From Mogibacterium sp. (GTDB lineage Bacteria > Bacillota > Clostridia > Peptostreptococcales > Anaerovoracaceae), in contig JAFRGD010000025.1 in the NCBI GenBank assembly GCA_017433975.1, positions 25,455-89,454 of the forward strand: DNA of 64,000 bases, written 5' to 3'. The notes under the pieces were generated by a model that saw only the letters and a program-made list of their open reading frames with translations, was not told the origin of the DNA and did no database searches. The position numbers were made by a program, and so were the translations under genes. Position 1 is the first letter of the stretch. Every line of letters starts with the position of its first letter. Positions 1 to 64,000 of this stretch are shown one piece after another.

Positions 1-645
1 TGCACCCATGTTGGTGATCGTGCAGCGCTCGGGCACGGTCAGGCCCCTGGCCCCCTCGCCACCGTACTCCACGATCGCGCCGACGCCGCCCTTGACGGAC
101 AGCATCTCCAGCACTTTCAAAATGATATCTTTTGCGGAGACGTTGTCGCGCAGCGCCCCCGTGAGTTCCACAAAGATCATCCGCGGCATCGGGATGTAAT
201 ACGCGCCGCCGCCCATCGCGACCGCGACGTCCATGCCGCCGGCGCCGATCGCCAGCATGCCGAGGCCGCCGCCCGTCGGCGTGTGCGAGTCGGACCCGAT
301 CAGCGTCTTGCCCGGCACGCCGAAGCGCTCGTAGTGCACCTGATGGCAGATGCCGTTGCCCGGCCGCGAGAAATAGATTCCGTGCTTCGCGCACACGCTC
401 TGGATGTACCGGTGGTCGTCCGCGTTCTCAAAGCCCGACTGCAGCGTGTTGTGGTCGATGTAAGCCAGCGACCGCTCCGTCCGCACGCGCGGCACGCCCA
501 TCGCTTCGAACTCGAGGTACGCCATCGTCCCCGTCGCGTCCTGCGTCAGGGTCTGGTCGATCCGCAGCCCGATCTCGTGCCCGGTGATCATCTCCCCGTC
601 CACCAGATGCGCCGCGATGATTTTTTCCGCAATTGTCTGTCCCAT
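1..645 (-). CDS. Aconitate hydratase, N-terminal part (cut by window start)
   Basis: Catalyses citrate to isocitrate via cis-aconitate in the cytosol, using a [4Fe-4S] cluster. The first 215 codons are present; the rest lies beyond base 1. The N-terminus MGQTIAEKIIAAHLVDG, the IDHNTLQ segment and the GSDSHTPTGGGLGMLAIGAGG stretch are typical of the aconitase/isopropylmalate isomerase superfamily, closest by eye to the putative aconitase of the Aquifex type (about 640 residues) rather than LeuC. The start at 645 is set by a strong AGGAGG 8 bases upstream. It follows the Re-citrate synthase gene by about 70 bases on the same strand, so the two probably act in sequence toward 2-oxoglutarate and glutamate. 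An isopropylmalate isomerase role cannot be excluded from this fragment. Confidence 0.85.
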   Translation of the reverse strand, partial: MGQTIAEKIIAAHLVDGEMITGHEIGLRIDQTLTQDATGTMAYLEFEAMGVPRVRTERSLAYIDHNTLQSGFENADDHRYIQSVCAKHGIYFSRPGNGICHQVHYERFGVPGKTLIGSDSHTPTGGGLGMLAIGAGGMDVAVAMGGGAYYIPMPRMIFVELTGALRDNVSAKDIILKVLEMLSVKGGVGAIVEYGGEGARGLTVPERCTITNMGA

Positions 646-696
646 GTTGTTTCCTCCTGGTTCTGCCTTCCCGGTCCGCCGCTATTAGCGGGTAAT

Positions 697-717
697 CGCA
701 CGATTCCGTCCCCTGTC
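697..717 (-). repeat. GGGGACGG-type short repeat after the citrate synthase stop
   Basis: Read on the minus strand, the bases directly after the stop at 718 contain ACAGGGGACGG. The core resembles the repeats at 32919-32949 and 55210-55260, which also sit just after stop codons in gene orientation. The match here is limited to about 10 bases. Confidence 0.35.
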
Positions 718-2112
718 CTACCAGTTCCCGCCGTCGTCTTCTTCGGTCACGAAGCGGTTGACCAGGTTCTTGATCTCTTCGCCGGCGATGACCGACATGC
801 GGCCGTTCGCGTACTGGTCGTCGATCCATTTCTTGATGTACTTGACGACGTTGCTGTGCTTGCTGACCCGGCGGTCGCCTTCGAGGCCGTAGGTGTCGTT
901 CAGCCAGACCGCGATGCCGGCCGCGCCGGAGTTCTGGTTGATCGAGACCAGCGGCGGCCGCTTGAGGAATTTCTTGGTATCGAAAATATTGTAAATCTCT
1001 TCGTTCTTGAGCAGTCCGTCCGCGTGAATGCCCGCCCGGGTGACGTTGAAGTTCTCCCCGACGAACGGTGTCTGCGGCGGGATCTTGTAGCCGATGACGT
1101 CCTCGTAATACCGCGCGAGGTCGGTGATCACCGTCGTGTCCATCCCGTCCAGCGTCCCGCGGAGCTGCGCGTACTCGAAGACCATCGCTTCGATCGGGGT
1201 GTTGCCCGTCCGCTCCCCGATGCCGAAGAGCGTCCCGTTGACCGCGCAGGCCCCGTACAGCCAGGCCGTCGAGGCGTTTGGAACCGCTTTATAAAAGTCA
1301 TTGTGGCCGTGCCACTCGAGCATCTCGCTCGGGACCCCGGCGAACTGCTGCAGGCCGTAGATGATGCCCGAGACGCTCCGCGGCAGAACCGTGCCGTTGT
1401 ACGGGACACCGTAGCCCAGCGTGTCGCACGCGCGGAACTTGACCGGGATGCCGGCCTGCTCGGAGAGCTTCTGGACTTCCTTCACGAAAGGGACGACGTA
1501 GCCGTAGAAGTCCGACCGCGTGATGTCCTCGAGGTGGCAGCGCGGGATGACGCCCGCTTCGAACGCGTCGCTGATGACGGAGAGGTAGTGCTCCATCGCC
1601 TGGCGGCGGTTCATGCTGAGCTTGGTAAAGATATGATAATCCGAGCAGCTGACCAGGATGCCCGTCTCCTTGACGCCGATGTCCGCGACCAGTTTGAAGT
1701 CGTTCTTGTTCGCGCGGATCCACGTCGTGATCTCCGGGAACCGAAGGTCCTGCTCCCGGCACTTGTAGATCGCCTCGCGGTCCCGGTCGCTGTATACGAA
1801 GAACTCCGACTGCCGGATGATTCCGTTCGGCCCGGAGAGTTGGGACAGCATCTTGTAGATGTCGACGATCTGCTTGACCGTGTACGGTTCGCGGGACTGC
1901 TGCCCGTCGCGGAACGTCGTGTCCGTGATCCAGATCTCGGCCGGCATCCCGAACGGGCTCCGGCGGAAGTTGAACGAAACCCGCGGAATCTCGGTGTACT
2001 CATAGAGCTCGCGGATCAGGTTCGGCTCGTCAACGTCCTGCAGCTCGTAGTGCAACGGCTCCGCCTCGAGCAGGTGCGTCTTCGGATTCATTTTGATTTC
2101 GGTATTGATCAT
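718..2112 (-). CDS. Re-citrate synthase (HMGL-like family)
   Basis: Predicted to condense acetyl-CoA and oxaloacetate to citrate with Re stereospecificity, the oxygen-sensitive enzyme used by several Clostridia in place of GltA. It has 464 residues, close to the Clostridium kluyveri enzyme. The TIM-barrel start TDTTFRDGQQSREPYT, the RQSEFF block, EWHGHNDF and GIGERTGNTPIEAM belong to the isopropylmalate/homocitrate synthase superfamily, and the pattern as a whole fits the Re-citrate synthase group, often mislabelled as homocitrate synthase. The start at 2112 has AAGGG 8 bases upstream; an internal ATG at 2091 has no ribosome binding site. A strong promoter lies upstream and aconitase downstream. 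Homocitrate synthase is the main alternative. Confidence 0.8.
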   Translation of the reverse strand: MINTEIKMNPKTHLLEAEPLHYELQDVDEPNLIRELYEYTEIPRVSFNFRRSPFGMPAEIWITDTTFRDGQQSREPYTVKQIVDIYKMLSQLSGPNGIIRQSEFFVYSDRDREAIYKCREQDLRFPEITTWIRANKNDFKLVADIGVKETGILVSCSDYHIFTKLSMNRRQAMEHYLSVISDAFEAGVIPRCHLEDITRSDFYGYVVPFVKEVQKLSEQAGIPVKFRACDTLGYGVPYNGTVLPRSVSGIIYGLQQFAGVPSEMLEWHGHNDFYKAVPNASTAWLYGACAVNGTLFGIGERTGNTPIEAMVFEYAQLRGTLDGMDTTVITDLARYYEDVIGYKIPPQTPFVGENFNVTRAGIHADGLLKNEEIYNIFDTKKFLKRPPLVSINQNSGAAGIAVWLNDTYGLEGDRRVSKHSNVVKYIKKWIDDQYANGRMSVIAGEEIKNLVNRFVTEEDDGGNW

Positions 2113-2146
2113 GACTATTTACCCTTTTTCATCCCAATAACCCCGG

Positions 2147-2158
2147 TACAATATTGTA
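2147..2158. promoter_or_regulatory. 12-bp perfect palindrome just downstream of the citrate synthase promoter
   Basis: TACAATATTGTA is a perfect palindrome. It lies about 10-20 bases after the expected transcription start of the promoter at 2174-2202, a common repressor position. The regulator is unknown. Confidence 0.5.
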
Positions 2159-2173
2159 TAATTGTATACATGT

Positions 2174-2202
2174 ATTTTAGTACATCGGCTAGTGCTTGTC
2201 AA
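2174..2202 (-). promoter_or_regulatory. Sigma-A promoter of the citrate synthase-aconitase operon
   Basis: On the minus strand TTGACA (2197-2202), a 17-base spacer and TAAAAT (2174-2179) form a near-consensus promoter. Transcription should start near 2167, leaving a leader of about 55 bases. Confidence 0.8.
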
Positions 2203-2203
2203 C

Positions 2204-2244
2204 GAAAAAAGAGACGGCTTCGTTCCCCTGAGCGAAACCGTCCC
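2204..2244 (-). terminator. Rho-independent terminator after the histidine kinase gene
   Basis: Minus-strand hairpin with arms 2233-2242 and 2213-2222 (10 pairs, one G-U), followed by TCTCTTTTTT. It ends the two-component operon about 30 bases past its stop. Confidence 0.85.
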
Positions 2245-2274
2245 TATTATCTTATGTTACTTTACCGATTCTAT

Positions 2275-4131
2275 CTATACCGCCGGCAGCGTGACGAGGG
2301 CCTTGAAGAGATCGCCGTCGATGCGGATGTCGAACGTCCCGTCCATCATGTTGGTCAGGTCGCGCGCGATGGCGAGGCCGAGGCCGCTGCCCTCCGTGTT
2401 GCGCGACTCGTCGCCGCGCTTGAAGCGCTCCATCAGCTCCATCGCGTCGATGTTGAGCTGCTCGGCCGAGACGTTTTTGATCTCGAGCGTCACCTTGCCG
2501 CCGCCGTCGCGGATGTCCGCGTACGCCCGGCTGCCCGGCATCGCGTGCTTGCCGACGTTGACGAGCAGGTTTTCGATGACGCGCCAGAGGAGCCGCCCGT
2601 CCGCCTTGACCAGCGTGCGGTCCGCCCGCACCGTCGTGATCAGCTGAATGTTCTGCTTCTCCAGGACTTCGCCGACCTCCGCGGACGCCTGCGCCAGGAT
2701 CTGCCGCATGTCGATGGTCTCTATGTTGACCGGGATGTCCCCGCTCGAGGCCTTGGCCGCCTCAAAGAGGTCGTCCGTCAGGTGCTTGAGCCGGCTGGTC
2801 TTCTGTTCGAGGATCTCGAGGTACTCTGGGGCGTTTTCGCTGTCCAGCCCCTCGGTCTTGAGCAGGTCCACGTAAGAGATGATCGACGTCAACGGGGTCC
2901 GGAGGTCGTGCGACACGTTGGAGATCAGCTCCGTCTTGAGGCGCTGCGTCCGGAGCTCCTGCTGGATCGCGCGCTTGTTCGCGCCGGCGATCTCGTTCAC
3001 GTTGGTCGCGAGCTGACCGAATTCGCCCCGGCCGTCCGTCCCGATCTTGTAGTCGAAGTCCCCGTCCCGCACGTGCTGGATGCCCGTCCGGACGTCCGCG
3101 TATTTGCGGAACTTGCCCGGAACGGTGATGACCGCCACTAGCGCGAGGACGAACGCCATGGCCAGGACACTTTCCGGGCCCCACCCCCTGCCGATCAGGA
3201 CCCCGGCAATGGCCGCCAGGCCGATGATGAGGAAGATCTGCAGCAGCAACTTAATGAGGGTCAGGCCGCCTTTGTAGAACGCGTCGTAGATCCGGTCCCG
3301 AAGCCCGCGGAGGAATTTGCAGACGCCGAGAACGACCGCCTTTATAACCTTCCACGCCGTCGTCGCGATGATGACCAGCGCCTTCCAGGCGTAGGTCACG
3401 ACGAGGCGGAGGAATTTATACAACAGCACGCAGACCTTTGCGGTCAGGAAACTGTCCTTCATCGTGTGCGCCTTGCACTTCCGTGCGATGGAATGGATGA
3501 CGGCCAGCACGATCGCGGACCCCGCTGCGATCAGCAGCAAGCTGATCGCGAGGAGCACGTGCCGCGGCACCAGTTCATAGAAACCGTCCCAGAACATGTG
3601 CACTTCGTTCATGCTGCGCACGTTTGCGATGTGCCTCGCCGCCTGTATATCGTTCGCCGTGAGCGCTTTCAAAAATGCGTCCGCCCACGTACCGCTGCCG
3701 AGCCAGTTCCAGAAGAGCACCGCCGCAGGCGCCGCGAGCGCCGCTCCGAACGCCGCCAGGATGACCTGGATCTCCGTGAACACCTTGTCAAAGCCGCGCA
3801 GCATCACGTTCCCGTTCGCGTCCCGCCGGCCCGCTGCCTTTGTCGAAACAACCAGAAGGACCACCGCGGCGATCGCGAGGCCGATGACCGCCGCCCAGTT
3901 CGGATACAGGTATTTGTTTCCGGCGTCCTTGACGACTGTCGTGTAATTGCTGAGATTTGCCTGGAGCAGCGTCAGATAGAGGAGCCGCCCCACAAAGAAG
4001 AACAATCCCGTGCACGCCGCGACAAACCCGACGAACGAGAAGCCGTAGGCCACCGACCGCGAACCGGCCGGTTCTTCCATGAATTCTTCGTCTTCGATTT
4101 CAATATCTTCTGTTATGATCTCTTCCGTCAT
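2275..4131 (-). CDS. Membrane sensor histidine kinase
   Basis: Autophosphorylating sensor of a two-component system, 618 residues. The first half holds about five or six hydrophobic segments (first near residues 28-50, second near 78-97, others near 120-145, 195-215 and 285-335). A HAMP-like region follows, then a HisKA domain with the phosphoacceptor motif NVSHDLRTPLT and a HATPase domain with an ENLLVN N-box and GSGLGLAIA G2 box. The start overlaps the response regulator stop by 4 bases (ATGA), so the two are translationally coupled. The N-box continues as VGKHAM instead of the usual N-x-x-K-Y/F-T. The ligand cannot be told; the divergent surface-polymer operon is the likely target. Confidence 0.9.
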   Translation of the reverse strand: MTEEIITEDIEIEDEEFMEEPAGSRSVAYGFSFVGFVAACTGLFFFVGRLLYLTLLQANLSNYTTVVKDAGNKYLYPNWAAVIGLAIAAVVLLVVSTKAAGRRDANGNVMLRGFDKVFTEIQVILAAFGAALAAPAAVLFWNWLGSGTWADAFLKALTANDIQAARHIANVRSMNEVHMFWDGFYELVPRHVLLAISLLLIAAGSAIVLAVIHSIARKCKAHTMKDSFLTAKVCVLLYKFLRLVVTYAWKALVIIATTAWKVIKAVVLGVCKFLRGLRDRIYDAFYKGGLTLIKLLLQIFLIIGLAAIAGVLIGRGWGPESVLAMAFVLALVAVITVPGKFRKYADVRTGIQHVRDGDFDYKIGTDGRGEFGQLATNVNEIAGANKRAIQQELRTQRLKTELISNVSHDLRTPLTSIISYVDLLKTEGLDSENAPEYLEILEQKTSRLKHLTDDLFEAAKASSGDIPVNIETIDMRQILAQASAEVGEVLEKQNIQLITTVRADRTLVKADGRLLWRVIENLLVNVGKHAMPGSRAYADIRDGGGKVTLEIKNVSAEQLNIDAMELMERFKRGDESRNTEGSGLGLAIARDLTNMMDGTFDIRIDGDLFKALVTLPAV

Positions 4132-4823
4132 GACCCGATCCTTTCCGCCTTGTACCCGATGCCCCAGACCACTTTGATGTACCGTGGATTCTTAGGGTCG
4201 ATTTCGATTTTTTCCCTGATGTGCCGGATGTGCACCGCCACCGTGTTCTCCGGGTTGAAAGCGGGCTCGTTCCAGACGAGTTCGTAGATCTGCTCCATGC
4301 TGTACACGCGGCCTGCGTTCTGCACCAGCAGCTTGACGATTCCGTACTCCGTCGGGGTGAGCGACACCTCGCGGCCGTCGACCGTGACGGATTTCTGCGC
4401 GTCGTCGATGACCAGGCCACCCGTCCGGTAGACGGTGCCGCTGCCGGCCTTCTCGCTGCCGAGGTCCGTGTACCGCCGGAGGCAGGCCCGGACCCGCGCC
4501 ACGAGCTCCATCGGGTTGAACGGCTTGGTGATGTAGTCGTCCGCGCCGACGTTGAGGCCGTTGATCTTGTCATAGTCCTCCGACTTGGCCGAAAGCATGA
4601 TGATCGGGATGTTCCGGCTCTCCCGGATACCCATCGTCGCCCGGATCCCGTCCATCCGCGGCATCATGATGTCCATGATCACCAGTTTGACCTCCGGGTC
4701 GCGGATCGCGTCGAGCGCCTCGATCCCGTCGTACGCCGTCACCACTTCGTAGCCCTCGTTCCCGAGATATATTCCGATCGCCTTCGCGATCTCTCTGTCG
4801 TCGTCACACACCAGAATTTTCAT
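4128..4823 (-). CDS. OmpR-family response regulator
   Basis: DNA-binding partner of the adjacent kinase, 231 residues. The receiver domain (about 1-115) shows the acidic pair DDD near residue 8, the phosphoacceptor Asp in VIMDIMMPRMDG and the conserved Lys in ITKPF. A C-terminal winged-helix domain (about 130-228) contains the LTPTEYGIVKLLV block. GGAG lies 7 bases before the start at 4823. It is transcribed divergently from the VTC-domain operon; the 196-base gap contains a TTAAGTT direct repeat, the sort of site OmpR-family dimers bind. I infer that it controls that operon and possibly itself. Confidence 0.92.
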   Translation of the reverse strand: MKILVCDDDREIAKAIGIYLGNEGYEVVTAYDGIEALDAIRDPEVKLVIMDIMMPRMDGIRATMGIRESRNIPIIMLSAKSEDYDKINGLNVGADDYITKPFNPMELVARVRACLRRYTDLGSEKAGSGTVYRTGGLVIDDAQKSVTVDGREVSLTPTEYGIVKLLVQNAGRVYSMEQIYELVWNEPAFNPENTVAVHIRHIREKIEIDPKNPRYIKVVWGIGYKAERIGS

Positions 4824-4933
4824 CGTAATCTCCTTTCGCCTCTAAATATATAGGTCAAATCTTAGCAAAAGATTGTTGCAGTCCTTAGGATTTCCTTAAT
4901 TATAGCAAATTTTACCACAGTTTTTTCCCGGAT

Positions 4934-4964
4934 TTAAGTTCGATTAAGTTTCACGGGGTATCAT
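4934..4964 (+). promoter_or_regulatory. Direct repeat plus -10 element upstream of the VTC operon
   Basis: Two TTAAGTT copies (4934-4940 and 4944-4950, one helical turn apart) precede TATCAT (4959-4964). No good -35 hexamer is visible, so the repeat occupies the place expected for an activator. A response-regulator box is the simplest reading. Confidence 0.45.
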
Positions 4965-5019
4965 CCGCATTGTAAACAGGAACCATGACCCGCAAGGGCA
5001 GCACATAAAGGAGCACGTG

Positions 5020-5841
5020 ATGAAAAGTTACCAGAAGACATTTCAGCGGACCGAAAAGAAGTATTTCGCGACCGCGGAACAATACCGGGAGCTCGTCCGC
5101 GCGCTGGACGGGTTGGTCGCGCCGGACGAATACGGGCAGACGGAGATCCTCAATATCTACTATGATACGCCGGACTTCCGCCTGATCCGCCGGTCACTGG
5201 AAAAGCCATTATATAAAGAAAAACTCCGGCTCCGCAGCTACGGCCTGCCGACGCTCACCGGGACCGCGTTCATCGAGCTGAAAAAGAAATACAAAGGCGT
5301 CGTCTACAAGCGGCGGATCGGCCTGCCGTACCGGGACGCGCTCCGGTACCTGAACACCGGCGTATACCTGCAGCCGCTTCCGACCGCCGGCGCCGGTAAC
5401 GAGCGTCAGATCTTCAAGGAGATCGACTACTTCCGGGCCGTCTATCCGGACCTCGGTCCCGCCATGGTCATCGCCTACGACCGGCTCGCGGTGAACTGGA
5501 TCGACGCGCCGAGCGTCCGGATCACGGCGGACACCAACGTCCGTTATCGCCTGAACCGCTTCGACCTGCGGTGCGGCGGCGACGGCGCGCTGCTCTTCAC
5601 ACCGGGCACGCGGCTCCTCGAAGTCAAATTCCAGGGCAGCATGCCGGTCGAACTGGCGCACGCCCTGAGCGAATTCGAAATCTTCCCGACCTCGGTTTCA
5701 AAGTACGGGCGGGCTTATCAGACCATCACACGGCAGACGTCCACCGAAGGATTCACCAAAGCAGTCAGCACCTTTGGCCAACCGGCCGGCGCACTTGCCC
5801 ACGCGGCCGGCGCCTTACGGACCGCGGTTGCGGCATACTGA
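5020..5841 (+). CDS. VTC-domain protein (polyphosphate polymerase-like)
   Basis: Cytosolic tunnel-fold domain related to the catalytic domain of the yeast vacuolar transporter chaperone, 273 residues. The opening QRTEKKYF, the basic strand KEKLRLRSYG, ELKKKYKGVVYKRR and the late acidic LLEVKF are conserved positions of the VTC/CYTH fold that bind triphosphate and metal. I chose ATG 5020 over GTG 5017 because AAAGGAG ends at 5013, giving 6 bases of spacing instead of 3. In Bacillota this family recurs next to DUF4956 and a beta-helical surface protein, as here. Polyphosphate synthesis is inferred from family; the bacterial substrate of such operons is not established. Confidence 0.85.
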   Translation: MKSYQKTFQRTEKKYFATAEQYRELVRALDGLVAPDEYGQTEILNIYYDTPDFRLIRRSLEKPLYKEKLRLRSYGLPTLTGTAFIELKKKYKGVVYKRRIGLPYRDALRYLNTGVYLQPLPTAGAGNERQIFKEIDYFRAVYPDLGPAMVIAYDRLAVNWIDAPSVRITADTNVRYRLNRFDLRCGGDGALLFTPGTRLLEVKFQGSMPVELAHALSEFEIFPTSVSKYGRAYQTITRQTSTEGFTKAVSTFGQPAGALAHAAGALRTAVAAY

Positions 5842-5864
5842 TGCACACGAAAGGAGATATTACA

Positions 5865-6542
5865 ATGAACAGCATTTTATTCAATACGATTCTGACGAAC
5901 GGAACGGTAACGGCAGGGAGCTTCCTCGCGGCGACCCTTTGCTCGGTGGCGCTCGGCCTCCTGCTCGCCCTCCTCTTCCGCCAGAAGAAAGGCTTCAGCC
6001 AGAGCTACCTCACGACCCTCGTCATCCTGCCGGCGGCCGTCCAGATGATCATCATGCTGGTCAACGGCAACATCGGCGCCGGCGTCGCGACCGCCGGGGC
6101 GTTCAGCCTCGTCCGCTTCCGGTCCGCGCCGGGCAGCAGCCAGGAAATCACCGGCATCTTCATCACGATGGCGGTCGGCATCGCGACCGGCATGGGCTAC
6201 CTCGGCATCGCCGCGCTCTTCGCGGCCGGCATGGGTCTCCTCTTCCTCGCGCTCTCCAAGATCGGCTTCGGCAGCGACGGAGACGAGCGCATCCTCAAGA
6301 TCACCATCCCGGAAACCCTGGACTACGACGGGGTCTTTGACGAGGTCTTCGACCGTTACACCAAAAAATACGAGCTCGAAGAAGTCCGGACTACCGACAT
6401 GGGCAGCCTATACAAACTCACCTATAAACTGAAAATGAAACACGAAAGCGCCGTCAAGGCCATGATCGACGAACTCCGGGTGCGCAACGGGAACCTCGAG
6501 ATCTCGTGCGGCCGCCCGGTCCTCAAAGCGGACGACCTCTAA
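5865..6542 (+). CDS. DUF4956 membrane protein
   Basis: A 225-residue protein with about four transmembrane segments in the first 130 residues, including a start-proximal helix, one near 20-38, and LVILPAAVQMIIMLV near 50-70. A soluble C-terminal part of about 90 residues follows. The VRFRSAPGSSQEITGIF segment between helices is typical of DUF4956 proteins that sit beside VTC-domain genes. AAAGGAG lies 9 bases before ATG 5865, and the gene follows the VTC gene by 23 bases. It may form a membrane complex with the VTC protein, perhaps channelling a polymer outward; that role is inference. Confidence 0.85.
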   Translation: MNSILFNTILTNGTVTAGSFLAATLCSVALGLLLALLFRQKKGFSQSYLTTLVILPAAVQMIIMLVNGNIGAGVATAGAFSLVRFRSAPGSSQEITGIFITMAVGIATGMGYLGIAALFAAGMGLLFLALSKIGFGSDGDERILKITIPETLDYDGVFDEVFDRYTKKYELEEVRTTDMGSLYKLTYKLKMKHESAVKAMIDELRVRNGNLEISCGRPVLKADDL

Positions 6543-6570
6543 ACCGCCGCAATAGAAAGGAGCACGACCA

Positions 6571-8631
<2,061 letters not shown>

Positions 8632-8661
8632 TGCCTGTGACTGAACGGAAAGACAAATCCG

Positions 8662-10857
8662 ATGAAACAAATCCTATTAATTCCGGCGCTTGAGCCGGAC
8701 GCAAAGTTAATCACGCTGGTGCGCGAACTGCTGGCGCGCGGCTTCGGCCGGATCGTCGTGGTCGACGACGGGTCGGGTGAACGGTCGCAGTGCGTCTTCG
8801 ACGTACTTGAAGTTCTCGCCGGCCCACATGACACGGACCGGGCTTCCGCCGTGACCGTCGTCCATCACGATTACAACATGGGCAAAGGCGCGGCCATCAA
8901 GACCGGCCTCTCCGCAGCGATCGACCTTTACGACAGGGATGTCGGTGTCATCACCGCGGACGCGGACGGCCAGCACCGGCCGGACGACATCGTACGCATC
9001 GCGGCGGCGATGGACGCGCACCCGAACGACCTGATCCTCGGGACCAGAGACTTCTCGCAGAGTAACGTCCCGACGAAAAGCCGGCTCGGGAACCGGATCA
9101 CGTCGTTTTTCTTCCGGCTGACCACAGGCGTCCGTTGCAGCGACACGCAGACCGGCCTCCGCGGCATCCCGTCCAACCTGCTCGGGCTCGCGCTCCGCGA
9201 GAGCGGCGACCGATACGAATACGAAATGAACTTTCTGCAAGACGCAGTCGAAGCGGCGGCCATTACGTCGGTCCCGATTGCGACCGTCTATGAGGACAAC
9301 AACCGCGGGTCCCACTTCCGCCCCGTCCGCGACTCGCTGCGGGTCTACGGCCGGCTGCTCCGCTTTCTCGCGTCGTCCCTGATCGGCGCGGCGACGGACT
9401 ACGTTCTGTTCCTCCTCCTACTCGCGGCGCTCGGCGAAACGGCTTCCGGCGCTGCAGCAGGTACCTGGTCGCAGCTGTTCACTACAGGCGCGGTTATCTC
9501 GTCCGGAATTTTGCTCGCGACCGTCCTCGCCCGCATCTGCTCCGGCACGGTCAACTTCCTGCTGAATAAATACTGGAGTTTTGAGAGCCGGCAGCGCACC
9601 GCCCGGGAAGCCGCGCGGTACCTCGCCCTCTTCCTCACCCTGATGCTGCTCTCGGCGGCGGGCGTGTCGCTCCTCTTACACGTCATCCCGACCGCCCTCG
9701 CGAAACTCCTCGTCGACACGGTGCTCTTCTTCGCGAGCTACACCGTCCAGAAGCGCTGGGTCTTCCGAAAGGACACAACCATGAAACAACACAAGAAACG
9801 CCGGCTCCGCTGGGCGCCGGTCTACGGGGTCGTCCTCACCCTCTACGCGGCGTTCACGCTGACGTACACATTTCTCATCCCGCAGGACGTCGTTGCCATC
9901 GACGAGATGGAAGAAGCTCCCGTCGTAGCGGAAAACGACGGGACGGATTTTGCGGCCAGCGAACCTGCCGACGCTTCGACGGACGCGCTGACCTCGGGGT
10001 CGGGCACCGCCGCAGAAGCGGCCGACGATGCCTCCCAGACCATCGATGCGTCCCATGACGAAGACGCTTCCTATGACGACAACGCTTCTCATAAAGACGA
10101 CACTTCCCCGACCGGCGAAGTCATCATCACAGACACGACGTACGAGAGCGACCGCCTCTCCGTCACGATCACGCAGACGCGCATCGCGGACACCGACGTC
10201 TACATCGCCGACGTCGTCCTCAAAGACGGGAACACGCTGCAGTCCGGCCTCGCGTACAACAGCTTCGGCCGCAATCTCAACGCGAAGACCTCCGAGATCG
10301 CCGAAGACTCCGGCGCGGTCCTCGCCATCAACGGGGACTACTACGGCTTCCGCGACACCGGCTACGTCATGCGGAACGGCTACCTCTACCGCACCACCCC
10401 GTCCGGCGGCGAAGACCTCGTCGTCTATGCGGACGGCTCCATGGAAGTCATCAACGAGTACGACGTCACCGCGGAGGAGCTGCAGGCCAGCGGCGCCGTG
10501 CAAATCTACTCGTTCGGCCCGGGGCTGGTCGTCGACGGTGAAGTCGCGGTCAGCTACGGCGAAGAAGTCGGTCAGTCCATGCGGTCCAACCCGCGGACAG
10601 CCATCGGCATGATCGACGAAACGCACTACGTCTTTGTCGTCTCGGACGGCCGTACGTCCGCCAGCGCCGGCCTCGACCTCTACGACCTGGCCTGCCTCAT
10701 GCAGGACCTCGGCTGCAAGACCGCCTACAACCTCGACGGCGGCGGCTCCACCACCATGTGGTTCAACGGCCGCATCGTCAACAACCCGACCGGCGGCCAC
10801 GCCGGGCACGGCTCGAGCGAGCGGAGCGTCAGCGACATCGTCTACGTCGGCGAATAA
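8662..10857 (+). CDS. Glycosyltransferase 2 / GtrA / phosphodiester glycosidase fusion
   Basis: A single 731-residue reading frame with three modules. Residues 1-225: a GT2 polyprenyl-phosphate sugar transferase like dolichol-phosphate mannose synthase (VVVDDGS, DADGQHRPDD, GTRDFS). Residues 230-370: a four-helix GtrA domain with the NFLLNKYWSF motif, thought to move lipid-linked sugars across the membrane. Residues 374-731: a new membrane anchor, an Asp/Ser-rich linker and an NAGPA-type phosphodiester glycosidase domain (INGDYYGF, NLDGGGSTTMW). An in-frame ATG at 9781 has AAAGGA 9 bases upstream and opens a normal-looking phosphodiester glycosidase gene, so both a fusion and a separate shorter product are possible. 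It fits building or trimming a surface glycopolymer. Confidence 0.85.
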   Translation: MKQILLIPALEPDAKLITLVRELLARGFGRIVVVDDGSGERSQCVFDVLEVLAGPHDTDRASAVTVVHHDYNMGKGAAIKTGLSAAIDLYDRDVGVITADADGQHRPDDIVRIAAAMDAHPNDLILGTRDFSQSNVPTKSRLGNRITSFFFRLTTGVRCSDTQTGLRGIPSNLLGLALRESGDRYEYEMNFLQDAVEAAAITSVPIATVYEDNNRGSHFRPVRDSLRVYGRLLRFLASSLIGAATDYVLFLLLLAALGETASGAAAGTWSQLFTTGAVISSGILLATVLARICSGTVNFLLNKYWSFESRQRTAREAARYLALFLTLMLLSAAGVSLLLHVIPTALAKLLVDTVLFFASYTVQKRWVFRKDTTMKQHKKRRLRWAPVYGVVLTLYAAFTLTYTFLIPQDVVAIDEMEEAPVVAENDGTDFAASEPADASTDALTSGSGTAAEAADDASQTIDASHDEDASYDDNASHKDDTSPTGEVIITDTTYESDRLSVTITQTRIADTDVYIADVVLKDGNTLQSGLAYNSFGRNLNAKTSEIAEDSGAVLAINGDYYGFRDTGYVMRNGYLYRTTPSGGEDLVVYADGSMEVINEYDVTAEELQASGAVQIYSFGPGLVVDGEVAVSYGEEVGQSMRSNPRTAIGMIDETHYVFVVSDGRTSASAGLDLYDLACLMQDLGCKTAYNLDGGGSTTMWFNGRIVNNPTGGHAGHGSSERSVSDIVYVGE

Positions 10858-10874
10858 CGAACAGGGAGGCTCCC

Positions 10875-11387
10875 ATGATGAACACTTACGAACAAAAAAT
10901 CCCTGCCTTGTATGACGCAAGGCAGGATTATCAGGATGAAAACATGGAACTGGACAAGAAATACTGTGAAGTATCGGTCGAGCGGCGCGCCGCGATCGCT
11001 TATGCAGCCATCACGATCTTTTGTTTCGTCTTCGCGAAGGTCTACCTGCGGTTCTCGCACGGTGTCACTTCGCCGTACATGACGTACCTCTTCATAGCGC
11101 CGCTGGCACTCGGCTGGCTGCCGTCGCTCGCGATGTGGCTGGCGCCGCGGCTGCGGCGCGGTGTCCGCGGTGCAAGCGCAGACGAAAGCGCGGCGGACCA
11201 CATGGACCACAACAGCCCGGTTTGCCGGAACGCCTGGCACTCCGGCGTCGCCGCGGTTACCGTAAGCGCGTTGCTCCGCGGCATCTTTGAAATCGCCGGG
11301 ACCGCTTCCCCGCTCCAGAGCTACCTGATGGGCGCCGGAATCGCGATGCTCCTCGTCGGCGCCGCCGCGTATCTTCTCAGAAAATAA
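10875..11387 (+). CDS. Small membrane protein of unknown function
   Basis: A 170-residue protein: a hydrophilic N-terminal 35 residues followed by about four hydrophobic helices (near 40-58, 66-86, 118-136 and 146-167), with a charged loop between the second and third. GGGAGG precedes ATG 10875 by 5 bases; ATG 10878 is equally possible. It is the last gene of the VTC operon, 17 bases after the glycosidase stop, and is followed by a terminator. No family is recognised; an accessory subunit of the surface-polymer machinery is a guess from position. Confidence 0.8.
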   Translation: MMNTYEQKIPALYDARQDYQDENMELDKKYCEVSVERRAAIAYAAITIFCFVFAKVYLRFSHGVTSPYMTYLFIAPLALGWLPSLAMWLAPRLRRGVRGASADESAADHMDHNSPVCRNAWHSGVAAVTVSALLRGIFEIAGTASPLQSYLMGAGIAMLLVGAAAYLLRK

Positions 11388-11398
11388 CCGATAAAAGA

Positions 11399-11435
11399 AC
11401 GGCCCGCCGCACGGCGGGTCGTTTTCTGTTTTTTT
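11399..11435 (+). terminator. Bidirectional terminator between the VTC operon and the TIR-LRR gene
   Basis: CGGCCCGCCG pairs with CGGCGGGTCG across a tiny loop and is followed by a long T-rich run on the + strand. The other side is also fairly T-rich, so it may serve the convergent TIR-LRR gene. Confidence 0.85.
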
Positions 11436-11437
11436 GT

Positions 11438-13549
11438 TTACGCTGTTTTGTTATACATCGCGGCCTGGTAGCTGAAGTCTTCTCTCAGCGGATACGCCAG
11501 GTCGTCTTTTACCAAGATGTCGTACATTTCACCGTACGTTACCAGATGCAGGCGGGTCTTACCGATCCCGTTCTCGACGTTGAGCTGCTGGTCTGCCGGG
11601 ACGCCGACAATGTATACTTCTGTGAACCGTTCCTTGCTGGTTACGAGTGCGCCCTGTTCGATGCCTTCGTACCAATCGCAGAAGACCTGCCACCCGCCGA
11701 CGCCGTCCGGCAGCGAAGCGATCACGTCCGGGTCGTTTCCGCAGAGCATCACCGCACGGTATTTGCCGGCTTTTAGCGGAGAAAGGTCGCTGACCTCGTT
11801 GAACGACAGGTCGATGACGACGTCCACGGACGGCTCGACGGCCGAGAGCGCGGAAATGTCCGAAATCTTGTTAAAACTGAGCAGGACCGTCTTCAGTTTG
11901 GTGCAGTCCTTGAGGCCGGAGAGGTCCGAAATGCCGCACCCGTCGGCGGCGATCCATTCGAGGTCCGCATGACCGGCGCAGAACGACAGATCGTCGAGCG
12001 GGATTCCCCGGATGTTCAGCCGTTTGAGAGCGGTGCACTTGCTGAGGAATGACACATCGTCGGCGTCAAGGCCGGTGCCCGCCAGATTGACAACCTTAAG
12101 CGACGAGTAATTCTGCGCGTTCAGCCAGTCGAGGTCGGTCATTCCGTCATTGCCGCTGACGTCGAGCTCCGTCAGGACGGTGCAGTCGCTGAACGTACTG
12201 AAGTCGGTCCGGTTGCAGTCCGCGAGGTACAGCTTGCTCAGGCTGAGAGCAGTCACCTGGGAGGCGTCCCCGCTCAGGTCGCAGCCGCTGAGGTTGAGCT
12301 CTGTCAGCCCTGGGAAGCCGGCGACGTCTGCCAGGTCGACCTTGGTAGAAGACGCGTTTAATATCTTGAGGGATTTTTTGTCATTCAACGCGGATAAGTC
12401 GCTCACGGCCGTTCCGCTGATGTTCACGTTCTGAATATTCTCAGCGGCATCAAGCGGTGAAAGGTCTGCCACGCCGGTCCCGCTCACGTTGAGCGTTTCG
12501 ATTGGCGCCGCGTTCAGTACGCCCAGGTCCCGGAATGATGGGTCTCCGACGACGGATAGTTGCTTCAGGTTCATTCCGCTAAGAAAACTGTAATCGCTGA
12601 TCCCGGTGCAATTGACGAACTCCAGTTTATGCACCTTGTCCGACTTGTAGTTCAGCGCGCCGAAGTCGCAGCCCGACAGGTCGCAGTCTTCGAATTGCAT
12701 CGCGTAGAGTTCCTTGGACTGCGCAATTTTAGTCAGGTCGTCCTGCGTCACCGTTTGCTCCCGGACGCTAAAACTCTGGACCTTGGCAGAGACTTCGTCG
12801 CCCCAGGACATCGTTATCTTTTTGTTTGATTGTGAAAAAAGAAGAACGATGAGCAGGACCGCGGCGAGGAGCACCCCGCCGATGATCTTTAACGCACCGG
12901 ACTTTTTCTTTGGCGCCGGCGCGTCCGAAGCGGCGGCCTTGACCGGCTTCTCGCGGACTTTTTTCTCTCTTTTGGCCTTGCGTTCGACAGCTACAGGCGC
13001 TGCAACCGATGCGGAGACCGCCGGCGCCGGTGTCGGTACCGCCGGTGCAGGTGTTGCCGGTGCGGAAACCGCCGGGGCCTGCGCAGGCGCCGCCGCGTGC
13101 GGCATGCGGTCCTCCGGCTCCCTGCGGCACGGCTTGATGGCCGGGCACATCTTGATCTTTCGGATGAACCCCTCCCACGTATCGTAATTGTACCGGATCA
13201 CGCTCTGCTGCGCAGAGAGCTGCATCTCCAGCCCCGGCGACATCTCGGTCCGCTCTATGAGGACGGACAGAAACGGCTTGTTTTTGGACAGGGAGAAGTT
13301 GATCTCCCGCCGGCAGTTCGAGGACGCGACGGCGTTCGGCGTAATGAAAGCGATCACGGCCTCCGCGTTGCTGAGGTGCATCGCGATGTCCTCCGGCCAC
13401 TCGCTGCCCGGCGCGATCCCGTCGTCGTACCAGAAGCGGTACCCGTCCGCCTCCAGTTCGCGCAGCACTTCAAAGACCGCATCCTTGTCCTTATGCGCGT
13501 AGCTGATGAAGATGTACTTCTCGTTTCCTTCGTATGCGGTTGGTTTCAT
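11438..13549 (-). CDS. TIR-transmembrane-LRR receptor-like protein
   Basis: A 703-residue protein with a TIR domain at about 10-120 (YIFISYAHKD start; Glu82 in NCRREI at the NADase-glutamate position). An Ala/Pro and Lys-rich linker covers 135-207, a single transmembrane helix 208-229, and a leucine-rich repeat domain about 240-640 with many L-x-x-L-x-L units such as LTELNLSGCDLSG. A short C-terminal cap follows. Lys/Arg on the N-side of the helix puts TIR inside and LRR outside by the positive-inside rule, a mirror of Toll-like receptors. AGGAG precedes the start by 7 bases, 30 bases after the tldE stop, with no terminator between. NADase activity and ligand are inference. Confidence 0.85.
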   Translation of the reverse strand: MKPTAYEGNEKYIFISYAHKDKDAVFEVLRELEADGYRFWYDDGIAPGSEWPEDIAMHLSNAEAVIAFITPNAVASSNCRREINFSLSKNKPFLSVLIERTEMSPGLEMQLSAQQSVIRYNYDTWEGFIRKIKMCPAIKPCRREPEDRMPHAAAPAQAPAVSAPATPAPAVPTPAPAVSASVAAPVAVERKAKREKKVREKPVKAAASDAPAPKKKSGALKIIGGVLLAAVLLIVLLFSQSNKKITMSWGDEVSAKVQSFSVREQTVTQDDLTKIAQSKELYAMQFEDCDLSGCDFGALNYKSDKVHKLEFVNCTGISDYSFLSGMNLKQLSVVGDPSFRDLGVLNAAPIETLNVSGTGVADLSPLDAAENIQNVNISGTAVSDLSALNDKKSLKILNASSTKVDLADVAGFPGLTELNLSGCDLSGDASQVTALSLSKLYLADCNRTDFSTFSDCTVLTELDVSGNDGMTDLDWLNAQNYSSLKVVNLAGTGLDADDVSFLSKCTALKRLNIRGIPLDDLSFCAGHADLEWIAADGCGISDLSGLKDCTKLKTVLLSFNKISDISALSAVEPSVDVVIDLSFNEVSDLSPLKAGKYRAVMLCGNDPDVIASLPDGVGGWQVFCDWYEGIEQGALVTSKERFTEVYIVGVPADQQLNVENGIGKTRLHLVTYGEMYDILVKDDLAYPLREDFSYQAAMYNKTA

Positions 13550-13579
13550 GACATCACTCCTGAAACGGGTTCGGTTGGG

Positions 13580-14899
13580 TTATTCTACGCCGGTGATCCG
13601 GAGGTCCCGGAGCATCGTCACCGATGGGATCTCGTAATTGTCGTACTGCACGGTTTCTTTGGAGAAGACCATGTCGCGCACCGCGTCCACCATCGAGCCG
13701 GACACCGACCCGCCCGTGACGACCGTCACCTTGCCGCCGCGGTGAAGGTATCCGAGCCGGACCTCGCCCGCGATGTCGCCGCTGATCGAGTCGACCTGGA
13801 AGTCCGAAAACTCGACGACTTCGAGGTAGTCCGGGTCGGTCTCGCCCGTCGTACCGGTCCGGATCGCTTCCTCCGTGAAGCGGCCGCCGGCCACGCGGAC
13901 GTTCGTGAGGAGCGAACTCTCCGCGAGCCCGAGGTACTGGGAGAACTGCCGCGAACCGCAGTACTGCTCCGCGACGCCGTCCCGGATCAGGTACCGGTCG
14001 CGGATGACGTTGCCCTCGCGGTCGACCGGGAAGTTCATCGAAGAGTTCGGCAGCGACGAGACCGCCTCCAGCGTCACGCGGTCACCGATCATCTCCGGCG
14101 CGACCGGCTTGCCGATCTCCCAGTCGCTCATCTTGCGGACGATGAAGTCCGCGTACATGTGGTCTTCAAAATACCGGTAAATCTCCAGCGCGTCCTGCGT
14201 CGAGAACACCACGTCGCCGCCCCGGAGCTTTGGCATCGGCTCCGCGCGCAGGCGGTCCTCGCCGTAGCTCATGACGCGGGAGATGTCCTTTGCGAGCGCC
14301 GCGCGGTCGCAGGTCCCCGAGTGGTACATCCGGTAAAGCTCGATCTCGTGCGCCTCATCCCGGGCGTTTACGACGACCTCGACCATCGACGACGGATACG
14401 TGCATGTGTATTCCACGCCCTTCGAGTTCAGGAAGTGGCGCGTCATCTCGCTCACGAAAATCTCATACGAATTCAAGCTGCGCGAAGCGGTCTCCGGAAT
14501 CGCCGCGAGCGCTTCGATGTAGTCGCGCGCGATGGCGGCGACGTCGACCGCACCGCTACGGTTCCGGAGTTCCTCCGGGATCGGCGCGTCCGTCAGCGTA
14601 TAGTACGGGTTGCGGACCAGGCCGGCCTGATAAAGCAGGCGGGCCAGCGCAGCGTCGGCCTCCTCATCGCTCGCCGTCGGCGCGATCACGCCGGACGCGC
14701 TGCCGAGGAACGCCTCGCCGTCCTCCCCTTCGATCTTCTTATATACTTTGACCGTCGCCTCATGGATGACCGCCGAGCGGTTCTGGTCGAGCTTGTGCCC
14801 GATATAATAGAATTCCCACCGGGTCTCCGCGGTGTCGGTCAGCTCCCACGCCTCGCACGGAAGCGCCTGTAATTTTTCTCTTAATCTGTCAAAATCCAT
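13580..14899 (-). CDS. TldE/PmbA-like subunit of a TldD-type metalloprotease
   Basis: The non-catalytic partner in TldD/TldE complexes, which cleave unfolded or modified peptides in the cytosol (known for microcin B17 maturation and CcdA degradation). It has 439 residues. It lacks an HExxxH motif but carries the family's C-terminal architecture, with GDRVTLE and a late GGSVSGSM segment. GGAGG lies 7 bases before ATG 14899, 13 bases after the tldD stop. Sequence divergence from classical PmbA is noticeable, so the assignment rests on gene order plus overall pattern. No peptide substrate gene is visible beside it; the next gene is the TIR-LRR protein. Confidence 0.75.
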   Translation of the reverse strand: MDFDRLREKLQALPCEAWELTDTAETRWEFYYIGHKLDQNRSAVIHEATVKVYKKIEGEDGEAFLGSASGVIAPTASDEEADAALARLLYQAGLVRNPYYTLTDAPIPEELRNRSGAVDVAAIARDYIEALAAIPETASRSLNSYEIFVSEMTRHFLNSKGVEYTCTYPSSMVEVVVNARDEAHEIELYRMYHSGTCDRAALAKDISRVMSYGEDRLRAEPMPKLRGGDVVFSTQDALEIYRYFEDHMYADFIVRKMSDWEIGKPVAPEMIGDRVTLEAVSSLPNSSMNFPVDREGNVIRDRYLIRDGVAEQYCGSRQFSQYLGLAESSLLTNVRVAGGRFTEEAIRTGTTGETDPDYLEVVEFSDFQVDSISGDIAGEVRLGYLHRGGKVTVVTGGSVSGSMVDAVRDMVFSKETVQYDNYEIPSVTMLRDLRITGVE

Positions 14900-14912
14900 C
14901 TCGTCACCTCCG

Positions 14913-16349
14913 TTAACCCAGCCGCGCGCGCATCTTGAGATACGGGCCGCCGTCCGCAACCTTGGCCCATTCCTTGGTCCCCTTGCCGCAGCCGCCGCTT
15001 CCGTAGACGATGCGGTCCGGGCTCGCCATGCTGACCGAGCGGAGGACGTCCGGGACGTACCCCGTCATGATGACCGGCGAAACCACCTTGCCGGTGAGTT
15101 TCCCGTCGATGATCTCGTAGCCACGGTTGATGATGCACTGGATGCCCCAATGCTTTGGGTCCTCCATGCCGCTTTCGACGCCAGCCAGGAGATAACCCTT
15201 GTCGATGCTGGCGATCATGTCCTCGAGGCTGTCGGTGCCGGAGTCGAAGACCGTGTTGGTCATTCTTGTATATACCTTGTGCGCGTAGTTCTCGCGCTTG
15301 CCGTTGCCCGTAGGAACCGTTCCGAGCCGCGCCGCCGCAAGGGCGTCGCAGATGCCGGTCCGCAGAATGCCGCGGTCAATCTCGATCACGTCGCCGGCGA
15401 GGGTTCCTTCGTCGTCAAAGGCGTACGCGGTGACGCTCTCCTCGCAGAGCGCGCCTTCGTGCATGGTCACGTTGTCGGAGCCGACGCGCTGTCCGATGTA
15501 CTGTGCGCCGAGGGCGCGGTCCTTGACGAACATGTCCATCTCGACGCCGTGGCCGAAGGCCTCGTGCGCGATCAGCCCGGTCACGTCCGGCGAAGTGATG
15601 ACGTCGTAGTCGTCCGGTACGACGGCTTCTGCGGTGAGCACGTCCCGCATCACCTGCGGAAGCCGCTCGAGTTTGACGCCGAGCCTGCGGAGGATCTCCG
15701 GGCCGCGGCAGTCGGAGACCGAATCATAGATGAAGCGGACCTCTCCCTTCTCGTTCGGGGCGTAGGAGGCCGCCATCGCCTCAGTGTAGACGTAGCTCTG
15801 CCGGAGGTCGCGGTTCGCGGTTAAGAAAATCTTACTGATATGCGTCGACTGCGCGTTCACGATCACGTCGAGCGCGCCCGGAATCGTCTCCATGCCGCGG
15901 TCGGAATACTCCGACATCAGGTCCACCAGGGCCGCGGTGTCCACGGTCTCCGGGAGCTGTTCTGTTTCTTTCTCAACAAAGAGCGTCTGCGGCTCGTCGG
16001 AGAGCGCCGCCGTCTCGTAAATCTCGCTGCCGGTGGCCGAGAGCACGGCGAGCTGCGCGTCCAGGACGCGCCGGACCTCCGCCGCCTTGCCCGCGACATC
16101 CGCCGGGTCAAACTCGTTGAACGCGGCTTCACTGTAACGGCCGTCCCGGCACACGCGGACCACGGTGCCGCGCTCGGTCGTCATGTTCTGGTCCGAGACG
16201 GATTTGCTGCTCTGCGAGATCGCAATCCGAAAGCCGATGGAGTCCGTCGAGAGCACGCTCACGTAGTCATAGTCCGCGTTGAGCGCCGCGACGAGGTCCT
16301 TGAGCGCCGGTGCGATTCCGGTCAGATACTTCGAAAATGGTGCTTTCAT
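14913..16349 (-). CDS. tldD: TldD-family metalloprotease, catalytic subunit
   Basis: Zinc peptidase of the TldD/PmbA family, 478 residues, usual length. The active-site motif is visible as GLIAHEAFGHGVEMD (HExxxH), with downstream GTGICDAL-like and NTVFDSGTDS segments typical of TldD. With the next gene it should form the heterodimer that threads peptides into a closed chamber. The start at 16349 has AAGGA only at a rather long distance; a CGGCGG-GAAA-CCGCCG hairpin sits in the short leader. It lies between a membrane-protein gene (56 bases upstream) and tldE (13 bases downstream), suggesting a four-gene operon ending in the TIR-LRR gene. Confidence 0.88.
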   Translation of the reverse strand: MKAPFSKYLTGIAPALKDLVAALNADYDYVSVLSTDSIGFRIAISQSSKSVSDQNMTTERGTVVRVCRDGRYSEAAFNEFDPADVAGKAAEVRRVLDAQLAVLSATGSEIYETAALSDEPQTLFVEKETEQLPETVDTAALVDLMSEYSDRGMETIPGALDVIVNAQSTHISKIFLTANRDLRQSYVYTEAMAASYAPNEKGEVRFIYDSVSDCRGPEILRRLGVKLERLPQVMRDVLTAEAVVPDDYDVITSPDVTGLIAHEAFGHGVEMDMFVKDRALGAQYIGQRVGSDNVTMHEGALCEESVTAYAFDDEGTLAGDVIEIDRGILRTGICDALAAARLGTVPTGNGKRENYAHKVYTRMTNTVFDSGTDSLEDMIASIDKGYLLAGVESGMEDPKHWGIQCIINRGYEIIDGKLTGKVVSPVIMTGYVPDVLRSVSMASPDRIVYGSGGCGKGTKEWAKVADGGPYLKMRARLG

Positions 16350-16371
16350 AAAACTGTCGTTTCCTTTCTGC

Positions 16372-16387
16372 CGGCGGTTTCCCGCCG
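16372..16387 (-). promoter_or_regulatory. GAAA-tetraloop hairpin in the tldD leader
   Basis: On the minus strand CGGCGG-GAAA-CCGCCG forms a six-pair stem closed by a GNRA tetraloop, 23 bases before the tldD start. It lacks a T-run, so it is not a terminator; mRNA stability or translation control is possible. Confidence 0.5.
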
Positions 16388-16405
16388 AATATTCATTATT
16401 GTTGG

Positions 16406-17275
16406 TTAGTACTTCAAAATGTCCCTGTATTGCAGAAGCAGGTCCCCGTAGTCGTGGTGCGACATCTCCGGGAACGCCCGGAGCAGCCGCCCGGTCCCGA
16501 AGTGCCGGGTCTTCCGGAGGTCTTCCTCCAGCGCCATCCGCTTCTGTTCAAAGGCCTCGCGCTTCTGGTCGAATGCCGCGCGCGCCTCGTCGAAGTCCTC
16601 GATCAGGTCTTCGCGCGCAAGCGCCGCCTGCACCCGCGCCTCGTCCACGGAACCGGCCGCTTCGAGGGCGCCCTCCCCGAGCGCCGCGGTCAGCTTGTCG
16701 CTCACGATGCGCATGTCGCTCCGCATGGTCTCGAGCTCGGACAGTTTCTTGTTCAGTCCGATCATGAACATCACTGACAGGACGACGTCCGCCAGGTACA
16801 CCAGATACAACACGCCCATGAGGATCCATCCGGCCTTCACCGGGACGCGCCCCGCGAGGTCCGCGATCATCGGATGGACGCCTCGCACCACGAGCAGGAT
16901 GCCGGCGCCCCAGAACAGGCTGAAGCGGAGGCAGATGTACCCGTGGAAGTTGAACGGTTCTTTGCTGTAGTCCCACCAGCGCGCGTGGAAGAGTTTATCC
17001 AGCGCCCAGCCGCCGAACAGTTCGATTATCGTCGCGAGGACCACACCGCCGACAAACACCCCGAGGGCGTTCACTTCGTGCATCTCCCGCTCGCTCGCGA
17101 GGTTGAGCAGGCCGAAGATCGCGATCACGCCGAAGCCGTAGATCGGGCACACCGGACCGTTCAGAAAGCCGCGGTTCACTACGATCCCCTTGGAGACCGC
17201 GTGGTATACCACCTCGAGGCACCAGCCGAGGAAGGAGTAGATTAAGAAAAACTGGAAAATCTGATATACCGTCAT
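16406..17275 (-). CDS. Putative ABC transporter permease-like membrane protein (PF06541 type)
   Basis: A 289-residue membrane protein with about five or six helices in the first 180 residues (QIFQFFLIYSFLGWCLEVVYH opening, GPVCPIYGFG, GWILMGVLYLVYLADVVLSV) and a charged, probably coiled-coil cytoplasmic tail of 100 residues (KREAFEQKRMALEEDLRK). The SFLGWCLE and RGFLNGPVCPIYG motifs are those of the family labelled putative ABC-transporter type IV, whose transport role is not proven. The chosen ATG 17275 begins the conserved part; its ribosome binding site is weak. It is divergent from the YwaF-like gene and is followed by tldD. Confidence 0.75.
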   Translation of the reverse strand: MTVYQIFQFFLIYSFLGWCLEVVYHAVSKGIVVNRGFLNGPVCPIYGFGVIAIFGLLNLASEREMHEVNALGVFVGGVVLATIIELFGGWALDKLFHARWWDYSKEPFNFHGYICLRFSLFWGAGILLVVRGVHPMIADLAGRVPVKAGWILMGVLYLVYLADVVLSVMFMIGLNKKLSELETMRSDMRIVSDKLTAALGEGALEAAGSVDEARVQAALAREDLIEDFDEARAAFDQKREAFEQKRMALEEDLRKTRHFGTGRLLRAFPEMSHHDYGDLLLQYRDILKY

Positions 17276-17331
17276 TTGTCCGGATTCCGTCGTGCGATGC
17301 AGTTGCGCTTTTTTCTGAACGGGTTTCGTAC

Positions 17332-17337
17332 TATAAT
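17332..17337 (+). promoter_or_regulatory. Candidate -10 element before the YwaF-like gene
   Basis: A consensus TATAAT sits only 6 bases before ATG 17344, with no good -35. If used, the mRNA would be leaderless or translation would begin at an internal ATG. Confidence 0.4.
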
Positions 17338-17343
17338 AGGTGC

Positions 17344-18219
17344 ATGGAACAAATGTCCAACGCATTGATTATAATACGAAATGTGTCCGCTTGGAAGATG
17401 CAACCACCCGCAATGTACGGGTCTTTTCACATTCTCGCGGTGATCGTGATGTCCGCGCTCGCGGTTTGGGGCGCCCGGCTCGTCCGGAAACGCGGCTGGA
17501 ACGTGACGCGGGTGCTCGCGGTGACCGGCTGGGCGCTCATCGTACTGGAGATATTCAAGCAGCTTTTCCTGTGCTACGTCGTCAACGGCGGCGCGTACGA
17601 TTACTGGTTCTTCCCGTTCCAGCTGTGCTCCGTCCCGATGTACCTCTGCGTCCTGCTGCCGCGGCTCGGCCGCGGCGGACAACGCGCCGGCGACCGAACT
17701 GCTGTGCAGCAGACCGGCGGGCAGGGCGGCCTGCGTGCCGCGGTCCTCACGTTTCTGGCCAGCTACACGTTCGTGAGCGCCGTCGCGACATTCGTCTACC
17801 CGGAAGACCTGCTCCGCTCCTACGCGGCGCTCACCGTACACGGCTTCCTCTGGCACGGTCTGCTCCTGTTCCTCAGCCTGACCGTCGTCCTGACGGCCGC
17901 GGCAGACCTCACCGTTCGCGGCTTCGCGCGCGCGACGGCCCTGTACCTCGCGCTCTGCTGCGTCGCCGTCGCGCTCAACGTCGCGCTCGAGCCGCTCGCG
18001 GCGGCCCGCATGGCCGGACCGCTTGCGCACGCGTACCCGAACATGTTTTACCTAAGCCCGTACCACTTCTCCGGCCAGCCGCTGATCGGTACGGTGCAAC
18101 GGGCCGCCGGCATCCCGGCCGGCCTCGCCCTGTACATCGCCGCGACCGTCGCGTTCTCCGCCGGCGCCGCCGCGGCTTTCGCCCGGGGCTTTCATCATTC
18201 AAAGGAAGGTGTCAAATGA
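17344..18219 (+). CDS. YwaF/TIGR02206-like integral membrane protein
   Basis: About 291 residues with six or seven transmembrane helices. The segments MYGSFHILAV, LEIFKQLFLCYV and WFFPFQLCSVPMYLCVL match the conserved core of the YwaF family (ER-type TMEM164-like fold), whose function in bacteria is unknown. The start is uncertain: ATG 17344, 17353 or a later Met near residue 20, because a TATAAT box lies right before the first ATG and no ribosome binding site is seen. It overlaps the GNAT gene by 4 bases (ATGA). A Gly/Arg-rich insert around residues 105-130 is unusual for the family. Confidence 0.75.
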   Translation: MEQMSNALIIIRNVSAWKMQPPAMYGSFHILAVIVMSALAVWGARLVRKRGWNVTRVLAVTGWALIVLEIFKQLFLCYVVNGGAYDYWFFPFQLCSVPMYLCVLLPRLGRGGQRAGDRTAVQQTGGQGGLRAAVLTFLASYTFVSAVATFVYPEDLLRSYAALTVHGFLWHGLLLFLSLTVVLTAAADLTVRGFARATALYLALCCVAVALNVALEPLAAARMAGPLAHAYPNMFYLSPYHFSGQPLIGTVQRAAGIPAGLALYIAATVAFSAGAAAAFARGFHHSKEGVK

Positions 18220-18761
18220 AATACAACAAAACAATCACGCTCAAAGATGGCCGGACGGCCGTGCTCCGGAACGGCGACGCGTCTGACGGCGCCGCTGTGT
18301 ACGAGCATTTTACCGCGACCCACGGAGAGACCGATTTTCTGCTCGCCTATCCCGACGAAAACAGCTTTCCGCTGGAACAGGAAGCGGACTTCCTGGCGGG
18401 AAAGGCCGCCAGCGACAACGAAATCATGCTGCTCGCCCTCGTCGACGGAACCGTCGTCGGGACCGCCTCGGTCATGTCGCTCGGGGCAAAATACAAGGTG
18501 AAGCACCGCGCCGACTTCGGGATCAGCGTTTCAAAAGAGTACTGGGGGCTCGGGATCGGCAAGGCCCTGACCAAGGCCTGCATTCAGTGCGCAAAGGACG
18601 CCGGCTACACGCAGCTGGAGTTGTCCGTCGTCGCCGACAACGCGCGGGCCGTCGCTTTATATCGCGCCCTCGGGTTCCGGGACTTCGGCCTGAACCCAAA
18701 GGGCTTCAACTCCCGGACGGCCGGCTACCAGGAACTGCTTTACATGCTGTTGGAACTGTAG
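18216..18761 (+). CDS. GNAT N-acetyltransferase
   Basis: Acetyl-CoA-dependent transferase of 181 residues. The GNAT core is visible from VVGTASVMSL through the acetyl-CoA loop GLGIGKALTK (R/Q-x-x-G-x-G/A) to ELSVVADNARAVALYRALGF. RimI/RimL-like enzymes share this outline, but the acceptor cannot be deduced. The start at 18216 overlaps the preceding stop (ATGA), with AAAGGAAGG just upstream. It is followed 9 bases later by an unknown gene, so the three appear co-transcribed. Confidence 0.88.
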   Translation: MKYNKTITLKDGRTAVLRNGDASDGAAVYEHFTATHGETDFLLAYPDENSFPLEQEADFLAGKAASDNEIMLLALVDGTVVGTASVMSLGAKYKVKHRADFGISVSKEYWGLGIGKALTKACIQCAKDAGYTQLELSVVADNARAVALYRALGFRDFGLNPKGFNSRTAGYQELLYMLLEL

Positions 18762-18770
18762 GAGTTTAAC

Positions 18771-19403
18771 ATGAAATTGTTCGGTTTCAAATCAAAAGAC
18801 CGCGACGGCGGTCAGAAAAAAACGTCCGAGAGAGCGGGCGGCAACGAAGAACTTCTCCGCGTTCTCAAAGACGGTTCGTATTACGAGGCGGCCGCGGCGG
18901 CCGAAAAACTGGTCTCGCTCAAGGACTACAGCGGCATGAACCTCATGATCACCCGTATGAACAACGACCGGATGGCGGTTCCGCTGAGCCGGATTCCGGA
19001 CGAGGCGGTCGTCCTGCCGCTCATCCTCGCAATCAGCGAATACGCGATTCTCAATCTGAACGTCTCCACCGGGAGCGAGCGGTTTTCCGCGCGGTCCGCG
19101 GCGGATATCTTCCGGAACCTCCTCTGGAACGTCCCGGACAAGGCGATCGCGTACATCGCCGAGATTGCGGACTACCATTTCTTCTTCATGAAAGACGGCG
19201 AGCTGCTGTACACCGTGGGGCAGAAGGCCTTCGGCGCGCACCTCGACCGGCCGGACCTGATCGCAAGCGCCGCCAGAGATGCGCTGGCCAAGGTGCCGGA
19301 GGAACAGCGCCGCGCATCGCTCGACCGCGAGAAGCCGAACTACCGGAAGGTCGACAACCGGGTCACCAAGCAGGAGATCCGGAACCTGCTCTACCAGAAA
19401 TAA
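18771..19403 (+). CDS. Conserved-looking protein of unknown function
   Basis: A 210-residue, soluble, mostly helical protein with no signal peptide. The N-terminal 25 residues are Lys/Arg/Gly-rich and probably disordered; the body (LRVLKDGSYYEAAAAAEKLV, NLLWNVPDKAIAYIAEIADY) suggests helical repeats. No family is recognised. AGGAG precedes the ATG by 6 bases; the gene ends the small operon of YwaF-like protein, GNAT and this protein, closed by a strong terminator at 19424-19457. Confidence 0.75.
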   Translation: MKLFGFKSKDRDGGQKKTSERAGGNEELLRVLKDGSYYEAAAAAEKLVSLKDYSGMNLMITRMNNDRMAVPLSRIPDEAVVLPLILAISEYAILNLNVSTGSERFSARSAADIFRNLLWNVPDKAIAYIAEIADYHFFFMKDGELLYTVGQKAFGAHLDRPDLIASAARDALAKVPEEQRRASLDREKPNYRKVDNRVTKQEIRNLLYQK

Positions 19404-19423
19404 CTCTGCCAGAATAAAACCAA

Positions 19424-19457
19424 AGGGGACTGCGCATGCAGTCCCCTCTTTTTCTTA
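19424..19457 (+). terminator. Strong bidirectional terminator
   Basis: AGGGGACTGC-GCAT-GCAGTCCCCT forms a perfect ten-pair stem followed by CTTTTTCTT. The opposite side also has T-rich sequence, so it can serve the convergent TIR-TPR operon. Confidence 0.92.
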
Positions 19458-19515
19458 TTTGTGAATGGTGAAAACACTGTTGAACGCGCCGGCAGCCTAT
19501 TCTCCGTCGGGCCGT

Positions 19516-21579
19516 TTACTCTCCGCCGAGCCGCGCCAGGATCTCGTCGCGGTGCTCGCTTTCGAGGCCGGCGGCCTTTTGGGCGATGAAGTCGCGGCGG
19601 ATCGTCTCGACCTGCCCCTCGCCCTGCGCGGCGATGAGGTCCAGCAGGGCGTCGCTTTCCTCGGTCCGTCCATAATACAACAGCGCGTACGCGTAGTTCA
19701 TGTTGGTCAGGATGTTGTCCGGCTGCAGGCGGACCGCCGTTTCTCCGGCGATCACCGCCCGGGCCGGGTTTCTTTCGTGAATGAGTTCATAGTAGGACAG
19801 CCACGCGTAATACTGGGCCGTGTCGTAGGTCCCGAGATTTTGCGCGACCGCCTCGTAAAGCGCGAGGCCCTGTTCAAAGAGTGCCCGGGAGCGCTCGTAA
19901 TCCCCCGCCTTGAAGGCGTTCTCGCCGGTGTTCAGCAGGCTGAGCGCGTAAGACGCCTGGTCGGCTGCCGTGCCCGTCTGCCCGCTGACGTTGCCGTAGA
20001 TGTCCGTCGCCTTGGTGTAGTATTCGTCCGCGCGGTCGTAATCGCCCTGGATGTTGAACGCCAGGCCGCGGTTGTTGTAAAGCTCCGCCAGCATCAGCTG
20101 GTACTCTTTGTTTTCGTCGTCCTTGGCCAGCTCCTCCGCCATCGCAATCGACTCGGTATAGTACATGTCGGCTTCCGCAAAATTGCCCGAATCCATCAGG
20201 CAGGCGGCGAGCATGGACCCGGCCTGTACGACGCTCGCGCGGTTCAGGAGCGAGTCCGTCCGTTGTTGCAGCTGCTGATACAGTTCCAGCGCTTTCTTCA
20301 ACCGCACCGACGCGTCCTGGAACATGCCGGAGCGGTACAGCAGAATTCCGTAGTTGTACTCGATGAGCGCCTTGCTCTCGAGAACCTCGTCGGTCTCCTC
20401 CATCGGCTCGATCAGCGTGAGGCTCTTTTCGAAGAACTCCGCCGCCCGCGCCCCGTCCCCGAGGTTGACCGCGTTCGCGCCCGCGTTATAGTACGTCCGC
20501 GCGAAGATCAGCGGGTCCGGTTCCGCCATCGTCTCCTGTTTCGCGATGGCTTCCGTATAAGTGGCGTCCGCTTCGTCGTAGCGGCCGGCCGCGGTCAGGA
20601 GGCTCGCCTTATTGTTGTACGCGGACGCGAGCCCCTGCTCTCCGCGTTCGTAATGTTTGTCCGCAAGCCCCTGGAACAGGCCGATCGCAGTCTCTTCCGA
20701 CGCGAGCGCGTCGTCGTACATGCCGAGCACGCTCTCCGCGTTGGCCAGTTTTTCGTAGTTCGCAGCCGCCTCGTAAGTGGCCTTCTCTTTGTTCCGCGAA
20801 AGGCTCAGAATCTGGTTGATGTCTTCGGTGTTGTCGTGCAGGATGTCTTTGATCTTTCCGTAGGACCCCGGGACGTTGGTCAGGTGGTCCGGAAGGTCGT
20901 ACGTCAGCTCCTTGAGGATCCGCATCGAAGCCTCTTCGCGCTGCATGGCCGTGTCGCGGAACGCCCGCGCCTCCAGCATCAATCCGAGCGAGACCGCTCC
21001 GATCAGCAGGAAGGCTGTCGCTGCGGCGATCGCCTTCGACCGGAACTGGCGGTTCTTGCGGAGGGAGTGCTCGCGCGCGAGGTCGCTCTCGTTACAACCG
21101 GTGATGCCCGCGATGACTTTGAGGAGCTCCGTGTCCGCCTTGGCCATCATCTGCTTGACCGGGTTACCCGGGACGCGGATGTCCATCGTTCGCTCCGCGA
21201 TGTCCGGAATCAGCTTGAGCGACGGCGGGAAAGACACCTCCGGGTCGCCGCTGATGAGCAGCGGATAGATGTGGTCCGCCCGGCCGAGTTCGATGAAGAC
21301 CGCGACCTCACGGTCGACCCACGCCGAAGACGGCGCGTCCGTCGAGCAGATCACGACCAGGCAGTTGGTGGAGTGCAGCGCCTTGTCGATGGTCTCCGTC
21401 AGGATGCTGCTGACGGCGAGCTCTTCGGTATCGCGGAACGCCCGCTTAATATTCTCGTACCCCTCCGCCTGGATCGACTTCGGCAGTTTGTAGTTCTCGA
21501 GGTGGTTGAAGACCCGCTCGGTGATCGCGCTGTCCAGAGGCCGGTGGCGGTAGCTTATGAAGACGTCATAATCAAACAT
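19516..21579 (-). CDS. TIR-transmembrane-TPR protein
   Basis: A 687-residue protein. The TIR domain covers about 1-150 (YDVFISYRHR start; SSAWVDREV places Glu91 at the NADase-glutamate position four residues after Trp87). A basic stretch and one transmembrane helix lie at about 183-203, and the rest is tetratricopeptide repeats (for example YEKLANAESVLGMYDDALASE and YNNRGLAFNIQGDYDRADEYY), roughly eight or more units. Positive-inside charges place TIR in the cytosol and the TPRs outside. GGAGG sits 5 bases before the start, inside the preceding gene, with 8 bases of overlap. It is the last gene of a four-gene operon with a pseudo-TIR protein and two channel-like proteins. The NADase activity is predicted only. 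Confidence 0.85.
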   Translation of the reverse strand: MFDYDVFISYRHRPLDSAITERVFNHLENYKLPKSIQAEGYENIKRAFRDTEELAVSSILTETIDKALHSTNCLVVICSTDAPSSAWVDREVAVFIELGRADHIYPLLISGDPEVSFPPSLKLIPDIAERTMDIRVPGNPVKQMMAKADTELLKVIAGITGCNESDLAREHSLRKNRQFRSKAIAAATAFLLIGAVSLGLMLEARAFRDTAMQREEASMRILKELTYDLPDHLTNVPGSYGKIKDILHDNTEDINQILSLSRNKEKATYEAAANYEKLANAESVLGMYDDALASEETAIGLFQGLADKHYERGEQGLASAYNNKASLLTAAGRYDEADATYTEAIAKQETMAEPDPLIFARTYYNAGANAVNLGDGARAAEFFEKSLTLIEPMEETDEVLESKALIEYNYGILLYRSGMFQDASVRLKKALELYQQLQQRTDSLLNRASVVQAGSMLAACLMDSGNFAEADMYYTESIAMAEELAKDDENKEYQLMLAELYNNRGLAFNIQGDYDRADEYYTKATDIYGNVSGQTGTAADQASYALSLLNTGENAFKAGDYERSRALFEQGLALYEAVAQNLGTYDTAQYYAWLSYYELIHERNPARAVIAGETAVRLQPDNILTNMNYAYALLYYGRTEESDALLDLIAAQGEGQVETIRRDFIAQKAAGLESEHRDEILARLGGE

Positions 21580-22426
21580 CTCCGCCTCCGTTCTCCCCGG
21601 ACGGGGCCTCCAGAAGATATCCTAAACCGAGCTCGTCCAGCTCGTCGTGTGCTTTCTGATTCGCCTCTTCGATGTACGCCAGCGCCTCTTCGTTGCCCGC
21701 AAAGGCCGCCGGCAGTTCCTCCATGGTCCGCCGCGCGATCGCAACGCTGAGCTTGGTTTGCTTTTCCGCGATTTCGCCCTCCCGCCGGGCCACATAGCCC
21801 AGGTAGAGGAACAGCCCGGTCGCAAAGATGCAGACCGACGCGATGACGGACACGATCGCCGTGATCGCCCGCCGGTGTCGCCGGCGGTGGCGCTGCTCGA
21901 GTTCGTCCGGGTGGATTCCGAGAATCGACGCGGTGACGCGGACGGTCTCGTACCGCAGCCGGTCTTTGTACTGGCTCGGCGTGTCCGCGCGGAGGTCCGA
22001 GGCGACCGGTTCGATCGTATCCTCGCGCTCCGCGATCGTCATGTCCGGACGGATGTAAGAGACGATTTTTTTCTCAACAAAACCCTCCGGGAACACGTCC
22101 ATCGGTTCTCCCCGGAGGATGACTGCGATGATATTGCTGCCCGGTTTGTGCTCCCGGAAGTATTTCAGGCAGGTCGAAATCGCCGGGACGTTTTGCGTGT
22201 CCGGCGAGCAAAGCACGCCCAGGCAGCGGCTGTGCTCCAGAAGCTCCTCGGTCGCCTCGTCAAACGGCCGGCCGTCGGCTTCGATGTGGATGCGCCGATA
22301 GTCGATCGACGGGCCCGGAAGCGTTACTCCGGACGGGAGTTTGTACTGGCGGATGCAATCGGCCAGTTTGACGGCTTCTGCCCGGTCCTCCGGCGCCGCG
22401 ATGAAACAGATATCATACTCCTTCAC
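21572..22426 (-). CDS. Membrane TIR-like protein lacking the catalytic glutamate
   Basis: A 284-residue protein. The first 110 residues follow the TIR fold of its neighbour (YDICFIAAPEDRAEAVKLAD, then SRCLGVLCSPDTQ), but where the partner has WVDREV this one reads AISTCL, without Glu. An arginine/histidine-rich stretch precedes one transmembrane helix at about 188-211, and a predicted coiled coil of 70 residues follows. I chose GTG 22426 because GGAG lies 8 bases upstream and alignment begins there; ATG 22447 would add seven residues. It overlaps the channel gene by 14 bases and the TIR-TPR gene by 8. It probably acts as a structural or regulatory partner of the active TIR protein. Confidence 0.75.
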   Translation of the reverse strand: MKEYDICFIAAPEDRAEAVKLADCIRQYKLPSGVTLPGPSIDYRRIHIEADGRPFDEATEELLEHSRCLGVLCSPDTQNVPAISTCLKYFREHKPGSNIIAVILRGEPMDVFPEGFVEKKIVSYIRPDMTIAEREDTIEPVASDLRADTPSQYKDRLRYETVRVTASILGIHPDELEQRHRRRHRRAITAIVSVIASVCIFATGLFLYLGYVARREGEIAEKQTKLSVAIARRTMEELPAAFAGNEEALAYIEEANQKAHDELDELGLGYLLEAPSGENGGGDV

Positions 22427-23969
22427 GGCCGCTTCTCCTCTCCGCAATGCTTCCCAACAGCTCCCACGCGTAGTCGTCTTTCTTTTGCTCCGCCTCGCTC
22501 AGCCGGTCATACGGGACCATGGACACGTGCAGCCGCAATGCGTCGTTGCGCTTGTCCGCGAGCCGCCAGTTGTACATCTGATAGAAGCGCAGCCAGCGCC
22601 GGTGCTCCATCTCTCGGCAGATTTCGCGCTGCGCCGGGTCCAGCCCGCAGAAGACGTCGTATGCCTGCTGACACTGTTCCGGCGTGATGTCCCGGACGTC
22701 CTCGCCGAGCAGCCACCGCACCTTGACCGGCAGGTGGTCCGCCGCCGCGATGTTCGACTGCCGGAAAAACTCGCCGAGGTCGCGCCAGGCGACCGGGTGG
22801 TCGGAATTCTCGTTATATAAATCGTTGATCAGGATCGCCATGTGATTGACCGCGTCCTTCATGACGAACTCCGGCGTCAGGCTGTCCTCGCGGGAGCCGA
22901 AACTGTCGACCCCCGGAACTTCCGCGAAGAGCCGCACGTGAACCTTGCCCGGCACCGCAAACCACTGGCGGAGCTGGCTGTGGATCGTCAGGTTCTCCGG
23001 GTCCGTGTCCGCGCAGAGGATGATCCGGTCCGCCCGCGCGAGGAGGTCCGGCGCCGCCGTCCAGGCTTCGTCGTGGAAGATCAGGCTGTCCTCGTAAGGA
23101 TGTCCCGGTGCGAGGGCCGCGACGATCTCCGGGTGCAGGGACGCGAAACCCTGCGCGCTGCCGAACACGTGGTATTCGAGCACGTGGGTCTTTTCAAAGA
23201 TGTTCGTGAGAAGCGCTCTGGTGAGAAGCGCGCTGCCCGTCTCCTCGCAGCCGATGAAGATCACGCACCGCTCCTGCTCCCCGATCGGGTGCTTCTTCCA
23301 ATAGCTCCGGCTCAGGACCTCGGACGGGCTGAAGAACTGGACGTTCTCCGGCAGGTTGTCCGCCGCGCAGTCGGTCAGGCTGTAGACCGGCACACCGAGG
23401 TCTCCAGCTCCGACCGCCGCCGCCGCGTTGTGCCAGCGGTCCTCGCCCGCATAAAAGAGCGAAAGGCCGTCCGGCTTCTCCCGGGTCCGGAGCAGCTCCG
23501 CCGGGTCCGCGTCGGTCCGCAGGACGCCCGGCTCCTTGCCCGGGTTGCCGTCGCCGCGCGGAAAGACCACGAGGCTGTCCGGGTCTTCCTGTTGGATGGC
23601 CTTTGCGAGCGCCGTAGAGTCCGCGTTCTCCTCGCTGAACCAGTACCAGTTCCGGCTCCGCGCATGCCGCAGCCGGAACCGCGGCGCCTCCCCGCCGATC
23701 AGGCTCACGCCGAGGCTGATCAGCGCGGTCAACAGGCCGATGCTGCAGAGCGCAAAGACGAGGCCGAGGACTCTGCCGAAAGGCGTCACCGGCGCCATGT
23801 CTCCGTAGCCGACCGTCGTAATCGTAATGATCGAATACCAAAGCGCGTCCCAGATACTATGGATCGAGGACCCCGGCGCCTTGGACTCCACCGCGGTCAG
23901 GACGATCAGCAGCAGGACATACACGATCAGGCCGCATATGATGATTCGTATACTCTTCTTATTCTTCAA
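22413..23969 (-). CDS. Two-helix potassium channel with Rossmann-like and RyR-like domains
   Basis: A 518-residue protein. TM1 at about 8-27, a pore loop with the canonical selectivity filter TVGYGD (52-57) and TM2 at about 66-92 form an ion_trans_2 potassium channel. The cytosolic part has two TrkA-N/RCK-like alpha-beta regions (for example ERCVIFIGCEETGSALLTRA near 227-246). A C-terminal module of about 70 residues with EMEHRRWLRFYQMYNW and SMVPYDRLSEAEQKKDDYAW resembles RyR domains. Those are found in bacterial nucleotide-sensing and conflict proteins. It overlaps the following gene's stop by 4 bases. It would gate potassium in response to a bound ligand; the ligand is unknown. Confidence 0.8.
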   Translation of the reverse strand: MKNKKSIRIIICGLIVYVLLLIVLTAVESKAPGSSIHSIWDALWYSIITITTVGYGDMAPVTPFGRVLGLVFALCSIGLLTALISLGVSLIGGEAPRFRLRHARSRNWYWFSEENADSTALAKAIQQEDPDSLVVFPRGDGNPGKEPGVLRTDADPAELLRTREKPDGLSLFYAGEDRWHNAAAAVGAGDLGVPVYSLTDCAADNLPENVQFFSPSEVLSRSYWKKHPIGEQERCVIFIGCEETGSALLTRALLTNIFEKTHVLEYHVFGSAQGFASLHPEIVAALAPGHPYEDSLIFHDEAWTAAPDLLARADRIILCADTDPENLTIHSQLRQWFAVPGKVHVRLFAEVPGVDSFGSREDSLTPEFVMKDAVNHMAILINDLYNENSDHPVAWRDLGEFFRQSNIAAADHLPVKVRWLLGEDVRDITPEQCQQAYDVFCGLDPAQREICREMEHRRWLRFYQMYNWRLADKRNDALRLHVSMVPYDRLSEAEQKKDDYAWELLGSIAERRSGREGV

Positions 23970-25843
23970 TTGGTCGCGCCTTTCTCTGCCCGGAGGAGTT
24001 CCGGCAACGCCAGAACGTTGTTAATATCTACCTGTTTGTAGTCGATGACCCGCCCGGTGACCTCGTGCTCGCGCGCGGACAGCTCGTCCAGCGCGTCCCA
24101 CGGAATCAGGCAGGCGTGGGTGCGTGCGATCGTATCCTTTGTGATCCGGATGTCGCACGGGAGCCCCTGCTCCTTGCGGCGCTTCCATTCGGCCGCGTTC
24201 GCTTCAAAGACTTCCTGCGGCATGGTCGAGTACCCCATGACGAAGTGGAAGGCGTTCCAGCGGAGGTGTTCGGTCTTACCGAGCACTTCCAGCATCTCCG
24301 GACTCGGGTTCCACTCTCCGGCGGTCATCTGCTCGCGGCTGATGCCCGAAGCCTTGAGGAACGCCGGCGAGAAGTCCGCGGAGCACCGCGACGACATCTT
24401 GCTGAACGTGTCGCAGGCGACCCATTTGTCCCAGTTGCTCCGGTCGGATGTGTCGTACATCGCGTTCAGCAGGATCGCTGCCCGGTCCGCCCGCTCCGCC
24501 GACAGGAGGTCGAGCGTGTAGATGTCCGTGCGGATGATCGGGCTGCCGACCGTCTCCTGATACCGGACGCCGTTCTTACCGCACTGGATCACGCAGATGT
24601 GCTCCGCGTTCCGGCGCTTCAGGTACAACATCAGGCTGTTCGAAATCTCCCGGTTGGTGACCTCGTTCCCGGTGCAGACCACGATCATCTTGAGCGTCTT
24701 GATCCGCTTCGCGACATAGTCGTAAAACTCACGGCTGCCGCCGCTGGCCGTAAAGCTCTTGATATCATACTGTTTGAGCATCTCCGGGCTGACCGCGTAG
24801 ATGTAGCCGGACTCCTCCGGAAACCGCGGTGAAAAGACCGCCGCGCGGAAATGGCTCCCCTCGAACTGGCCGTTCATCACGAGCTGCTTGAGCGCGGCCT
24901 GGCCGTGGCTGCCGAAGCCGACGACGACGCACTCGAAGTCCTCCGTCGCGCGCCCGTTCTCGTCAAAATGAATGAAATCCCACGGCGGGCAGGTGCGGAT
25001 CAGCGCCCGCGCCGAGAGCTCACTCTCGTCATACACGTGCACGTAGCCAAAGCCATACCCGTCCTTGGACACCTGCAGCATGGACGTGATGATGTCTTCT
25101 GCGCCCGGTAACGTCAGGCGGGTATTCTCCGGCGGAACGTTAAGCTCCGACAGCCCGCTCTTGAGCTTGAGCGCGTAGAACAGGTCTTCGTCGGCGTCTT
25201 CGCCCAGCGCGTAAACCGTCAGTTTGCGACGGTCCGCGTGGAGCCTGCGGAGGACCTTTGGATCCGAATTGACCGCCTCCGACCCCGTGACCACGGACAT
25301 CCCCTGGTTGTTCAGGTCGCCGATCAGTGCGGAGTCCGCGTTCTCAGCGATGAACACGACCGCGTTCCCGCCCTGCCTGACGCACTCCCGGCCGACCGCG
25401 ATGCTGTTCTCGTTGATTCCGTAGATCAATGTGAGGTCGCCGCGCCGCGACAGCAGCAGCCGCAGATACCGGAGCGCCTCCGCGCCGAGCGTGAACATGA
25501 CCGCGCTCGCCATCGAGTAGAACGCGAGCAGGTGCAGAATCCAGAAGCAGATCAGGCCGGTCATCGTCGACACGAAGGAGGACGCCGCGATAGACGCGTA
25601 GTCGTTGATGCCGACGAACATCTTGAAGACGCAGAAGAGCGTCCGGATGATGCTGAGCGGGATGTTCCCCGTGACCTCCGCAAAGCCCGTCCCGTAGATC
25701 AGCAGCCCACCGACCAGCGAGATGAGCATGCAGCCGGTCGTCAGCTTCGCCGAGAAGGACGGCTTGAGCGCCAGGTTGAGCACCATGGCGAGCAACAGTG
25801 CGGCTGACAGGACAGCGACGGAGATGACCGAGATACTGGACAT
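23966..25843 (-). CDS. Membrane protein with two Rossmann-like and one RyR-like domain
   Basis: A 625-residue protein, first gene of the TIR/channel operon. About four transmembrane helices lie within residues 3-125, without a recognisable K+ filter. Two nucleotide-binding-like modules follow (LTLIYGINENSIAVGRECV near 137; VVVGFGSHGQAALKQLV with GxGxxG near 304) and a C-terminal RyR-like module (KTEHLRWNAFHFVMGY, ACLIPWDALDELSAREH). The architecture parallels the next gene, suggesting a heteromeric channel-like complex. AAGGAGG precedes the ATG by 7 bases. A strong promoter and a 19-base dyad lie upstream. Function is inferred from domains and gene overlap only. Confidence 0.75.
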   Translation of the reverse strand: MSSISVISVAVLSAALLLAMVLNLALKPSFSAKLTTGCMLISLVGGLLIYGTGFAEVTGNIPLSIIRTLFCVFKMFVGINDYASIAASSFVSTMTGLICFWILHLLAFYSMASAVMFTLGAEALRYLRLLLSRRGDLTLIYGINENSIAVGRECVRQGGNAVVFIAENADSALIGDLNNQGMSVVTGSEAVNSDPKVLRRLHADRRKLTVYALGEDADEDLFYALKLKSGLSELNVPPENTRLTLPGAEDIITSMLQVSKDGYGFGYVHVYDESELSARALIRTCPPWDFIHFDENGRATEDFECVVVGFGSHGQAALKQLVMNGQFEGSHFRAAVFSPRFPEESGYIYAVSPEMLKQYDIKSFTASGGSREFYDYVAKRIKTLKMIVVCTGNEVTNREISNSLMLYLKRRNAEHICVIQCGKNGVRYQETVGSPIIRTDIYTLDLLSAERADRAAILLNAMYDTSDRSNWDKWVACDTFSKMSSRCSADFSPAFLKASGISREQMTAGEWNPSPEMLEVLGKTEHLRWNAFHFVMGYSTMPQEVFEANAAEWKRRKEQGLPCDIRITKDTIARTHACLIPWDALDELSAREHEVTGRVIDYKQVDINNVLALPELLRAEKGATN

Positions 25844-25869
25844 TGGAGTCCTCCTTTATTCCATGAATT

Positions 25870-25888
25870 CTCGTGCAGGGTGCACGAG
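25870..25888. promoter_or_regulatory. Perfect inverted repeat in the leader of the TIR/channel operon
   Basis: CTCGTGCA-GGG-TGCACGAG, eight-base perfect arms, lies between the promoter (25918-25946) and the ribosome binding site. It could be an operator or an mRNA hairpin; no T-run follows. Confidence 0.6.
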
Positions 25889-25917
25889 CCGATAGATGTG
25901 CAGACTTTTACAAATAT

Positions 25918-25946
25918 ACTATACTACTCCCGTGCGGAATGTTCAA
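25918..25946 (-). promoter_or_regulatory. Promoter of the TIR/channel operon
   Basis: Minus-strand TTGAAC (25941-25946), a 17-base spacer and TATAGT (25918-25923). The expected start near 25911 gives a 65-base leader. Confidence 0.75.
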
Positions 25947-25949
25947 TCA

Positions 25950-25981
25950 AAAAGACACCGCCGCGCAGGACGCGCGGCGGT
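25950..25981 (-). terminator. Terminator after the MFS transporter gene
   Basis: Minus-strand hairpin with arms 25972-25981 and 25957-25966 (ten pairs) followed by GTCTTTTTG, 48 bases past the MFS stop. It partly abuts the promoter of the TIR/channel operon. Confidence 0.85.
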
Positions 25982-26028
25982 TTGTAACTGTCCGATGAGA
26001 TGAACCGGCCGAAGCCTCATTCCGAGGA

Positions 26029-27231
26029 TTATACCTCTTTGAACTTGACGGCCTTCTTCGGGTCGATAAAGGCGTACAGGACGCCGACCAGGATCATGAT
26101 GCAGGCGGCCAGCATGAAGCGGTCGCTCGGCAGTTCGCCGAAGATCAGGGCGGCAAGAGGCGTCGCGATGATCGGGGAGATCGCCTGGCCGAGGTTCATG
26201 GCCGTGGACATCATCGAGAGGCCGATGCCGCGATTTGCTGGCTCGGTCGTTCCGAAGATGAGTATTCTGGCCTCCGCAAGGATGTAGCCCCAGCCGATAC
26301 CGGAGATGAACTGCGCAGCCATCATCATGCCCGTGCTGGTCGCGTTCGCCGCGATGATCAGACCGCAGCCCATGATGATCGGGCCGATCGTGAAGTTCCA
26401 ACGGGCGGTCTTCCTGGTGATCTTGCCGTAGAAGAAGCCGATGACGCAAGCCGCAGCGTTGTTGACCATCATCGCGATTCCGATGGTCGCGGAAGTACCC
26501 AGCCCGCGCTGTACCATGTGCATCGCAACGTTGGAGGACAGGATGCCGGTGCAGATGAAGCAGAGCATGATCAGGAACACAGACCACCAAAAGCCCCAGT
26601 TGAATTTAGCCTTTGGCTTCGGGCCGTCCTGTGGTCCCAGCTGCGCTTGCTGGGCTGCCACTCTCTCTTCCATTTCCGCCTTGCCCGGCAATGTCGCTCT
26701 AATTATGAAAACTGCCGGCACGCAGAGGACGACGTAGATCCAGTAGGACGCTCTCCAGCCAAAAATGCTTGAAATCATGCCGGAAGTGACGGCGAAAAGA
26801 ATACCCAGCGCATTGCTGCCAAAGGACGTATAACCGGCGATGGCCCGCCGCTCTTCGGGTTTGAAAAGCGCGGACTGGAAAAACAGGCCGCATGCGGTGA
26901 AGCCTACCGCGATGCCGTTGACAGCGCGCCAGAACAGGATCGCAGTTATGCTATGAGAAAAGATGACGCCGAGCGCGGTGATCGCATATAGTGCCAGTGA
27001 GATCATTCCGACGGTCCTTGCGCCGATCTTTTTGGCAATAGCGCTTGTAAGCAGTGCGGCCGGGATTGCGAGCAGTGTCGGCAATACCGTAATGTATTGG
27101 ATTGCCATTGATGACGCATCAGGAAAGTCCCGGGCGGTCAGCTCGATTGTCGGGCTGACAATCATGACTGCCAGGGTCATCAGTGAGGAGATGCAATAGA
27201 TACCTAAAAGGTGTTTTGTTCTTTCTTTCAT
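26029..27231 (-). CDS. Major facilitator superfamily transporter
   Basis: A 400-residue inner-membrane secondary transporter with about twelve helices in two halves separated by a charged loop (near 190-215, KAEMEERVAAQQAQLG). Loop motifs such as SAIAKKIGARTVGMISL (the D-R-x-G-R-R equivalent) and a repeat after helix 8 support MFS. The substrate is unknown. Its start overlaps the MerR gene's stop by 4 bases (ATGA), so regulator and transporter are co-translated. With the redox pair upstream this suggests uptake or export of a compound reduced by that pair. Confidence 0.88.
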   Translation of the reverse strand: MKERTKHLLGIYCISSLMTLAVMIVSPTIELTARDFPDASSMAIQYITVLPTLLAIPAALLTSAIAKKIGARTVGMISLALYAITALGVIFSHSITAILFWRAVNGIAVGFTACGLFFQSALFKPEERRAIAGYTSFGSNALGILFAVTSGMISSIFGWRASYWIYVVLCVPAVFIIRATLPGKAEMEERVAAQQAQLGPQDGPKPKAKFNWGFWWSVFLIMLCFICTGILSSNVAMHMVQRGLGTSATIGIAMMVNNAAACVIGFFYGKITRKTARWNFTIGPIIMGCGLIIAANATSTGMMMAAQFISGIGWGYILAEARILIFGTTEPANRGIGLSMMSTAMNLGQAISPIIATPLAALIFGELPSDRFMLAACIMILVGVLYAFIDPKKAVKFKEV

Positions 27232-28052
27232 TTTAGTTGCCCTCCAAAAATATGGATTTGAAGTTGATAATACAGGTCGGAAACCGTCAGTGCCGTCAGG
27301 TCGAGCAGCGCATATTCATAGATCAGCGGTCCGGTGACTGAATAGCCGTTTGCATTGATGAAATCTCTGAATATGTGATAGGCGTTCCTGCGGAGATCCT
27401 TCTCATTCTTAAATGAAATCACTGCGTAAGAACCCGCCGGAAGTACGCATGGAACGATTTCAGGATCATCCGGAGGCCGGAAATCCGTCCCACCGATATA
27501 GTCACGCCAGAAAAACTCAAGACTTTCGATGGAGATGTCGTCCTTTAGTACATAGAGTTTGTGCTTGTCGACCTCCTGTGAGGCGCTCGCGATCTGCCGG
27601 ATGTCGACCATGGCCTGATCGATCGTGTCGGCCGTGTGAGCGCGGGTATAGATCGTGCGCTCCGGAAATTGTACGACCGACGGCACGAGCAGACTCGTCA
27701 TTTCCTTGCGGATCGCGAGATCCAGCTTGTCGTTGAGCAGAGCCCGCCGTTCGAGAAGCCGCTCGATCTCAGCGTCGATCTCGCGCTCCTGCTGCAACAG
27801 ATACTCTTTCAGAAGTTTCGGATCAGAGTTGTTCTCCATATATTCCCCAATCGTCCGGAGCGGCATGCCGAGGACACGACCGAGGCAGCGGATCATGTCA
27901 AGTTTTATGACGTCGTCCACGGAATAATGGCGATAGCCGCTGTCCGGGTTCGTCTCGGACGGTGAACACAAACCAATCTCGTCGTAATACCGAATCGTTT
28001 TGACAGGCATGGCCAGCATGGCAGAAACCTGGCCGATGGAGAAGAACTTCAT
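27228..28052 (-). CDS. MerR-family transcriptional regulator with effector-binding domain
   Basis: A 274-residue regulator. The N-terminal MerR winged helix (FSIGQVSAMLAMPVKTIRYYDEIGL) is followed by a long dimerisation helix (QQEREIDAEIERLLERRALL) and a GyrI/BmrR-like effector domain ending in QLQIHIFGGQLK, so it probably senses a small organic molecule rather than a metal. ATG 28052 is chosen because AAGGAG lies 8 bases upstream and the conserved helix begins there. The likely target is the promoter at 31042-31072, which has the 19-base spacer that MerR proteins need. It forms an operon with the MFS gene. Confidence 0.9.
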   Translation of the reverse strand: MKFFSIGQVSAMLAMPVKTIRYYDEIGLCSPSETNPDSGYRHYSVDDVIKLDMIRCLGRVLGMPLRTIGEYMENNSDPKLLKEYLLQQEREIDAEIERLLERRALLNDKLDLAIRKEMTSLLVPSVVQFPERTIYTRAHTADTIDQAMVDIRQIASASQEVDKHKLYVLKDDISIESLEFFWRDYIGGTDFRPPDDPEIVPCVLPAGSYAVISFKNEKDLRRNAYHIFRDFINANGYSVTGPLIYEYALLDLTALTVSDLYYQLQIHIFGGQLK

Positions 28053-28223
28053 AACAGGCACTCCTTGTCGCAATGCTCCACCAGGTGGAGAGTTGTGACT
28101 TGATCCGGGCTGCGCAAGCACAGCCGCGGATCATTTCTATATTACTAACAAAGAGTGTAACAAATTGCCCGGATAAAAACAATACTCCGAAACAAACGGC
28201 CTGCTGTTTCCTCAGCTCATGCG

Positions 28224-29426
28224 TTACAGGTATTCAAACGGCACCTCGATCACCATGTCGGAGCATGGGAACGTGCAGCACGGATGGATGTATCTGTGCT
28301 TCTTGTCTGCCCAACGACGGAAATCGCTGACCTCAGGTACGAAGAAGAATCCGCCGGTGACCTTGGAACGGCACCAGCCGCACTCACCGGATCTGCAACG
28401 GGACGGCGCCTTGATACCGGCGCGCTCCATCGCGACCAGCAGCGGCTCGTTGCAGACGGCGTCGATGACGTACTCGTTCGGGCCCTGCTTGACGGTGACC
28501 TTGTAGGTCTGACCTTTCGAAGCATCCGGGAAGTCCTGATCCTCTTCGACCTTTTTGGTGATCGGCTTTGCCTCGTAGCGGACGTTCTTTCTTTCCAGAC
28601 CGAGCTTCGGGAGCTCCTTCTCGAGGAATTTGTAGAACGCCTCCGGGCCGCAGGCGAAGATGCTGCAGTCGCCGTCCATGTACTTCTTGACCAGGTCCGC
28701 CGAGATGAAGCCGTGCTCATAGCCTTCCTTTTCCTCGTCGGAGAGGACGTGGATGACTTTGATCTTGTCGCACTTGGCGAGTTCGTCGAACTCATCCTTG
28801 AACAGGATCTGCTCCTCGGTACGGCTGCCGAAGATGATCGTCAGGTTGAAGTCCTCGGTGCCCTCAGCGATCGCGCGCGCCATGGACAGGAACGGTGTGA
28901 TGCCGCTGCCGCCGGCGAGGCCGATGATGTTGTAAGGGTCGCGGAGGTCTTCATAGTAGAAGAAGCCCTGTGGCGAGGACGATCTGAACTTGTCTCCTAC
29001 CTTGACGTTCGCCAGCAGATAGTCCGCCGCGAAGCCGGTCGGGTTGGTACGGATCGTGATCTCATACTTGCCCGCGAGCGCTTCCTTTGGCGAGGAGTTA
29101 AGCGAATACGGCCTGGACAGGAAACTGTCGCCGATCTGCATCTTGAGCGAGATGTACTGGCCAGCGCGGAAGTACGGCAGCGGGCCGCCGTCTTCGGCGT
29201 TGAATACGTACGTCTTGGACGCTGCGCCCGGGTGATCGATGATGTCAGCCACGACGAGCGTGATGACGTCCGGATGCATCGCCTTTGCGAGCTGGTTGAT
29301 CGGGTAGTCAGCAGTAACTTCTTTTGCAGGTGCTGCCTGAATGGTCGCTTCGCGGTATGAAATCATATTCGCGAATAAACTCGGATCGAGCTTTTGATAC
29401 AGCTCAGGAATCAATTTGTATGCCAT
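28224..29426 (-). CDS. Ferredoxin reductase-type oxidoreductase with C-terminal [2Fe-2S] domain
   Basis: A 400-residue cytosolic electron-transfer protein. Residues about 45-150 hold the FAD-binding barrel (SRPYSLNSSP), 160-290 the NAD(P)H domain (IGLAGGSGITPFLSM, IFACGPEAFYKF) and 315-400 a plant-type [2Fe-2S] ferredoxin with C-x4-C-x2-C in CRSGECGWC and a fourth Cys in IHPCC. A unique N-terminal 40 residues precede these. It begins exactly at the stop of the upstream CrtI-like gene (TAATG), which implies coupled synthesis, and likely feeds NAD(P)H electrons to that flavoprotein. The substrate is unknown. Confidence 0.88.
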   Translation of the reverse strand: MAYKLIPELYQKLDPSLFANMISYREATIQAAPAKEVTADYPINQLAKAMHPDVITLVVADIIDHPGAASKTYVFNAEDGGPLPYFRAGQYISLKMQIGDSFLSRPYSLNSSPKEALAGKYEITIRTNPTGFAADYLLANVKVGDKFRSSSPQGFFYYEDLRDPYNIIGLAGGSGITPFLSMARAIAEGTEDFNLTIIFGSRTEEQILFKDEFDELAKCDKIKVIHVLSDEEKEGYEHGFISADLVKKYMDGDCSIFACGPEAFYKFLEKELPKLGLERKNVRYEAKPITKKVEEDQDFPDASKGQTYKVTVKQGPNEYVIDAVCNEPLLVAMERAGIKAPSRCRSGECGWCRSKVTGGFFFVPEVSDFRRWADKKHRYIHPCCTFPCSDMVIEVPFEYL

Positions 29427-30964
29427 TACTGCGCACCTCCTTCCTCAGCAAGTCTTTTCAAAGCAAGTTTGGCGATCATCCTTCCGGTTACATAAGCGGA
29501 GCTGTAGCCGTCGCCGCGCGGGCCGGCCGCGCCAATCGGGCACAGACCCTTGATTGGATAGTCGGTGTCGACCATCGCCATGCGGGCGCTCATCGCGTCC
29601 CAATCTCTCGTCTCATAACCATAGACCGCGCCTTCCGGCGTTCCGATGTAACGAGCAAAGGTCCAAGGCGTCGCGACGCAGACTTCCTCGATGTACGGAC
29701 CGATGTCGATGCCGCAGAGCTCTTTGGTCTTTTCGATGTAGTACTTGGCGTATCTGTTCTTGAGCTTCATGTACTCCTCAGGCGTGACGTTGCTCCACTC
29801 CTCCGGACCGTGCATGGTGGTGAAGAAGCCGACGGCGGTTCCCTTTGGCGAAGCTTCGGAGCTCGCCAGGTTGCCGCAGAGGAATACGACGGACTTGGTC
29901 TTGTCTTCGAACGGCTCGAAGACCTTGGCGTATTCTGTGCGGGAGTCCGAGGTGTTGTTGACGTCGATGCAGTACTCCTTGATGCCGAGTTCTTCCGCCG
30001 ACTTGTTCAGGCCGAAGTACACGGTGAAGCATCTCGCGCTGTATTTCCTATCACGGGCCGCGGAGAGCTTCTTTTCTCTCTCAGGAACGAGTTCCTTTGG
30101 CATCATCTTTCCGTAGATGATATCCGGGTTGATGTTGGCGAGGACGTAGTCGCATGGGATCACGCCGGCTGTCGTCTTGACACCGCACAGGCGGTCGCCG
30201 TTGAAGAGGAACTCCTCCGCGCGGCAGTTGAACCATACTTCGCCGCCCATCTCGCGGAAGCGCTCGATCATCGCGCAGCTGATCTCGTGCGAGGTATGCG
30301 CCGGGATGTAGGAACGTTTCTTAATCAGGTGGTAGAGCATGTTGGAGTAGTGGCTGAACGCCAGCTTGTCCAGCGAGACGCCGAGATAACCCCAGTAAGC
30401 GCCCATGAGGTCCTGCGCGTTCTGCGGAACGCCGAGCGCGTTCCAGACGTCTTCGGTCGGGGCGGCGGCGACTGCGGCGAAGTTCGGGAACTGCTGCATG
30501 AGTTCCTGCGGTTTCAGTTTGCCGAGCATTCTGGTGCCGTTGGCGACCTCAGCCATGAGGTCGAAGCACTTGGTGACCGACTCTCTGCAGCCCGGAACCG
30601 CTTCCTCCATCGCATCGATGAAGTCATCTGTTCCGACCGGCATGGTCGCGTCGAGCGGCGAGCCGTCCGAGAACGTACCGACAGCGCGGAAGCACTCCGG
30701 AACTTGACGCCAGTCGACGTCGACGTGGTATGACCGCATCAGATCGCCGATCTCACCCCAAGTATTTGTGTTGCCGACATCGACGAGCTCGTGCAGTGCC
30801 GGTTCAAACTCGAACCGTCCGCGTACGAAGCTGGTAGCGCAGCCTCCCGGGAGGTTGTGCTGCTCGATCAGCAGGGTTTTTTTGCCTGCCTTCGCACACT
30901 CCAGAGCAGCTACCATACCGGCGTTTCCTGCGCCGACAACTACAATATCGTACTTTTGAATCAT
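29426..30964 (-). CDS. Phytoene desaturase-like FAD-dependent oxidoreductase
   Basis: A 512-residue flavoprotein of the CrtI/amine oxidase-like superfamily. The ADP-binding motif VVVGAGNAGMVAALECAKAG and the LIEQHNLPGGCATSF block lie at the N-terminus, and the FAD-contacting segment GDGYSSAYVTGRM near the C-terminus. No carotenoid genes are nearby, so pigment synthesis is unlikely. Pairing with a [2Fe-2S] reductase suggests reduction or isomerisation of an unsaturated substrate. ATG 30964 has a strong AAGGAGGTG upstream. A MerR-type promoter drives the two-gene operon. The reaction cannot be assigned. Confidence 0.8.
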   Translation of the reverse strand: MIQKYDIVVVGAGNAGMVAALECAKAGKKTLLIEQHNLPGGCATSFVRGRFEFEPALHELVDVGNTNTWGEIGDLMRSYHVDVDWRQVPECFRAVGTFSDGSPLDATMPVGTDDFIDAMEEAVPGCRESVTKCFDLMAEVANGTRMLGKLKPQELMQQFPNFAAVAAAPTEDVWNALGVPQNAQDLMGAYWGYLGVSLDKLAFSHYSNMLYHLIKKRSYIPAHTSHEISCAMIERFREMGGEVWFNCRAEEFLFNGDRLCGVKTTAGVIPCDYVLANINPDIIYGKMMPKELVPEREKKLSAARDRKYSARCFTVYFGLNKSAEELGIKEYCIDVNNTSDSRTEYAKVFEPFEDKTKSVVFLCGNLASSEASPKGTAVGFFTTMHGPEEWSNVTPEEYMKLKNRYAKYYIEKTKELCGIDIGPYIEEVCVATPWTFARYIGTPEGAVYGYETRDWDAMSARMAMVDTDYPIKGLCPIGAAGPRGDGYSSAYVTGRMIAKLALKRLAEEGGAQ

Positions 30965-31041
30965 TACGGGTAACACCTCCTTATGGAAAAATTTATTTAT
31001 TGCTGTAAGCAAAAGTAGGTGAAATACACCTTTCTGTTATG

Positions 31042-31072
31042 AGGATAAATGCTACAGTTAGGGGAGAGTCAA
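31042..31072 (-). promoter_or_regulatory. MerR-type promoter with 19-bp spacer
   Basis: Minus-strand TTGACT (31067-31072) and TATCCT (31042-31047) are separated by 19 bases containing CTCTCCCCTAACTG. The overlong spacer is the hallmark of promoters untwisted by MerR-family activators. The leader to the CrtI-like gene is about 70 bases. Confidence 0.65.
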
Positions 31073-31096
31073 GGGAAACATTCCGATTTTTCGGGC

Positions 31097-31123
31097 AAAA
31101 AAAGCCGGGCCGGTACGGCCCGG
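31097..31123 (-). terminator. Terminator after the dicarboxylate symporter gene
   Basis: Minus-strand CCGGGCCG / CGGCCCGG, eight pairs with a three-base loop, followed by CTTTTTTTG. Confidence 0.9.
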
Positions 31124-31169
31124 AGGTGGTGTTATTATCGTGTGTTGTCGCACGGTGCCGGAAAACGGC

Positions 31170-32771
31170 TCATTCCTTTTGGAGCTTCTGCAGGTTGAGG
31201 ACGCCCATGCGGCCCGCCTGCAGCACGAGCTCGAGCTGCAGCACCGCCTGGTTGGCCGCCGCCGCGAAGACTCCAATCAGCAGGTCGAAGAGCATCGCTT
31301 CAATCAGCGCGTCGCCCGGAATGTTGAGGGAGGCGAAAATCGCCATGTACGTGAGCATGCCTGCGCCCGGCACCGGCGGCGCCGCGGCGGACAAGGTGAC
31401 CGCCAGCACGACCGCGGTGAAGCACCAGAGCGGCGAAAGGGTGATCTCATATGTCTTACTGATGTACATTGTGAAGATGACGGTTCCAATCGTCGAAATC
31501 GGCATGTACAAAATCAATCCGTGGGGCAGGCTGAGCATGGTAAAGTGCCGGTCAATCCCGAGTTTTTCGACGCAGGACTGCTCTGCCTGGCCGAACGATT
31601 CGTCAAGTGAGCCTTTGCGGACCGACGTCAGAAACGGAGGGAGGACCTTGCGCGCGAGCATCCCCGGGGAGACTTTCTTGTATCCCGCGATGATGAAGAC
31701 GACGACCATGCAATATATGGCGGCGAGAATCAGCGTAATCAGGAACGGCTTCCAGATTCCGACCAGCGTGACAGTCTGCCGCATTTCGATTTTGGCCGCG
31801 ACCAGTACGACTACGAAAACCGGCATGAGTCTGCTGACCCAGTCCGCGATAATCAGTCCGACCGTGTTGGTCTGCTTGACGAACCGCGCCACCGCGCTGA
31901 CGCGGTCTCCCAATACGATCATCGCGTTGCCGATAATCACGGCGATCAGGATGAGCTGCGCGGTGTTCACCTCGATGATCGGGTCGATCAGGTTCTCCGG
32001 CACAATGCTGAAAATCATCTCCAGAAAGCCTTGGGCGCTCTCGCTGGAGATGTTGTCGCCGGTCATGTCCAGACGGAAGACGAGCAACGCGACGGCAAGC
32101 GCGGCCGCAGCGGCAAAGACGCTCAGCAGGAGGTACCTGACGACGATCTTCCAGCCGCTCGCCCCCTGTTCGTTCAGCCGCGCGGCGTTCAGCATGGTCG
32201 TCAATACCATCAGGAAGATGATCGGTCCGCTGATGACCGTCAGCAGCCGGTTCAGGAGGAAGTACGTCGGGGTATATAACACGTCGCGCGAAACCGCGCT
32301 GAATATGCCCGGCAGAACGATGACGCCGACCGTGCCGAGCAGGGCGCCCAGCGCGATGGCGATGAACGCTTTGAGAAACGGATTGAGGCCGCGCACCGGG
32401 AGCGACAGTTTCAGGACGTTCCGGTTGCCCGCCCGCGAATACTGCGGGCTGAGGCCGACGCCCGTCAGCAGTGAGGCGCTCCAGTCCTCGAGCTCCAGGT
32501 CCTTCTTGCTGAGCGGGTTGTAGATGTCGCCCTCGTGCTCGAGGCGGATGGAGGACCGGCCGAGAAAGCTGCCCGTGTAGAGTGTAACCTTGTCCTTCTC
32601 CCCGAAACGGTCGCGGAGGCGCAGCATCGCCTCCTCCAGCGACAGCCGGATGCGGAGGCGGTTCTGCCGCTCCGTGCCCATCTCGGTGAGCAGCTCGTCG
32701 ACCGTCCCCGCGAAGCGGTCGATCTCCGGGCCTGCCAAAGTATATGTGCTTGTTGTGTTCCGAATCTTCAT
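31170..32771 (-). CDS. SDF-family dicarboxylate/amino acid:cation symporter with N-terminal ATPase-like domain
   Basis: A 533-residue protein. Residues about 135-530 form a sodium:dicarboxylate symporter (SLC1/GltP type) with eight helices; the conserved carboxyl-terminal substrate region SLPHGLILYMPISTIGT and SAAAPPVPGAGML are visible. Residues 1-130 are soluble and look like a small HATPase/RsbW-type domain (RIRLSLEEAMLRLRDRFGEKD, LEHEGDIYNP), which ordinary GltP lacks. ATG 32771 is favoured because a terminator for the upstream gene occupies 32831-32875; its ribosome binding site is weak. The fused domain could couple transport to signalling. Confidence 0.8.
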   Translation of the reverse strand: MKIRNTTSTYTLAGPEIDRFAGTVDELLTEMGTERQNRLRIRLSLEEAMLRLRDRFGEKDKVTLYTGSFLGRSSIRLEHEGDIYNPLSKKDLELEDWSASLLTGVGLSPQYSRAGNRNVLKLSLPVRGLNPFLKAFIAIALGALLGTVGVIVLPGIFSAVSRDVLYTPTYFLLNRLLTVISGPIIFLMVLTTMLNAARLNEQGASGWKIVVRYLLLSVFAAAAALAVALLVFRLDMTGDNISSESAQGFLEMIFSIVPENLIDPIIEVNTAQLILIAVIIGNAMIVLGDRVSAVARFVKQTNTVGLIIADWVSRLMPVFVVVLVAAKIEMRQTVTLVGIWKPFLITLILAAIYCMVVVFIIAGYKKVSPGMLARKVLPPFLTSVRKGSLDESFGQAEQSCVEKLGIDRHFTMLSLPHGLILYMPISTIGTVIFTMYISKTYEITLSPLWCFTAVVLAVTLSAAAPPVPGAGMLTYMAIFASLNIPGDALIEAMLFDLLIGVFAAAANQAVLQLELVLQAGRMGVLNLQKLQKE

Positions 32772-32830
32772 GATTTGCCTAATGAATGAAAAAAGTGTGA
32801 TGCCGGGGCCGTCCGGCGGTTTCCGGCCGG

Positions 32831-32875
32831 AAAAAGACCCTCTATGGTAGTAGTATACCATAGAGGGCGCCTTTT
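32831..32875 (-). terminator. Terminator after the VWA gene
   Basis: A perfect twelve-pair stem, CCCTCTATGGTA / TACCATAGAGGG with loop GTAGTA on the + strand; a CTTTTT run follows on the minus strand and CCTTTTG on the + strand. Confidence 0.88.
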
Positions 32876-32918
32876 GTTAGTATAAAATTGTGCCTGCCGC
32901 AGGGTCAGTTTCGGCGGA

Positions 32919-32949
32919 GATGAAAACCGGAACCGTCCCTGTTTTCACC
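32919..32949 (-). repeat. GGGACGGTTCC repeat directly after the VWA stop
   Basis: On the minus strand GGTGAAAACAGGGACGGTTCC continues to TTTTCATC. The 31-base stretch differs at one base from 55230-55260 behind mgtE. Both copies lie just past a stop codon in gene direction, and this one starts inside the VWA stop codon. Confidence 0.65.
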
Positions 32950-33623
32950 TATCTCTTGCGGCCTTTGCCGCCTTTGCGGGCCTCGTAGTCCTCCTCGATG
33001 CGGGACTTCCACTTGCCGCCGACTTCGGACATCTTTGGGGCGGCGCGCATCTCGCAGACGGTGTCCGCGAGGACTTCGTAGTTGAGCGCCGTGCCGGCGG
33101 TGTCGCTGTGGTACCGGACGGCCCGGTCCGCCCGGATGCCGAAGCGGCCCGCGACTTCGACCGCGTCGATGTTGGCGCCGAGGAACAGGAACTCCCAGCC
33201 GGCGGCTTCCTTCTGCTGCTCGATCATTTTCTTGAGCGTCGCGTAATCGTATTTGCGGCTCGCGTTCTCCATGCCGTCGGTCGTGATGACGAAGATCGTC
33301 TTCTCCGGTACGTCCTCCTCGCGGGCGTATTTGTGAATCGTGCGGATGTGCTCCACCGCGTTGCCGACCGCGTCGAGCAGGGCCGTGCAGCCGCGTACAT
33401 AATACTCCTTGTCCGTGATCGGCTTGACTTCCGCAATCGGTACGCGGTCGTGGATCGTCTCCGCGCGGTCGTCGAACAGGATGGTCGTGACCAGCACGTC
33501 GCCCTCCGCCTTGCGCTGCTTGTCCAGCATGGAGTTGTAGCCGCCGATCGTGTCGGTCTCGAGGCCGCCCATCGAGCCGCTCCGGTCCAGGATCATGACA
33601 AGTTCTGTTAAATTCTTTTTCAT
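32949..33623 (-). CDS. VWA-domain protein (TerY/YfbK-like)
   Basis: A 224-residue soluble von Willebrand A domain with an intact MIDAS metal site (MILDRSGSMGG near residue 12, a Thr in the RGCTALLDAVG loop, and Asp in FVITTDGMENAS). Such stand-alone VWA proteins are common in Clostridia and are linked to Ter-type stress networks or protein-complex assembly; the role here is unknown. AAGGAGG precedes the ATG by 7 bases. Its leader holds a long inverted repeat at 33642-33687. The next gene upstream carries a helical domain shared with the macro protein at 38 kb. Confidence 0.88.
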   Translation of the reverse strand: MKKNLTELVMILDRSGSMGGLETDTIGGYNSMLDKQRKAEGDVLVTTILFDDRAETIHDRVPIAEVKPITDKEYYVRGCTALLDAVGNAVEHIRTIHKYAREEDVPEKTIFVITTDGMENASRKYDYATLKKMIEQQKEAAGWEFLFLGANIDAVEVAGRFGIRADRAVRYHSDTAGTALNYEVLADTVCEMRAAPKMSEVGGKWKSRIEEDYEARKGGKGRKR

Positions 33624-33641
33624 TTCCGTGTCCTCCTTAAT

Positions 33642-33687
33642 TATATTGTAATCTGGTGATGAATTAACTCTTCATGGTTACAATATA
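33642..33687. promoter_or_regulatory. Long inverted repeat upstream of the VWA gene
   Basis: TATATTGTAA (33642-33651) and TTACAATATA (33678-33687) are perfect ten-base arms 26 bases apart, enclosing a smaller ATGAA...TTCAT pair. It lies about 20-65 bases before the VWA start. A regulator dimer site pair or a cruciform is possible. Confidence 0.5.
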
Positions 33688-33702
33688 AACAATTGGACAA
33701 AC

Positions 33703-33731
33703 AAAAAGGTCGCCTGGCAGGCGACTTTTTG
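33703..33731 (-). terminator. Terminator after the gene at 33763-34554
   Basis: GTCGCCT-GGC-AGGCGAC flanked by TTTTTG on both strands; a small bidirectional terminator 38 bases past the stop. Confidence 0.85.
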
Positions 33732-33762
33732 TCCTTGAAAAAGTGGAAGATTGCAGCGGCGG

Positions 33763-34554
33763 TTAGCCCAGTCTGCCGCCCAGCGCCGGCTGGTCGTAGT
33801 TGTAGAGCAGCGCGTTGACGTCCGCGAGGTCGTACATCCCGTGCTCGATGCAGTACTGCACGATCAGGTCCGAAACGCTGCTCGGCGAAAGCGCGTAGCC
33901 CGCGCGGCTGATCAGGTCGACCGCCTCGTCCAGGTTGAGCTTGAGCGCCAGCGCGAGTGCGAGAGCGGTCTGCTTGCGCGGCTGATAGTCCATATTACTA
34001 CGGATTTTGGAGAAGAGCCTGCGGTCCACATCCGCCCGCTTGTAAATGTCCGCGTCCTTGTACCCCTTGGCGTCGATCTGCCGGAGCAGCGACTGCGTGA
34101 AGGTCTCGCCCGCGCGGTCGATGATGGCGTCCAGGCCGCCGCCGCTCATCATCGGGCTTTGCGCGGAAGCCGGCCGTTTGAACACGTCGAGCGGCTCGTG
34201 CACGGTCTGTTTCGGCTCGGTTCCGAGGTGCTTCATCGCGTTGTAATAGGTCTGCGCGTCCATTACAACGGTATCGCCGAAGTCCTCTTCATACAACGGA
34301 AGTTCCTTTTCGAGTGCCTCGGCAAACTCCGCCGCGGCGTCTTCCGCCTCGGAAACCTCTTCCGACGCCTCCGGCGCTTCAGTCCCGGTCGCCTCCTCCA
34401 TCGGCAGTACCAGCCCGTCCATCGCGAGCAGTTCGTCGATGTCCGGCGCCGCGTCGACGGCCTCCTCCTCCGGAACGTACCGCTCCTTCAGATATTGCTC
34501 GACGTCAGCCAACAGTCTCCTCGTCAGCCGCGAATTCTTGCTTTTGTTAAACAT
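33763..34554 (-). CDS. Unknown protein with acidic linker and shared C-terminal helical domain
   Basis: A 263-residue protein. After a basic N-terminus, residues 30-100 are strongly acidic (Glu/Ala-rich, probably disordered). From about 145 a conserved helical domain begins: TFTQSLLRQIDAKGYKDADI, YKRADVDRRLFSKIRSN, ALALALALKLNLDEAVDLI and AGYALSPSS. The same module, by eye clearly homologous, ends the macro-domain protein at 38023-39129. It looks like a helix-turn-helix-like domain widespread in Clostridia. AGGGGA lies 5 bases before the ATG. It follows the flavodoxin gene in a run of same-strand genes. Function is unknown. Confidence 0.78.
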   Translation of the reverse strand: MFNKSKNSRLTRRLLADVEQYLKERYVPEEEAVDAAPDIDELLAMDGLVLPMEEATGTEAPEASEEVSEAEDAAAEFAEALEKELPLYEEDFGDTVVMDAQTYYNAMKHLGTEPKQTVHEPLDVFKRPASAQSPMMSGGGLDAIIDRAGETFTQSLLRQIDAKGYKDADIYKRADVDRRLFSKIRSNMDYQPRKQTALALALALKLNLDEAVDLISRAGYALSPSSVSDLIVQYCIEHGMYDLADVNALLYNYDQPALGGRLG

Positions 34555-34612
34555 TTTTTGTCCCCTACCTTCCTGCTAAATTTATGTTCATGGCCATGAC
34601 GGCCGTCTCATG

Positions 34613-35083
34613 CTAGATCAGAATCGACTCGAGTTCCTCGTCCGACACCTTGCCGCGGAAGACCTTGCCCTCGATGACCTCCGTCGTTTTTGCGACGCTG
34701 TCCCGGAGGTTCAGGATCGCCTTGCCGAAGTTGCTCCCGCCGGACGTCGCGAACAGGACGATCTTCTTGCCGGTGAAGTCGTATTTCTCGAGGAACGTGT
34801 TCACGATGGTCGGCGCGACGTACCACCAGATCGGGAAGCCGAGATAGATAATACTATAGTCCGCGATGTGCGCGTCCGTGTTGACAATCGCCGGCCGGGA
34901 GGACCGGTCGTTCATCTCGACGCTGGACCGGGATTTCTTGTTCATGTAGTTCAGGTCCGCCGAAGTGTACTTGACCTCAGGCACGATCTCGTAGAGGTCC
35001 GCGCCCGCGATGCGCGCCAGCCGCTCCGCGACCGTACGCGTCCTGCCGCTCGCGCTGAAATAAACTACCAAGCTCTTTTCCAT
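34613..35083 (-). CDS. Flavodoxin-like protein
   Basis: A 156-residue FMN-binding electron carrier. The phosphate-binding loop VYFSASGRTRTVAERLA and the aromatic FMN loops around GFPIWWYVAPTIVNTF and ATSGGSNFG are typical of the flavodoxin_4/long-chain-type group often labelled NAD(P)H-dependent oxidoreductase. AAGGAGG lies 5 bases before the start, 15 bases after the glyoxalase gene. It probably shares a transcript with the glyoxalase and perhaps the GH3 gene. The redox partner is unknown. Confidence 0.9.
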   Translation of the reverse strand: MEKSLVVYFSASGRTRTVAERLARIAGADLYEIVPEVKYTSADLNYMNKKSRSSVEMNDRSSRPAIVNTDAHIADYSIIYLGFPIWWYVAPTIVNTFLEKYDFTGKKIVLFATSGGSNFGKAILNLRDSVAKTTEVIEGKVFRGKVSDEELESILI

Positions 35084-35098
35084 GGCATCCTCCTTATC

Positions 35099-35470
35099 CT
35101 ATTTGCGCGTCGGGATGATCTCCAGCCAGTAGCCGTCCGGGTCCTGGATGAAGTAAATCCCCATGTGAGGGTTCTCGAAGCAGATGCAGCCCATCTCCTC
35201 GTGCAGCGCGTGCGCCGCCTCAAAGTCGTCCGTGCGGAACGCGAGGTGGAACTCCTCCTCGCCGATGTCGTATTTGAACGGGTGCTCCGCGAGCCAGGTC
35301 AGTTCGAGTTCAAAATCCGCCTCTTCGTTCCCGATGTAGACGATGATGAACGACCCGTCAGCGGCCTCCTTGCGGCGCAGTTCCTTAAGACCGAGCGCCT
35401 TCTCATAAAACGCCAGCGAAACGCCGAGATCCGCAACGTTGTAGTTCTCGTGGATCATTTTAAATTTCAT
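35099..35470 (-). CDS. Glyoxalase I-like VOC protein
   Basis: A 123-residue metalloenzyme fold (two beta-alpha-beta-beta-beta motifs). Candidate metal ligands match glyoxalase I: His7 in KMIHEN, Glu in FELELTW, His in EEFHLAF and Glu in YWLEII; ENYNVADLGVSLAFYEKALG and PHMGIYFIQDPDGYW are typical of lactoylglutathione lyase-like proteins. It may detoxify methylglyoxal with a thiol cofactor other than glutathione, since Clostridia usually lack glutathione. AGGGAGG precedes the ATG. It lies 45 bases after the GH3 gene. Confidence 0.85.
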   Translation of the reverse strand: MKFKMIHENYNVADLGVSLAFYEKALGLKELRRKEAADGSFIIVYIGNEEADFELELTWLAEHPFKYDIGEEEFHLAFRTDDFEAAHALHEEMGCICFENPHMGIYFIQDPDGYWLEIIPTRK

Positions 35471-35515
35471 CTCTAGTCCCTCCCTATTATTCTATCCTAA
35501 AACTATCCTGCATTG

Positions 35516-37921
35516 CTATCCGTTCAGCCGGTCGATCACGTGCAGCAGCCACTCCGCGTTTTGGATCAACTGATCGCGCGTCACCGTTCCGTCCCCGAGG
35601 CCCTCCAGAAGCTGCTGGTAGTCCCCTTTGCGGCCCGGCATGAAGAGGCTACAGCCCGCCGCCGCGACCCGGGCCGTGTTCGGTACGCCGTATTTTGAAT
35701 CCTTATACAGCAGGAGATTCCCGCCGACGACCCAGTCCGTCATGATCAGGCCGTCAAAGCCGAACTCTTCCCGCAGAATCTCCGTCAACGCCGCGCTTTC
35801 GGACGTATGCGTTCCGTTCTGCAGGTTGTAGGACGTCATGACCGCCATCGGGTCCGCATCGCGCACGCAGATTCCGAAGCCCTTGAGGTAGATCTCGCGG
35901 AGCGCCCGCTCGCTCACGAGGCTGTTATTCGCGTAGCGGTTGGTCTCCTGGTTGTTGGCGGCGTAATGTTTGATCGTCACGCCGCAGCCGCGGTGCCGCT
36001 GCACCCCGCGCGAGATCGCCGCGGCGACCTGCCCGCTGACGACCGGGTCCTCGGAATAGTACTCGAAGTTCCGCCCGCAGAGGACGTTCCGGTGGATGTT
36101 GAGCGCCGGCGCGAGCCAGAGGTCGACGCCGAAGATCTGCATCTCGCCGCCGACGATGTCCCCGCAGAGCTCCGCAAACGAGAGGTCGAAGCTCTGGGCG
36201 ATCGCGGTTGCGATCGGAATCGCCGTCGTGTACTGCTCCTTGATTATGACCCCTTTCCGCTGGCGCGGTGTGCGGGAAAGTACTTTCTTTACCGGCTTCG
36301 GCAGCATCTCGGTCATGCTCTCCGGGAGCACCGGTCCGATCGCATGCGCGCCGTGTTTGTCTTCGTAATATTCACGGGAAAGCCGCACTCCCGCCGGTCC
36401 GTCGGCCAGGATGATCGACCGGATTCCCTTGTCCTTGAGGCGGTAGGTCGACTGGCCGGCCGCCCCGGCGACGCTCATCGCAGAGTCGCCGATGATGCTG
36501 GAGATGCCGCCCCGCGGATCGAAGCCGCCGATATTGAGGAGCGCGAGTTCTTTATCTGAAAGTGTATTTAATACATTATGGGAAGGGTTCCCGGCGCGCT
36601 TTACAGGTGCCGGCATGTCAAACGCAAGCGTCTGTACCGGAAGCCCGGTCAGATCGTACGCCCTTGCCCGGTGATTCCGGTAATCCGCGAACGGGATCTC
36701 ACCAAAGAGGTTACTTGTCCGCCGCACGACGACGTCCTCCGCGAGCTCGAACACGCCCGCCGGAACGACGTCGCGGCTGTTGTTCCCGACCAGGACGATG
36801 TATTGTCCGGCTTCGAGGAGATATCCCGGGGTCGCCGCGTCATAGCTCGCGAAGTCGCAGAGGTCAAAGCGGACCGTGAGGTCTTCGCTCTCTCCCGGCG
36901 CGAGTTCACGCGTCTTGGCGAAGCCGGCGAGGCTCTTGACCTCCTTGTCCAGTCTGCCCGCCGGGCAGGACAGGTAGACCTGAGCGACTTCTTTGCCCTT
37001 GTATCCGCCGGTGTTCTCCACGCGGACCGTTACCGCAATCTTGCTGCCCTCGGCGGCAACCGACACCGTGTCCATCCGGAAAGTCGTGTAACCGAGGCCG
37101 TAACCGAACGGGAACAGCGGCGCCGCCCCGGACGCGTCAAACCAGCGGTAACCGACGTAGATGCCTTCGCGGTACTTGACGTCGTCGATCAGGCCGAATT
37201 CGCCGAGGCGACAGTAGGCCTCGTACCGGCTCCAGGTCGTCGCCAGGCGGCCGGACGGGCAGCGTTTGCCGAGCAGAATGTCCGCGAGCGCGTTTCCGGT
37301 CTCGACGCCGAGCTGTGAAAGCACCAGGATGTTGCCGACCCCGAGGACCGGTGTCAGGTCAACCGGTCCGCCGGCGTTGATGACCAGCATGAAGCGTTCA
37401 TAAGCCGCGTCCAGCGCGAGGATGTCGCGCACCTCGCTGTCGGTCAGGCGGAAGTCGCCCTTGTCCGGGATGCGGTCGTTGCCCTCGCCCGAGATGCGGG
37501 ACACCACGTAGATCGCGGCATCCGCGCCGCAGTCCAGCGGAATCCGGTAGTCCGGCTGCTTCATCACCGCGCCCATGGACGCCTGAATGATGTTAAGACC
37601 GTTGCGTCTTGCGGTGCGGCGGACGTCACCGTAGAATTGCTCCCGCGCCGCGGCCTCGACCTCCGCGTACTCCTCCGGCCACAGTTTGTTGACCAAGTGG
37701 AAGCCGGCGGACTCGAGTCCGTCTTCGATGTTCACAAAATACCGGGAGTTGACCTCGCCGGACCCGGTACCACCCTTGACGGTATACCGTACGCCGGCGC
37801 CGACGGCCTCCAGCCGGCACGGCTCCCGGAGCGGAAACGCCCCGTTATATTTGAGCAGCACGGCGCAGTCCGCCAGATACGGTCTGAGCCTGCTGATATT
37901 AACCTCTTCATATTTGTTCAT
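35516..37921 (-). CDS. Glycoside hydrolase family 3 with permuted domain order
   Basis: Predicted cytosolic beta-glucosidase or related exo-glycosidase, 801 residues, no signal peptide. The order is inverted from standard GH3: the alpha/beta C-domain comes first (GRLATTWSRY, FPFGYGLGYT), then a fibronectin-like domain (VRVENTGGYKGKEVAQVYLS), then the TIM barrel (ILADGPAGVR, APALNIHRNVLCGRNFEYYSEDP, KHYAANNQE). The nucleophile is Asp729 in GLIMTDWVV. This circularly permuted layout is known from some Clostridial enzymes. A TAAAAT-like -10 lies upstream; glyoxalase and flavodoxin genes follow. The exact sugar cannot be told. Confidence 0.9.
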   Translation of the reverse strand: MNKYEEVNISRLRPYLADCAVLLKYNGAFPLREPCRLEAVGAGVRYTVKGGTGSGEVNSRYFVNIEDGLESAGFHLVNKLWPEEYAEVEAAAREQFYGDVRRTARRNGLNIIQASMGAVMKQPDYRIPLDCGADAAIYVVSRISGEGNDRIPDKGDFRLTDSEVRDILALDAAYERFMLVINAGGPVDLTPVLGVGNILVLSQLGVETGNALADILLGKRCPSGRLATTWSRYEAYCRLGEFGLIDDVKYREGIYVGYRWFDASGAAPLFPFGYGLGYTTFRMDTVSVAAEGSKIAVTVRVENTGGYKGKEVAQVYLSCPAGRLDKEVKSLAGFAKTRELAPGESEDLTVRFDLCDFASYDAATPGYLLEAGQYIVLVGNNSRDVVPAGVFELAEDVVVRRTSNLFGEIPFADYRNHRARAYDLTGLPVQTLAFDMPAPVKRAGNPSHNVLNTLSDKELALLNIGGFDPRGGISSIIGDSAMSVAGAAGQSTYRLKDKGIRSIILADGPAGVRLSREYYEDKHGAHAIGPVLPESMTEMLPKPVKKVLSRTPRQRKGVIIKEQYTTAIPIATAIAQSFDLSFAELCGDIVGGEMQIFGVDLWLAPALNIHRNVLCGRNFEYYSEDPVVSGQVAAAISRGVQRHRGCGVTIKHYAANNQETNRYANNSLVSERALREIYLKGFGICVRDADPMAVMTSYNLQNGTHTSESAALTEILREEFGFDGLIMTDWVVGGNLLLYKDSKYGVPNTARVAAAGCSLFMPGRKGDYQQLLEGLGDGTVTRDQLIQNAEWLLHVIDRLNG

Positions 37922-37973
37922 GCAGCTACCCTCTCATCAGTATATTTACATTATTTTATCATATTTGCTCGGA

Positions 37974-38014
37974 AAAAGAAAATCTCCCGGCCGCCGCAAT
38001 TGCAGTCGGCCGGG
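37974..38014 (-). terminator. Terminator after the macro-domain gene
   Basis: Minus-strand CCCGGCCG / CGGCCGGG stem with a 13-base loop, then AGATTTTCTTTTT. Confidence 0.82.
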
Positions 38015-38022
38015 TGCGTCCG

Positions 38023-39129
38023 TCAAAGCGTCCCGAGCAGCTCCAGCCCATGGTCGAACAGTACGATGTTGTCCTGCGTGATATCGTATTTCTTGTTCTC
38101 CAGGAAGTACTGCACCGCCAGGTCGAACCTGCTGCCCGGGCTGAGCGCATAGCCCGCGCTGGCGAGCAGCGCCTGTGCCTCCGGAAGTGTCAGCCGGAGT
38201 GCGAGCGCGAGCGCGCAGACGGTATTCTTCTTTGGTTTGGCGTCCTTATCGGCCATTATTTTGGAGAAATGCTGCTTGGTGATGTTGGCGTTCCGATAGA
38301 CCTCAGGGTTGCTCATGTCCCGCTCGATGATCAGCCGGCGCAGGTGCTCCTGGAACGTCTCCTGGGTCTTGTCCACCCAGTCCCCAAAGGACGTCGTGGT
38401 CGCCGGCTTGCTGTCTACAGAAGCTTTCTTTGCACTGGCCGGTTTTTTTCCGCCAGTCGGTGACCCCAGCGGCTTTTCCTTTGCGTCGGCCGCCATGTTC
38501 CGCAGGTCCTCATAGTACTGCTGGCTCCGCCGGCCCCGCTGCCGCGCAGAGTGACTCGTCGTGTTGAGCTCTTTGAAGTATTCCTCCTCCGCCTGGTCCA
38601 TGACGTAATTCTCGTCGATGTACGAGTCGATGTCCGCAAACAGTTTGCTCGACACGTGAAACGCGTGGCGGTCGAATACGACGAGGTAGACCATCATGTC
38701 GCTCTGCATGAGAAAGTCGTAAATCACCGCGGTCGCCGTCCGTAGGGCGAGGTCCTTTGGGACCCCGTAGACGCCGGTCGAAATCAGCGGAAAAGCAATG
38801 CTCTCGCACCCGAGGCTCTCCGCGATGGAGAGGGACTCCTGATAACACGACCGCAGCGCCTCGAGCTCCCCGTGCTCCCCGTCGACCCAGGCCGGCCCGA
38901 CGGTGTGGATGACGTATTTGGCAGGCAACGCAAAAGCGGGCGTCGCCGCCGCCCTGCCGACCGGAATGTCTCCGATCTTGCGTCGCTCCGCGAGCATCGC
39001 CTCCGCCCCCGCCGCTTTGTAGATCGCGCGGTCCGTGCCCGAACCGATCCGGGCCTGCGGGTTGGCGGTGTTGACGATCGCGTCCGCGTGCACTTTGGTG
39101 ATATCGTTTCGAATGATACTGAACGGCAT
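38023..39129 (-). CDS. Macro-domain protein with C-terminal helical domain
   Basis: A 368-residue protein. Residues 1-160 are a macro (Appr-1"-p processing) domain: NDITKVHADAIVNTANPQA, the GSGTDRAIYKAAG loop and PLISTGVYGVPK contact ADP-ribose. Such domains remove or bind ADP-ribose, O-acetyl-ADP-ribose and related metabolites. A basic low-complexity linker (200-255) leads to a helical domain (260-368: YRNANITKQHFSKIMAD, ALALALRLTLPEAQAL, AGYALSPGS) that also ends the protein at 33763-34554. GGAGG lies 5 bases before the start; it is 15 bases after the ADP-ribosylglycohydrolase gene in the deoC operon. Confidence 0.9.
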   Translation of the reverse strand: MPFSIIRNDITKVHADAIVNTANPQARIGSGTDRAIYKAAGAEAMLAERRKIGDIPVGRAAATPAFALPAKYVIHTVGPAWVDGEHGELEALRSCYQESLSIAESLGCESIAFPLISTGVYGVPKDLALRTATAVIYDFLMQSDMMVYLVVFDRHAFHVSSKLFADIDSYIDENYVMDQAEEEYFKELNTTSHSARQRGRRSQQYYEDLRNMAADAKEKPLGSPTGGKKPASAKKASVDSKPATTTSFGDWVDKTQETFQEHLRRLIIERDMSNPEVYRNANITKQHFSKIMADKDAKPKKNTVCALALALRLTLPEAQALLASAGYALSPGSRFDLAVQYFLENKKYDITQDNIVLFDHGLELLGTL

Positions 39130-39144
39130 GGCTTCCTCCGTCCG

Positions 39145-39948
39145 TTATCCGCGGCTATGCCCCAGCCGCTCGTAGAAATCAATTACGATTTCCTGTAACG
39201 GTTCATCCAGGCGCGCCATCGCCGCGCGCCCGAAGGCCTCCGGCAGCCCGTAGTACGCCTCCGCGATCGCGCCGGTCATGCAGCCGATCGTGTCGCTGTC
39301 GCCGCCGAGCGAGACCGCCTTGCGGATGGCGTCCTCAAAGGACGTGCTCTCCAGAAACGCGAGGATCGCCTCCGGCACCGACCGCATGCAGTCCACATAG
39401 AACCGGTAGGTCGGCCGGATCTGGTCCAGCGTGCGGTGGAGGTCGTAGTGAAACCGCTCTTCGATGAATGTCCCGATTGCGGCCTTGTCTGCGCCGGTCC
39501 GCGCGAGGTAGATCGCGGATGCAATTGCCTCCGCGCCTTTGATGCCCTCCGGGTGGTTGTGCGTCACCTCAGCCGTCAGCCGCGCGGCGTGCAGCGTCTC
39601 GTCCAGCGTCGGATACAGCCAGCCGGCCGCCGATACGCGCATGCCGCTGCCGTTCCCGTAGCTGTTGTACGGAGCCGGGTCGCGGAGCCGCAGCCACTTC
39701 GAAAACCGTCCGCCGTACCCGGCGTTCGGATACCTCCGGCCGATCCTCTGCATGTTCCGGACCACCGCTTCCCGGACCGCCGCGTCGTCTTTTCCTTTGG
39801 TGTCGAGCAGCGCCCCGGCCACCGCCAGCGTCATGCACGAGTCGTCCGTCGGCCGGGACCATTTGGTCAGCAGCGGAAAATCGTAATCCTTTGTGTTGTT
39901 GAATTCGTAGGCAGACCCTACGATGTCGCCGAAAATTGCTCCTAACAT
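39145..39948 (-). CDS. ADP-ribosylglycohydrolase family protein
   Basis: A 267-residue hydrolase with the DraG/ARH fold that removes ADP-ribose from proteins or small molecules using two Mg ions. The metal-binding motifs are visible: GAIFGDIVGSAYE, PTDDSCMTLAV and GGDSDTIGCMTG. ATG 39948 has AAGGAGG 8 bases upstream and starts the conserved core; upstream in-frame codons are ignored. It lies between deoC (67 bases) and the macro protein (15 bases). The trio suggests salvage of ADP-ribose and deoxyribose phosphates, or reversal of ADP-ribosylation. Confidence 0.93.
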   Translation of the reverse strand: MLGAIFGDIVGSAYEFNNTKDYDFPLLTKWSRPTDDSCMTLAVAGALLDTKGKDDAAVREAVVRNMQRIGRRYPNAGYGGRFSKWLRLRDPAPYNSYGNGSGMRVSAAGWLYPTLDETLHAARLTAEVTHNHPEGIKGAEAIASAIYLARTGADKAAIGTFIEERFHYDLHRTLDQIRPTYRFYVDCMRSVPEAILAFLESTSFEDAIRKAVSLGGDSDTIGCMTGAIAEAYYGLPEAFGRAAMARLDEPLQEIVIDFYERLGHSRG

Positions 39949-40015
39949 TTTAATATCCTCCTTGTATTCCTGATGAATACAGGGTATCAGGTTTCCGGCG
40001 TGAAGGGGTCGCCTC

Positions 40016-40714
40016 TCAGTTGACTTTTTTTGCCTCGCGGGCCAGACGGACCAGCCGGCTCGTCCCGAGCCGCGTCGCGCCGAGCTCCATGAAGCGCTCC
40101 GCGTCCGCAAACGAACTGATGCCGCCCGATGCTTTGATCTGGACGCCCGGTCCGACGTGCTCCGCAAAGAGCGCGATATCTTCGAACGTCGCACCGCCGG
40201 TCGAAAAGCCCGTCGACGTCTTGATGAAGTCCGCGCCGGAGTCGGTCACGATGCCGCAGACCTCAACCTTTTCCTCTTCGGTCAGGAGGCACGTCTCGAC
40301 GATGACCTTGAGGATCGGCTTTTCAGCTGCGCCGACCTCGTCCGCCCATCCGTCGCACGCCGCCTTGATCTGCTGAATCTCGTTCAGCACGTAGCCGCGC
40401 TCGCCCGCCTTGAGCATGCCGATGTTGATCACCATGTCGATCTCGGAAGCGCCGTTCAGAAGCGCGTCCCGCGTTTCGTAAACCTTGGTCGCAGTCGTCA
40501 TGTTCCCGTTCGGGAAACCGATTACGGTGCAGATCTTGAGGCGGTCCCCGACGTAGTCCTTTGCCGCCCTGACGTAGCACGGCGGAATGCAGACCGAAGC
40601 CGTACCGAACTCGATCGCGTCGTCGCAAAGCGCTTTGATGTCGTCCCAGGTCGCTCCCTGTTTGAGCAGCGTGTGGTCGCAAGCCGCGAGGATCTTTTGC
40701 ATGTCGATAGCCAT
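40016..40714 (-). CDS. deoC: Deoxyribose-phosphate aldolase
   Basis: Cleaves 2-deoxyribose 5-phosphate to acetaldehyde and glyceraldehyde 3-phosphate in deoxynucleoside catabolism. It has 232 residues, usual length. The class I aldolase barrel shows the Schiff-base lysine in DFIKTSTGF and the second active-site lysine in QIKASGGIS; CDHTLLK near the N-terminus and VIGFPNG are also diagnostic. ATG 40714 starts the conserved part. An extended -10 promoter (40768-40776) lies upstream. It leads an apparent operon with the ADP-ribosylglycohydrolase and macro genes, an unusual context for deoC. Confidence 0.96.
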   Translation of the reverse strand: MAIDMQKILAACDHTLLKQGATWDDIKALCDDAIEFGTASVCIPPCYVRAAKDYVGDRLKICTVIGFPNGNMTTATKVYETRDALLNGASEIDMVINIGMLKAGERGYVLNEIQQIKAACDGWADEVGAAEKPILKVIVETCLLTEEEKVEVCGIVTDSGADFIKTSTGFSTGGATFEDIALFAEHVGPGVQIKASGGISSFADAERFMELGATRLGTSRLVRLAREAKKVN

Positions 40715-40767
40715 AATAGTACCTGTTTCCTTTCTTTCCATTCAAAAGCGGTATCCCGCCTTTTACT

Positions 40768-40776
40768 ATTATATCA
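40768..40776 (-). promoter_or_regulatory. Extended -10 promoter of the deoC operon
   Basis: Minus-strand TGATATAAT (TGn plus consensus TATAAT at 40768-40773), with no clear -35, 53 bases before the deoC start. Confidence 0.6.
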
Positions 40777-40843
40777 CGTTCTCCGCAAAGGTTGTCTCCT
40801 CAAAGGCGACATTTTATTTATGTTATGCGCTTATCCATGTTAC

Positions 40844-40865
40844 GCGCGGCGGCACAGCGCCGCGC
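40844..40865. promoter_or_regulatory. GC-rich inverted repeat abutting the -35 box
   Basis: GCGCGGCG-GCACAG-CGCCGCGC, eight-base perfect arms, ends exactly before the TTGACA of the promoter at 40866. An operator is plausible. Confidence 0.5.
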
Positions 40866-40894
40866 TTGACATGTCTCCGCCGGGGCAGCATAAT
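40866..40894 (+). promoter_or_regulatory. Sigma-A promoter of the GyrI-like gene
   Basis: TTGACA (40866-40871), 17-base spacer, CATAAT (40889-40894). The expected start near 40901 gives a leader of about 48 bases. Confidence 0.82.
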
Positions 40895-40948
40895 GAGGAC
40901 GGACGGCCATTTTTTTAAAGGGCTGCGTTGCAGGGGAAGGAGAAAGCG

Positions 40949-41584
40949 ATGGCTTTTGATTATAAGAAAGAATACAAAGAATTCTACATGCCGAAGGACA
41001 CGCCGGGTATCGTAACGGTCCCGCGCATGAACTACATCGCGGTCCGCGGGCAGGGCGACCCGAACCAGGAGGACGGCGAGTACAAACAGTCGATCGGGCT
41101 GCTGTACGGAATCGCCTTCACGATCAAGATGAGCAAAAAAGGCGACCACCAGATCGACGGATATTTCGACTACGTCGTTCCTCCGCTGGAGGGCTTCTGG
41201 TGGCAGGACGGTGTCGCGGGAGTCGACTACGCGCACAAAGAGAACTTTCAGTGGATCTCCGTCATCCGCCTGCCGGACTTCGTGACCCGGGACGACTTCG
41301 CGTGGGCCGTCCAGGAGGCGACGCGCAAGAAAAAGACCGACTTCTCCAAAGTGGAGTTTCTGACCTACGACGAGGGTCTGTGCGTCCAGTGCATGCACAT
41401 CGGTTCGTACGACGACGAGCCGGCGACCGTGGCCCGGATGCACGAATACATGGAAGCGCAGGGCTATGCGCTGGACATCACGGACCTGCGGCTGCACCAC
41501 GAGATCTACCTGAGCGACGCCCGCAAGGTCGCGCCGGACAAATTAAAAACGGTCATCCGCCATCCGATCCGGAAGGCAGAATGA
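40949..41584 (+). CDS. GyrI-like small-molecule-binding protein
   Basis: A 211-residue single-domain protein of the GyrI-like/SOUL-type superfamily, related to the effector domain of BmrR. It starts FDYKKEYKEFYMPKDTPGIV; the core MNYIAVRGQGDPN, SIGLLYGIAFTIKM and GLCVQCMHIGSYDDEPATV is typical of stand-alone GyrI-like proteins in Clostridia. Some relatives hydrolyse or sequester toxic cyclic compounds; the ligand here is unknown. ATG 40949 has GGAG 7 bases upstream. It is monocistronic, between a near-consensus promoter with an adjacent inverted repeat and a strong terminator. Confidence 0.88.
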   Translation: MAFDYKKEYKEFYMPKDTPGIVTVPRMNYIAVRGQGDPNQEDGEYKQSIGLLYGIAFTIKMSKKGDHQIDGYFDYVVPPLEGFWWQDGVAGVDYAHKENFQWISVIRLPDFVTRDDFAWAVQEATRKKKTDFSKVEFLTYDEGLCVQCMHIGSYDDEPATVARMHEYMEAQGYALDITDLRLHHEIYLSDARKVAPDKLKTVIRHPIRKAE

Positions 41585-41641
41585 GCAGAGCCGCGTGCAT
41601 TGACAACATGAGCCGTGTAACACCGCATATTAAAACAACAG

Positions 41642-41689
41642 AAAAACCGGGAGTCATGCGTTGCCGCGCATGACCCCCGGTCTTTTTTG
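41642..41689 (+). terminator. Bidirectional terminator between GyrI-like gene and etfA
   Basis: A long stem (ACCGGG plus GTCATGCG against CGCATGAC plus CCCGGT) is flanked by CTTTTTTG on the + side and TTTTTCTG on the minus side. Confidence 0.9.
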
Positions 41690-41692
41690 CAA

Positions 41693-42700
41693 TTACAGTT
41701 GTTTTAGCAGTGCGCTGACCACCTTGCCGGCATCGCCTACGACTCCGTAATCCGAGTTCGCGAACATGCGGGCTTTCTCGTCACGGTTAACGGTAATAAC
41801 CAGTTTACTCTTGTTCATCCCACAGGTATGATGCGCCGCGCCTGAGATGCCGAAGCCGAGGAACAGTTGTGGCTTGACAGACTTTCCGCTGGTTCCTATC
41901 ATGCGGCTTTCATCCGGCACGAAGCCGAGGTCGACGAAGCTGCGGGTGCAGCCGAACGCCGCATTCAACTTGCCTGCAAGCGCCTTCACGTTCTCAAAGT
42001 CTTCCTGCGTGGAGACGCCTCGTCCGGCACAAACGACGATGTCTGCGTCCTCGAGACGAAGATCCGCAGAAGGAGCATCCTGTTCAAACGCGATCATTTC
42101 AACTGGCGATGTTACGCTGTCGAGAAAGCTACTGTCTGCTCGTACAACTTGAGTGGAAGGGTTCCCTGCGGTTACGGGCGCTCCCGCGCCAGCTGGTTCC
42201 GGCGCGTCAAAAATTCCCGGACGAACCGAAGCCATAACCGGCCGCGTCGCCGGTACATAGATCTCGCTTATGACACGGCCGCCGAAAGCCGGTACCATGC
42301 AATTAATTCGCTTTTCCGTGACTTCGATGTCGACGCAGTGCGCCGCAAGGCCGGTCTTCAGTTTACCTGCAATGCCCGGCGCGAGTTCTGCGCCGAGAGC
42401 GGTTGCTCCCACCAATACCACTTCCGGATTATATGCTCTGATTAGCGCCGCGAACGCTTCTTTCAGAACGCAGGCATCCAGCGTATCCAGTTTCGGGTGG
42501 TCCATGACATAGACCGTATCCACGCCTTGTACCGAAGCGGCAGCAGCAAGTCCATCCACATCTTTTCCGAGCACGACACCGCAGACTCTCGCCTCCTGCA
42601 TCTTCTCGCGCATCTCATTGGCTTTGCGGACGAGCTCTCCGTAAACCGGAGCAGGACGGCCTCCGAAATTCTCGGCAAAGACCCAAATATCTCTGTTCAT
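41693..42700 (-). CDS. etfA: Electron transfer flavoprotein subunit alpha
   Basis: FAD-carrying subunit, 335 residues, that passes electrons to or from acyl-CoA dehydrogenase. The C-terminal FAD domain shows GRGVSTQEDFENVKALAGKL, the GTSGKSVKPQLFLGFGISG block and a late NRDEKARMFANSDYGVVGD. It lacks the N-terminal ferredoxin domain of some bifurcating relatives. Codons are contiguous with etfB (12 bases) and the dehydrogenase gene. A 70-base remnant similar to its KALAGKLNAAFGCTRSFVD region is found at 45648-45714. Bifurcation cannot be decided from this alone. Confidence 0.95.
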   Translation of the reverse strand: MNRDIWVFAENFGGRPAPVYGELVRKANEMREKMQEARVCGVVLGKDVDGLAAAASVQGVDTVYVMDHPKLDTLDACVLKEAFAALIRAYNPEVVLVGATALGAELAPGIAGKLKTGLAAHCVDIEVTEKRINCMVPAFGGRVISEIYVPATRPVMASVRPGIFDAPEPAGAGAPVTAGNPSTQVVRADSSFLDSVTSPVEMIAFEQDAPSADLRLEDADIVVCAGRGVSTQEDFENVKALAGKLNAAFGCTRSFVDLGFVPDESRMIGTSGKSVKPQLFLGFGISGAAHHTCGMNKSKLVITVNRDEKARMFANSDYGVVGDAGKVVSALLKQL

Positions 42701-42712
42701 CTCCTGCCCTCC

Positions 42713-43507
42713 TTACGCCTTGAGAAGTGGCTTGATCTTTTCGAGGATCATTGCAGCGGCTTCTTCTTCGGTTCCTTCGAGCATCGTACACACCTTGGTC
42801 GACTCCGCCATGTGGAGCTCTCCGTTTTGAGTCGGCGACCCGGCGAGCCCGACCCGGCTCTCGTCGAGCCCGGTGATGTCAGCAGCAGAAAATACAGTCA
42901 ACGGCTTTTTCTTTGCTTTGAGCACCGCCATCATATTCGTCAGCCGGACTTTGTTGATCCGCTGGTTGACTGCGATAACGCACGGCAGGCCGAGCCGGAA
43001 CGTCCCGGTTCCGTTTTCAAACTTCTTGGTTACGATTGCTTTGCCGTCCTCTACGCGAATCGAAAGTGCAGAGCAGATGCAACCGAGACCCATCCATTCC
43101 GCGATCTGTGCCGGCACGTGTGAAGTCGCTCCGTCAGCGCTTTCATTGCCGGCGAGAATGATGTCGTATGGTCCCGTCTGTTCGATGAGTTTGCTCACCG
43201 CGTAAGACGTCGCCAGTGTGTCCGCTCCGCCGACCTTGCGGTCGCTCAGGAGATATGCGTCGTCGGCTCCCATGGCAAGTGCCTCGCGGAGCTGCTGCTC
43301 CACCGGCGGCGGCCCCATCGACACTACGGTAATCGAACCGCCGTACTCTTCTTTCAGTTGGAGCGCTGCCTCGATGGCGTGCTTGTCCGCCACGTTGATG
43401 ACCGCCGGAATCCCCGCCCGGTTCAGCGTTTTGTTGACCGGATCCAACGTAATCTTATCGTAACAGTCCGGGTCCGGTACGGATTTGATACATACCGCTA
43501 TTTTCAT
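42713..43507 (-). CDS. etfB: Electron transfer flavoprotein subunit beta
   Basis: A 264-residue partner of EtfA that binds AMP or, in bifurcating types, a second FAD. It opens MKIAVCIKSVPDPD, contains VINVADKHAIEAALQLKEE and ILAGNESADGATSHVPAQIAEWMG, and ends with the recognition-loop region. The gene lies 9 bases after the acyl-CoA dehydrogenase stop and 12 before etfA, giving the order acd-etfB-etfA seen in CarCDE and CaiA-FixAB type systems. That order suggests a dedicated enoyl-CoA reduction complex. Confidence 0.95.
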   Translation of the reverse strand: MKIAVCIKSVPDPDCYDKITLDPVNKTLNRAGIPAVINVADKHAIEAALQLKEEYGGSITVVSMGPPPVEQQLREALAMGADDAYLLSDRKVGGADTLATSYAVSKLIEQTGPYDIILAGNESADGATSHVPAQIAEWMGLGCICSALSIRVEDGKAIVTKKFENGTGTFRLGLPCVIAVNQRINKVRLTNMMAVLKAKKKPLTVFSAADITGLDESRVGLAGSPTQNGELHMAESTKVCTMLEGTEEEAAAMILEKIKPLLKA

Positions 43508-43516
43508 ACTGTCCCT

Positions 43517-44662
43517 CTATTGGAAGATCATCGACGCGAGTGAATTGATCAAAGTGCGGTTGCTGCCGCAGCCGACCGTACCCATTTTGGCGTCTCTGTA
43601 GAAGCGCTCAATGCCTGTCTCGTAAACCGTACCGGTTCCTCCGTGAAGTTCAATGCACTGGCTCGCAATCTCCTCAAGGAGGTCCGCACCCTGCATCTTA
43701 AGTGCAACCGCCTTGGCAGAGATGTTCTCCCCCCGATTCTCGTCTTCGAGAGCGGAGTAAACCGCACTGCGGTAGTTGTCAATCTTGAGGAACATCTTCA
43801 TCATGTCGATGCGAATCGATTCATGTGCGTCCCAAAGCGAAACGCCGCACTGTACTCTGCTCTTCAGGAAAACGAGCGTCTTCTGGAAGATGGTTTCCAT
43901 TGCACCGAGGTTCATCGGACCGTAAGTCGCAAACATCGGGAGTAATGCCACGTTGAGCGGGAGCCATGCGTTATCGACCGCGCCGATAATGGCATCTTTC
44001 GGGATGCGAACATCCTTGAAATAAAGCTGTCCTGTGTGGCTGCCCTTCCAGCCGAGCTTGTTCTCGATGTGACCAACGGTAAGTCCCGGAGTGTCCGACG
44101 GTACCACGAAGAATGTCAGTCCTGTCATTGTTGCAGGATTGTAGTCGCTGGTCTTCGCAATGACAAAGAAGGTGTCCGCAATGTCTGCATTCGTAATAAA
44201 GATTTTGCCGCCGTTGATGACCCACTCGTCGCCGTCAAGTACCGCGCGGGTCTCGTATTCCATCGGATTTCCTACGCCGCACGGCTCGGTAAAGCAAATA
44301 CCATAAATCTTTTCTCCGGTCAGGCCCTTAGCAATCAGATCCTTCACCTGCTCCGGCGTTCCCATCTTTTCAATCAGGCCAAGGGTCAGCTCGGACGCAA
44401 GATATGCGAGCAGCCCAAAGCCGTGGCTCTCTTTTGCTAATTCTTCGATCATCAGACCATAGTTGACGTAGTCCGCACCGGCCCCGCCGTATTCTTCTTT
44501 AATCGTCAGACCGAGCATGCCGAGTTCGCCAAGTTTGCGGATCGCAGCCTCTGGATACTTCTCTTCCTCTTCCATCAGTTTCGCGGCTGGACGGACTTCC
44601 TGTTCCGCGAATTCACGAGCCGCCGCTGCAATCATCTGACGCTCTTCATTCATCCACCACAT
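43517..44662 (-). CDS. Acyl-CoA dehydrogenase family protein
   Basis: A 381-residue FAD enzyme of the acyl-CoA dehydrogenase fold: N-terminal helices (EEYGGAGADYVNYGLMIEE), the ICFTEPCGVGNP and WVINGGKIFITNADIADTF strand region, and C-terminal helices (QCIELHGGTGTVYETGIERFYRDAK). The usual catalytic segment I-Y-E-G-T after R-D-A-K is replaced by GTVGCGSNRTL, so the canonical base Glu is missing there. It may use a base elsewhere, as isovaleryl-CoA dehydrogenase does, or act as a reductase. AAGGAGG precedes the ATG. It is first in the acd-etfB-etfA operon behind a near-consensus promoter. Confidence 0.92.
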   Translation of the reverse strand: MWWMNEERQMIAAAAREFAEQEVRPAAKLMEEEEKYPEAAIRKLGELGMLGLTIKEEYGGAGADYVNYGLMIEELAKESHGFGLLAYLASELTLGLIEKMGTPEQVKDLIAKGLTGEKIYGICFTEPCGVGNPMEYETRAVLDGDEWVINGGKIFITNADIADTFFVIAKTSDYNPATMTGLTFFVVPSDTPGLTVGHIENKLGWKGSHTGQLYFKDVRIPKDAIIGAVDNAWLPLNVALLPMFATYGPMNLGAMETIFQKTLVFLKSRVQCGVSLWDAHESIRIDMMKMFLKIDNYRSAVYSALEDENRGENISAKAVALKMQGADLLEEIASQCIELHGGTGTVYETGIERFYRDAKMGTVGCGSNRTLINSLASMIFQ

Positions 44663-44683
44663 AGTCGTTCCTCCTTTTTAAAA

Positions 44684-44720
44684 ATGATAACTATACATAA
44701 CGATATTGCTATTGTATATA
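44684..44720. promoter_or_regulatory. AT-rich pseudo-palindromic tract at the acd transcription start
   Basis: Interleaved palindromic pieces (CTATAC, GTATATAC, TATACA...TGTATA) lie just downstream of the -10 element at 44737. This is where a TetR repressor, encoded immediately upstream, would block transcription. No single clean dyad is visible. Confidence 0.4.
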
Positions 44721-44736
44721 CTATACGTTGTAGTTT

Positions 44737-44765
44737 ATTTTACCTTTTTTCTCTTCTGTTGTCAA
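44737..44765 (-). promoter_or_regulatory. Sigma-A promoter of the acd-etfBA operon
   Basis: Minus-strand TTGACA (44760-44765), 17-base spacer, TAAAAT (44737-44742). The leader is about 70 bases and very AT-rich. Confidence 0.85.
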
Positions 44766-44778
44766 CATCGTTAAATCA

Positions 44779-44806
44779 AATCAAAAGGACCGGGTACACC
44801 CGGTCC
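44779..44806 (-). terminator. Terminator after the TetR gene
   Basis: Minus-strand GGACCGGGT / ACCCGGTCC perfect stem with a two-base apex, followed by TTTTGATTTG. It separates tetR from the acd promoter. Confidence 0.88.
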
Positions 44807-44813
44807 GGAAACC

Positions 44814-45497
44814 TTACCACTCGCAGTAAATGAAGTGGTCGATGCTCCTTATATACTTGTCATAAAATTCATCAAGGTCGTTCTGTTGCGTGATCTTATC
44901 GCACTCGCTCAAGACAAAGGATTGTTCTTCGTCGGTCATTCCAATAGAGGTCATAAACTGGCAATACAACTGAATCAGACCTTCCCGGATGCTGAACGGG
45001 AGCCGCCGTTTGAGGTAAAGTACGATCATTTGTGAAGCGCCGCCCCAAAAGATGAACTGCCCGTATCGTTTTTCCACTGTGTCGACCGTCTCCGGCATAC
45101 TGATTGTGTCACAGCAGAAGTCCACGATCTCGTTCATGAGCTTCGTGTCGCAAAGGACGTAACTATATACGGATAACATCTGTCCGTTGTTGCGCGCCAG
45201 GACGTCAAACATGTATGTAATCATCGCGAGGCTGAGCGAAAAACCGTTGACCGGTGCGTGTTCCTTGGCGTGGTATTTCTCCTTCAGATAGTCCTGTGTC
45301 TTGAGAAGAAGGTCATAGATGATGTGGATTACCAAATCCGCCTTGGCAGGAAAATAGTGATGAAGCAACGTCGCTGTAATACCAGTATCCTCGGCGATTT
45401 CCTTGAGATATACCCCGTCATAGCCGTAGGTGAGAAATCTGCTGTATGCGTTCTTCAATATTTTCTCTCTGGTCTCGTTATTCTTTGGCCGTGCCAT
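44814..45497 (-). CDS. TetR-family transcriptional regulator
   Basis: A 227-residue repressor-type regulator. The N-terminal helix-turn-helix is clear (TREKILKNAYSRFLTYGYDG, ITATLLHHYFPAKADL); the C-terminal two-thirds is the helical ligand-binding and dimer domain. AAGG precedes ATG 45497 closely. It lies directly upstream of the acd-etfBA operon on the same strand, so an acyl-CoA-type inducer controlling that operon is plausible. The C-terminus is acidic, ending in DHFIYCEW. Confidence 0.92.
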   Translation of the reverse strand: MARPKNNETREKILKNAYSRFLTYGYDGVYLKEIAEDTGITATLLHHYFPAKADLVIHIIYDLLLKTQDYLKEKYHAKEHAPVNGFSLSLAMITYMFDVLARNNGQMLSVYSYVLCDTKLMNEIVDFCCDTISMPETVDTVEKRYGQFIFWGGASQMIVLYLKRRLPFSIREGLIQLYCQFMTSIGMTDEEQSFVLSECDKITQQNDLDEFYDKYIRSIDHFIYCEW

Positions 45498-45647
45498 GGT
45501 ACCTTACTTTGCCCTTCTCCATGCTCGTTATACCGGACTTTACTAACTGCTATCCATTTTGAACTGTTTGCGACTTTTTGTCAAACGAAAATCGCGCCTC
45601 ACTGGCGTCCGCTCTACATACAACTCTTTTCTCCTGTATCTACTCCA

Positions 45648-45714
45648 ACAATCGACGAAGGAATATGTGCAGTTGACCGCAGCGTTCAACCTACCCGCAA
45701 CCCCTTTGACTTCA
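45648..45714 (-). pseudogene. Fragment of an etfA-like gene
   Basis: On the minus strand, right after the stop of the ATPase gene (45715), the translation VKGVAGRLNAAVNCTYSFVD aligns with VKALAGKLNAAFGCTRSFVD of the etfA at 41.7 kb. About 14 of 20 residues agree and many bases match, but similarity ends abruptly on both sides. It looks like a relic of a second etfA copy trimmed by recombination. No start or ribosome binding site is present. Confidence 0.6.
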
Positions 45715-46443
45715 TTACTCTTCCAGCAGCTGATGCAGGATTCGCTCCCGGTCGTTGATGAAGAGGCGCGTGATTTGGTAGCTGTCCGTCTCTTCATAAA
45801 TAATTGAATGTAGAGGGCCCTCGTCAAAGCTCAGGATCTCCGCGCCAGGCAGGCTGAGCAGGATCGGCGAGTGTGTCGCAATGAGAAACTGCGCGCCGTC
45901 GCTGACGCAGCGCGCGATTTCCAGGAGTAGCGTCATCTGCCGCTGCGGCGACAGGGCCGCCTCCGGTTCGTCGAGGACGTACAGTCCGTGCCCGCGGAAG
46001 TAATTCTGCATCACGGTGAGGAAGCTCTCCCCGTGCGACTTCTCGTGCAGGTGCTGCGGCCGGCCGCCCGGCCCCTTCGCGTATTCCTCCTCCATGGTCG
46101 CGACGTTGTAAAAGCTCTCCGCCCGCAGGAAGTACCCCGTCCCGGCGACGCCCCGCCGGATGTTCCGGGTCAGCCGGATTGCATCGCAGAGCTCTGAGTG
46201 CGAGTCGTACGTGGAAAAACGATAGTTTCGGGTGCCGCCCTCCGGGTTGAACCCATAGGCGACTGCGATCGCCTCCAGGAGCGTCGACTTCCCGCTGCCG
46301 TTTTCGCCCACGAAAAACGTCACCGGGGCGTGAAACTCGATCCGCTCCACCCCGCGAATCGCCGGAATGTTCCGGAGGTAGCTCTCCGGATCGATCCGGC
46401 TCCAGTCGATTGCCGCACTTTCCACCAACAATTCTCTGTTCAT
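45715..46443 (-). CDS. AAA/ABC-type ATPase (AAA_21-like)
   Basis: A 242-residue soluble ATPase with Walker A GENGSGKST (near 45-53), a signature-like KSHGESF, Walker B LYVLDEPEAALS and an H-loop LIATHSPIL. This compact layout resembles the stand-alone SMC/ABC-type ATPases of Clostridia, some of which are OLD/RloC-like defence or repair proteins; no nuclease domain is fused here. The start follows a short AT-rich leader. It lies 68 bases after the AlkZ-related gene, and the etfA remnant touches its stop codon. The role is unknown. Confidence 0.88.
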   Translation of the reverse strand: MNRELLVESAAIDWSRIDPESYLRNIPAIRGVERIEFHAPVTFFVGENGSGKSTLLEAIAVAYGFNPEGGTRNYRFSTYDSHSELCDAIRLTRNIRRGVAGTGYFLRAESFYNVATMEEEYAKGPGGRPQHLHEKSHGESFLTVMQNYFRGHGLYVLDEPEAALSPQRQMTLLLEIARCVSDGAQFLIATHSPILLSLPGAEILSFDEGPLHSIIYEETDSYQITRLFINDRERILHQLLEE

Positions 46444-46511
46444 TTTGCCTCTATCTTACCTATATCTCATGTATCACTGATTTTTCCGACGCTCGTCCCA
46501 GTCCAGAGCAG

Positions 46512-47198
46512 TTATTTCAGAAACCGCCGGATCATCGCGTCGTCCGCATACGGCAGGATGCTGCGGACGTGCGCGAATAGCCGTTCGTACGACTCTGCCG
46601 GCGTCCGCCGGTAAACCGCGTTTGTAAAGTCTTCGCCGAGGAAGGCCTCCGGCGTCGAGTACTCCGCGACGCCCCAGCCGTACCGCTCGCCGTTCTTGTC
46701 GATCATGTATACAAAGTCGCTGATGATCACGTACCCCTGCGCCTGCAGGCGGTTGATCATCGTGTCGAAGCCCTTGTTGCCGCCCTTGCGGTAGTTGCCG
46801 AGGCCCTTGAGGCGCCTGGAGAGGACCGGCGCGTTCGCCGTGATCAGGTCGTACAGCCGCTTGTCGCCGATGTACGCCAGGCCGTCCTCGTAGCGCGCGT
46901 CAAAGTCGTACCCGTCCCGCCGGTAGTTCGCGAAGTCCGGGAACCACGCCCGGCTGATGTACGCCGCCTTCTTCTCAAAGAACTTCCCGTACGCGCAGTT
47001 CAGCGTGTTGATGACCGGCCCCTTCCAATCCCACACGGCCCAGGAATCGTCTGCGCCGTTGTACCACGCCCGCGGGTCGACGTGCTCCTCAATCGAAAAG
47101 CCCGGGATCGAGTTGTCAAAAAACGGCAGGAAGCCGAGCTCCTCCACCGCCTCCGTGAGGTCGTCCATGGTCCGGATGTAAAGGTCTGAAATGTTCAT
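46512..47198 (-). CDS. AlkZ-related protein
   Basis: A 228-residue protein of the group labelled AlkZ-related: ELGFLPFFDNSIPGFSIEEH, YGKFFEKKAAYISRAWFPDFANYRRDGYDFDA and GWGVAEYSTPEAF are its recurring motifs. AlkZ glycosylases unhook DNA cross-links or excise bulky lesions; these shorter relatives lack proof of activity. ATG 47198 begins the conserved part; only a weak GAGAG precedes it. It sits between an unknown gene (20 bases) and the ATPase, so a small operon after pucR is likely. Confidence 0.8.
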   Translation of the reverse strand: MNISDLYIRTMDDLTEAVEELGFLPFFDNSIPGFSIEEHVDPRAWYNGADDSWAVWDWKGPVINTLNCAYGKFFEKKAAYISRAWFPDFANYRRDGYDFDARYEDGLAYIGDKRLYDLITANAPVLSRRLKGLGNYRKGGNKGFDTMINRLQAQGYVIISDFVYMIDKNGERYGWGVAEYSTPEAFLGEDFTNAVYRRTPAESYERLFAHVRSILPYADDAMIRRFLK

Positions 47199-47218
47199 CG
47201 GTCTCTCACCCGTTCTCC

Positions 47219-48121
47219 CTATCGCCTGTTCCTGCGGATGCTCCGCCGGATCCGCTCCTGGCGGTCGCGCAGCTCCTGATTCGTGTGGCCGCGGTTCGCC
47301 ATGAGGCGGGTCCCGTCGCACAGTTCATCGTAAAGCTTGCGGAAGTCCTTTCGCGCCGCCCTGGACGGAAAGTCGAATGCGTCCTCGTCCGGGGCTTCGC
47401 CGCGGCGAATCCCGTCGGAAAGCCGGAGCAACGCGCCTTTAGCGGCGTCTTCGCCATACTGGAACGTCCGGATCAGGAAGAGCTTCATCGCCCCGCATTC
47501 GCGGCTGTTCAGCAGGCAGCCCTCCGCGTGGAACTCCTCGATTTCCGCCCGGTTCGGGATGTAAAACGGCTTGTTCCGCTGCACCTCGACCGCGTACGTA
47601 TCAAACGTACCGTCCGCGAGGAGGTCGTCCCGGATCAGCCGCGCGCCGGACTCCGTAAAGCCCCGGCGCTCCACCGGCATCCTGCGAAACACCTCCTGCA
47701 CCTCCGCCGCCCCGGCGTCCCGGAAGCGCCGCCTGTACAGCTTGAGCAGGACGCCCCAGGTCATGCCGCCGTAGAGCGCACCCGCGATCTGCAGGCACTT
47801 CCCCATCCAAAGACGCTGCTGCCGCAGGGCTTCCAGGTCCTCGCTCCAGTCTTCGTTATACGCAGCGAGAAGGTCCTCCGGCACGCGGTATATTCTTTCA
47901 TTGGAAGGGTTCCCGTCCGCCGGGCCCCCTTCCGCGGAGCTATCAACAACCGGAACGACCAACTGCCGCGCCGCCATCGCCTCATACAGCCGCTCTTCCT
48001 CCGCATTTGCCGCGCGCCGTCCGCTTGGGTGAGCCGCGGTCAGCCCGAAGAGCACCGCCTCGTCGTCCCCGAGCTGCGTCCATAATTCTTCAAAAGTTAT
48101 CTTTTGGCGTTCGTTATCCAT
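47219..48121 (-). CDS. Unknown soluble protein
   Basis: A 300-residue charged protein (about 30 percent Arg, Glu and Asp) with no signal peptide or membrane helix. It opens MDNERQKITFEELWTQLG; the middle (YRVPEDLLAAYNEDWSEDLE, KLYRRRFRDAGAAEVQEVF) suggests helical DNA- or protein-binding folds, and it ends with a basic RRSIRRNRR tail. No family is recognised. AGGGA is close to the ATG. The gene lies 18 bases after the pucR stop and 20 before the AlkZ-related gene, so the set is probably co-transcribed. Confidence 0.75.
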   Translation of the reverse strand: MDNERQKITFEELWTQLGDDEAVLFGLTAAHPSGRRAANAEEERLYEAMAARQLVVPVVDSSAEGGPADGNPSNERIYRVPEDLLAAYNEDWSEDLEALRQQRLWMGKCLQIAGALYGGMTWGVLLKLYRRRFRDAGAAEVQEVFRRMPVERRGFTESGARLIRDDLLADGTFDTYAVEVQRNKPFYIPNRAEIEEFHAEGCLLNSRECGAMKLFLIRTFQYGEDAAKGALLRLSDGIRRGEAPDEDAFDFPSRAARKDFRKLYDELCDGTRLMANRGHTNQELRDRQERIRRSIRRNRR

Positions 48122-48139
48122 CGTCCCTGCACTAATGCT

Positions 48140-49639
48140 TCATATCAATCCGTTCTCCTCAAGGCGGTAGATCGCGAACGACTGCCGCAGCCGGAAGCAC
48201 GTTCCGGTGTCCGTGAGGTCGATGTCGCAGAGCTCGCCGATCTTGCGCAGGCGGTAGATGACGCTGTTCCGGTGCATGAAGAGCGTCTCCGCCGTATCCT
48301 TGATATTGCAGTTGCTCCGCAGGTAGATCTGCAGCGTCTCCAGCAACTTGGTTTCGTTCTTCGCGTCGTAGTTTCGCAGGATCGTGATCGCCCGGTGGAA
48401 GTACCGGCGGATGTCCTCGCTCTCCGAGAGTTTGCGGAGCATGACATAGACTCCGTACTTCTCAAACGTGTAAACGCGGCGCGCCGGGGACAGTGTCAGG
48501 CCCGTCGCGAGCGCGTCCTTCGCGTCCCGGAGCGCGCTCCGCACTTCTTCGATGTGGTCGAACGGGTTGCTCACGCCCGCCTGTGCGGCGGCCTCCTCCG
48601 GAAAGCACTCGAGCAGCGCCTTGCGGTCGCTCAGGTCCTCCGCCGGCCCGACGACGATCGCGCTGTCGCGGTACGAAATCAGGTGGCAGTCCGGAAAGGC
48701 CTTGTAGACCTGTTTCTCCAGGTCGGCTTCCTTTGGGAACCTGTGCCCGCCCTTGCCCGCCTTGAGGTACACGACCTGCATGTTTTCCGGGAAGTGCAGC
48801 TTGCGGTACGCCTCCGGCTGGCTCTCGAGCGGTGCGCCGATGATCAGATTGCTCAGAAAGCTGTGAAATTCGTTCGTGTGGTAGAGCATCTCCGGCGAAT
48901 AGGTCAGCAGCGTGTAGCCGATCACGCCCGAAAGGACGCGCAGCATGTCGACGTGCTCCGGCCGGTAGGAGTCCTCCCCCTCGATGAGGAGGATCGACCC
49001 GATCCAGGCGTCCTTGCAGTAGACGCGGCTGGTGAGCTTGCGGAACGGCGACGACTTGCAGCTGACCTCGACGGGGTTGGTGGTGGCGTCCATCTGCTGG
49101 ATCGCCTTGAGCTTGCGGACCTCGGTGATGAACTCGTAGTCGCAGAAGCCCTGCCGGATGTTCTGCGCCCACAGCTCGTCCGTGACCGGAACCTGGGTCG
49201 AGTAGCTCAGGATCCGGAAGTCGCGGTCAATGAACACGAGGGACGCCCCGAAGGACTGGGACGCGATGTCGATCAGCGTGTCGACGCTCTGGACGCGGTT
49301 CGCAATCTCGAACATGTAGTTATAAAAGCCGCTGTGCCGGCGGCCGGCGATGAGGTCATGTGCCTCATTGAACGCGTCGCCGTAGTCCTCCGGCGCGACC
49401 AGCGCCGCGTTGACGCCGGCCACGATTTCCGTGGCGTTCTCCGGGACGTCTGCAAAAATGCAGTTCTCCGGCATCGGTCCCTTTTGTATATAGTAACTAA
49501 AATACAGCGTCGCCGGGTCGAAGACCGTAACCCGGGCGCTCCATAGCCGCACCTGCAGAATTTCTGGGTCCTGACCCTCGGAAATGACCCGAATCGGGTA
49601 GTTTTTATTTAATTTTTCAATAATTTGACGAAATTTCAT
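48140..49639 (-). CDS. PucR-family transcriptional regulator
   Basis: A 499-residue regulator. The C-terminal 70 residues are the PucR-type helix-turn-helix ([38 protein letters not shown]). The centre (about 150-270) resembles a GAF-like sensory domain, and the N-terminal part a purine-catabolism-type sensor. It is divergent from the Old Yellow Enzyme fusion with 255 bases between, so it is the prime candidate activator of that operon. Its own promoter has a perfect -35. The effector may be the substrate of the fusion enzyme. Confidence 0.88.
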
Positions 49640-49717
49640 CTGTTTTTTCCATCCCCTCCGCGAAACCTGTCCTTTCGTCCGCTCCGTCGATTTCTGTCAA
49701 TGGCTCCGTCTATTTTG

Positions 49718-49746
49718 AGATTAGTATACGATGCACAAAATGTCAA
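49718..49746 (-). promoter_or_regulatory. Promoter of the PucR-family gene
   Basis: Minus-strand TTGACA (49741-49746), 17-base spacer, weak TAATCT (49718-49723). Confidence 0.55.
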
Positions 49747-49793
49747 ACTATTTTCATCTATCATATACATAGAGAGGATTGTGCCGGCTGGGA

Positions 49794-49799
49794 TATAAT
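49794..49799 (+). promoter_or_regulatory. -10 element of the OYE fusion operon
   Basis: Consensus TATAAT without a recognisable -35, as expected for an activator-dependent promoter opposite pucR. It gives a leader of about 90 bases. Confidence 0.6.
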
Positions 49800-49820
49800 T
49801 TTGATAGGATATTACGGATT

Positions 49821-49872
49821 GCGCAAGGGGCCCCTTGCGCGCAAAAGGCTGCGGGACCAGCTGAACCGCAGC
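49821..49872 (+). promoter_or_regulatory. Two adjacent dyads in the leader of the OYE fusion gene
   Basis: GCGCAAGGGGCCCCTTGCGC (49821-49840) is a perfect 20-base palindrome. GCTGCGG (49848-49854) pairs with CCGCAGC (49866-49872). Both lie between the -10 element and the ribosome binding site at 49880. Operator or mRNA structure; no T-run follows. Confidence 0.6.
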
Positions 49873-49894
49873 GCCTATGAAAGGAGGATATTAC

Positions 49895-52708
49895 ATGTAC
49901 GACAAGCTATTTGAAAAAGGCAAGATCGGTAATGTTGAGATCAAAAACCGCCTGGTCATGACCCCGATGGGCACCAACCTCGCGGAGCTCGACGGTACCG
50001 TCGGCCCTGGCATGCTCGCGTATTTCGAAGAGAGAGCCAAGGGCGGCTGCGGCCTGATCATGCCTGAAATCTGCCGTGTCAACGACGTACACGGCGCGGG
50101 CATGCTGCGTCAGATCTCCGCGACCAAGGACCTGCACATTCCTGGCCTTGCCAAGCTCGCGAGCACCGTTCACAAATACGGCGCCAAGATCTTCATCCAG
50201 CTCCACCACCCTGGCCGCGAGGGCTCCTCTGACCTGATCGGCGGTCAGCCATGCGTCTCCGCGTCCGACAGAATGTGCAAAGTCTCCATGCAGAAGACCC
50301 GTCCGCTGACGATCGATGAGATTCACGAACTCGTTGGCCAGTTCGGCGACGCAGCGCTCCGCTGCAAGAAGGCCGGCATCGACGGCATCGAGCTGCACTG
50401 CGCGCACGGCTACCTGCTCCAGCAGTTCCTCTCGCCGTACACCAACTTCCGCACGGACGAATACGGCGGCAGCTTCGAGAACCGCATGCGCATCGTACTC
50501 GAGATCATCGAGGACATCCGCAAGAAGTGCGGTCCGGACTACCCGCTCGGCTGCAGAGTCTCCGTCGTCGAGCTGCTCGACAAGATCGGCGTCACCGAGG
50601 ACCAGATCCGCATCCAGGACGGTGTCAAGATCTGCATGGTACTCGAGCAGGCAGGCGTCGACTTCATCGACGTCAGCTGCGCGCTCTACGAGACCGGCCT
50701 CATGGCCGTTGAGCCGATCTCCTTCCCACAGGGCTGGAGAAAAGACTTCATCAAGGCCGTCAAAGACCACGTCAACGTTCCGGTCATCGCGGTATCCTCG
50801 ATCCGTGACCCTGAGGTCGCTGAGGCGTTCCTCGAGGACGGCGTCGTCGACTTCGTCGGCATGGGCCGTTCATGGCTCGCAGATCCGGAATGGGGCAAGA
50901 AAGTTCAGGAAGGCCGCGTCAGCGAGCTCAAGAAGTGCATCAACTGCCTGCGCTGTTTCGAGACGCTGATGGGATGGAACGCACAGGCGATTCCGTTCCA
51001 GTGCGCTGTCAACCCTCGCACCTGCAACGAATGGAAATACGGCGACCTCGAGCCGGTTACCGAGCCGCGTAAAGTCGTCGTTGTCGGCGGCGGCCCTGGC
51101 GGCATGACCGCTGCAGAGACGCTCGCCAAGAGAGGCGTCAAGGTCACCCTGATCGACCGTCAGGAGGCTCTCGGCGGCACCGTCAACCTCGCGAAGAAAC
51201 CTCCGCTCAAAGAGAGAATGGAGTGGATCATGGATTACTTCAGAGACAGCTTTGACAAGCTCGGCGTTGACGTCCAGCTCGGCAAAGAGGTCACCGCGGA
51301 CGATATCGCCGCGCTCGAGCCAGACGCAGTCGTCCTCGCGACCGGCTCCAAGTCCATCATCCCGTCCTCGATCCCTGGCGTAGATGGCGACAACGTCTAC
51401 ACGATTGAAGAAGTCCTGACCGGCAAGAAGAACATCGCGGGCAAGTCCGTCGCGATGATCGGCGCGGGCCTCACGGGCCTCGAAGCCGGTGAATACCTCG
51501 GCGCGCAGGGCTGCAAGGTCATCTTCGTCGACATGCTCAAGGCTGCCGGCACCAACGCTTACAAGAACAACGTTCTTGACATCATGAGCAGACTCAACAA
51601 GATGGACATCGCATGGGCTCTCGGCCACGCGCTCAAAGAAATCCAGGCGGACGGCGTCGTCGTTGAGAACGTCGATACCAAGGAAGAGAAGAAGATCGAC
51701 GCTGAGGCCGTCGTCCTCTCGCTCGGCTACAGACCGGACCAGAGCCTCAAGGCTGCGCTCGAGGAGAAGGGTCTCCTGGTCAAGCTCGTCGGCTCCGCCA
51801 TCAAGGACGGCACGATCGGCCCAGCCACCACGACTGGTTATGAAGTCGGCGCAGAGCTCTTCAAGAAGCCTGCAAGGAGCTTCGTCATGCCGAAGGATGA
51901 GCTGATGAACTTCTGCAAGATCTCTTACATGAACGGCCAGGAAGGTATCTACCTCGCGTATACCACCTATCCGGAAGCCATTGAGAAGATCCTGCCGGCA
52001 CCGCTCAAGCCGTTCTCGATCCCGGTCGTTTCGGTTTCGTGCTGCCACATCAAGGACCCGTCCTTCGCGGACAACTACTATGAGACCATCATCGGTATCT
52101 ACTGCACGTACAACGGCCAGCTCGGTATGTACCCGGTGAGCATGCTGCTCGGCGGTGAGGGCGCTGAGATGGCGACCTACCTCGGCCGTGACAATTCGTC
52201 CTACGCCAAGAAGCTCGGCGCGGAGTTCGTCATCCGCAAGGGCGAGGACGGCATAGTCAACGTCGGCGTCACCAGACGCGGCGCGCAGGTCCTGAACGTC
52301 GAGATGCAGCTCGGTCAGTACAACCACCCGCTGACCCACCTGCTCTTCCAGGCGCCGGCTCCTGGCAAGGAGACCGCAGGCTCCGCATTCAACTTCCACT
52401 TCGACCGTCTGCCGGACGAGAACGGCGTCTGGGGTTACACCAACACCTGCCTCGTTTCGACGCTGATCAAGTACAAGTACGACGCGTGGACACCGGGCTA
52501 CATCAACAAACTCGAGCTCAACTCCACCACGGACGATCCTTGGGGCTGCCTGCCGGTCAACACCATCGTCGGCGGCGCGTATGCGGAGAACAACCTCCTC
52601 ATCACCAACCTCCGGAAGCTCGCGGACGTTGATCCAAAGCAGCTGATGCCTATGATCATGCCGGCATGGTATGACAAGACCACGTTCATGCAGACCGGAC
52701 GGAAATAA
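49895..52708 (+). CDS. Old Yellow Enzyme/enoate reductase fused to an acetoacetate decarboxylase-like domain
   Basis: A 937-residue cytosolic flavoprotein. Residues 1-340: FMN TIM barrel (FIQLHHPGREG; HCAHGYLLQQFLSPYTN). A [4Fe-4S] site follows with Cys348, 351, 354 and 370. Residues 390-640: FAD and NADH Rossmann domains (VVVGGGPGGMTAAE; MIGAGLTGLEAGEYL). So far this matches 2-enoate/2,4-dienoyl-CoA reductases of about 650-680 residues. The extra 658-937 resembles an acetoacetate decarboxylase fold (YTTYPEAIEKILPAPLKPF; YLGRDNSSYAKKLGAEF with a candidate Lys). AAAGGAGG precedes ATG 49895 by 7 bases. It reduces an unsaturated carbonyl compound; substrate and role of the tail are unknown. Confidence 0.85.
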   Translation: MYDKLFEKGKIGNVEIKNRLVMTPMGTNLAELDGTVGPGMLAYFEERAKGGCGLIMPEICRVNDVHGAGMLRQISATKDLHIPGLAKLASTVHKYGAKIFIQLHHPGREGSSDLIGGQPCVSASDRMCKVSMQKTRPLTIDEIHELVGQFGDAALRCKKAGIDGIELHCAHGYLLQQFLSPYTNFRTDEYGGSFENRMRIVLEIIEDIRKKCGPDYPLGCRVSVVELLDKIGVTEDQIRIQDGVKICMVLEQAGVDFIDVSCALYETGLMAVEPISFPQGWRKDFIKAVKDHVNVPVIAVSSIRDPEVAEAFLEDGVVDFVGMGRSWLADPEWGKKVQEGRVSELKKCINCLRCFETLMGWNAQAIPFQCAVNPRTCNEWKYGDLEPVTEPRKVVVVGGGPGGMTAAETLAKRGVKVTLIDRQEALGGTVNLAKKPPLKERMEWIMDYFRDSFDKLGVDVQLGKEVTADDIAALEPDAVVLATGSKSIIPSSIPGVDGDNVYTIEEVLTGKKNIAGKSVAMIGAGLTGLEAGEYLGAQGCKVIFVDMLKAAGTNAYKNNVLDIMSRLNKMDIAWALGHALKEIQADGVVVENVDTKEEKKIDAEAVVLSLGYRPDQSLKAALEEKGLLVKLVGSAIKDGTIGPATTTGYEVGAELFKKPARSFVMPKDELMNFCKISYMNGQEGIYLAYTTYPEAIEKILPAPLKPFSIPVVSVSCCHIKDPSFADNYYETIIGIYCTYNGQLGMYPVSMLLGGEGAEMATYLGRDNSSYAKKLGAEFVIRKGEDGIVNVGVTRRGAQVLNVEMQLGQYNHPLTHLLFQAPAPGKETAGSAFNFHFDRLPDENGVWGYTNTCLVSTLIKYKYDAWTPGYINKLELNSTTDDPWGCLPVNTIVGGAYAENNLLITNLRKLADVDPKQLMPMIMPAWYDKTTFMQTGRK

Positions 52709-52724
52709 TCTGTTCGCATCATTT

Positions 52725-52752
52725 GACGGCGCGCCGGTTTCGGCGTGCCGTC
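52725..52752 (+). promoter_or_regulatory. Intercistronic hairpin
   Basis: GACGGCGCGCC / GGCGTGCCGTC, eleven pairs with one G-U and a six-base loop, lies between the OYE fusion and SDR genes. The following TTCATC is too poor for full termination, so partial attenuation or 3'-end protection is likely. Confidence 0.6.
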
Positions 52753-52795
52753 TTCATCAAAAGCACCACTGTATAACAACAAGGAGGAGCAAAAA

Positions 52796-53680
52796 ATGAA
52801 GGATTTTAAAGGAAGAGTAGCCATCATCACCGGCGCTGCGTACGGCTTCGGTAACGAATTCGTCAAGCAGGCGGCGAAGCGCGGCATGAAGATCGTCGCG
52901 GTCGACATCATGGGCGACAAGCTCCAGGAGGTCGGCCCGATGGCAATGGAACTCGGCGCCGAAGACGTCACCCTGATCACGGCGGACGTCGGCATTTACG
53001 AAGAGACCGAAAGAGTCGTCAAGACCACGCTCGAGAAGTACGGCCAGATCGACCTTCTGATGAACAACGCGGGCATCGCGATCCCTGGCGACGGCATCAA
53101 CCTGCCGCTCCGCGACTGGGATTGGATCGTTCAGACCAACCTGATGTCCCACGTCTATTTCATGCGCCAGGTCATTCCGGTCATGAAAGCCCAGGGCACG
53201 CACTGCAACATCATGAACACCTGCTCCGTTGCGGGCGTCATCAACTTCGTCGGCATGGTACCGTACTACACGGTCAAGCACGCCGCCGTCGCGCTGGCTG
53301 AAAGCACCAACTACGAGCTCCAGGCCATGGGCGCGGACATCGCGATGGGCGTCTTCTGCCCGGGCTATGTCCAGACCAACCTCGACCACAGCGAGGAGTA
53401 CCGTCCGGCGAGATTCCGGGACGACTCCGACCCATACTATCAGAGCGAGGAGTTCTTCAAGGGCCAGGCGGCCGCCAAGTACGTCATCGAGACCGGCGCA
53501 CCAAACGACATCTACGGCGATCTGGTCTTCAAGGCGATTGAGGAAGACGAGTTCTACGTCCTGCCGCACGTCATGTACGACGGCATCCTCAAAATCCAGA
53601 CCGGCGAAAAGGTCCAGAGAAAGACCCCGAACATCCACGAGCTCCAGGCGATGATCGCAGCCGCAAAGGCCGCGAAATAA
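52796..53680 (+). CDS. Short-chain dehydrogenase/reductase
   Basis: A 294-residue NAD(P)-dependent oxidoreductase. The cofactor motif TGAAYGFG, NNAG, and the catalytic Ser and Tyr-x-x-x-Lys in TCSVAGVINFVGMVPYYTVK are intact; an acidic Asp after the second strand (VAVDIMG) favours NAD. The C-terminal 90 residues are longer than in minimal SDRs. AAGGAGG lies 8 bases before ATG 52796. Position behind the OYE fusion suggests that it reduces or oxidises the same carbonyl compound. Confidence 0.92.
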   Translation: MKDFKGRVAIITGAAYGFGNEFVKQAAKRGMKIVAVDIMGDKLQEVGPMAMELGAEDVTLITADVGIYEETERVVKTTLEKYGQIDLLMNNAGIAIPGDGINLPLRDWDWIVQTNLMSHVYFMRQVIPVMKAQGTHCNIMNTCSVAGVINFVGMVPYYTVKHAAVALAESTNYELQAMGADIAMGVFCPGYVQTNLDHSEEYRPARFRDDSDPYYQSEEFFKGQAAAKYVIETGAPNDIYGDLVFKAIEEDEFYVLPHVMYDGILKIQTGEKVQRKTPNIHELQAMIAAAKAAK

Positions 53681-53702
53681 ACCGCTTCCGGCACCGCGAC
53701 AA

Positions 53703-53728
53703 AAGGCCCGCTCCGGCGGGTCTTTTTA
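53703..53728 (+). terminator. Terminator after the SDR gene
   Basis: GGCCCGC-TCCG-GCGGGTC stem followed by TTTTTATT. Confidence 0.85.
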
Positions 53729-53743
53729 TTGCCGCCGCGTAAA

Positions 53744-53772
53744 TTGACACCGGCGGTTTTCTGTATTACAAT
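53744..53772 (+). promoter_or_regulatory. Sigma-A promoter of mgtE
   Basis: TTGACA (53744-53749), 17-base spacer, TACAAT (53767-53772). The leader is only about 30 bases, too short for a magnesium riboswitch. Confidence 0.85.
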
Positions 53773-53807
53773 TATTTGAATAGACTACAAAGAGAGGGGG
53801 AACGGGT

Positions 53808-55187
53808 ATGGCAGATTATAGTGTGACACTCGAGGCAATGCTCAAGACATTGCTGGAAGAAAAAAAATACTCGACGCTCAAAGACGTCCTGATTACGATG
53901 AACCCTGCGGACGTCGCGCTCGCTTTTGAAGAAATCGACGACGAGCGAATACCTCTCATGTTTCGGTTGCTGCCGAAGGACATGGCGGCCGAGACCTTTG
54001 TTGAGATGGACCCGGACCTGCAGGAGCTTCTGATCAAAGGCTTCTCGGACTACGAGCTGCGCGAGGTCGTGGACGAACTCGCGGCGGACGACGCGGCTGA
54101 CCTGATTGAGGAAATGCCTGCCAACGTCGTCAAGCGTGTCCTCTCCAGCGTCGACCCGGACTTCCGTAAGCAGATCAATGACATTCTGAGATATCCGGAG
54201 GACTCCGCGGGGTCGATCATGACCACCGAGTACGTCACGCTCCGCGAGGACATGACCGTCGAGGACGCGATCGCCAAGATCCGGCGCGTCGCCCTCGACA
54301 AGGAGACGGTCTACACGTTATACGTAACGGACCGCCGGACTCTCGTCGGTATCGTATCCCTCAAGGACCTCCTCCTCGTCTCCAATGACTCCACGCTCAT
54401 CGGCGACATCATGGATACGAACTTCATCTGCGTCAACACCCAAGACGACAGTGAAGAAGTCTCTCAGAAACTGAAACGATACAACTTCCTCGCCCTCCCG
54501 GTCGTCGACAACGAGAACCGCATGGTCGGTATCGTCACGTTCGACGACGCGATGGACGTCATCGAAGAAGGGGCCACCGAGGATATCGAGATCATGGCCG
54601 GTATGACGCCGTCCGGCGGCAAGACGTACTACCGCTCCACCCCGTTCGACCTCTTCAAGCAGAGGATCCCGTGGCTGATGCTCCTCATGATCTCGGCCAC
54701 GTTCACCGGCATGATCATCAATCACTTCGAATCCGCGCTCGCGACCCAGGTCGTGCTGACGGCCTTCATCCCGATGCTGATGGACACCGGCGGTAACTCC
54801 GGCTCACAGTCCTCCGTTACCGTCATCCGTGCGCTCTCGCTGGACGAGCTCGAGTTCGAAGACCTCCCGGTCGTCATCTGGAAAGAGATCCGCACCTCCG
54901 TCCTCTGCGGCGTGTGCCTCGCGGCGGCCTGCTTCGTCAAAATCATGCTGATCGACCGGATGCTGCTCGGCAACACCGACGTGACCATCCCGGTCGCGGC
55001 CGTGGTCTGCGCGACGCTCGCGGTCACCGTCCTGCTCGCCAAGACGATCGGCTGCACGCTCCCGATGATCGCCAAGAAGCTCGGCTTCGACCCGGCGGTC
55101 ATGGCGAGCCCGTTCATCACCACCGCCGTCGACGCACTGTCGCTGCTGGTGTACTTCCGCATCTCGACCGCCCTGCTGTTCCGGTAA
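53808..55187 (+). CDS. mgtE: Magnesium transporter MgtE
   Basis: Mg2+ channel/transporter, 459 residues, usual length. The order is an N-terminal helical domain (PADVALAFEEIDDERIPLMF, about 1-130), two CBS domains (about 135-255; MTTEYVTLREDMTVEDAI, FLALPVVDNENRMVGIVT), a plug helix and five membrane helices (280-459; TAFIPMLMDTGGNSGSQSS is the conserved pore region). Cytosolic Mg binding to the N and CBS domains closes the pore. It has its own promoter, a GGGGGAACGGGT-spaced ribosome site and a terminator; a GGGACGGTTCC repeat pair follows the stop. Confidence 0.96.
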   Translation: MADYSVTLEAMLKTLLEEKKYSTLKDVLITMNPADVALAFEEIDDERIPLMFRLLPKDMAAETFVEMDPDLQELLIKGFSDYELREVVDELAADDAADLIEEMPANVVKRVLSSVDPDFRKQINDILRYPEDSAGSIMTTEYVTLREDMTVEDAIAKIRRVALDKETVYTLYVTDRRTLVGIVSLKDLLLVSNDSTLIGDIMDTNFICVNTQDDSEEVSQKLKRYNFLALPVVDNENRMVGIVTFDDAMDVIEEGATEDIEIMAGMTPSGGKTYYRSTPFDLFKQRIPWLMLLMISATFTGMIINHFESALATQVVLTAFIPMLMDTGGNSGSQSSVTVIRALSLDELEFEDLPVVIWKEIRTSVLCGVCLAAACFVKIMLIDRMLLGNTDVTIPVAAVVCATLAVTVLLAKTIGCTLPMIAKKLGFDPAVMASPFITTAVDALSLLVYFRISTALLFR

Positions 55188-55209
55188 TCCGCGCGGTCCG
55201 GGAGCCCTG

Positions 55210-55260
55210 GTGAAATCGGGGACGGTTCCGGTGAAAACAGGGACGGTTCCGGGTTTCATC
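55210..55260 (+). repeat. Tandem GGGACGGTTCC repeat behind mgtE
   Basis: Two copies of GGTGAAA(A)-N-GGGACGGTTCC lie head to tail. The second 31-base copy (55230-55260) matches the repeat after the VWA gene at 32919-32949 with one difference, in the same orientation relative to its gene. Confidence 0.7.
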
Positions 55261-55277
55261 TAAACTGGTTTAATAAA

Positions 55278-55312
55278 ACAAAAGACGGACCATCGGTCCG
55301 TCTTATTTGTTT
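55278..55312 (+). terminator. Bidirectional terminator between mgtE and butyrate kinase
   Basis: AAGACGGACC-ATC-GGTCCGTCTT, a perfect ten-pair stem with T-rich flanks on both strands. Confidence 0.9.
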
Positions 55313-55411
55313 GTCCGTTCTGTCTGCGAATTGTTGTCAGCAAGTCCGAATCTTGCGGCCCCAGCCTTGCTCTGCTGCGGCGCGATCCCTGCTCCGCCGC
55401 TCCCCGGAGCG

Positions 55412-56473
55412 TTACTCCACGCGCTCAAACACGTTATAGCCTTCTTCGCCCTTGAGGATGCGCAGGCCGCCCATCGCGAGGGACCGCATCTCGTCTTCGC
55501 CCGGATAAGCGACGACCGGCGCGATGAACGAAACGAGTTCGCTCATCTTGTTGACGTAGTATTTGTTGTGCGCGATGCCGCCGGTGAGGACGATCGCTTC
55601 GACGTCGCCGGCGACGACAACTGCCAGCTTGCCGACGCACTTTGCGACGGTCATGATCATCGCATCGTAGATCTCCTTGGCGTATTCGTCACCCGCGTAC
55701 ATCCGCCGCTCGACCTCGAGCACGTTGTTTGTCCCGAGGTAGCCCATGATGCCGCTCGCGGTGCGGAGTTTTTTCTTAAAGCCCTGCGGGTCCTTGGTGA
55801 CCGCCGCGATGACCTCGTCGAGCGGCAGCGCGCCGGACCTCTCCGGTGCGATCGGGCCGTCGTTGTTGTTGATCATGTCCTGGCGGATGCCGTCCTTGAA
55901 GACCGCCGCCGAAGCCCCGCCGCCCATGTGGACGACGATGATGCTGACGTCCTTGAGGGTCTTGCCGCGGTCCGTCGCGTATTTCATCGCGGTTGCGCGG
56001 ATGTTGAGGTTGTGGCCCGTGCCACGGCGCTTCATCTCCGGAAGGCCGGTGTAGCGGATCTTGTCCGGGATGTCGTCGGCGCAGACCGCGTCGTAGATGT
56101 ACGCCGGAACGCCGTCCGCGCGGCCGATCTCGTCCGCGATCAGCGCGCCGAGGTTGGACGCGTGCTCTCCGGCCGGCTTGTTCTTGAGCTGCCAGAGCAT
56201 GTCGTCGTTGACGATGTAACCGCCCGTCTTGAGCGGCGGCAGGATGCCGCCCCGCGCCATGATGACGTCAAAGTCCGACGGTTTGAAGCCGGACCGCTCG
56301 AGCGCCGGCCGGATCTTGGCCATCCGGTAATCCAGCTGGTCCGCGATCTTTTCAAACGGAGCGAGCTCCTCCATGCTGTGCGTTACGCTCTCCTGGAAGA
56401 CCTTTTCCTCGTCTTCGTACACTGCAAGCTTGGTCGAAGTCGACCCCGGGTTAATGACCAAAAGTCTGTACAT
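55412..56473 (-). CDS. buk: Butyrate kinase
   Basis: Converts butyryl phosphate and ADP to butyrate and ATP, or the reverse; ASKHA (acetokinase) fold, 353 residues, usual length. VINPGSTSTKLAVYEDE at the N-terminus binds phosphate; MARGGILPPLKTGGY, VHMGGGASAAVF and VLTGGIAHNKYYVNKM are family motifs. Branched-chain and other acyl kinases share them. GGAG lies 8 bases before the ATG. It has its own promoter at 56530-56558. No phosphotransbutyrylase gene is adjacent. Confidence 0.95.
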   Translation of the reverse strand: MYRLLVINPGSTSTKLAVYEDEEKVFQESVTHSMEELAPFEKIADQLDYRMAKIRPALERSGFKPSDFDVIMARGGILPPLKTGGYIVNDDMLWQLKNKPAGEHASNLGALIADEIGRADGVPAYIYDAVCADDIPDKIRYTGLPEMKRRGTGHNLNIRATAMKYATDRGKTLKDVSIIVVHMGGGASAAVFKDGIRQDMINNNDGPIAPERSGALPLDEVIAAVTKDPQGFKKKLRTASGIMGYLGTNNVLEVERRMYAGDEYAKEIYDAMIMTVAKCVGKLAVVVAGDVEAIVLTGGIAHNKYYVNKMSELVSFIAPVVAYPGEDEMRSLAMGGLRILKGEEGYNVFERVE

Positions 56474-56529
56474 GTTTTTCTCTCCTGATAATAGTTTATT
56501 ATTGCGTTATTTAATTGCCTACAAAAGGG

Positions 56530-56558
56530 ATTATATCATATATGCTTCTGTCAGACAA
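56530..56558 (-). promoter_or_regulatory. Promoter of the butyrate kinase gene
   Basis: Minus-strand TTGTCT (56553-56558), 17-base spacer ending in TGA, then TATAAT (56530-56535): an extended -10 promoter with a leader of about 50 bases. Confidence 0.75.
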
Positions 56559-56689
56559 ACCGATACCACACTTTCCGCGCATAAATGTAGTGTTGTTTTC
56601 TTTTATATCTACAATATCTTCCGTTTTTCGGACTGCTTCTGTGGTTCGAATTCTTTGTTTAAAAACAAATGCACGACGCCGTGAGGATA

Positions 56690-57667
56690 ATGTCGGATTA
56701 TAAACTTTGTGATTTGTGCTTTCCTGAAACATCGGATATGCTTTTCTTACCCGGGTTTGTTTTTCATCGCTGTTATCATCCGCACACGATATTGGGAGAG
56801 AGGGTCTATCCTATGGACAACGCAGAGGTTGCTTATGATAAATACAGTTACTTGAGCGTCATCAACTTTATGACCGGATTAAAACGTCAGCTGGAATTAA
56901 GCCTGAAGTTCTATTCTTCCGTTCATGCAAAGCGCTCCGATTACAGCGATTACTGTTTAAGTGCTTCGCGCAAAGGGAGATACCTTTATTACACAAAAGT
57001 CAACACAAAGACGCAGAAACGCGATTATCTTGGCAAAAGCCATCTTCCTGAGGTTTCCGCAATCAAGGAGTACCGCGTCTCTGGAGAAATGCTTTCTGCG
57101 ATTCAACACAATCTCAATTTGATGACATTGTTTCTGAATGGGTTTCTTGACATCTCAATGGATGCAATTTCCGCCAGATTGCCGATGGCATATCGTATGG
57201 ACTCCATCGCGCCGGTTTCCGATAACCGAACAGGTAATTCCTGGAAAGAGAAAATGCTGAAAAAGAAAGCTACCTATCCGCCTTATCGGCCGGAAGGACT
57301 GATACACCGAGCCATAGATGGGACTTTGGTCAGGAGCAAATCCGAGGCATTAATTTACAATCAGCTGACGCTTCATAACATTACATTCATCTATGAAATG
57401 CCTATGGAAATCGGTGGAGTACTGCTGCACCCGGACTTTACCATTCTTTGCGAGGACGGGACAATCCTGCTTTGGGAACATCAAGGCCGCATGGATAAGG
57501 AACAATATCAAAAGGATCATAGTAATCGGCTATCATTATATATTAGTGATAATTATGTCCCCGGCATAAACCTATTGCTGTCATACGAAGACAAACGAGG
57601 AAATATTGACACCCAATCTATCGAGCAGATGATACAAATTTACATTATTCATCGGAATCAGTTTTGA
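56690..57667 (+). CDS. Unknown protein with PD-(D/E)XK nuclease-like C-terminal domain
   Basis: A 325-residue protein. The C-terminal third has a nuclease-like layout: Glu in RSKSEALIYNQL, Asp in LHPDFTILCEDG and the E-x-Q of LLWEHQGRMD, followed by the YQKDHSNRLSLYISDNY helix, as in small PD-(D/E)XK proteins common in Bacillota. The N-terminal part (RQLELSLKFYSSVHAKRSDY; TKTQKRDYLGKSHLPEV) is basic. The gene is far more AT-rich than its surroundings, a sign of transfer. ATG 56690 follows GAGG closely; ATG 56669 is an alternative. It precedes another AT-rich unknown gene by 37 bases. DNA-end processing or defence is possible. Confidence 0.7.
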   Translation: MSDYKLCDLCFPETSDMLFLPGFVFHRCYHPHTILGERVYPMDNAEVAYDKYSYLSVINFMTGLKRQLELSLKFYSSVHAKRSDYSDYCLSASRKGRYLYYTKVNTKTQKRDYLGKSHLPEVSAIKEYRVSGEMLSAIQHNLNLMTLFLNGFLDISMDAISARLPMAYRMDSIAPVSDNRTGNSWKEKMLKKKATYPPYRPEGLIHRAIDGTLVRSKSEALIYNQLTLHNITFIYEMPMEIGGVLLHPDFTILCEDGTILLWEHQGRMDKEQYQKDHSNRLSLYISDNYVPGINLLLSYEDKRGNIDTQSIEQMIQIYIIHRNQF

Positions 57668-57704
57668 GCACTCAGTAAAAATTAGAAAAGGAGGAATCAT
57701 AAAA

Positions 57705-58094
57705 ATGGGATGTTGGATGCGTTCAAAAGACAGATTAGTGGTTGTCCCGGAGCCAACCGACGATTTGTTGATTGAGTTCCAGATTTTCAGCAAAACAACA
57801 AATCCATATGCTTACATGGATGAAACTTTTCCTAACACATGGTTCTTTGACAAGGACAACCATTTAGCTTGTGCTGCTGGCAAATTTGCTGAACCCAGCA
57901 TATGGCTCAAGTGTATGACCAATTCATTTTTCAATCCGCGGGGCTACCGTTTGATTGGAGATGTCTGTTTTATTGGAGAAGAAGACGACAATCTCTTTGA
58001 CAATTCTATTTGTGAAGAATACCATGCTTGGAAAAAGCGGGTTGCTGCTCTTATAAAGGACAAGTACCCGAACTCTTGGCATCGTTATTGTTGA
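57705..58094 (+). CDS. Unknown protein in the AT-rich island
   Basis: A 129-residue soluble protein rich in aromatic residues (YAYMDETFPNTWFFDKDNHL, EEYHAWKKRVAALIKDKYP) and with an acidic centre. No family is recognised. AAAAGGAGG lies about 10 bases before the ATG, a strong site. Base composition matches the preceding nuclease-like gene and differs from the chromosome, so the two probably arrived together. It is followed by an AT-rich hairpin resembling a terminator and by the repeat array at 58240-58465. Confidence 0.7.
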   Translation: MGCWMRSKDRLVVVPEPTDDLLIEFQIFSKTTNPYAYMDETFPNTWFFDKDNHLACAAGKFAEPSIWLKCMTNSFFNPRGYRLIGDVCFIGEEDDNLFDNSICEEYHAWKKRVAALIKDKYPNSWHRYC

Positions 58095-58177
58095 TAGGTA
58101 GAATGATTTGACTGCGTGCGAACGAAGCATGGATTATTGCAGCTGAAAACCTCGCTCGCAAATGAACAGATAAAAGA

Positions 58178-58232
58178 GAAACACTTTATGATAATGTAAT
58201 TCCGCATTTCATAAAGCGTTTCTATTTTCATT
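58178..58232 (+). terminator. AT-rich terminator-like hairpin
   Basis: GAAACACTTTATGA (58178-58191) pairs with TCATAAAGCGTTTC (58209-58222), 14 pairs with one G-U, followed by TATTTTCATT. It closes the island's gene pair on the + strand. Confidence 0.65.
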
Positions 58233-58239
58233 AACAGTG

Positions 58240-58465
58240 TTTCCTCAAAAGATGACTAACGTCGCTCCTGTGATGAAAAACCAAATATTTCCAGCATCTA
58301 TTTTCCTCATAAAACAAGCATCGTCGTTTCTGTGAGGAAAATTCCTCGCTCGCCACTTTCATTTTTCCTCATTTAGTAATAATACTTGCTCTTGTGAGGA
58401 AATGTTGCCTTTCAAAGACTATTTCTTCCTCATAAATCGAAGTTTTCAACACATATGAGGAAAAA
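58240..58465. repeat. Array of eight TTTCCTCA motifs in alternating orientation, 30-31 bp apart
   Basis: TTTCCTCA-type sites begin near 58240, 58301, 58362 and 58425, and the reverse form TGAGGAAA near 58271 (TGATGAAA), 58332, 58394 and 58456. Successive sites are about 30-32 bases apart, so the array equals four hairpin units with a 61-62-base period. Intervening sequences of about 20 bases are all different. It is not a gene. Confidence 0.65.
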
Positions 58466-58511
58466 CCTTCGAAAGAAAACGCGATGTGGGTTTCTGGTGC
58501 TGAAATTAGTG

Positions 58512-58679
58512 TTAGATGCGCTGGTTGCGCGGGATCTTGTCGTAGTGGTTGAGCAGGATCGGCTCGATCATGGACGTGAGCTTCATGTCCAGGTTGAAGA
58601 AGTAAACCGTGAACGTCACCGCAAACGCCGCGGCGCCGATGCCCAGTACGGTCAGCGGAATCTTGACTGCTTTTTTCAT
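58512..58679 (-). CDS. 55-residue single-span membrane protein
   Basis: MKKAVKIPLT is followed by one transmembrane helix (about 7-27), then VYFFNLDMKL and a polar tail. GGAG lies 7 bases before ATG 58679, and a promoter (58724-58752) stands upstream. A second 55-residue protein at 62920-63087 has the same length, topology and the V-Y-F-x-N-L-D-x-K motif, so they appear to be paralogues bracketing the dehydratase-type operon. Function is unknown. Confidence 0.75.
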   Translation of the reverse strand: MKKAVKIPLTVLGIGAAAFAVTFTVYFFNLDMKLTSMIEPILLNHYDKIPRNQRI

Positions 58680-58723
58680 CTCTTGTCTCCTTTTATCTCT
58701 TAACACTCTGATGTGCTGCCTAT

Positions 58724-58752
58724 ATCATACCACAGGCCGCGCCCGTTGAAAA
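58724..58752 (-). promoter_or_regulatory. Promoter of the small membrane protein gene
   Basis: Minus-strand TTTTCA (58747-58752), 17-base spacer, TATGAT (58724-58729), downstream of the 532-residue dehydratase-type subunit gene. Confidence 0.55.
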
Positions 58753-58783
58753 CAGGCGGTCGCTGTCGATTCCCGGGAAGTTC

Positions 58784-60382
58784 CTACCACGCGTTCTCGT
58801 CGTTGATGAACTCGAGCGACGGGTCGAGCGGCTCCTCGCGGAGCACCGTGCGCATGTACTGGCTGAACTCGTCGCGAATGGCCTGTCTGGTGTAGACGCG
58901 CGGGTCGCAGAGGTCGTGGCAGACCCAGACGATGTGGATGCCGCGCTCGCGGCCCTGCTCCTCGAACTGGCCGTGCAGGCCGTCGAGGGCCTTGCAGGAC
59001 ATGTGCTCCCACATCATGACCATGTCGGCGTTCATCTTTTCGCAGAACTCCCAGAGCTCGTCGACGAGCACCTTATAGCCGCCGTGCGTGCGGTTTCTCA
59101 TGATCATGTTCTCGTTGAGCCAGGCCATGTCGTAGTAGGCCTGCTCGCGGTTCTCCGGCGTGTCCTCCTCGGCGATCATCTTGGTGTTGACCATCGAGAG
59201 CATGTCGGTCAGCGGCAGCACGCCCCAGCAGTTGATCATCCAGTAAAGCATGTGGATGTTGTACTGCGGCTGGACGCCCCAGACGATGCATCTGTGGCGG
59301 TATTCCTTGGCCATCATGGTCTTCCGTTCGTAGCCGCGGCGGACCAGCTTGGTGATCTTGGCGTCGACCGGCGGGAAGAGCGGTGAGCGGCCGCAGTTGC
59401 CCATGTAGTTGGTGTCGTTGTAAAGCGAGAAGACGGACCCGACGAACTGCGGATAATACGTGCTGTTGACGTCAAGCCACTCCTGGCGGTGTCTGGTCGC
59501 GTCGTTCACGCGCTTCGCAGCGGCGAAATACGTATCCCAGTCCCATTTTTCGCCGGTGTGTTCCTCGACGAATTTGATCGCCATCTTGATGTCTTCGGCG
59601 GCGTAGTCCTGTACGTCCGCCTCGCGGTGGCGCATCGGCGCGGAGAGCTGGAAGGTCGGAATTCCGTACTCCTCCTCGAGGCGCTTCGCGATCAGGCCGT
59701 TGCCCATGAGCGAGCCGTCGCAGGTCGTGTTGACCTGGACCGCGCAGCAGCCGAGCACCGCGAAGTCGTCGTCGATCGAGATGCCCGCCTCGGCCTCCGG
59801 CATCGGGCAGACGTCGCCCGGGATGCCGAACTCCTGCGCCACGTCGATGTAGTGCGTGGTCGAGTACTGCGTGAGCAGGTTCGCGACGAACATCGTCGGA
59901 ACCTCGCGGAGGATCGCCTTGGAGTTCTTGAAGCCCATCATGAAAGCGGTCATCGCGTTCTCGTCGGTGAGGACGCAGCGCTTGGAGAACTCTTCGTCGT
60001 TGCCGGTCCGGCGGTCACCGCGGAAGATGTTTTCGATCGTCTGCGCGACGTCGTAGATGACGAAGTTCATCGCGGTGTGGGTGATGCGGAGCGGCTCGTC
60101 GCGGAGGCCCTGCGTGAATTTATCCATCATGTGCGGAACCGCGAGGTAGTTGGCCATCCACCGGTAGCGGAACATGCCCTTGATGTTGCGCGGCTTCACG
60201 ATGAAGCGCGCAAGGACCGACATGATGTACAGCCATCTGGTGTAATCGTAGAGCGTGTCCTTGACGCCGCGCCACTCGCGGCGCTTCATGACCTTGCCCT
60301 TGCCGGTATAGAAGATGCCCAGCTCCTGGTCGCCCTTGCGTTCCTTTGGATTTTTGATGAGGTCGACTTTTTTGAATGCCAT
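58784..60382 (-). CDS. 2-hydroxyacyl-CoA dehydratase/benzoyl-CoA reductase family protein, large subunit
   Basis: A 532-residue iron-sulfur protein of the HgdA/HgdB-BcrB/BcrC superfamily. Cys residues in AVLGCCAVQVNTTCDG, in MGNCGRSPLFPP, in MINCWGVLPL and in MSCKALDGLHGQ are candidate cluster ligands; VCHDLCDPRVYTRQAIRDEF is a conserved end region. The family performs ATP-driven one-electron chemistry on acyl-CoAs or carries double-cubane clusters. The N-terminal 120 residues (KVMKRREWRGVKDTLYDYTR) are longer than in typical subunits. Its start overlaps the upstream subunit's stop (TAATG). The reaction is not decided; context includes nickel-related genes. Confidence 0.85.
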   Translation of the reverse strand: MAFKKVDLIKNPKERKGDQELGIFYTGKGKVMKRREWRGVKDTLYDYTRWLYIMSVLARFIVKPRNIKGMFRYRWMANYLAVPHMMDKFTQGLRDEPLRITHTAMNFVIYDVAQTIENIFRGDRRTGNDEEFSKRCVLTDENAMTAFMMGFKNSKAILREVPTMFVANLLTQYSTTHYIDVAQEFGIPGDVCPMPEAEAGISIDDDFAVLGCCAVQVNTTCDGSLMGNGLIAKRLEEEYGIPTFQLSAPMRHREADVQDYAAEDIKMAIKFVEEHTGEKWDWDTYFAAAKRVNDATRHRQEWLDVNSTYYPQFVGSVFSLYNDTNYMGNCGRSPLFPPVDAKITKLVRRGYERKTMMAKEYRHRCIVWGVQPQYNIHMLYWMINCWGVLPLTDMLSMVNTKMIAEEDTPENREQAYYDMAWLNENMIMRNRTHGGYKVLVDELWEFCEKMNADMVMMWEHMSCKALDGLHGQFEEQGRERGIHIVWVCHDLCDPRVYTRQAIRDEFSQYMRTVLREEPLDPSLEFINDENAW

Positions 60383-61578
60383 TATTTCACACCTCCCTGC
60401 AGCTTTTTGATCTCGATGCTCTCAACAAAGGCCTGCACGCGGGTGCGCATCTGGCCAACGGAGGAAGAAATGTTGTATGGTCTGTCAACGGAGAGCACCG
60501 GGAAGCCGTAGTTTTCGCGCAGCATCGTGGTGCCCATCAGGCGCTCGTACGCCCACGGGTCGCAGAACTTGACCTGCTCGTAGATGATGCCGTCCGCCTT
60601 GTACTCGCACGCCAGTTCATTGACGTACGCCTTGCGGCCGTAGACCTTCTGCATGTTCATCTGGCGCGGGCAGTGCGTATTGTATACGTAGTGGCGGCAG
60701 ACCTGGGTCAGCGCGTCCTCATCGTCGTTCATTTCAATCGGAACGCGGCCCGGGAACGAGCCGAAGCAGAACCGGTCGCAGCACACGTACGCACCGCACT
60801 CCTCGATCAGTTTGATGTACGCGCTGTCATCGACCTCCGAACCGACGACCATGACGCGGGCGCGGTATTTCTTGGTATCCGGCTCGCGGGTCTTAAGCTC
60901 TTCGAGCGTCTCCTCCAGCTTGTCGATGAGGAGGTATTTTGGCGCGACGTAGGTCGCCAGCGTCAGCACGTGGAATTCGTAGCCCGTGATGCGCGGGTAC
61001 TCCTCCTTGCGGTACTCCCCGATCGCCTGAATCAGTTCGCAGACGCGGTTGTGCTCGGCGACCGCCTTGCGGATGGCCGCGTCGGAGATGTCCGTCCCAA
61101 AGGTCTCGTGCAATGGCTTGAGGATGTGGTTCTTGCACTGCAGGATCATCAGGTTGACGCCGTTGTCGTCCGCCTTGAGCGGGATCTCCATGTTCTGATA
61201 AAAGAACGTGTCCTTGCCCGGCCCCATCGCCTGCAGCAGCTCGATGTTTTCCGCGGCGCGGTTCATCATCGTGCAGCCGTCCGGCGCGATCAGGCAGTCG
61301 GCAAAGTTGTAGCCGCCCTCGATCGCGCGCTCGAGCAGTGCCCGGCTGAACTCGCACAGAAAGCTCGTCATGTAGTACGTGGCGATGTCCATGGAACCGG
61401 TATTCGGCGCCGTGAGCCGGACGCCGAACGTGTTGTCCAGGTTCATCAGCGGCTCCGGCGTGTTCTCACAGACGAAAGCGACACACTTCTTGCCCTCTTC
61501 CTGCGCCTGGCTGATCAGCGGATTGTGCGCCTCCTCGAGCAGCCGCTCAAAGTAAATCAGGTGTTTCAGATCTTTCAT
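60382..61578 (-). CDS. 2-hydroxyacyl-CoA dehydratase/benzoyl-CoA reductase family protein, small subunit
   Basis: A 398-residue partner of the preceding subunit. CLIAPDGCTMMNRAAENIE, CDRFCFGSFPGRVPIE, YNTHCPRQMNMQ and IIYEQVKFCDPWAYERLMG give the Cys pattern expected for a [4Fe-4S] or double-cubane cluster in the HgdB/BcrC fold, and VLSVDRPYNISSSVGQMRTRVQAF is the conserved C-terminal end. It would receive electrons from the activase encoded at 63.1-63.9 kb. The gene follows a 73-base gap after the CooT-like gene and is coupled to the next subunit by a one-base overlap. Confidence 0.88.
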   Translation of the reverse strand: MKDLKHLIYFERLLEEAHNPLISQAQEEGKKCVAFVCENTPEPLMNLDNTFGVRLTAPNTGSMDIATYYMTSFLCEFSRALLERAIEGGYNFADCLIAPDGCTMMNRAAENIELLQAMGPGKDTFFYQNMEIPLKADDNGVNLMILQCKNHILKPLHETFGTDISDAAIRKAVAEHNRVCELIQAIGEYRKEEYPRITGYEFHVLTLATYVAPKYLLIDKLEETLEELKTREPDTKKYRARVMVVGSEVDDSAYIKLIEECGAYVCCDRFCFGSFPGRVPIEMNDDEDALTQVCRHYVYNTHCPRQMNMQKVYGRKAYVNELACEYKADGIIYEQVKFCDPWAYERLMGTTMLRENYGFPVLSVDRPYNISSSVGQMRTRVQAFVESIEIKKLQGGVK

Positions 61579-61651
61579 TTGTGTCCTCGTTTCAAATTAC
61601 TGTCATTACCAAATCGCGGCAGACACCGTCTGCCGCGCTTGATTTCGCTGC

Positions 61652-61846
61652 CTAGTTTTCGGCAACTTCAATATTGTTCGCGACCAGATCGATGCTGAGG
61701 ATCCTGCCCCGAAGCGCATATTCGATCCCCATGATGTCGCGGAACCGGAGTTCCCCCCGCTCGCTGTCGTTGATCACGTTCTGGATGTTCCTCGCGAACA
61801 TTTCCCGGTTGCCACCGTCGACCTTGTAAACCGTGGAAAGGCACAT
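61652..61846 (-). CDS. CooT-like nickel-binding protein
   Basis: A 64-residue protein beginning MCLSTVYKV, the usual CooT signature with Cys2; the body (RDIMGIEYALRGRILSIDLV) fits the small beta-barrel of CooT, a Ni(II)-binding dimer from carbon monoxide dehydrogenase operons. GGAGG lies 6-8 bases upstream, within the Glu-rich end of the preceding gene; only one base separates the two. No CO dehydrogenase catalytic subunit is present in the window. It is thought to deliver or sense nickel for a neighbouring enzyme. Confidence 0.8.
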   Translation of the reverse strand: MCLSTVYKVDGGNREMFARNIQNVINDSERGELRFRDIMGIEYALRGRILSIDLVANNIEVAEN

Positions 61847-61847
61847 G

Positions 61848-62138
61848 TTACGCCTCCTCCTCGCCCGCCTCCTCGGCCGGCGCGATCAGGTGCAGCACCT
61901 CATGCAGCTTGTCGTTCGCGTCCTCGTACAGATGCACCGCCTCGTGCAGCTTTTCCGCCGCCTCGCCCTCCAGCTGGTCGACCATCAGGTCGAGCTCGCT
62001 CGCGTGGGATTTGTTGTGCTCGTACATGTAGTTCAACAGCGCCCGGACCTCGTCCTCCGCCGTGAAGCCGCCAGGGGCGTGCGTATGCGCGTGGGCGTGG
62101 TCATGGTCGTGATGATGATGGTGATGTCCGTCGTGCAT
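61848..62138 (-). CDS. His-rich putative metal-binding protein
   Basis: A 96-residue protein. The first 22 residues hold 13 histidines (six in a row near the start, then D-H and A-H pairs), an obvious Ni/Co/Zn-binding tract. Residues 25-96 are an acidic helical or coiled-coil region (RALLNYMYEHNKSHASELDL, LHEVLHLIAPAEE). The layout recalls CooJ-type nickel chaperones, though CooJ carries His at the C-terminus. GGAGGG precedes the ATG by 6 bases. It sits between an acetyl-CoA-synthase-like gene and the CooT-like gene, supporting a nickel-handling role. Confidence 0.8.
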   Translation of the reverse strand: MHDGHHHHHHDHDHAHAHTHAPGGFTAEDEVRALLNYMYEHNKSHASELDLMVDQLEGEAAEKLHEAVHLYEDANDKLHEVLHLIAPAEEAGEEEA

Positions 62139-62167
62139 TTGATTCCCTCCAGATTATTCAACCGATA

Positions 62168-62920
62168 TTAGTTGCGGTCCTTGATGCCCAGTCTGCGCTT
62201 GAGATCCTCGCGCTGGCGGATGTGCGCCTCCTTGAGGCCCGGCGTATCGTCGCAGACTTCCTTGAAGTTGCAGCTGCCGCAGTCAAAATTGATGCCGTCG
62301 AGAATGTGCGTGAGCGTCTTGGTGATGTCGTCGACTTTCTTTGCGCTCGAAACCCAGAGCGACAGGTCTTTGACGTCCGTCGCGAAGATGATCTTGACGT
62401 GCTTGACGCCCGGAATCTCCTTGTATTTGTTGATGTAGTCGTTGCCGACCTTTTCAAACGTGATGCCCTTGGAGACGGCCGCCTTGCTCACGCGGACCTG
62501 TTCGCGGTTGCTCTCCGTCGACACCCGGACCATGTAGCCCGCCGGGTGGACGTTGTAACGCACGAATTCCAGTTTTTTGATGGCGTTGTATGCCTTTTCC
62601 TCGTCCTCGGCCTCACCGATGTCCTCGACGTCGAGGAACGCCAGCCGCAGGAACGGGGTGCTCCGCTTGATCTGCTGGAGGTCCGGCCCGTAGACCAGGA
62701 TCTCGTCGCGCGGCACGAGGTCCGGCGTCGTGGTGACGCAGGTGCAGTTGACGGTCGGGTTGTTTTCTCCTCCGAGTTCGTATGCTGCGTCGCGCATCAT
62801 GACGAGCTCGTTGTGGCCGGTGTCTTCCCACGCCTTTGCACCGTTGTAGGCATACACGGACGGGGCTCTGTCGCCAAAGCCCCCGTCCATTGTTTTGATC
62901 AATTCATCGTATAGATTCAT
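62168..62920 (-). CDS. Acetyl-CoA synthase-like fragment protein with Cys motif
   Basis: A 250-residue soluble protein. The segment VRVSKAAVSKGITFEKVG followed by KEIPGVKHVKIIFATD strongly recalls the middle domain of acetyl-CoA synthase/decarbonylase beta subunit (WLRISKDAVAKGF...HLG pattern). The nickel-binding A-cluster domain is absent. Near the C-terminus CGSCNFKEVC gives C-x2-C-x5-C, a possible metal or cluster site. It starts inside the stop of the upstream 55-residue gene (TAATG). Neighbours are CooT-like and His-rich genes. It may dock an electron carrier or corrinoid partner; that is inference. Confidence 0.65.
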   Translation of the reverse strand: MNLYDELIKTMDGGFGDRAPSVYAYNGAKAWEDTGHNELVMMRDAAYELGGENNPTVNCTCVTTTPDLVPRDEILVYGPDLQQIKRSTPFLRLAFLDVEDIGEAEDEEKAYNAIKKLEFVRYNVHPAGYMVRVSTESNREQVRVSKAAVSKGITFEKVGNDYINKYKEIPGVKHVKIIFATDVKDLSLWVSSAKKVDDITKTLTHILDGINFDCGSCNFKEVCDDTPGLKEAHIRQREDLKRRLGIKDRN

Positions 62921-63087
62921 TAGAATACGATATCAACCGGCTTCTCGTCGAAGACCTTGTTGACTAATTTATAAAGCCCGGCCATGACTTTTTGGTCCAG
63001 ATTCCAGAAGTACACGATAAACAGGATACCGATTACCGGGCACAGGATACTGAACAGTACTTTGAGGATCTTAGCTATTGCTTTCAT
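62920..63087 (-). CDS. 55-residue single-span membrane protein (paralogue of 58512-58679)
   Basis: MKAIAKILKVLFSILCPVIG starts a single transmembrane helix (about 8-27), followed by FIVYFWNLDQK and an amphipathic tail ending VDIVF. It shares length and the V-Y-F-x-N-L-D-x-K motif with the protein at 58512-58679. AGGAGGGG lies 7 bases before ATG 63087, and its stop overlaps the next start by one base (TAATG), so it is clearly translated within the operon. Membrane attachment of the complex is a possible role. Confidence 0.78.
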   Translation of the reverse strand: MKAIAKILKVLFSILCPVIGILFIVYFWNLDQKVMAGLYKLVNKVFDEKPVDIVF

Positions 63088-63115
63088 CGCGTTCCCCTCC
63101 TAATTGATCTCCCGA

Positions 63116-63901
63116 TCAGGAAGCTTTCTGTCTCGCGTACTCAGCAGCGCCGAGGGCTCCCATCAGCTGCGGGTTGGTCTTGAGGTCGACGACCTTGATC
63201 TTGAGGACCTGCTCGATCGCCTGCTTGAGGCCGTCGTTCTTTGCGCAGCCGCCGGTCAGCGTGATGCTGTCGGTCGCGCCGGCTTTCTTTGCCATGACGA
63301 AGCATCTCTTTGCAACCGCCATCTCGATGCCGGCCGCGATCTCGTCCATCGCCTTGCCTTCGCCGACGAGGGTGATGACCTCGGACTCCGCGAATACCGT
63401 GCACTGCGCGGTGATCGGAATGACGTTCTTCGCCTTGAGCGAGAGCTTGGAGAAGTCAGACAGCGACATCTCGAACGATCTCGCCATCGCCTCGAAGAAT
63501 CTGCCGGTGCCGGCAGCGCACTTGTCGTTCATCGCGAAGTTCTTGACGGTGCCGTCGGTATCGATCGCGATGCCCTTGACGTCCTGTCCGCCGATGTCGA
63601 TGATCGCCTTGACGGTCGGGTTGGTCACGTGGACGCCCATCGCGTGGCAGTAGATCTCGGAAATGTTCTCGTCCGCGAACGGAACCTTGTTACGGCCGTA
63701 GCCGGTACCGATCAGGTACGCGAGGTCACTCTGGGCCTTGAGGCCGGCCTGGTTCAGGACTTCCTGCATCGCCAGCTTTGCGGATTCCTCTGCATTGATC
63801 TTGCTCTTGAGCGTGGTGTCGGCTACGATCGTGCCGGTCTCATCGATGATAACAGCCTTGGTATACGTCGAACCTACATCACAGCCACCATAATACTTCA
63901 T
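63116..63901 (-). CDS. 2-hydroxyacyl-CoA dehydratase activator (HgdC/BcrA/BadF type)
   Basis: A 261-residue ASKHA ATPase that injects high-energy electrons into its partner through a [4Fe-4S] cluster shared by the dimer. GCDVGSTYTKAVIIDE and IIDIGGQDVKGIAID bind phosphate; the cluster cysteines are in NDKCAAGTGRF and ITAQCTVFAESEV; LTGGCAKNDGL binds adenosine. The length is typical. The ribosome binding site of ATG 63901 is weak. It is the first gene of the operon whose later genes encode the two dehydratase-type subunits. Upstream lies an inverted repeat (63936-63955). Confidence 0.95.
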   Translation of the reverse strand: MKYYGGCDVGSTYTKAVIIDETGTIVADTTLKSKINAEESAKLAMQEVLNQAGLKAQSDLAYLIGTGYGRNKVPFADENISEIYCHAMGVHVTNPTVKAIIDIGGQDVKGIAIDTDGTVKNFAMNDKCAAGTGRFFEAMARSFEMSLSDFSKLSLKAKNVIPITAQCTVFAESEVITLVGEGKAMDEIAAGIEMAVAKRCFVMAKKAGATDSITLTGGCAKNDGLKQAIEQVLKIKVVDLKTNPQLMGALGAAEYARQKAS

Positions 63902-63935
63902 AGTGTCCAGCCTGTCTTGGTGTAAAAGCTTAGAT

Positions 63936-63955
63936 TAGTCAACTATTATTGACTA
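63936..63955. promoter_or_regulatory. Inverted repeat upstream of the activase operon
   Basis: TAGTCAA-CTATTA-TTGACTA, seven-base perfect arms, lies 35-54 bases before the activase start. The right arm read on the minus strand offers TTGACTA, possibly a -35. Operator or promoter element. Confidence 0.5.
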
Positions 63956-64000
63956 TCAGGACGGCGGCGCCGCGGGGCGGCCGCCGGGGCGGGCCGTTAC

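What the first reader, a model, noticed from the sequence alone, without database searches (positions are those of the whole stretch)
19516..25843. Four-gene membrane TIR / potassium channel / RyR operon, a candidate undescribed sensing or defence system
Four overlapping genes encode a membrane TIR-TPR, a membrane pseudo-TIR, a TVGYGD channel with Rossmann and RyR-like domains, and a second membrane Rossmann-RyR protein. TIR enzymes make NAD-derived nucleotides and RyR/TrkA-N domains bind nucleotides. A model is a TIR signal opening an ion channel, with the external TPR sensing the trigger. I know of no characterised system with this exact set.
Basis: partly seen in the sequence, partly recalled or inferred. 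Interest (0 to 1): 0.87.

Follow-up and report, generated by a model that had tools for sequence, protein, structure and literature searches.

The report
TIR-linked ryanodine-domain potassium channel operon
Bacteria of the ruminant gut keep together four genes, for two TIR-type proteins and two channel-type proteins of which at least one ends in the domain named after ryanodine receptors, and the intact TIR enzyme would likely make an ADP-ribose-type signal that opens the potassium channel, much as cyclic ADP-ribose is thought to act on the calcium channels of animals.

Summary
The four overlapping genes are real, with promoter-like and terminator-like sites at both ends. They are two paralogous pairs, each with one degenerate member: P1 (TIR with Glu91, one TM, TPR) and P2 (TIR-TM; Glu in 0 of 133 rows); P3 (TVGYGD channel, GsuK-like RCK region, RyR domain) and P4 (same RCK-RyR body, no filter). 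The order is kept in 11 of 11 distinct loci; 8 of 11 add a secreted-looking fifth gene. A 2026 preprint shows RyR domains binding or cleaving 2'/3'cADPR (PMC13232231); its four ligand residues are near-invariant in P3, but two are changed in 11 of 11 copies of a TIR-less sister clade. In a phylum draw, 9 of 10 RyR-positive genomes (398 searched) have a TIR or TIR-like DUF4062 gene within 5 kb, 0.11 expected by random placement. Best reading: an outward-facing TIR sensor makes an ADP-ribose-type messenger that gates an RyR-domain K+ channel. Enzyme activity, ligand and ion flux are untested; defence is not shown; RyR and P4-like genes also occur without TIR. One key survey of TIR systems could not be read.

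The parts
25918..25946 (-). promoter-like site TTGAAC-17-TATAGT ahead of P4
   Evidence: consensus match only; a terminator-like stem (25957-25981) lies just before it, behind the upstream MFS gene
23966..25843 (-). P4: channel-like protein with hydrophobic N-terminus, RCK-type Rossmann region and a C-terminal RyR-like domain; no K+ filter motif
24011..24301 (-). P4 RyR-like domain (about residues 515-611)
   Evidence: H526, W529 and H576 kept in 120 of 120 listed homologues; not detected by Pfam; inferred from alignment to P3 and model
22413..23969 (-). P3: 2-TM TVGYGD K+ channel with RCK-type region and a C-terminal RyR domain
23799..23816 (-). selectivity filter TVGYGD (P3 residues 52-57)
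   Evidence: sequence; filter pattern in 120 of 120 listed homologues, exact TVGYGD in 117
22464..22637 (-). P3 RyR domain (residues 445-502) with H456, W459, H481, D498 = RyDEP H75, W78, H100, D117
   Evidence: H/W/H 120 of 120, D 118 of 120 listed homologues; PDB RyR1 chimera 8.6e-10 and RyDEP 35TM 0.0015
21572..22447 (-). P2: pseudo-TIR with one hydrophobic segment (start probably GTG 22426)
   Evidence: hhalign to P1 E 6.8e-16; catalytic column R/K/C/H, never Glu, in 133 of 133 rows
19516..21579 (-). P1: TIR, one hydrophobic segment (184-202), then TPR region, predicted outside
   Evidence: hydropathy and K+R counts
21307..21309 (-). TIR catalytic Glu91 codon (motif WVDRE)
   Evidence: Glu in 13 of 13 rows = 11 distinct loci
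19422..19449 (-). terminator-like stem after P1
   Evidence: consensus match only

Best explanation
The four genes encode a TIR protein with its catalytic glutamate, a glutamate-free paralogue, a TVGYGD channel ending in an RyR domain and a filter-less channel paralogue, and they likely work as a relay in which the predicted outward TPR part of P1 would sense something at the cell surface, the TIR would turn NAD+ into an ADP-ribose-type messenger, and that messenger would gate the K+ channel P3 through its RyR domain. Shown: gene order and its conservation, catalytic Glu in P1 and its absence in P2, K+ filter in P3 and its absence in P4, RyR ligand residues, co-localisation of RyR and TIR genes. 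Inferred: co-transcription, P1 orientation, NADase or cyclase activity, messenger identity (2'cADPR, 3'cADPR or ADPR), gating direction, P2 as a TIR partner or brake, P4 as a silent channel subunit or as receptor or hydrolase for the same messenger, K+ loss as the output. The trigger (envelope damage, a competitor, a phage at the surface) is unknown.
For: (1) Compact block; all four genes in the same order in 11 of 11 distinct loci. (2) P3 is a K+ channel by filter, profile and fold. (3) RyR domains bind or hydrolyse 2'/3'cADPR; residues H75/W78/H100/D117 (PMC13232231). P3 has H456/W459/H481/D498 with the same spacing, kept in 120/120/120/118 of the 120 listed homologues. (4) In the sister channel clade without a TIR in the fetched stretch, 11 of 11 copies have H481 to N (10) or S (1) and D498 to H; in 10 fetched TIR-block loci besides the window H481 is kept 10 of 10 and D498 9 of 10, one N. 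5 of those 11 genomes have no TIR_2 or DUF4062 match. (5) RyR-positive genomes with TIR or DUF4062 within 5 kb: 9 of 10 in a phylum draw of 398 (expected 0.11), 10 of 20 in a family draw of 247 (expected 0.18), 18 of 29 in the union (expected 0.26); the window's genome counts in both draws. Channel genes of those and related genomes that match only the pore part of the profile: 0 of 18 listed, 9 of them in genomes with a TIR or DUF4062 match. Direct same-strand neighbours with different sensor parts: TIR-WD40 (L066), TIR-TPR (L057), other TIR (L075, L076; L113 beside a P4-like protein), DUF4062-NACHT (L060), and TrkA_N + RyR + DUF4062 on a plasmid of another phylum, Arcobacter. DUF4062 is a TIR-like NADase (PMC13174449, abstract). 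(6) P1 has one hydrophobic segment with 6 K/R before and 3 after it; a secreted-looking fifth gene lies in 8 of 11 loci (two sequences).
Against: No enzymatic, binding or flux data. The window's own RyR match is under Pfam's cut-off and P4's RyR is not detected by Pfam nor significantly by its profile against the PDB (0.28); P3 orthologues in G264 and G157 pass the cut-off. Across distant RyR genes the four residues do not track TIR linkage: 11 of 18 linked and 7 of 10 unlinked genes keep all four (counted by hand). 11 of 29 RyR-positive genomes have no TIR or DUF4062 within 5 kb (one of them, G264, is the block itself stretched by two fifth genes), and the channel also occurs without TIR (L045-L055), so RyR is not always wired to TIR. 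Of 17 other genomes of a class draw with a P4 relative, only 3 (G1100, G1117, G1202) have TIR_2 beside it and 14 do not (some contigs are short; DUF4062 was searched in only one of these 17, G531). The random-placement null ignores clustering of immune genes, and 5 kb is a choice. RyDEP's catalytic dyad is also kept, so P3 or P4 might hydrolyse rather than sense the ligand. P1 may only deplete NAD+.
Confidence: 0.5

Rival explanations
1. A TIR suicide enzyme with an ion-balancing side arm: P1 depletes NAD+, and P3/P4 are regulated mainly by falling NAD(H) or rising ADP through their RCK regions, the RyR domain being a spectator or a second site.
For: P3 and P4 match GsuK, which is solved with NAD and with ADP.
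Against: The RyR ligand residues of P3 are near-invariant, and RyR is found beside TIR or DUF4062 genes also in proteins with other Pfam domains, such as AAA (L064, L077), and as short stand-alone ORFs.
Confidence: 0.2
2. The RyR domains of P3 and P4 are enzymes like RyDEP that destroy the TIR product and so reset the system; the channel responds to something else.
For: Both RyDEP catalytic positions (H75, D117) are kept in P3, 120 and 118 of 120; RyDEP cleaves 2'/3'cADPR (PMC13232231).
Against: In the paper the other tested RyDEP homologues, despite high sequence conservation, did not cleave, while six of eight bound, so the residues do not predict cleavage.
Confidence: 0.12
3. A housekeeping envelope or osmotic regulator of K+ in these gut bacteria in which the TIRs act as scaffolds, not enzymes.
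For: Neighbouring gene clusters are shared between several loci (C6, C8, C12); the scanned window flanks are mostly not immune genes; a secreted-looking fifth gene is frequent.
Against: P1 keeps the Glu in all 11 distinct loci while P2 has none, which points to selection for catalysis in one of the pair; full-length P3 relatives are patchy, 5 of 393 genomes of an order draw at E below 1e-200.
Confidence: 0.18

Closest known systems
Thoeris (ThsB TIR + ThsA effector; SIR2-SLOG, or TM-macro as in PMC11204291)
   Same: TIR enzyme genetically coupled to an effector thought to read an ADP-ribose-type product; a membrane effector exists in the TM-macro kind (passages)
   Different: TIR carries a membrane segment and a predicted outward TPR; a glutamate-free TIR partner; the effector is a filter-bearing K+ channel with an RyR domain, with no SIR2, SLOG or macro match
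RyDEP, phage RyR-domain proteins (PMC13232231; abstract, section 5, data statement and passages read)
   Same: RyR domain with the same four ligand residues at the same spacing in P3
   Different: there a phage counter-defence protein; here the C-terminal domain of host channel-type proteins beside a TIR gene
GsuK, RCK-gated K+ channel (PDB 4gx0-4gx5)
   Different: GsuK has no RyR domain and no TIR linkage that I know of (recalled, not tested)
Animal ryanodine receptors, R12 domain
   Same: RyR domain in an ion channel; cADPR has been implicated in modulating RyR (PMC13232231, section 5)
   Different: Ca2+ channel of another architecture (recalled); no TIR gene linkage that I know of
DUF4062 TIR-like NADases, 'Swarozyc' (PMC13174449; abstract and section 6 read)
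   Same: found here in place of TIR near RyR genes (L059, L060, L071, L072, L117)
   Different: the abstract describes direct NAD+ depletion; I saw no RyR partner in the parts I read

Membership tests
Thoeris | TIR protein with catalytic Glu | tested here: met
   P1 Glu91, 13 of 13 rows, 11 distinct loci; ThsB_TIR 28.6 bits over cut-off 21.2
Thoeris | ThsA effector with SIR2-SLOG or TM-macro | tested here: not met
   no SIR2, SLOG or macro match in the four proteins against Pfam, and no PADLOC match at all for P2, P3 and P4
Thoeris | protection against phage via a TIR-made nucleotide | not testable with these tools
   needs expression and phage challenge
RyR domain (PF02026) | profile score over curated cut-off | tested here: inconclusive
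   window P3 19.6 bits against 27.4; orthologues in G264 and G157 pass; profile A2 matches a RyR1 chimera at 4e-12; P4 not detected
RyR domain (PF02026) | ligand residues H75/W78/H100/D117 of RyDEP | tested here: met
   P3 120/120/120/118 of 120 listed; P4 H/W/H 120 of 120, with the Asp position ambiguous (D606 120 of 120 or D601 97 of 120)
RCK-gated K+ channel (P3) | K+ filter and two-TM pore | tested here: met
RCK-gated K+ channel (P3 and P4) | RCK gating region | tested here: met
RCK-gated K+ channel (P4) | K+ filter | tested here: not met
   no TxGYG at the pore position in 120 listed homologues; the single string match lies at residue 259, and 8 GYG/GFG strings lie at 48-49
Catalytic TIR (P2) | catalytic Glu | tested here: not met
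   0 of 133 rows

The most novel reading that the evidence does not exclude
This is a bacterial cyclic-ADP-ribose-gated ion channel: a surface-sensing TIR makes a cADPR isomer and the RyR domain of a K+ channel reads it, so that the pairing 'cADPR and ryanodine-receptor domain' known from animal Ca2+ release exists as a genetically encoded module in bacteria. More broadly, RyR domains would be general receptors of TIR and DUF4062 products, plugged into channels and other effector proteins, with P4 and P2 as built-in dead partners that set the threshold.
Probability: 0.4. Interest if true: 0.92.

Novelty: new variant of a known kind. Interest (0 to 1): 0.78.

Why it matters
Thoeris effectors described in what I read deplete NAD+ or are thought to perturb membranes; a K+ channel read through a RyR domain would be a new output. 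It would also give a small, genetically tractable system for an open question of animal physiology, whether and how cADPR acts directly on the RyR fold. The wider result, that in 18 of 29 RyR-positive genomes of the two draws a TIR or DUF4062 gene lies within 5 kb of the RyR gene, makes PF02026 a marker for finding more such systems.

Tried and rejected
Viral origin: no pattern match for P3 in viral contigs; one weak match of its RyR end in the phage collection. Known defence model: no PADLOC match for P2, P3 and P4, only weak matches for P1 (SAVED_TIR 2e-5, ThsB 0.0087 and 0.034, PDC-S39 0.38), and none for the four RyR partners and one P4-like partner tested. Residues as a universal marker of TIR linkage: rejected, 11 of 18 against 7 of 10. 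Universal RyR-TIR wiring: rejected, see L045-L055, 11 of 29 genomes, and 14 of 17 class genomes with a P4 relative. Plasmid survey: of the 8 records found with a RyR query plus the Arcobacter record, two have an annotated TIR or DUF4062 gene in the stretch shown (Arcobacter, Priestia); at least 3 (two Aeromonas, Endozoicomonas) carry phage-type genes there (the plasmid gene table is incomplete). P4's membrane part as an open pore: not supported beyond a GsuK alignment at rmsd about 12. Literature: ten searches ran; no title or abstract start listed named a TIR-RyR-channel system. The survey by Yirmiya et al. 2025 (10.64898/2025.12.03.692087) and Burroughs et al. 2015 (10.1093/nar/gkv1267) are not held, so an earlier mention is not excluded. 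Four further papers were searched for passages only: PMC8195603, PMC7159879, PMC10022894, PMC13142454; none of the passages shown told of such a system. Rows left out: the 28-gene RyR alignment omits L065, L067, L089, L112-L117 and the short stand-alone RyR ORFs of L079-L081; P3, P4 and P2 residue counts use the 120 listed of 379, 447 and 226 homologues (P2 plus 13 rows from loci, some of them the same gene twice). Genes in fetched loci were picked by a length-greedy ORF script, so small genes and some starts may be wrong.
Full report
The observation. The window holds four overlapping minus-strand genes, in transcription order P4 (23966-25843), P3 (22413-23969), P2 (21572-22447) and P1 (19516-21579). 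A terminator-like stem behind the upstream MFS gene (25957-25981), a promoter-like site (25918-25946) and a terminator-like stem after P1 (19422-19449) suggest one transcription unit; these are consensus matches only. An AAAGGAGG sequence precedes P4. The window lies in G000:C25, a genome of 2.26 Mb in 34 contigs, 83% complete.

The RyR domain. A 2026 preprint (PMC13232231; [quoted passage not shown] Its structure is PDB 35TM, which the P3 C-terminus matches at E 0.0015, behind a RyR1 chimera at 8.6e-10. P3 has H456, W459, H481 and D498, spaced 3, 25 and 42 from the first as in RyDEP. Among the 120 listed homologues (of 379) these stand at 120, 120, 120 and 118. In P4, H526, W529 and H576 stand in 120 of 120; the Asp position is ambiguous because of an insertion, and the P4 profile alone does not reach a RyR structure significantly (0.28).

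Conservation. A peptide-pattern scan for P4 in the species-genome collection gave 9 confirmed loci, titled Mogibacterium sp. or uncultured Clostridiales; the Mogibacterium records come from goat and sheep gut samples. Mogibacterium is in the Bacillota, class Clostridia. All 9 hold the four genes in the same order. A P3 profile over 393 genomes of the order gave 5 genomes at E below 1e-200, all with the four-gene block, one of them (G157) new. In 8 of 11 a fifth gene, about 840-1070 aa in the copies not cut off, lies between P3 and P2 or after P1, in one or two copies. Two sequences that I read carry near the N-terminus what looks like a signal peptide (judged by eye, no program run); the one copy scanned gave only a sub-threshold Pfam match. 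It is absent in the window, L041 and L009.

RyR and TIR genes go together. PF02026 was searched without reference to TIR: 10 of 398 genomes of a phylum draw and 20 of 247 of a family draw are positive. TIR_2 and DUF4062 were then searched in these 29 and in 15 further genomes with matches to the P3 profile, 44 in all. DUF4062 is a TIR-like NADase (PMC13174449, abstract). Within 5 kb: 9 of 10 in the phylum draw (expected 0.11 by random placement), 10 of 20 in the family draw (0.18), 18 of 29 in the union (0.26). The window's genome is one of these in both draws. The null does not model clustering of immune genes; against that, several pairs are same-strand neighbours overlapping by 4 bases (L066, L075, L076, and L113 with a P4-like protein), and channel genes matching only the pore part in the 44 genomes gave 0 of 18 listed, 9 of these 18 in genomes with a TIR or DUF4062 match. 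The partners differ: TIR-WD40 (L066), TIR-TPR (L057), DUF4062-NACHT (L060). RyR proteins carry AAA (L064, L077, L087), TrkA_N (L071), or RelA/SpoT plus a sub-threshold SLOG-type match (L074). On an Arcobacter plasmid, a TrkA_N protein, a RyR protein and a DUF4062-TPR protein are adjacent, a few kb from a type I restriction gene.

Results against universal wiring. 11 of the 29 RyR-positive genomes have no TIR or DUF4062 within 5 kb. A P4 profile over 391 genomes of the class found relatives in 18, the window included; of the other 17, 3 have TIR_2 beside the P4 relative (G1100, G1117, G1202) and 14 do not, though all 17 have a TIR_2 match somewhere.

A natural comparison within the channel family. 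Eleven genomes of the order draw carry a sister channel (35-38% identity) without a TIR in the stretch fetched. They form one clade (11 of 11 tips, FastTree support 1.0). Ten of 11 have Asn and one Ser in place of H481, and 11 of 11 have His in place of D498; in the 10 fetched TIR-block loci besides the window H481 is kept in 10 and D498 in 9, with one Asn. Five of these eleven genomes (G340, G354, G249, G259, G307) have no TIR_2 or DUF4062 match. This fits loss or change of the ligand where no TIR supplies it. It does not extend to distant RyR genes: all four residues stand in 11 of 18 TIR- or DUF4062-linked and 7 of 10 unlinked ones (counted by hand).

Mechanism. I commit to: surface stimulus, activation of the P1 TIR (held or tuned by P2), an ADP-ribose-type messenger, binding to the RyR domain of P3 (and likely P4), K+ flux. 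Everything from the stimulus on is inferred. The RyDEP-like dyad leaves open that P4 or P3 also removes the signal. Anti-phage function is possible but unshown: the flanking window genes scanned include a MerR-type regulator, an MFS protein, an SDF-type symporter, oxidoreductase-type proteins and TldD/PmbA-type proteins, besides one TIR-LRR gene.

Novelty. Ten literature searches listed no TIR-RyR-channel system; the survey most likely to contain one (Yirmiya et al. 2025) and Burroughs et al. 2015 are not held. I therefore call it a new variant of TIR-signal systems, not a member of Thoeris, whose effector domains were tested and not found.

Noticed in passing
window 11438-13549 (-): A second TIR gene of the window, with leucine-rich repeats (TIR_2 1.9e-20, LRR_4 9.8e-24), next to two genes with PmbA/TldD-type C-terminal domains (13580-16349) on the same strand.
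   Followed up: no
L003, L004, L005 (two), L006 (two), L007, L008, L010, L043: Optional fifth gene of the block coding a secreted-looking protein; copy number 0 to 2, position variable; one copy scanned, no Pfam match over cut-off.
   Followed up: partly
L121 5932-6216 (Priestia plasmid): A small RyR gene directly behind an adenylate/guanylate cyclase gene, in a stretch with a Pycsar-type effector, and about 1.4 kb from a TIR gene on the other strand: RyR in a cyclic-nucleotide immune setting.
   Followed up: no
L074 7814-10408 (-): One protein with RelA/SpoT and RyR domains and a sub-threshold SLOG-type match (LSDAT_prok), about 1.6 kb from a TIR gene.
   Followed up: no
L079, L080 and L081 (G632, G690, G257): Stand-alone RyR frames of 94-97 aa near TIR genes in bacterial genomes; possible signal sponges or hydrolases that belong to the host.
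   Followed up: no
L118, L124 (Aeromonas plasmid records): RyR genes close to a phage baseplate gene, as expected for RyDEP-like counter-defence.
   Followed up: no
L122 3520-6252 (Methylobacterium plasmid): A 910-aa RyR-domain protein a few genes from a SIR2-family gene, with a transposase gene between.
   Followed up: no
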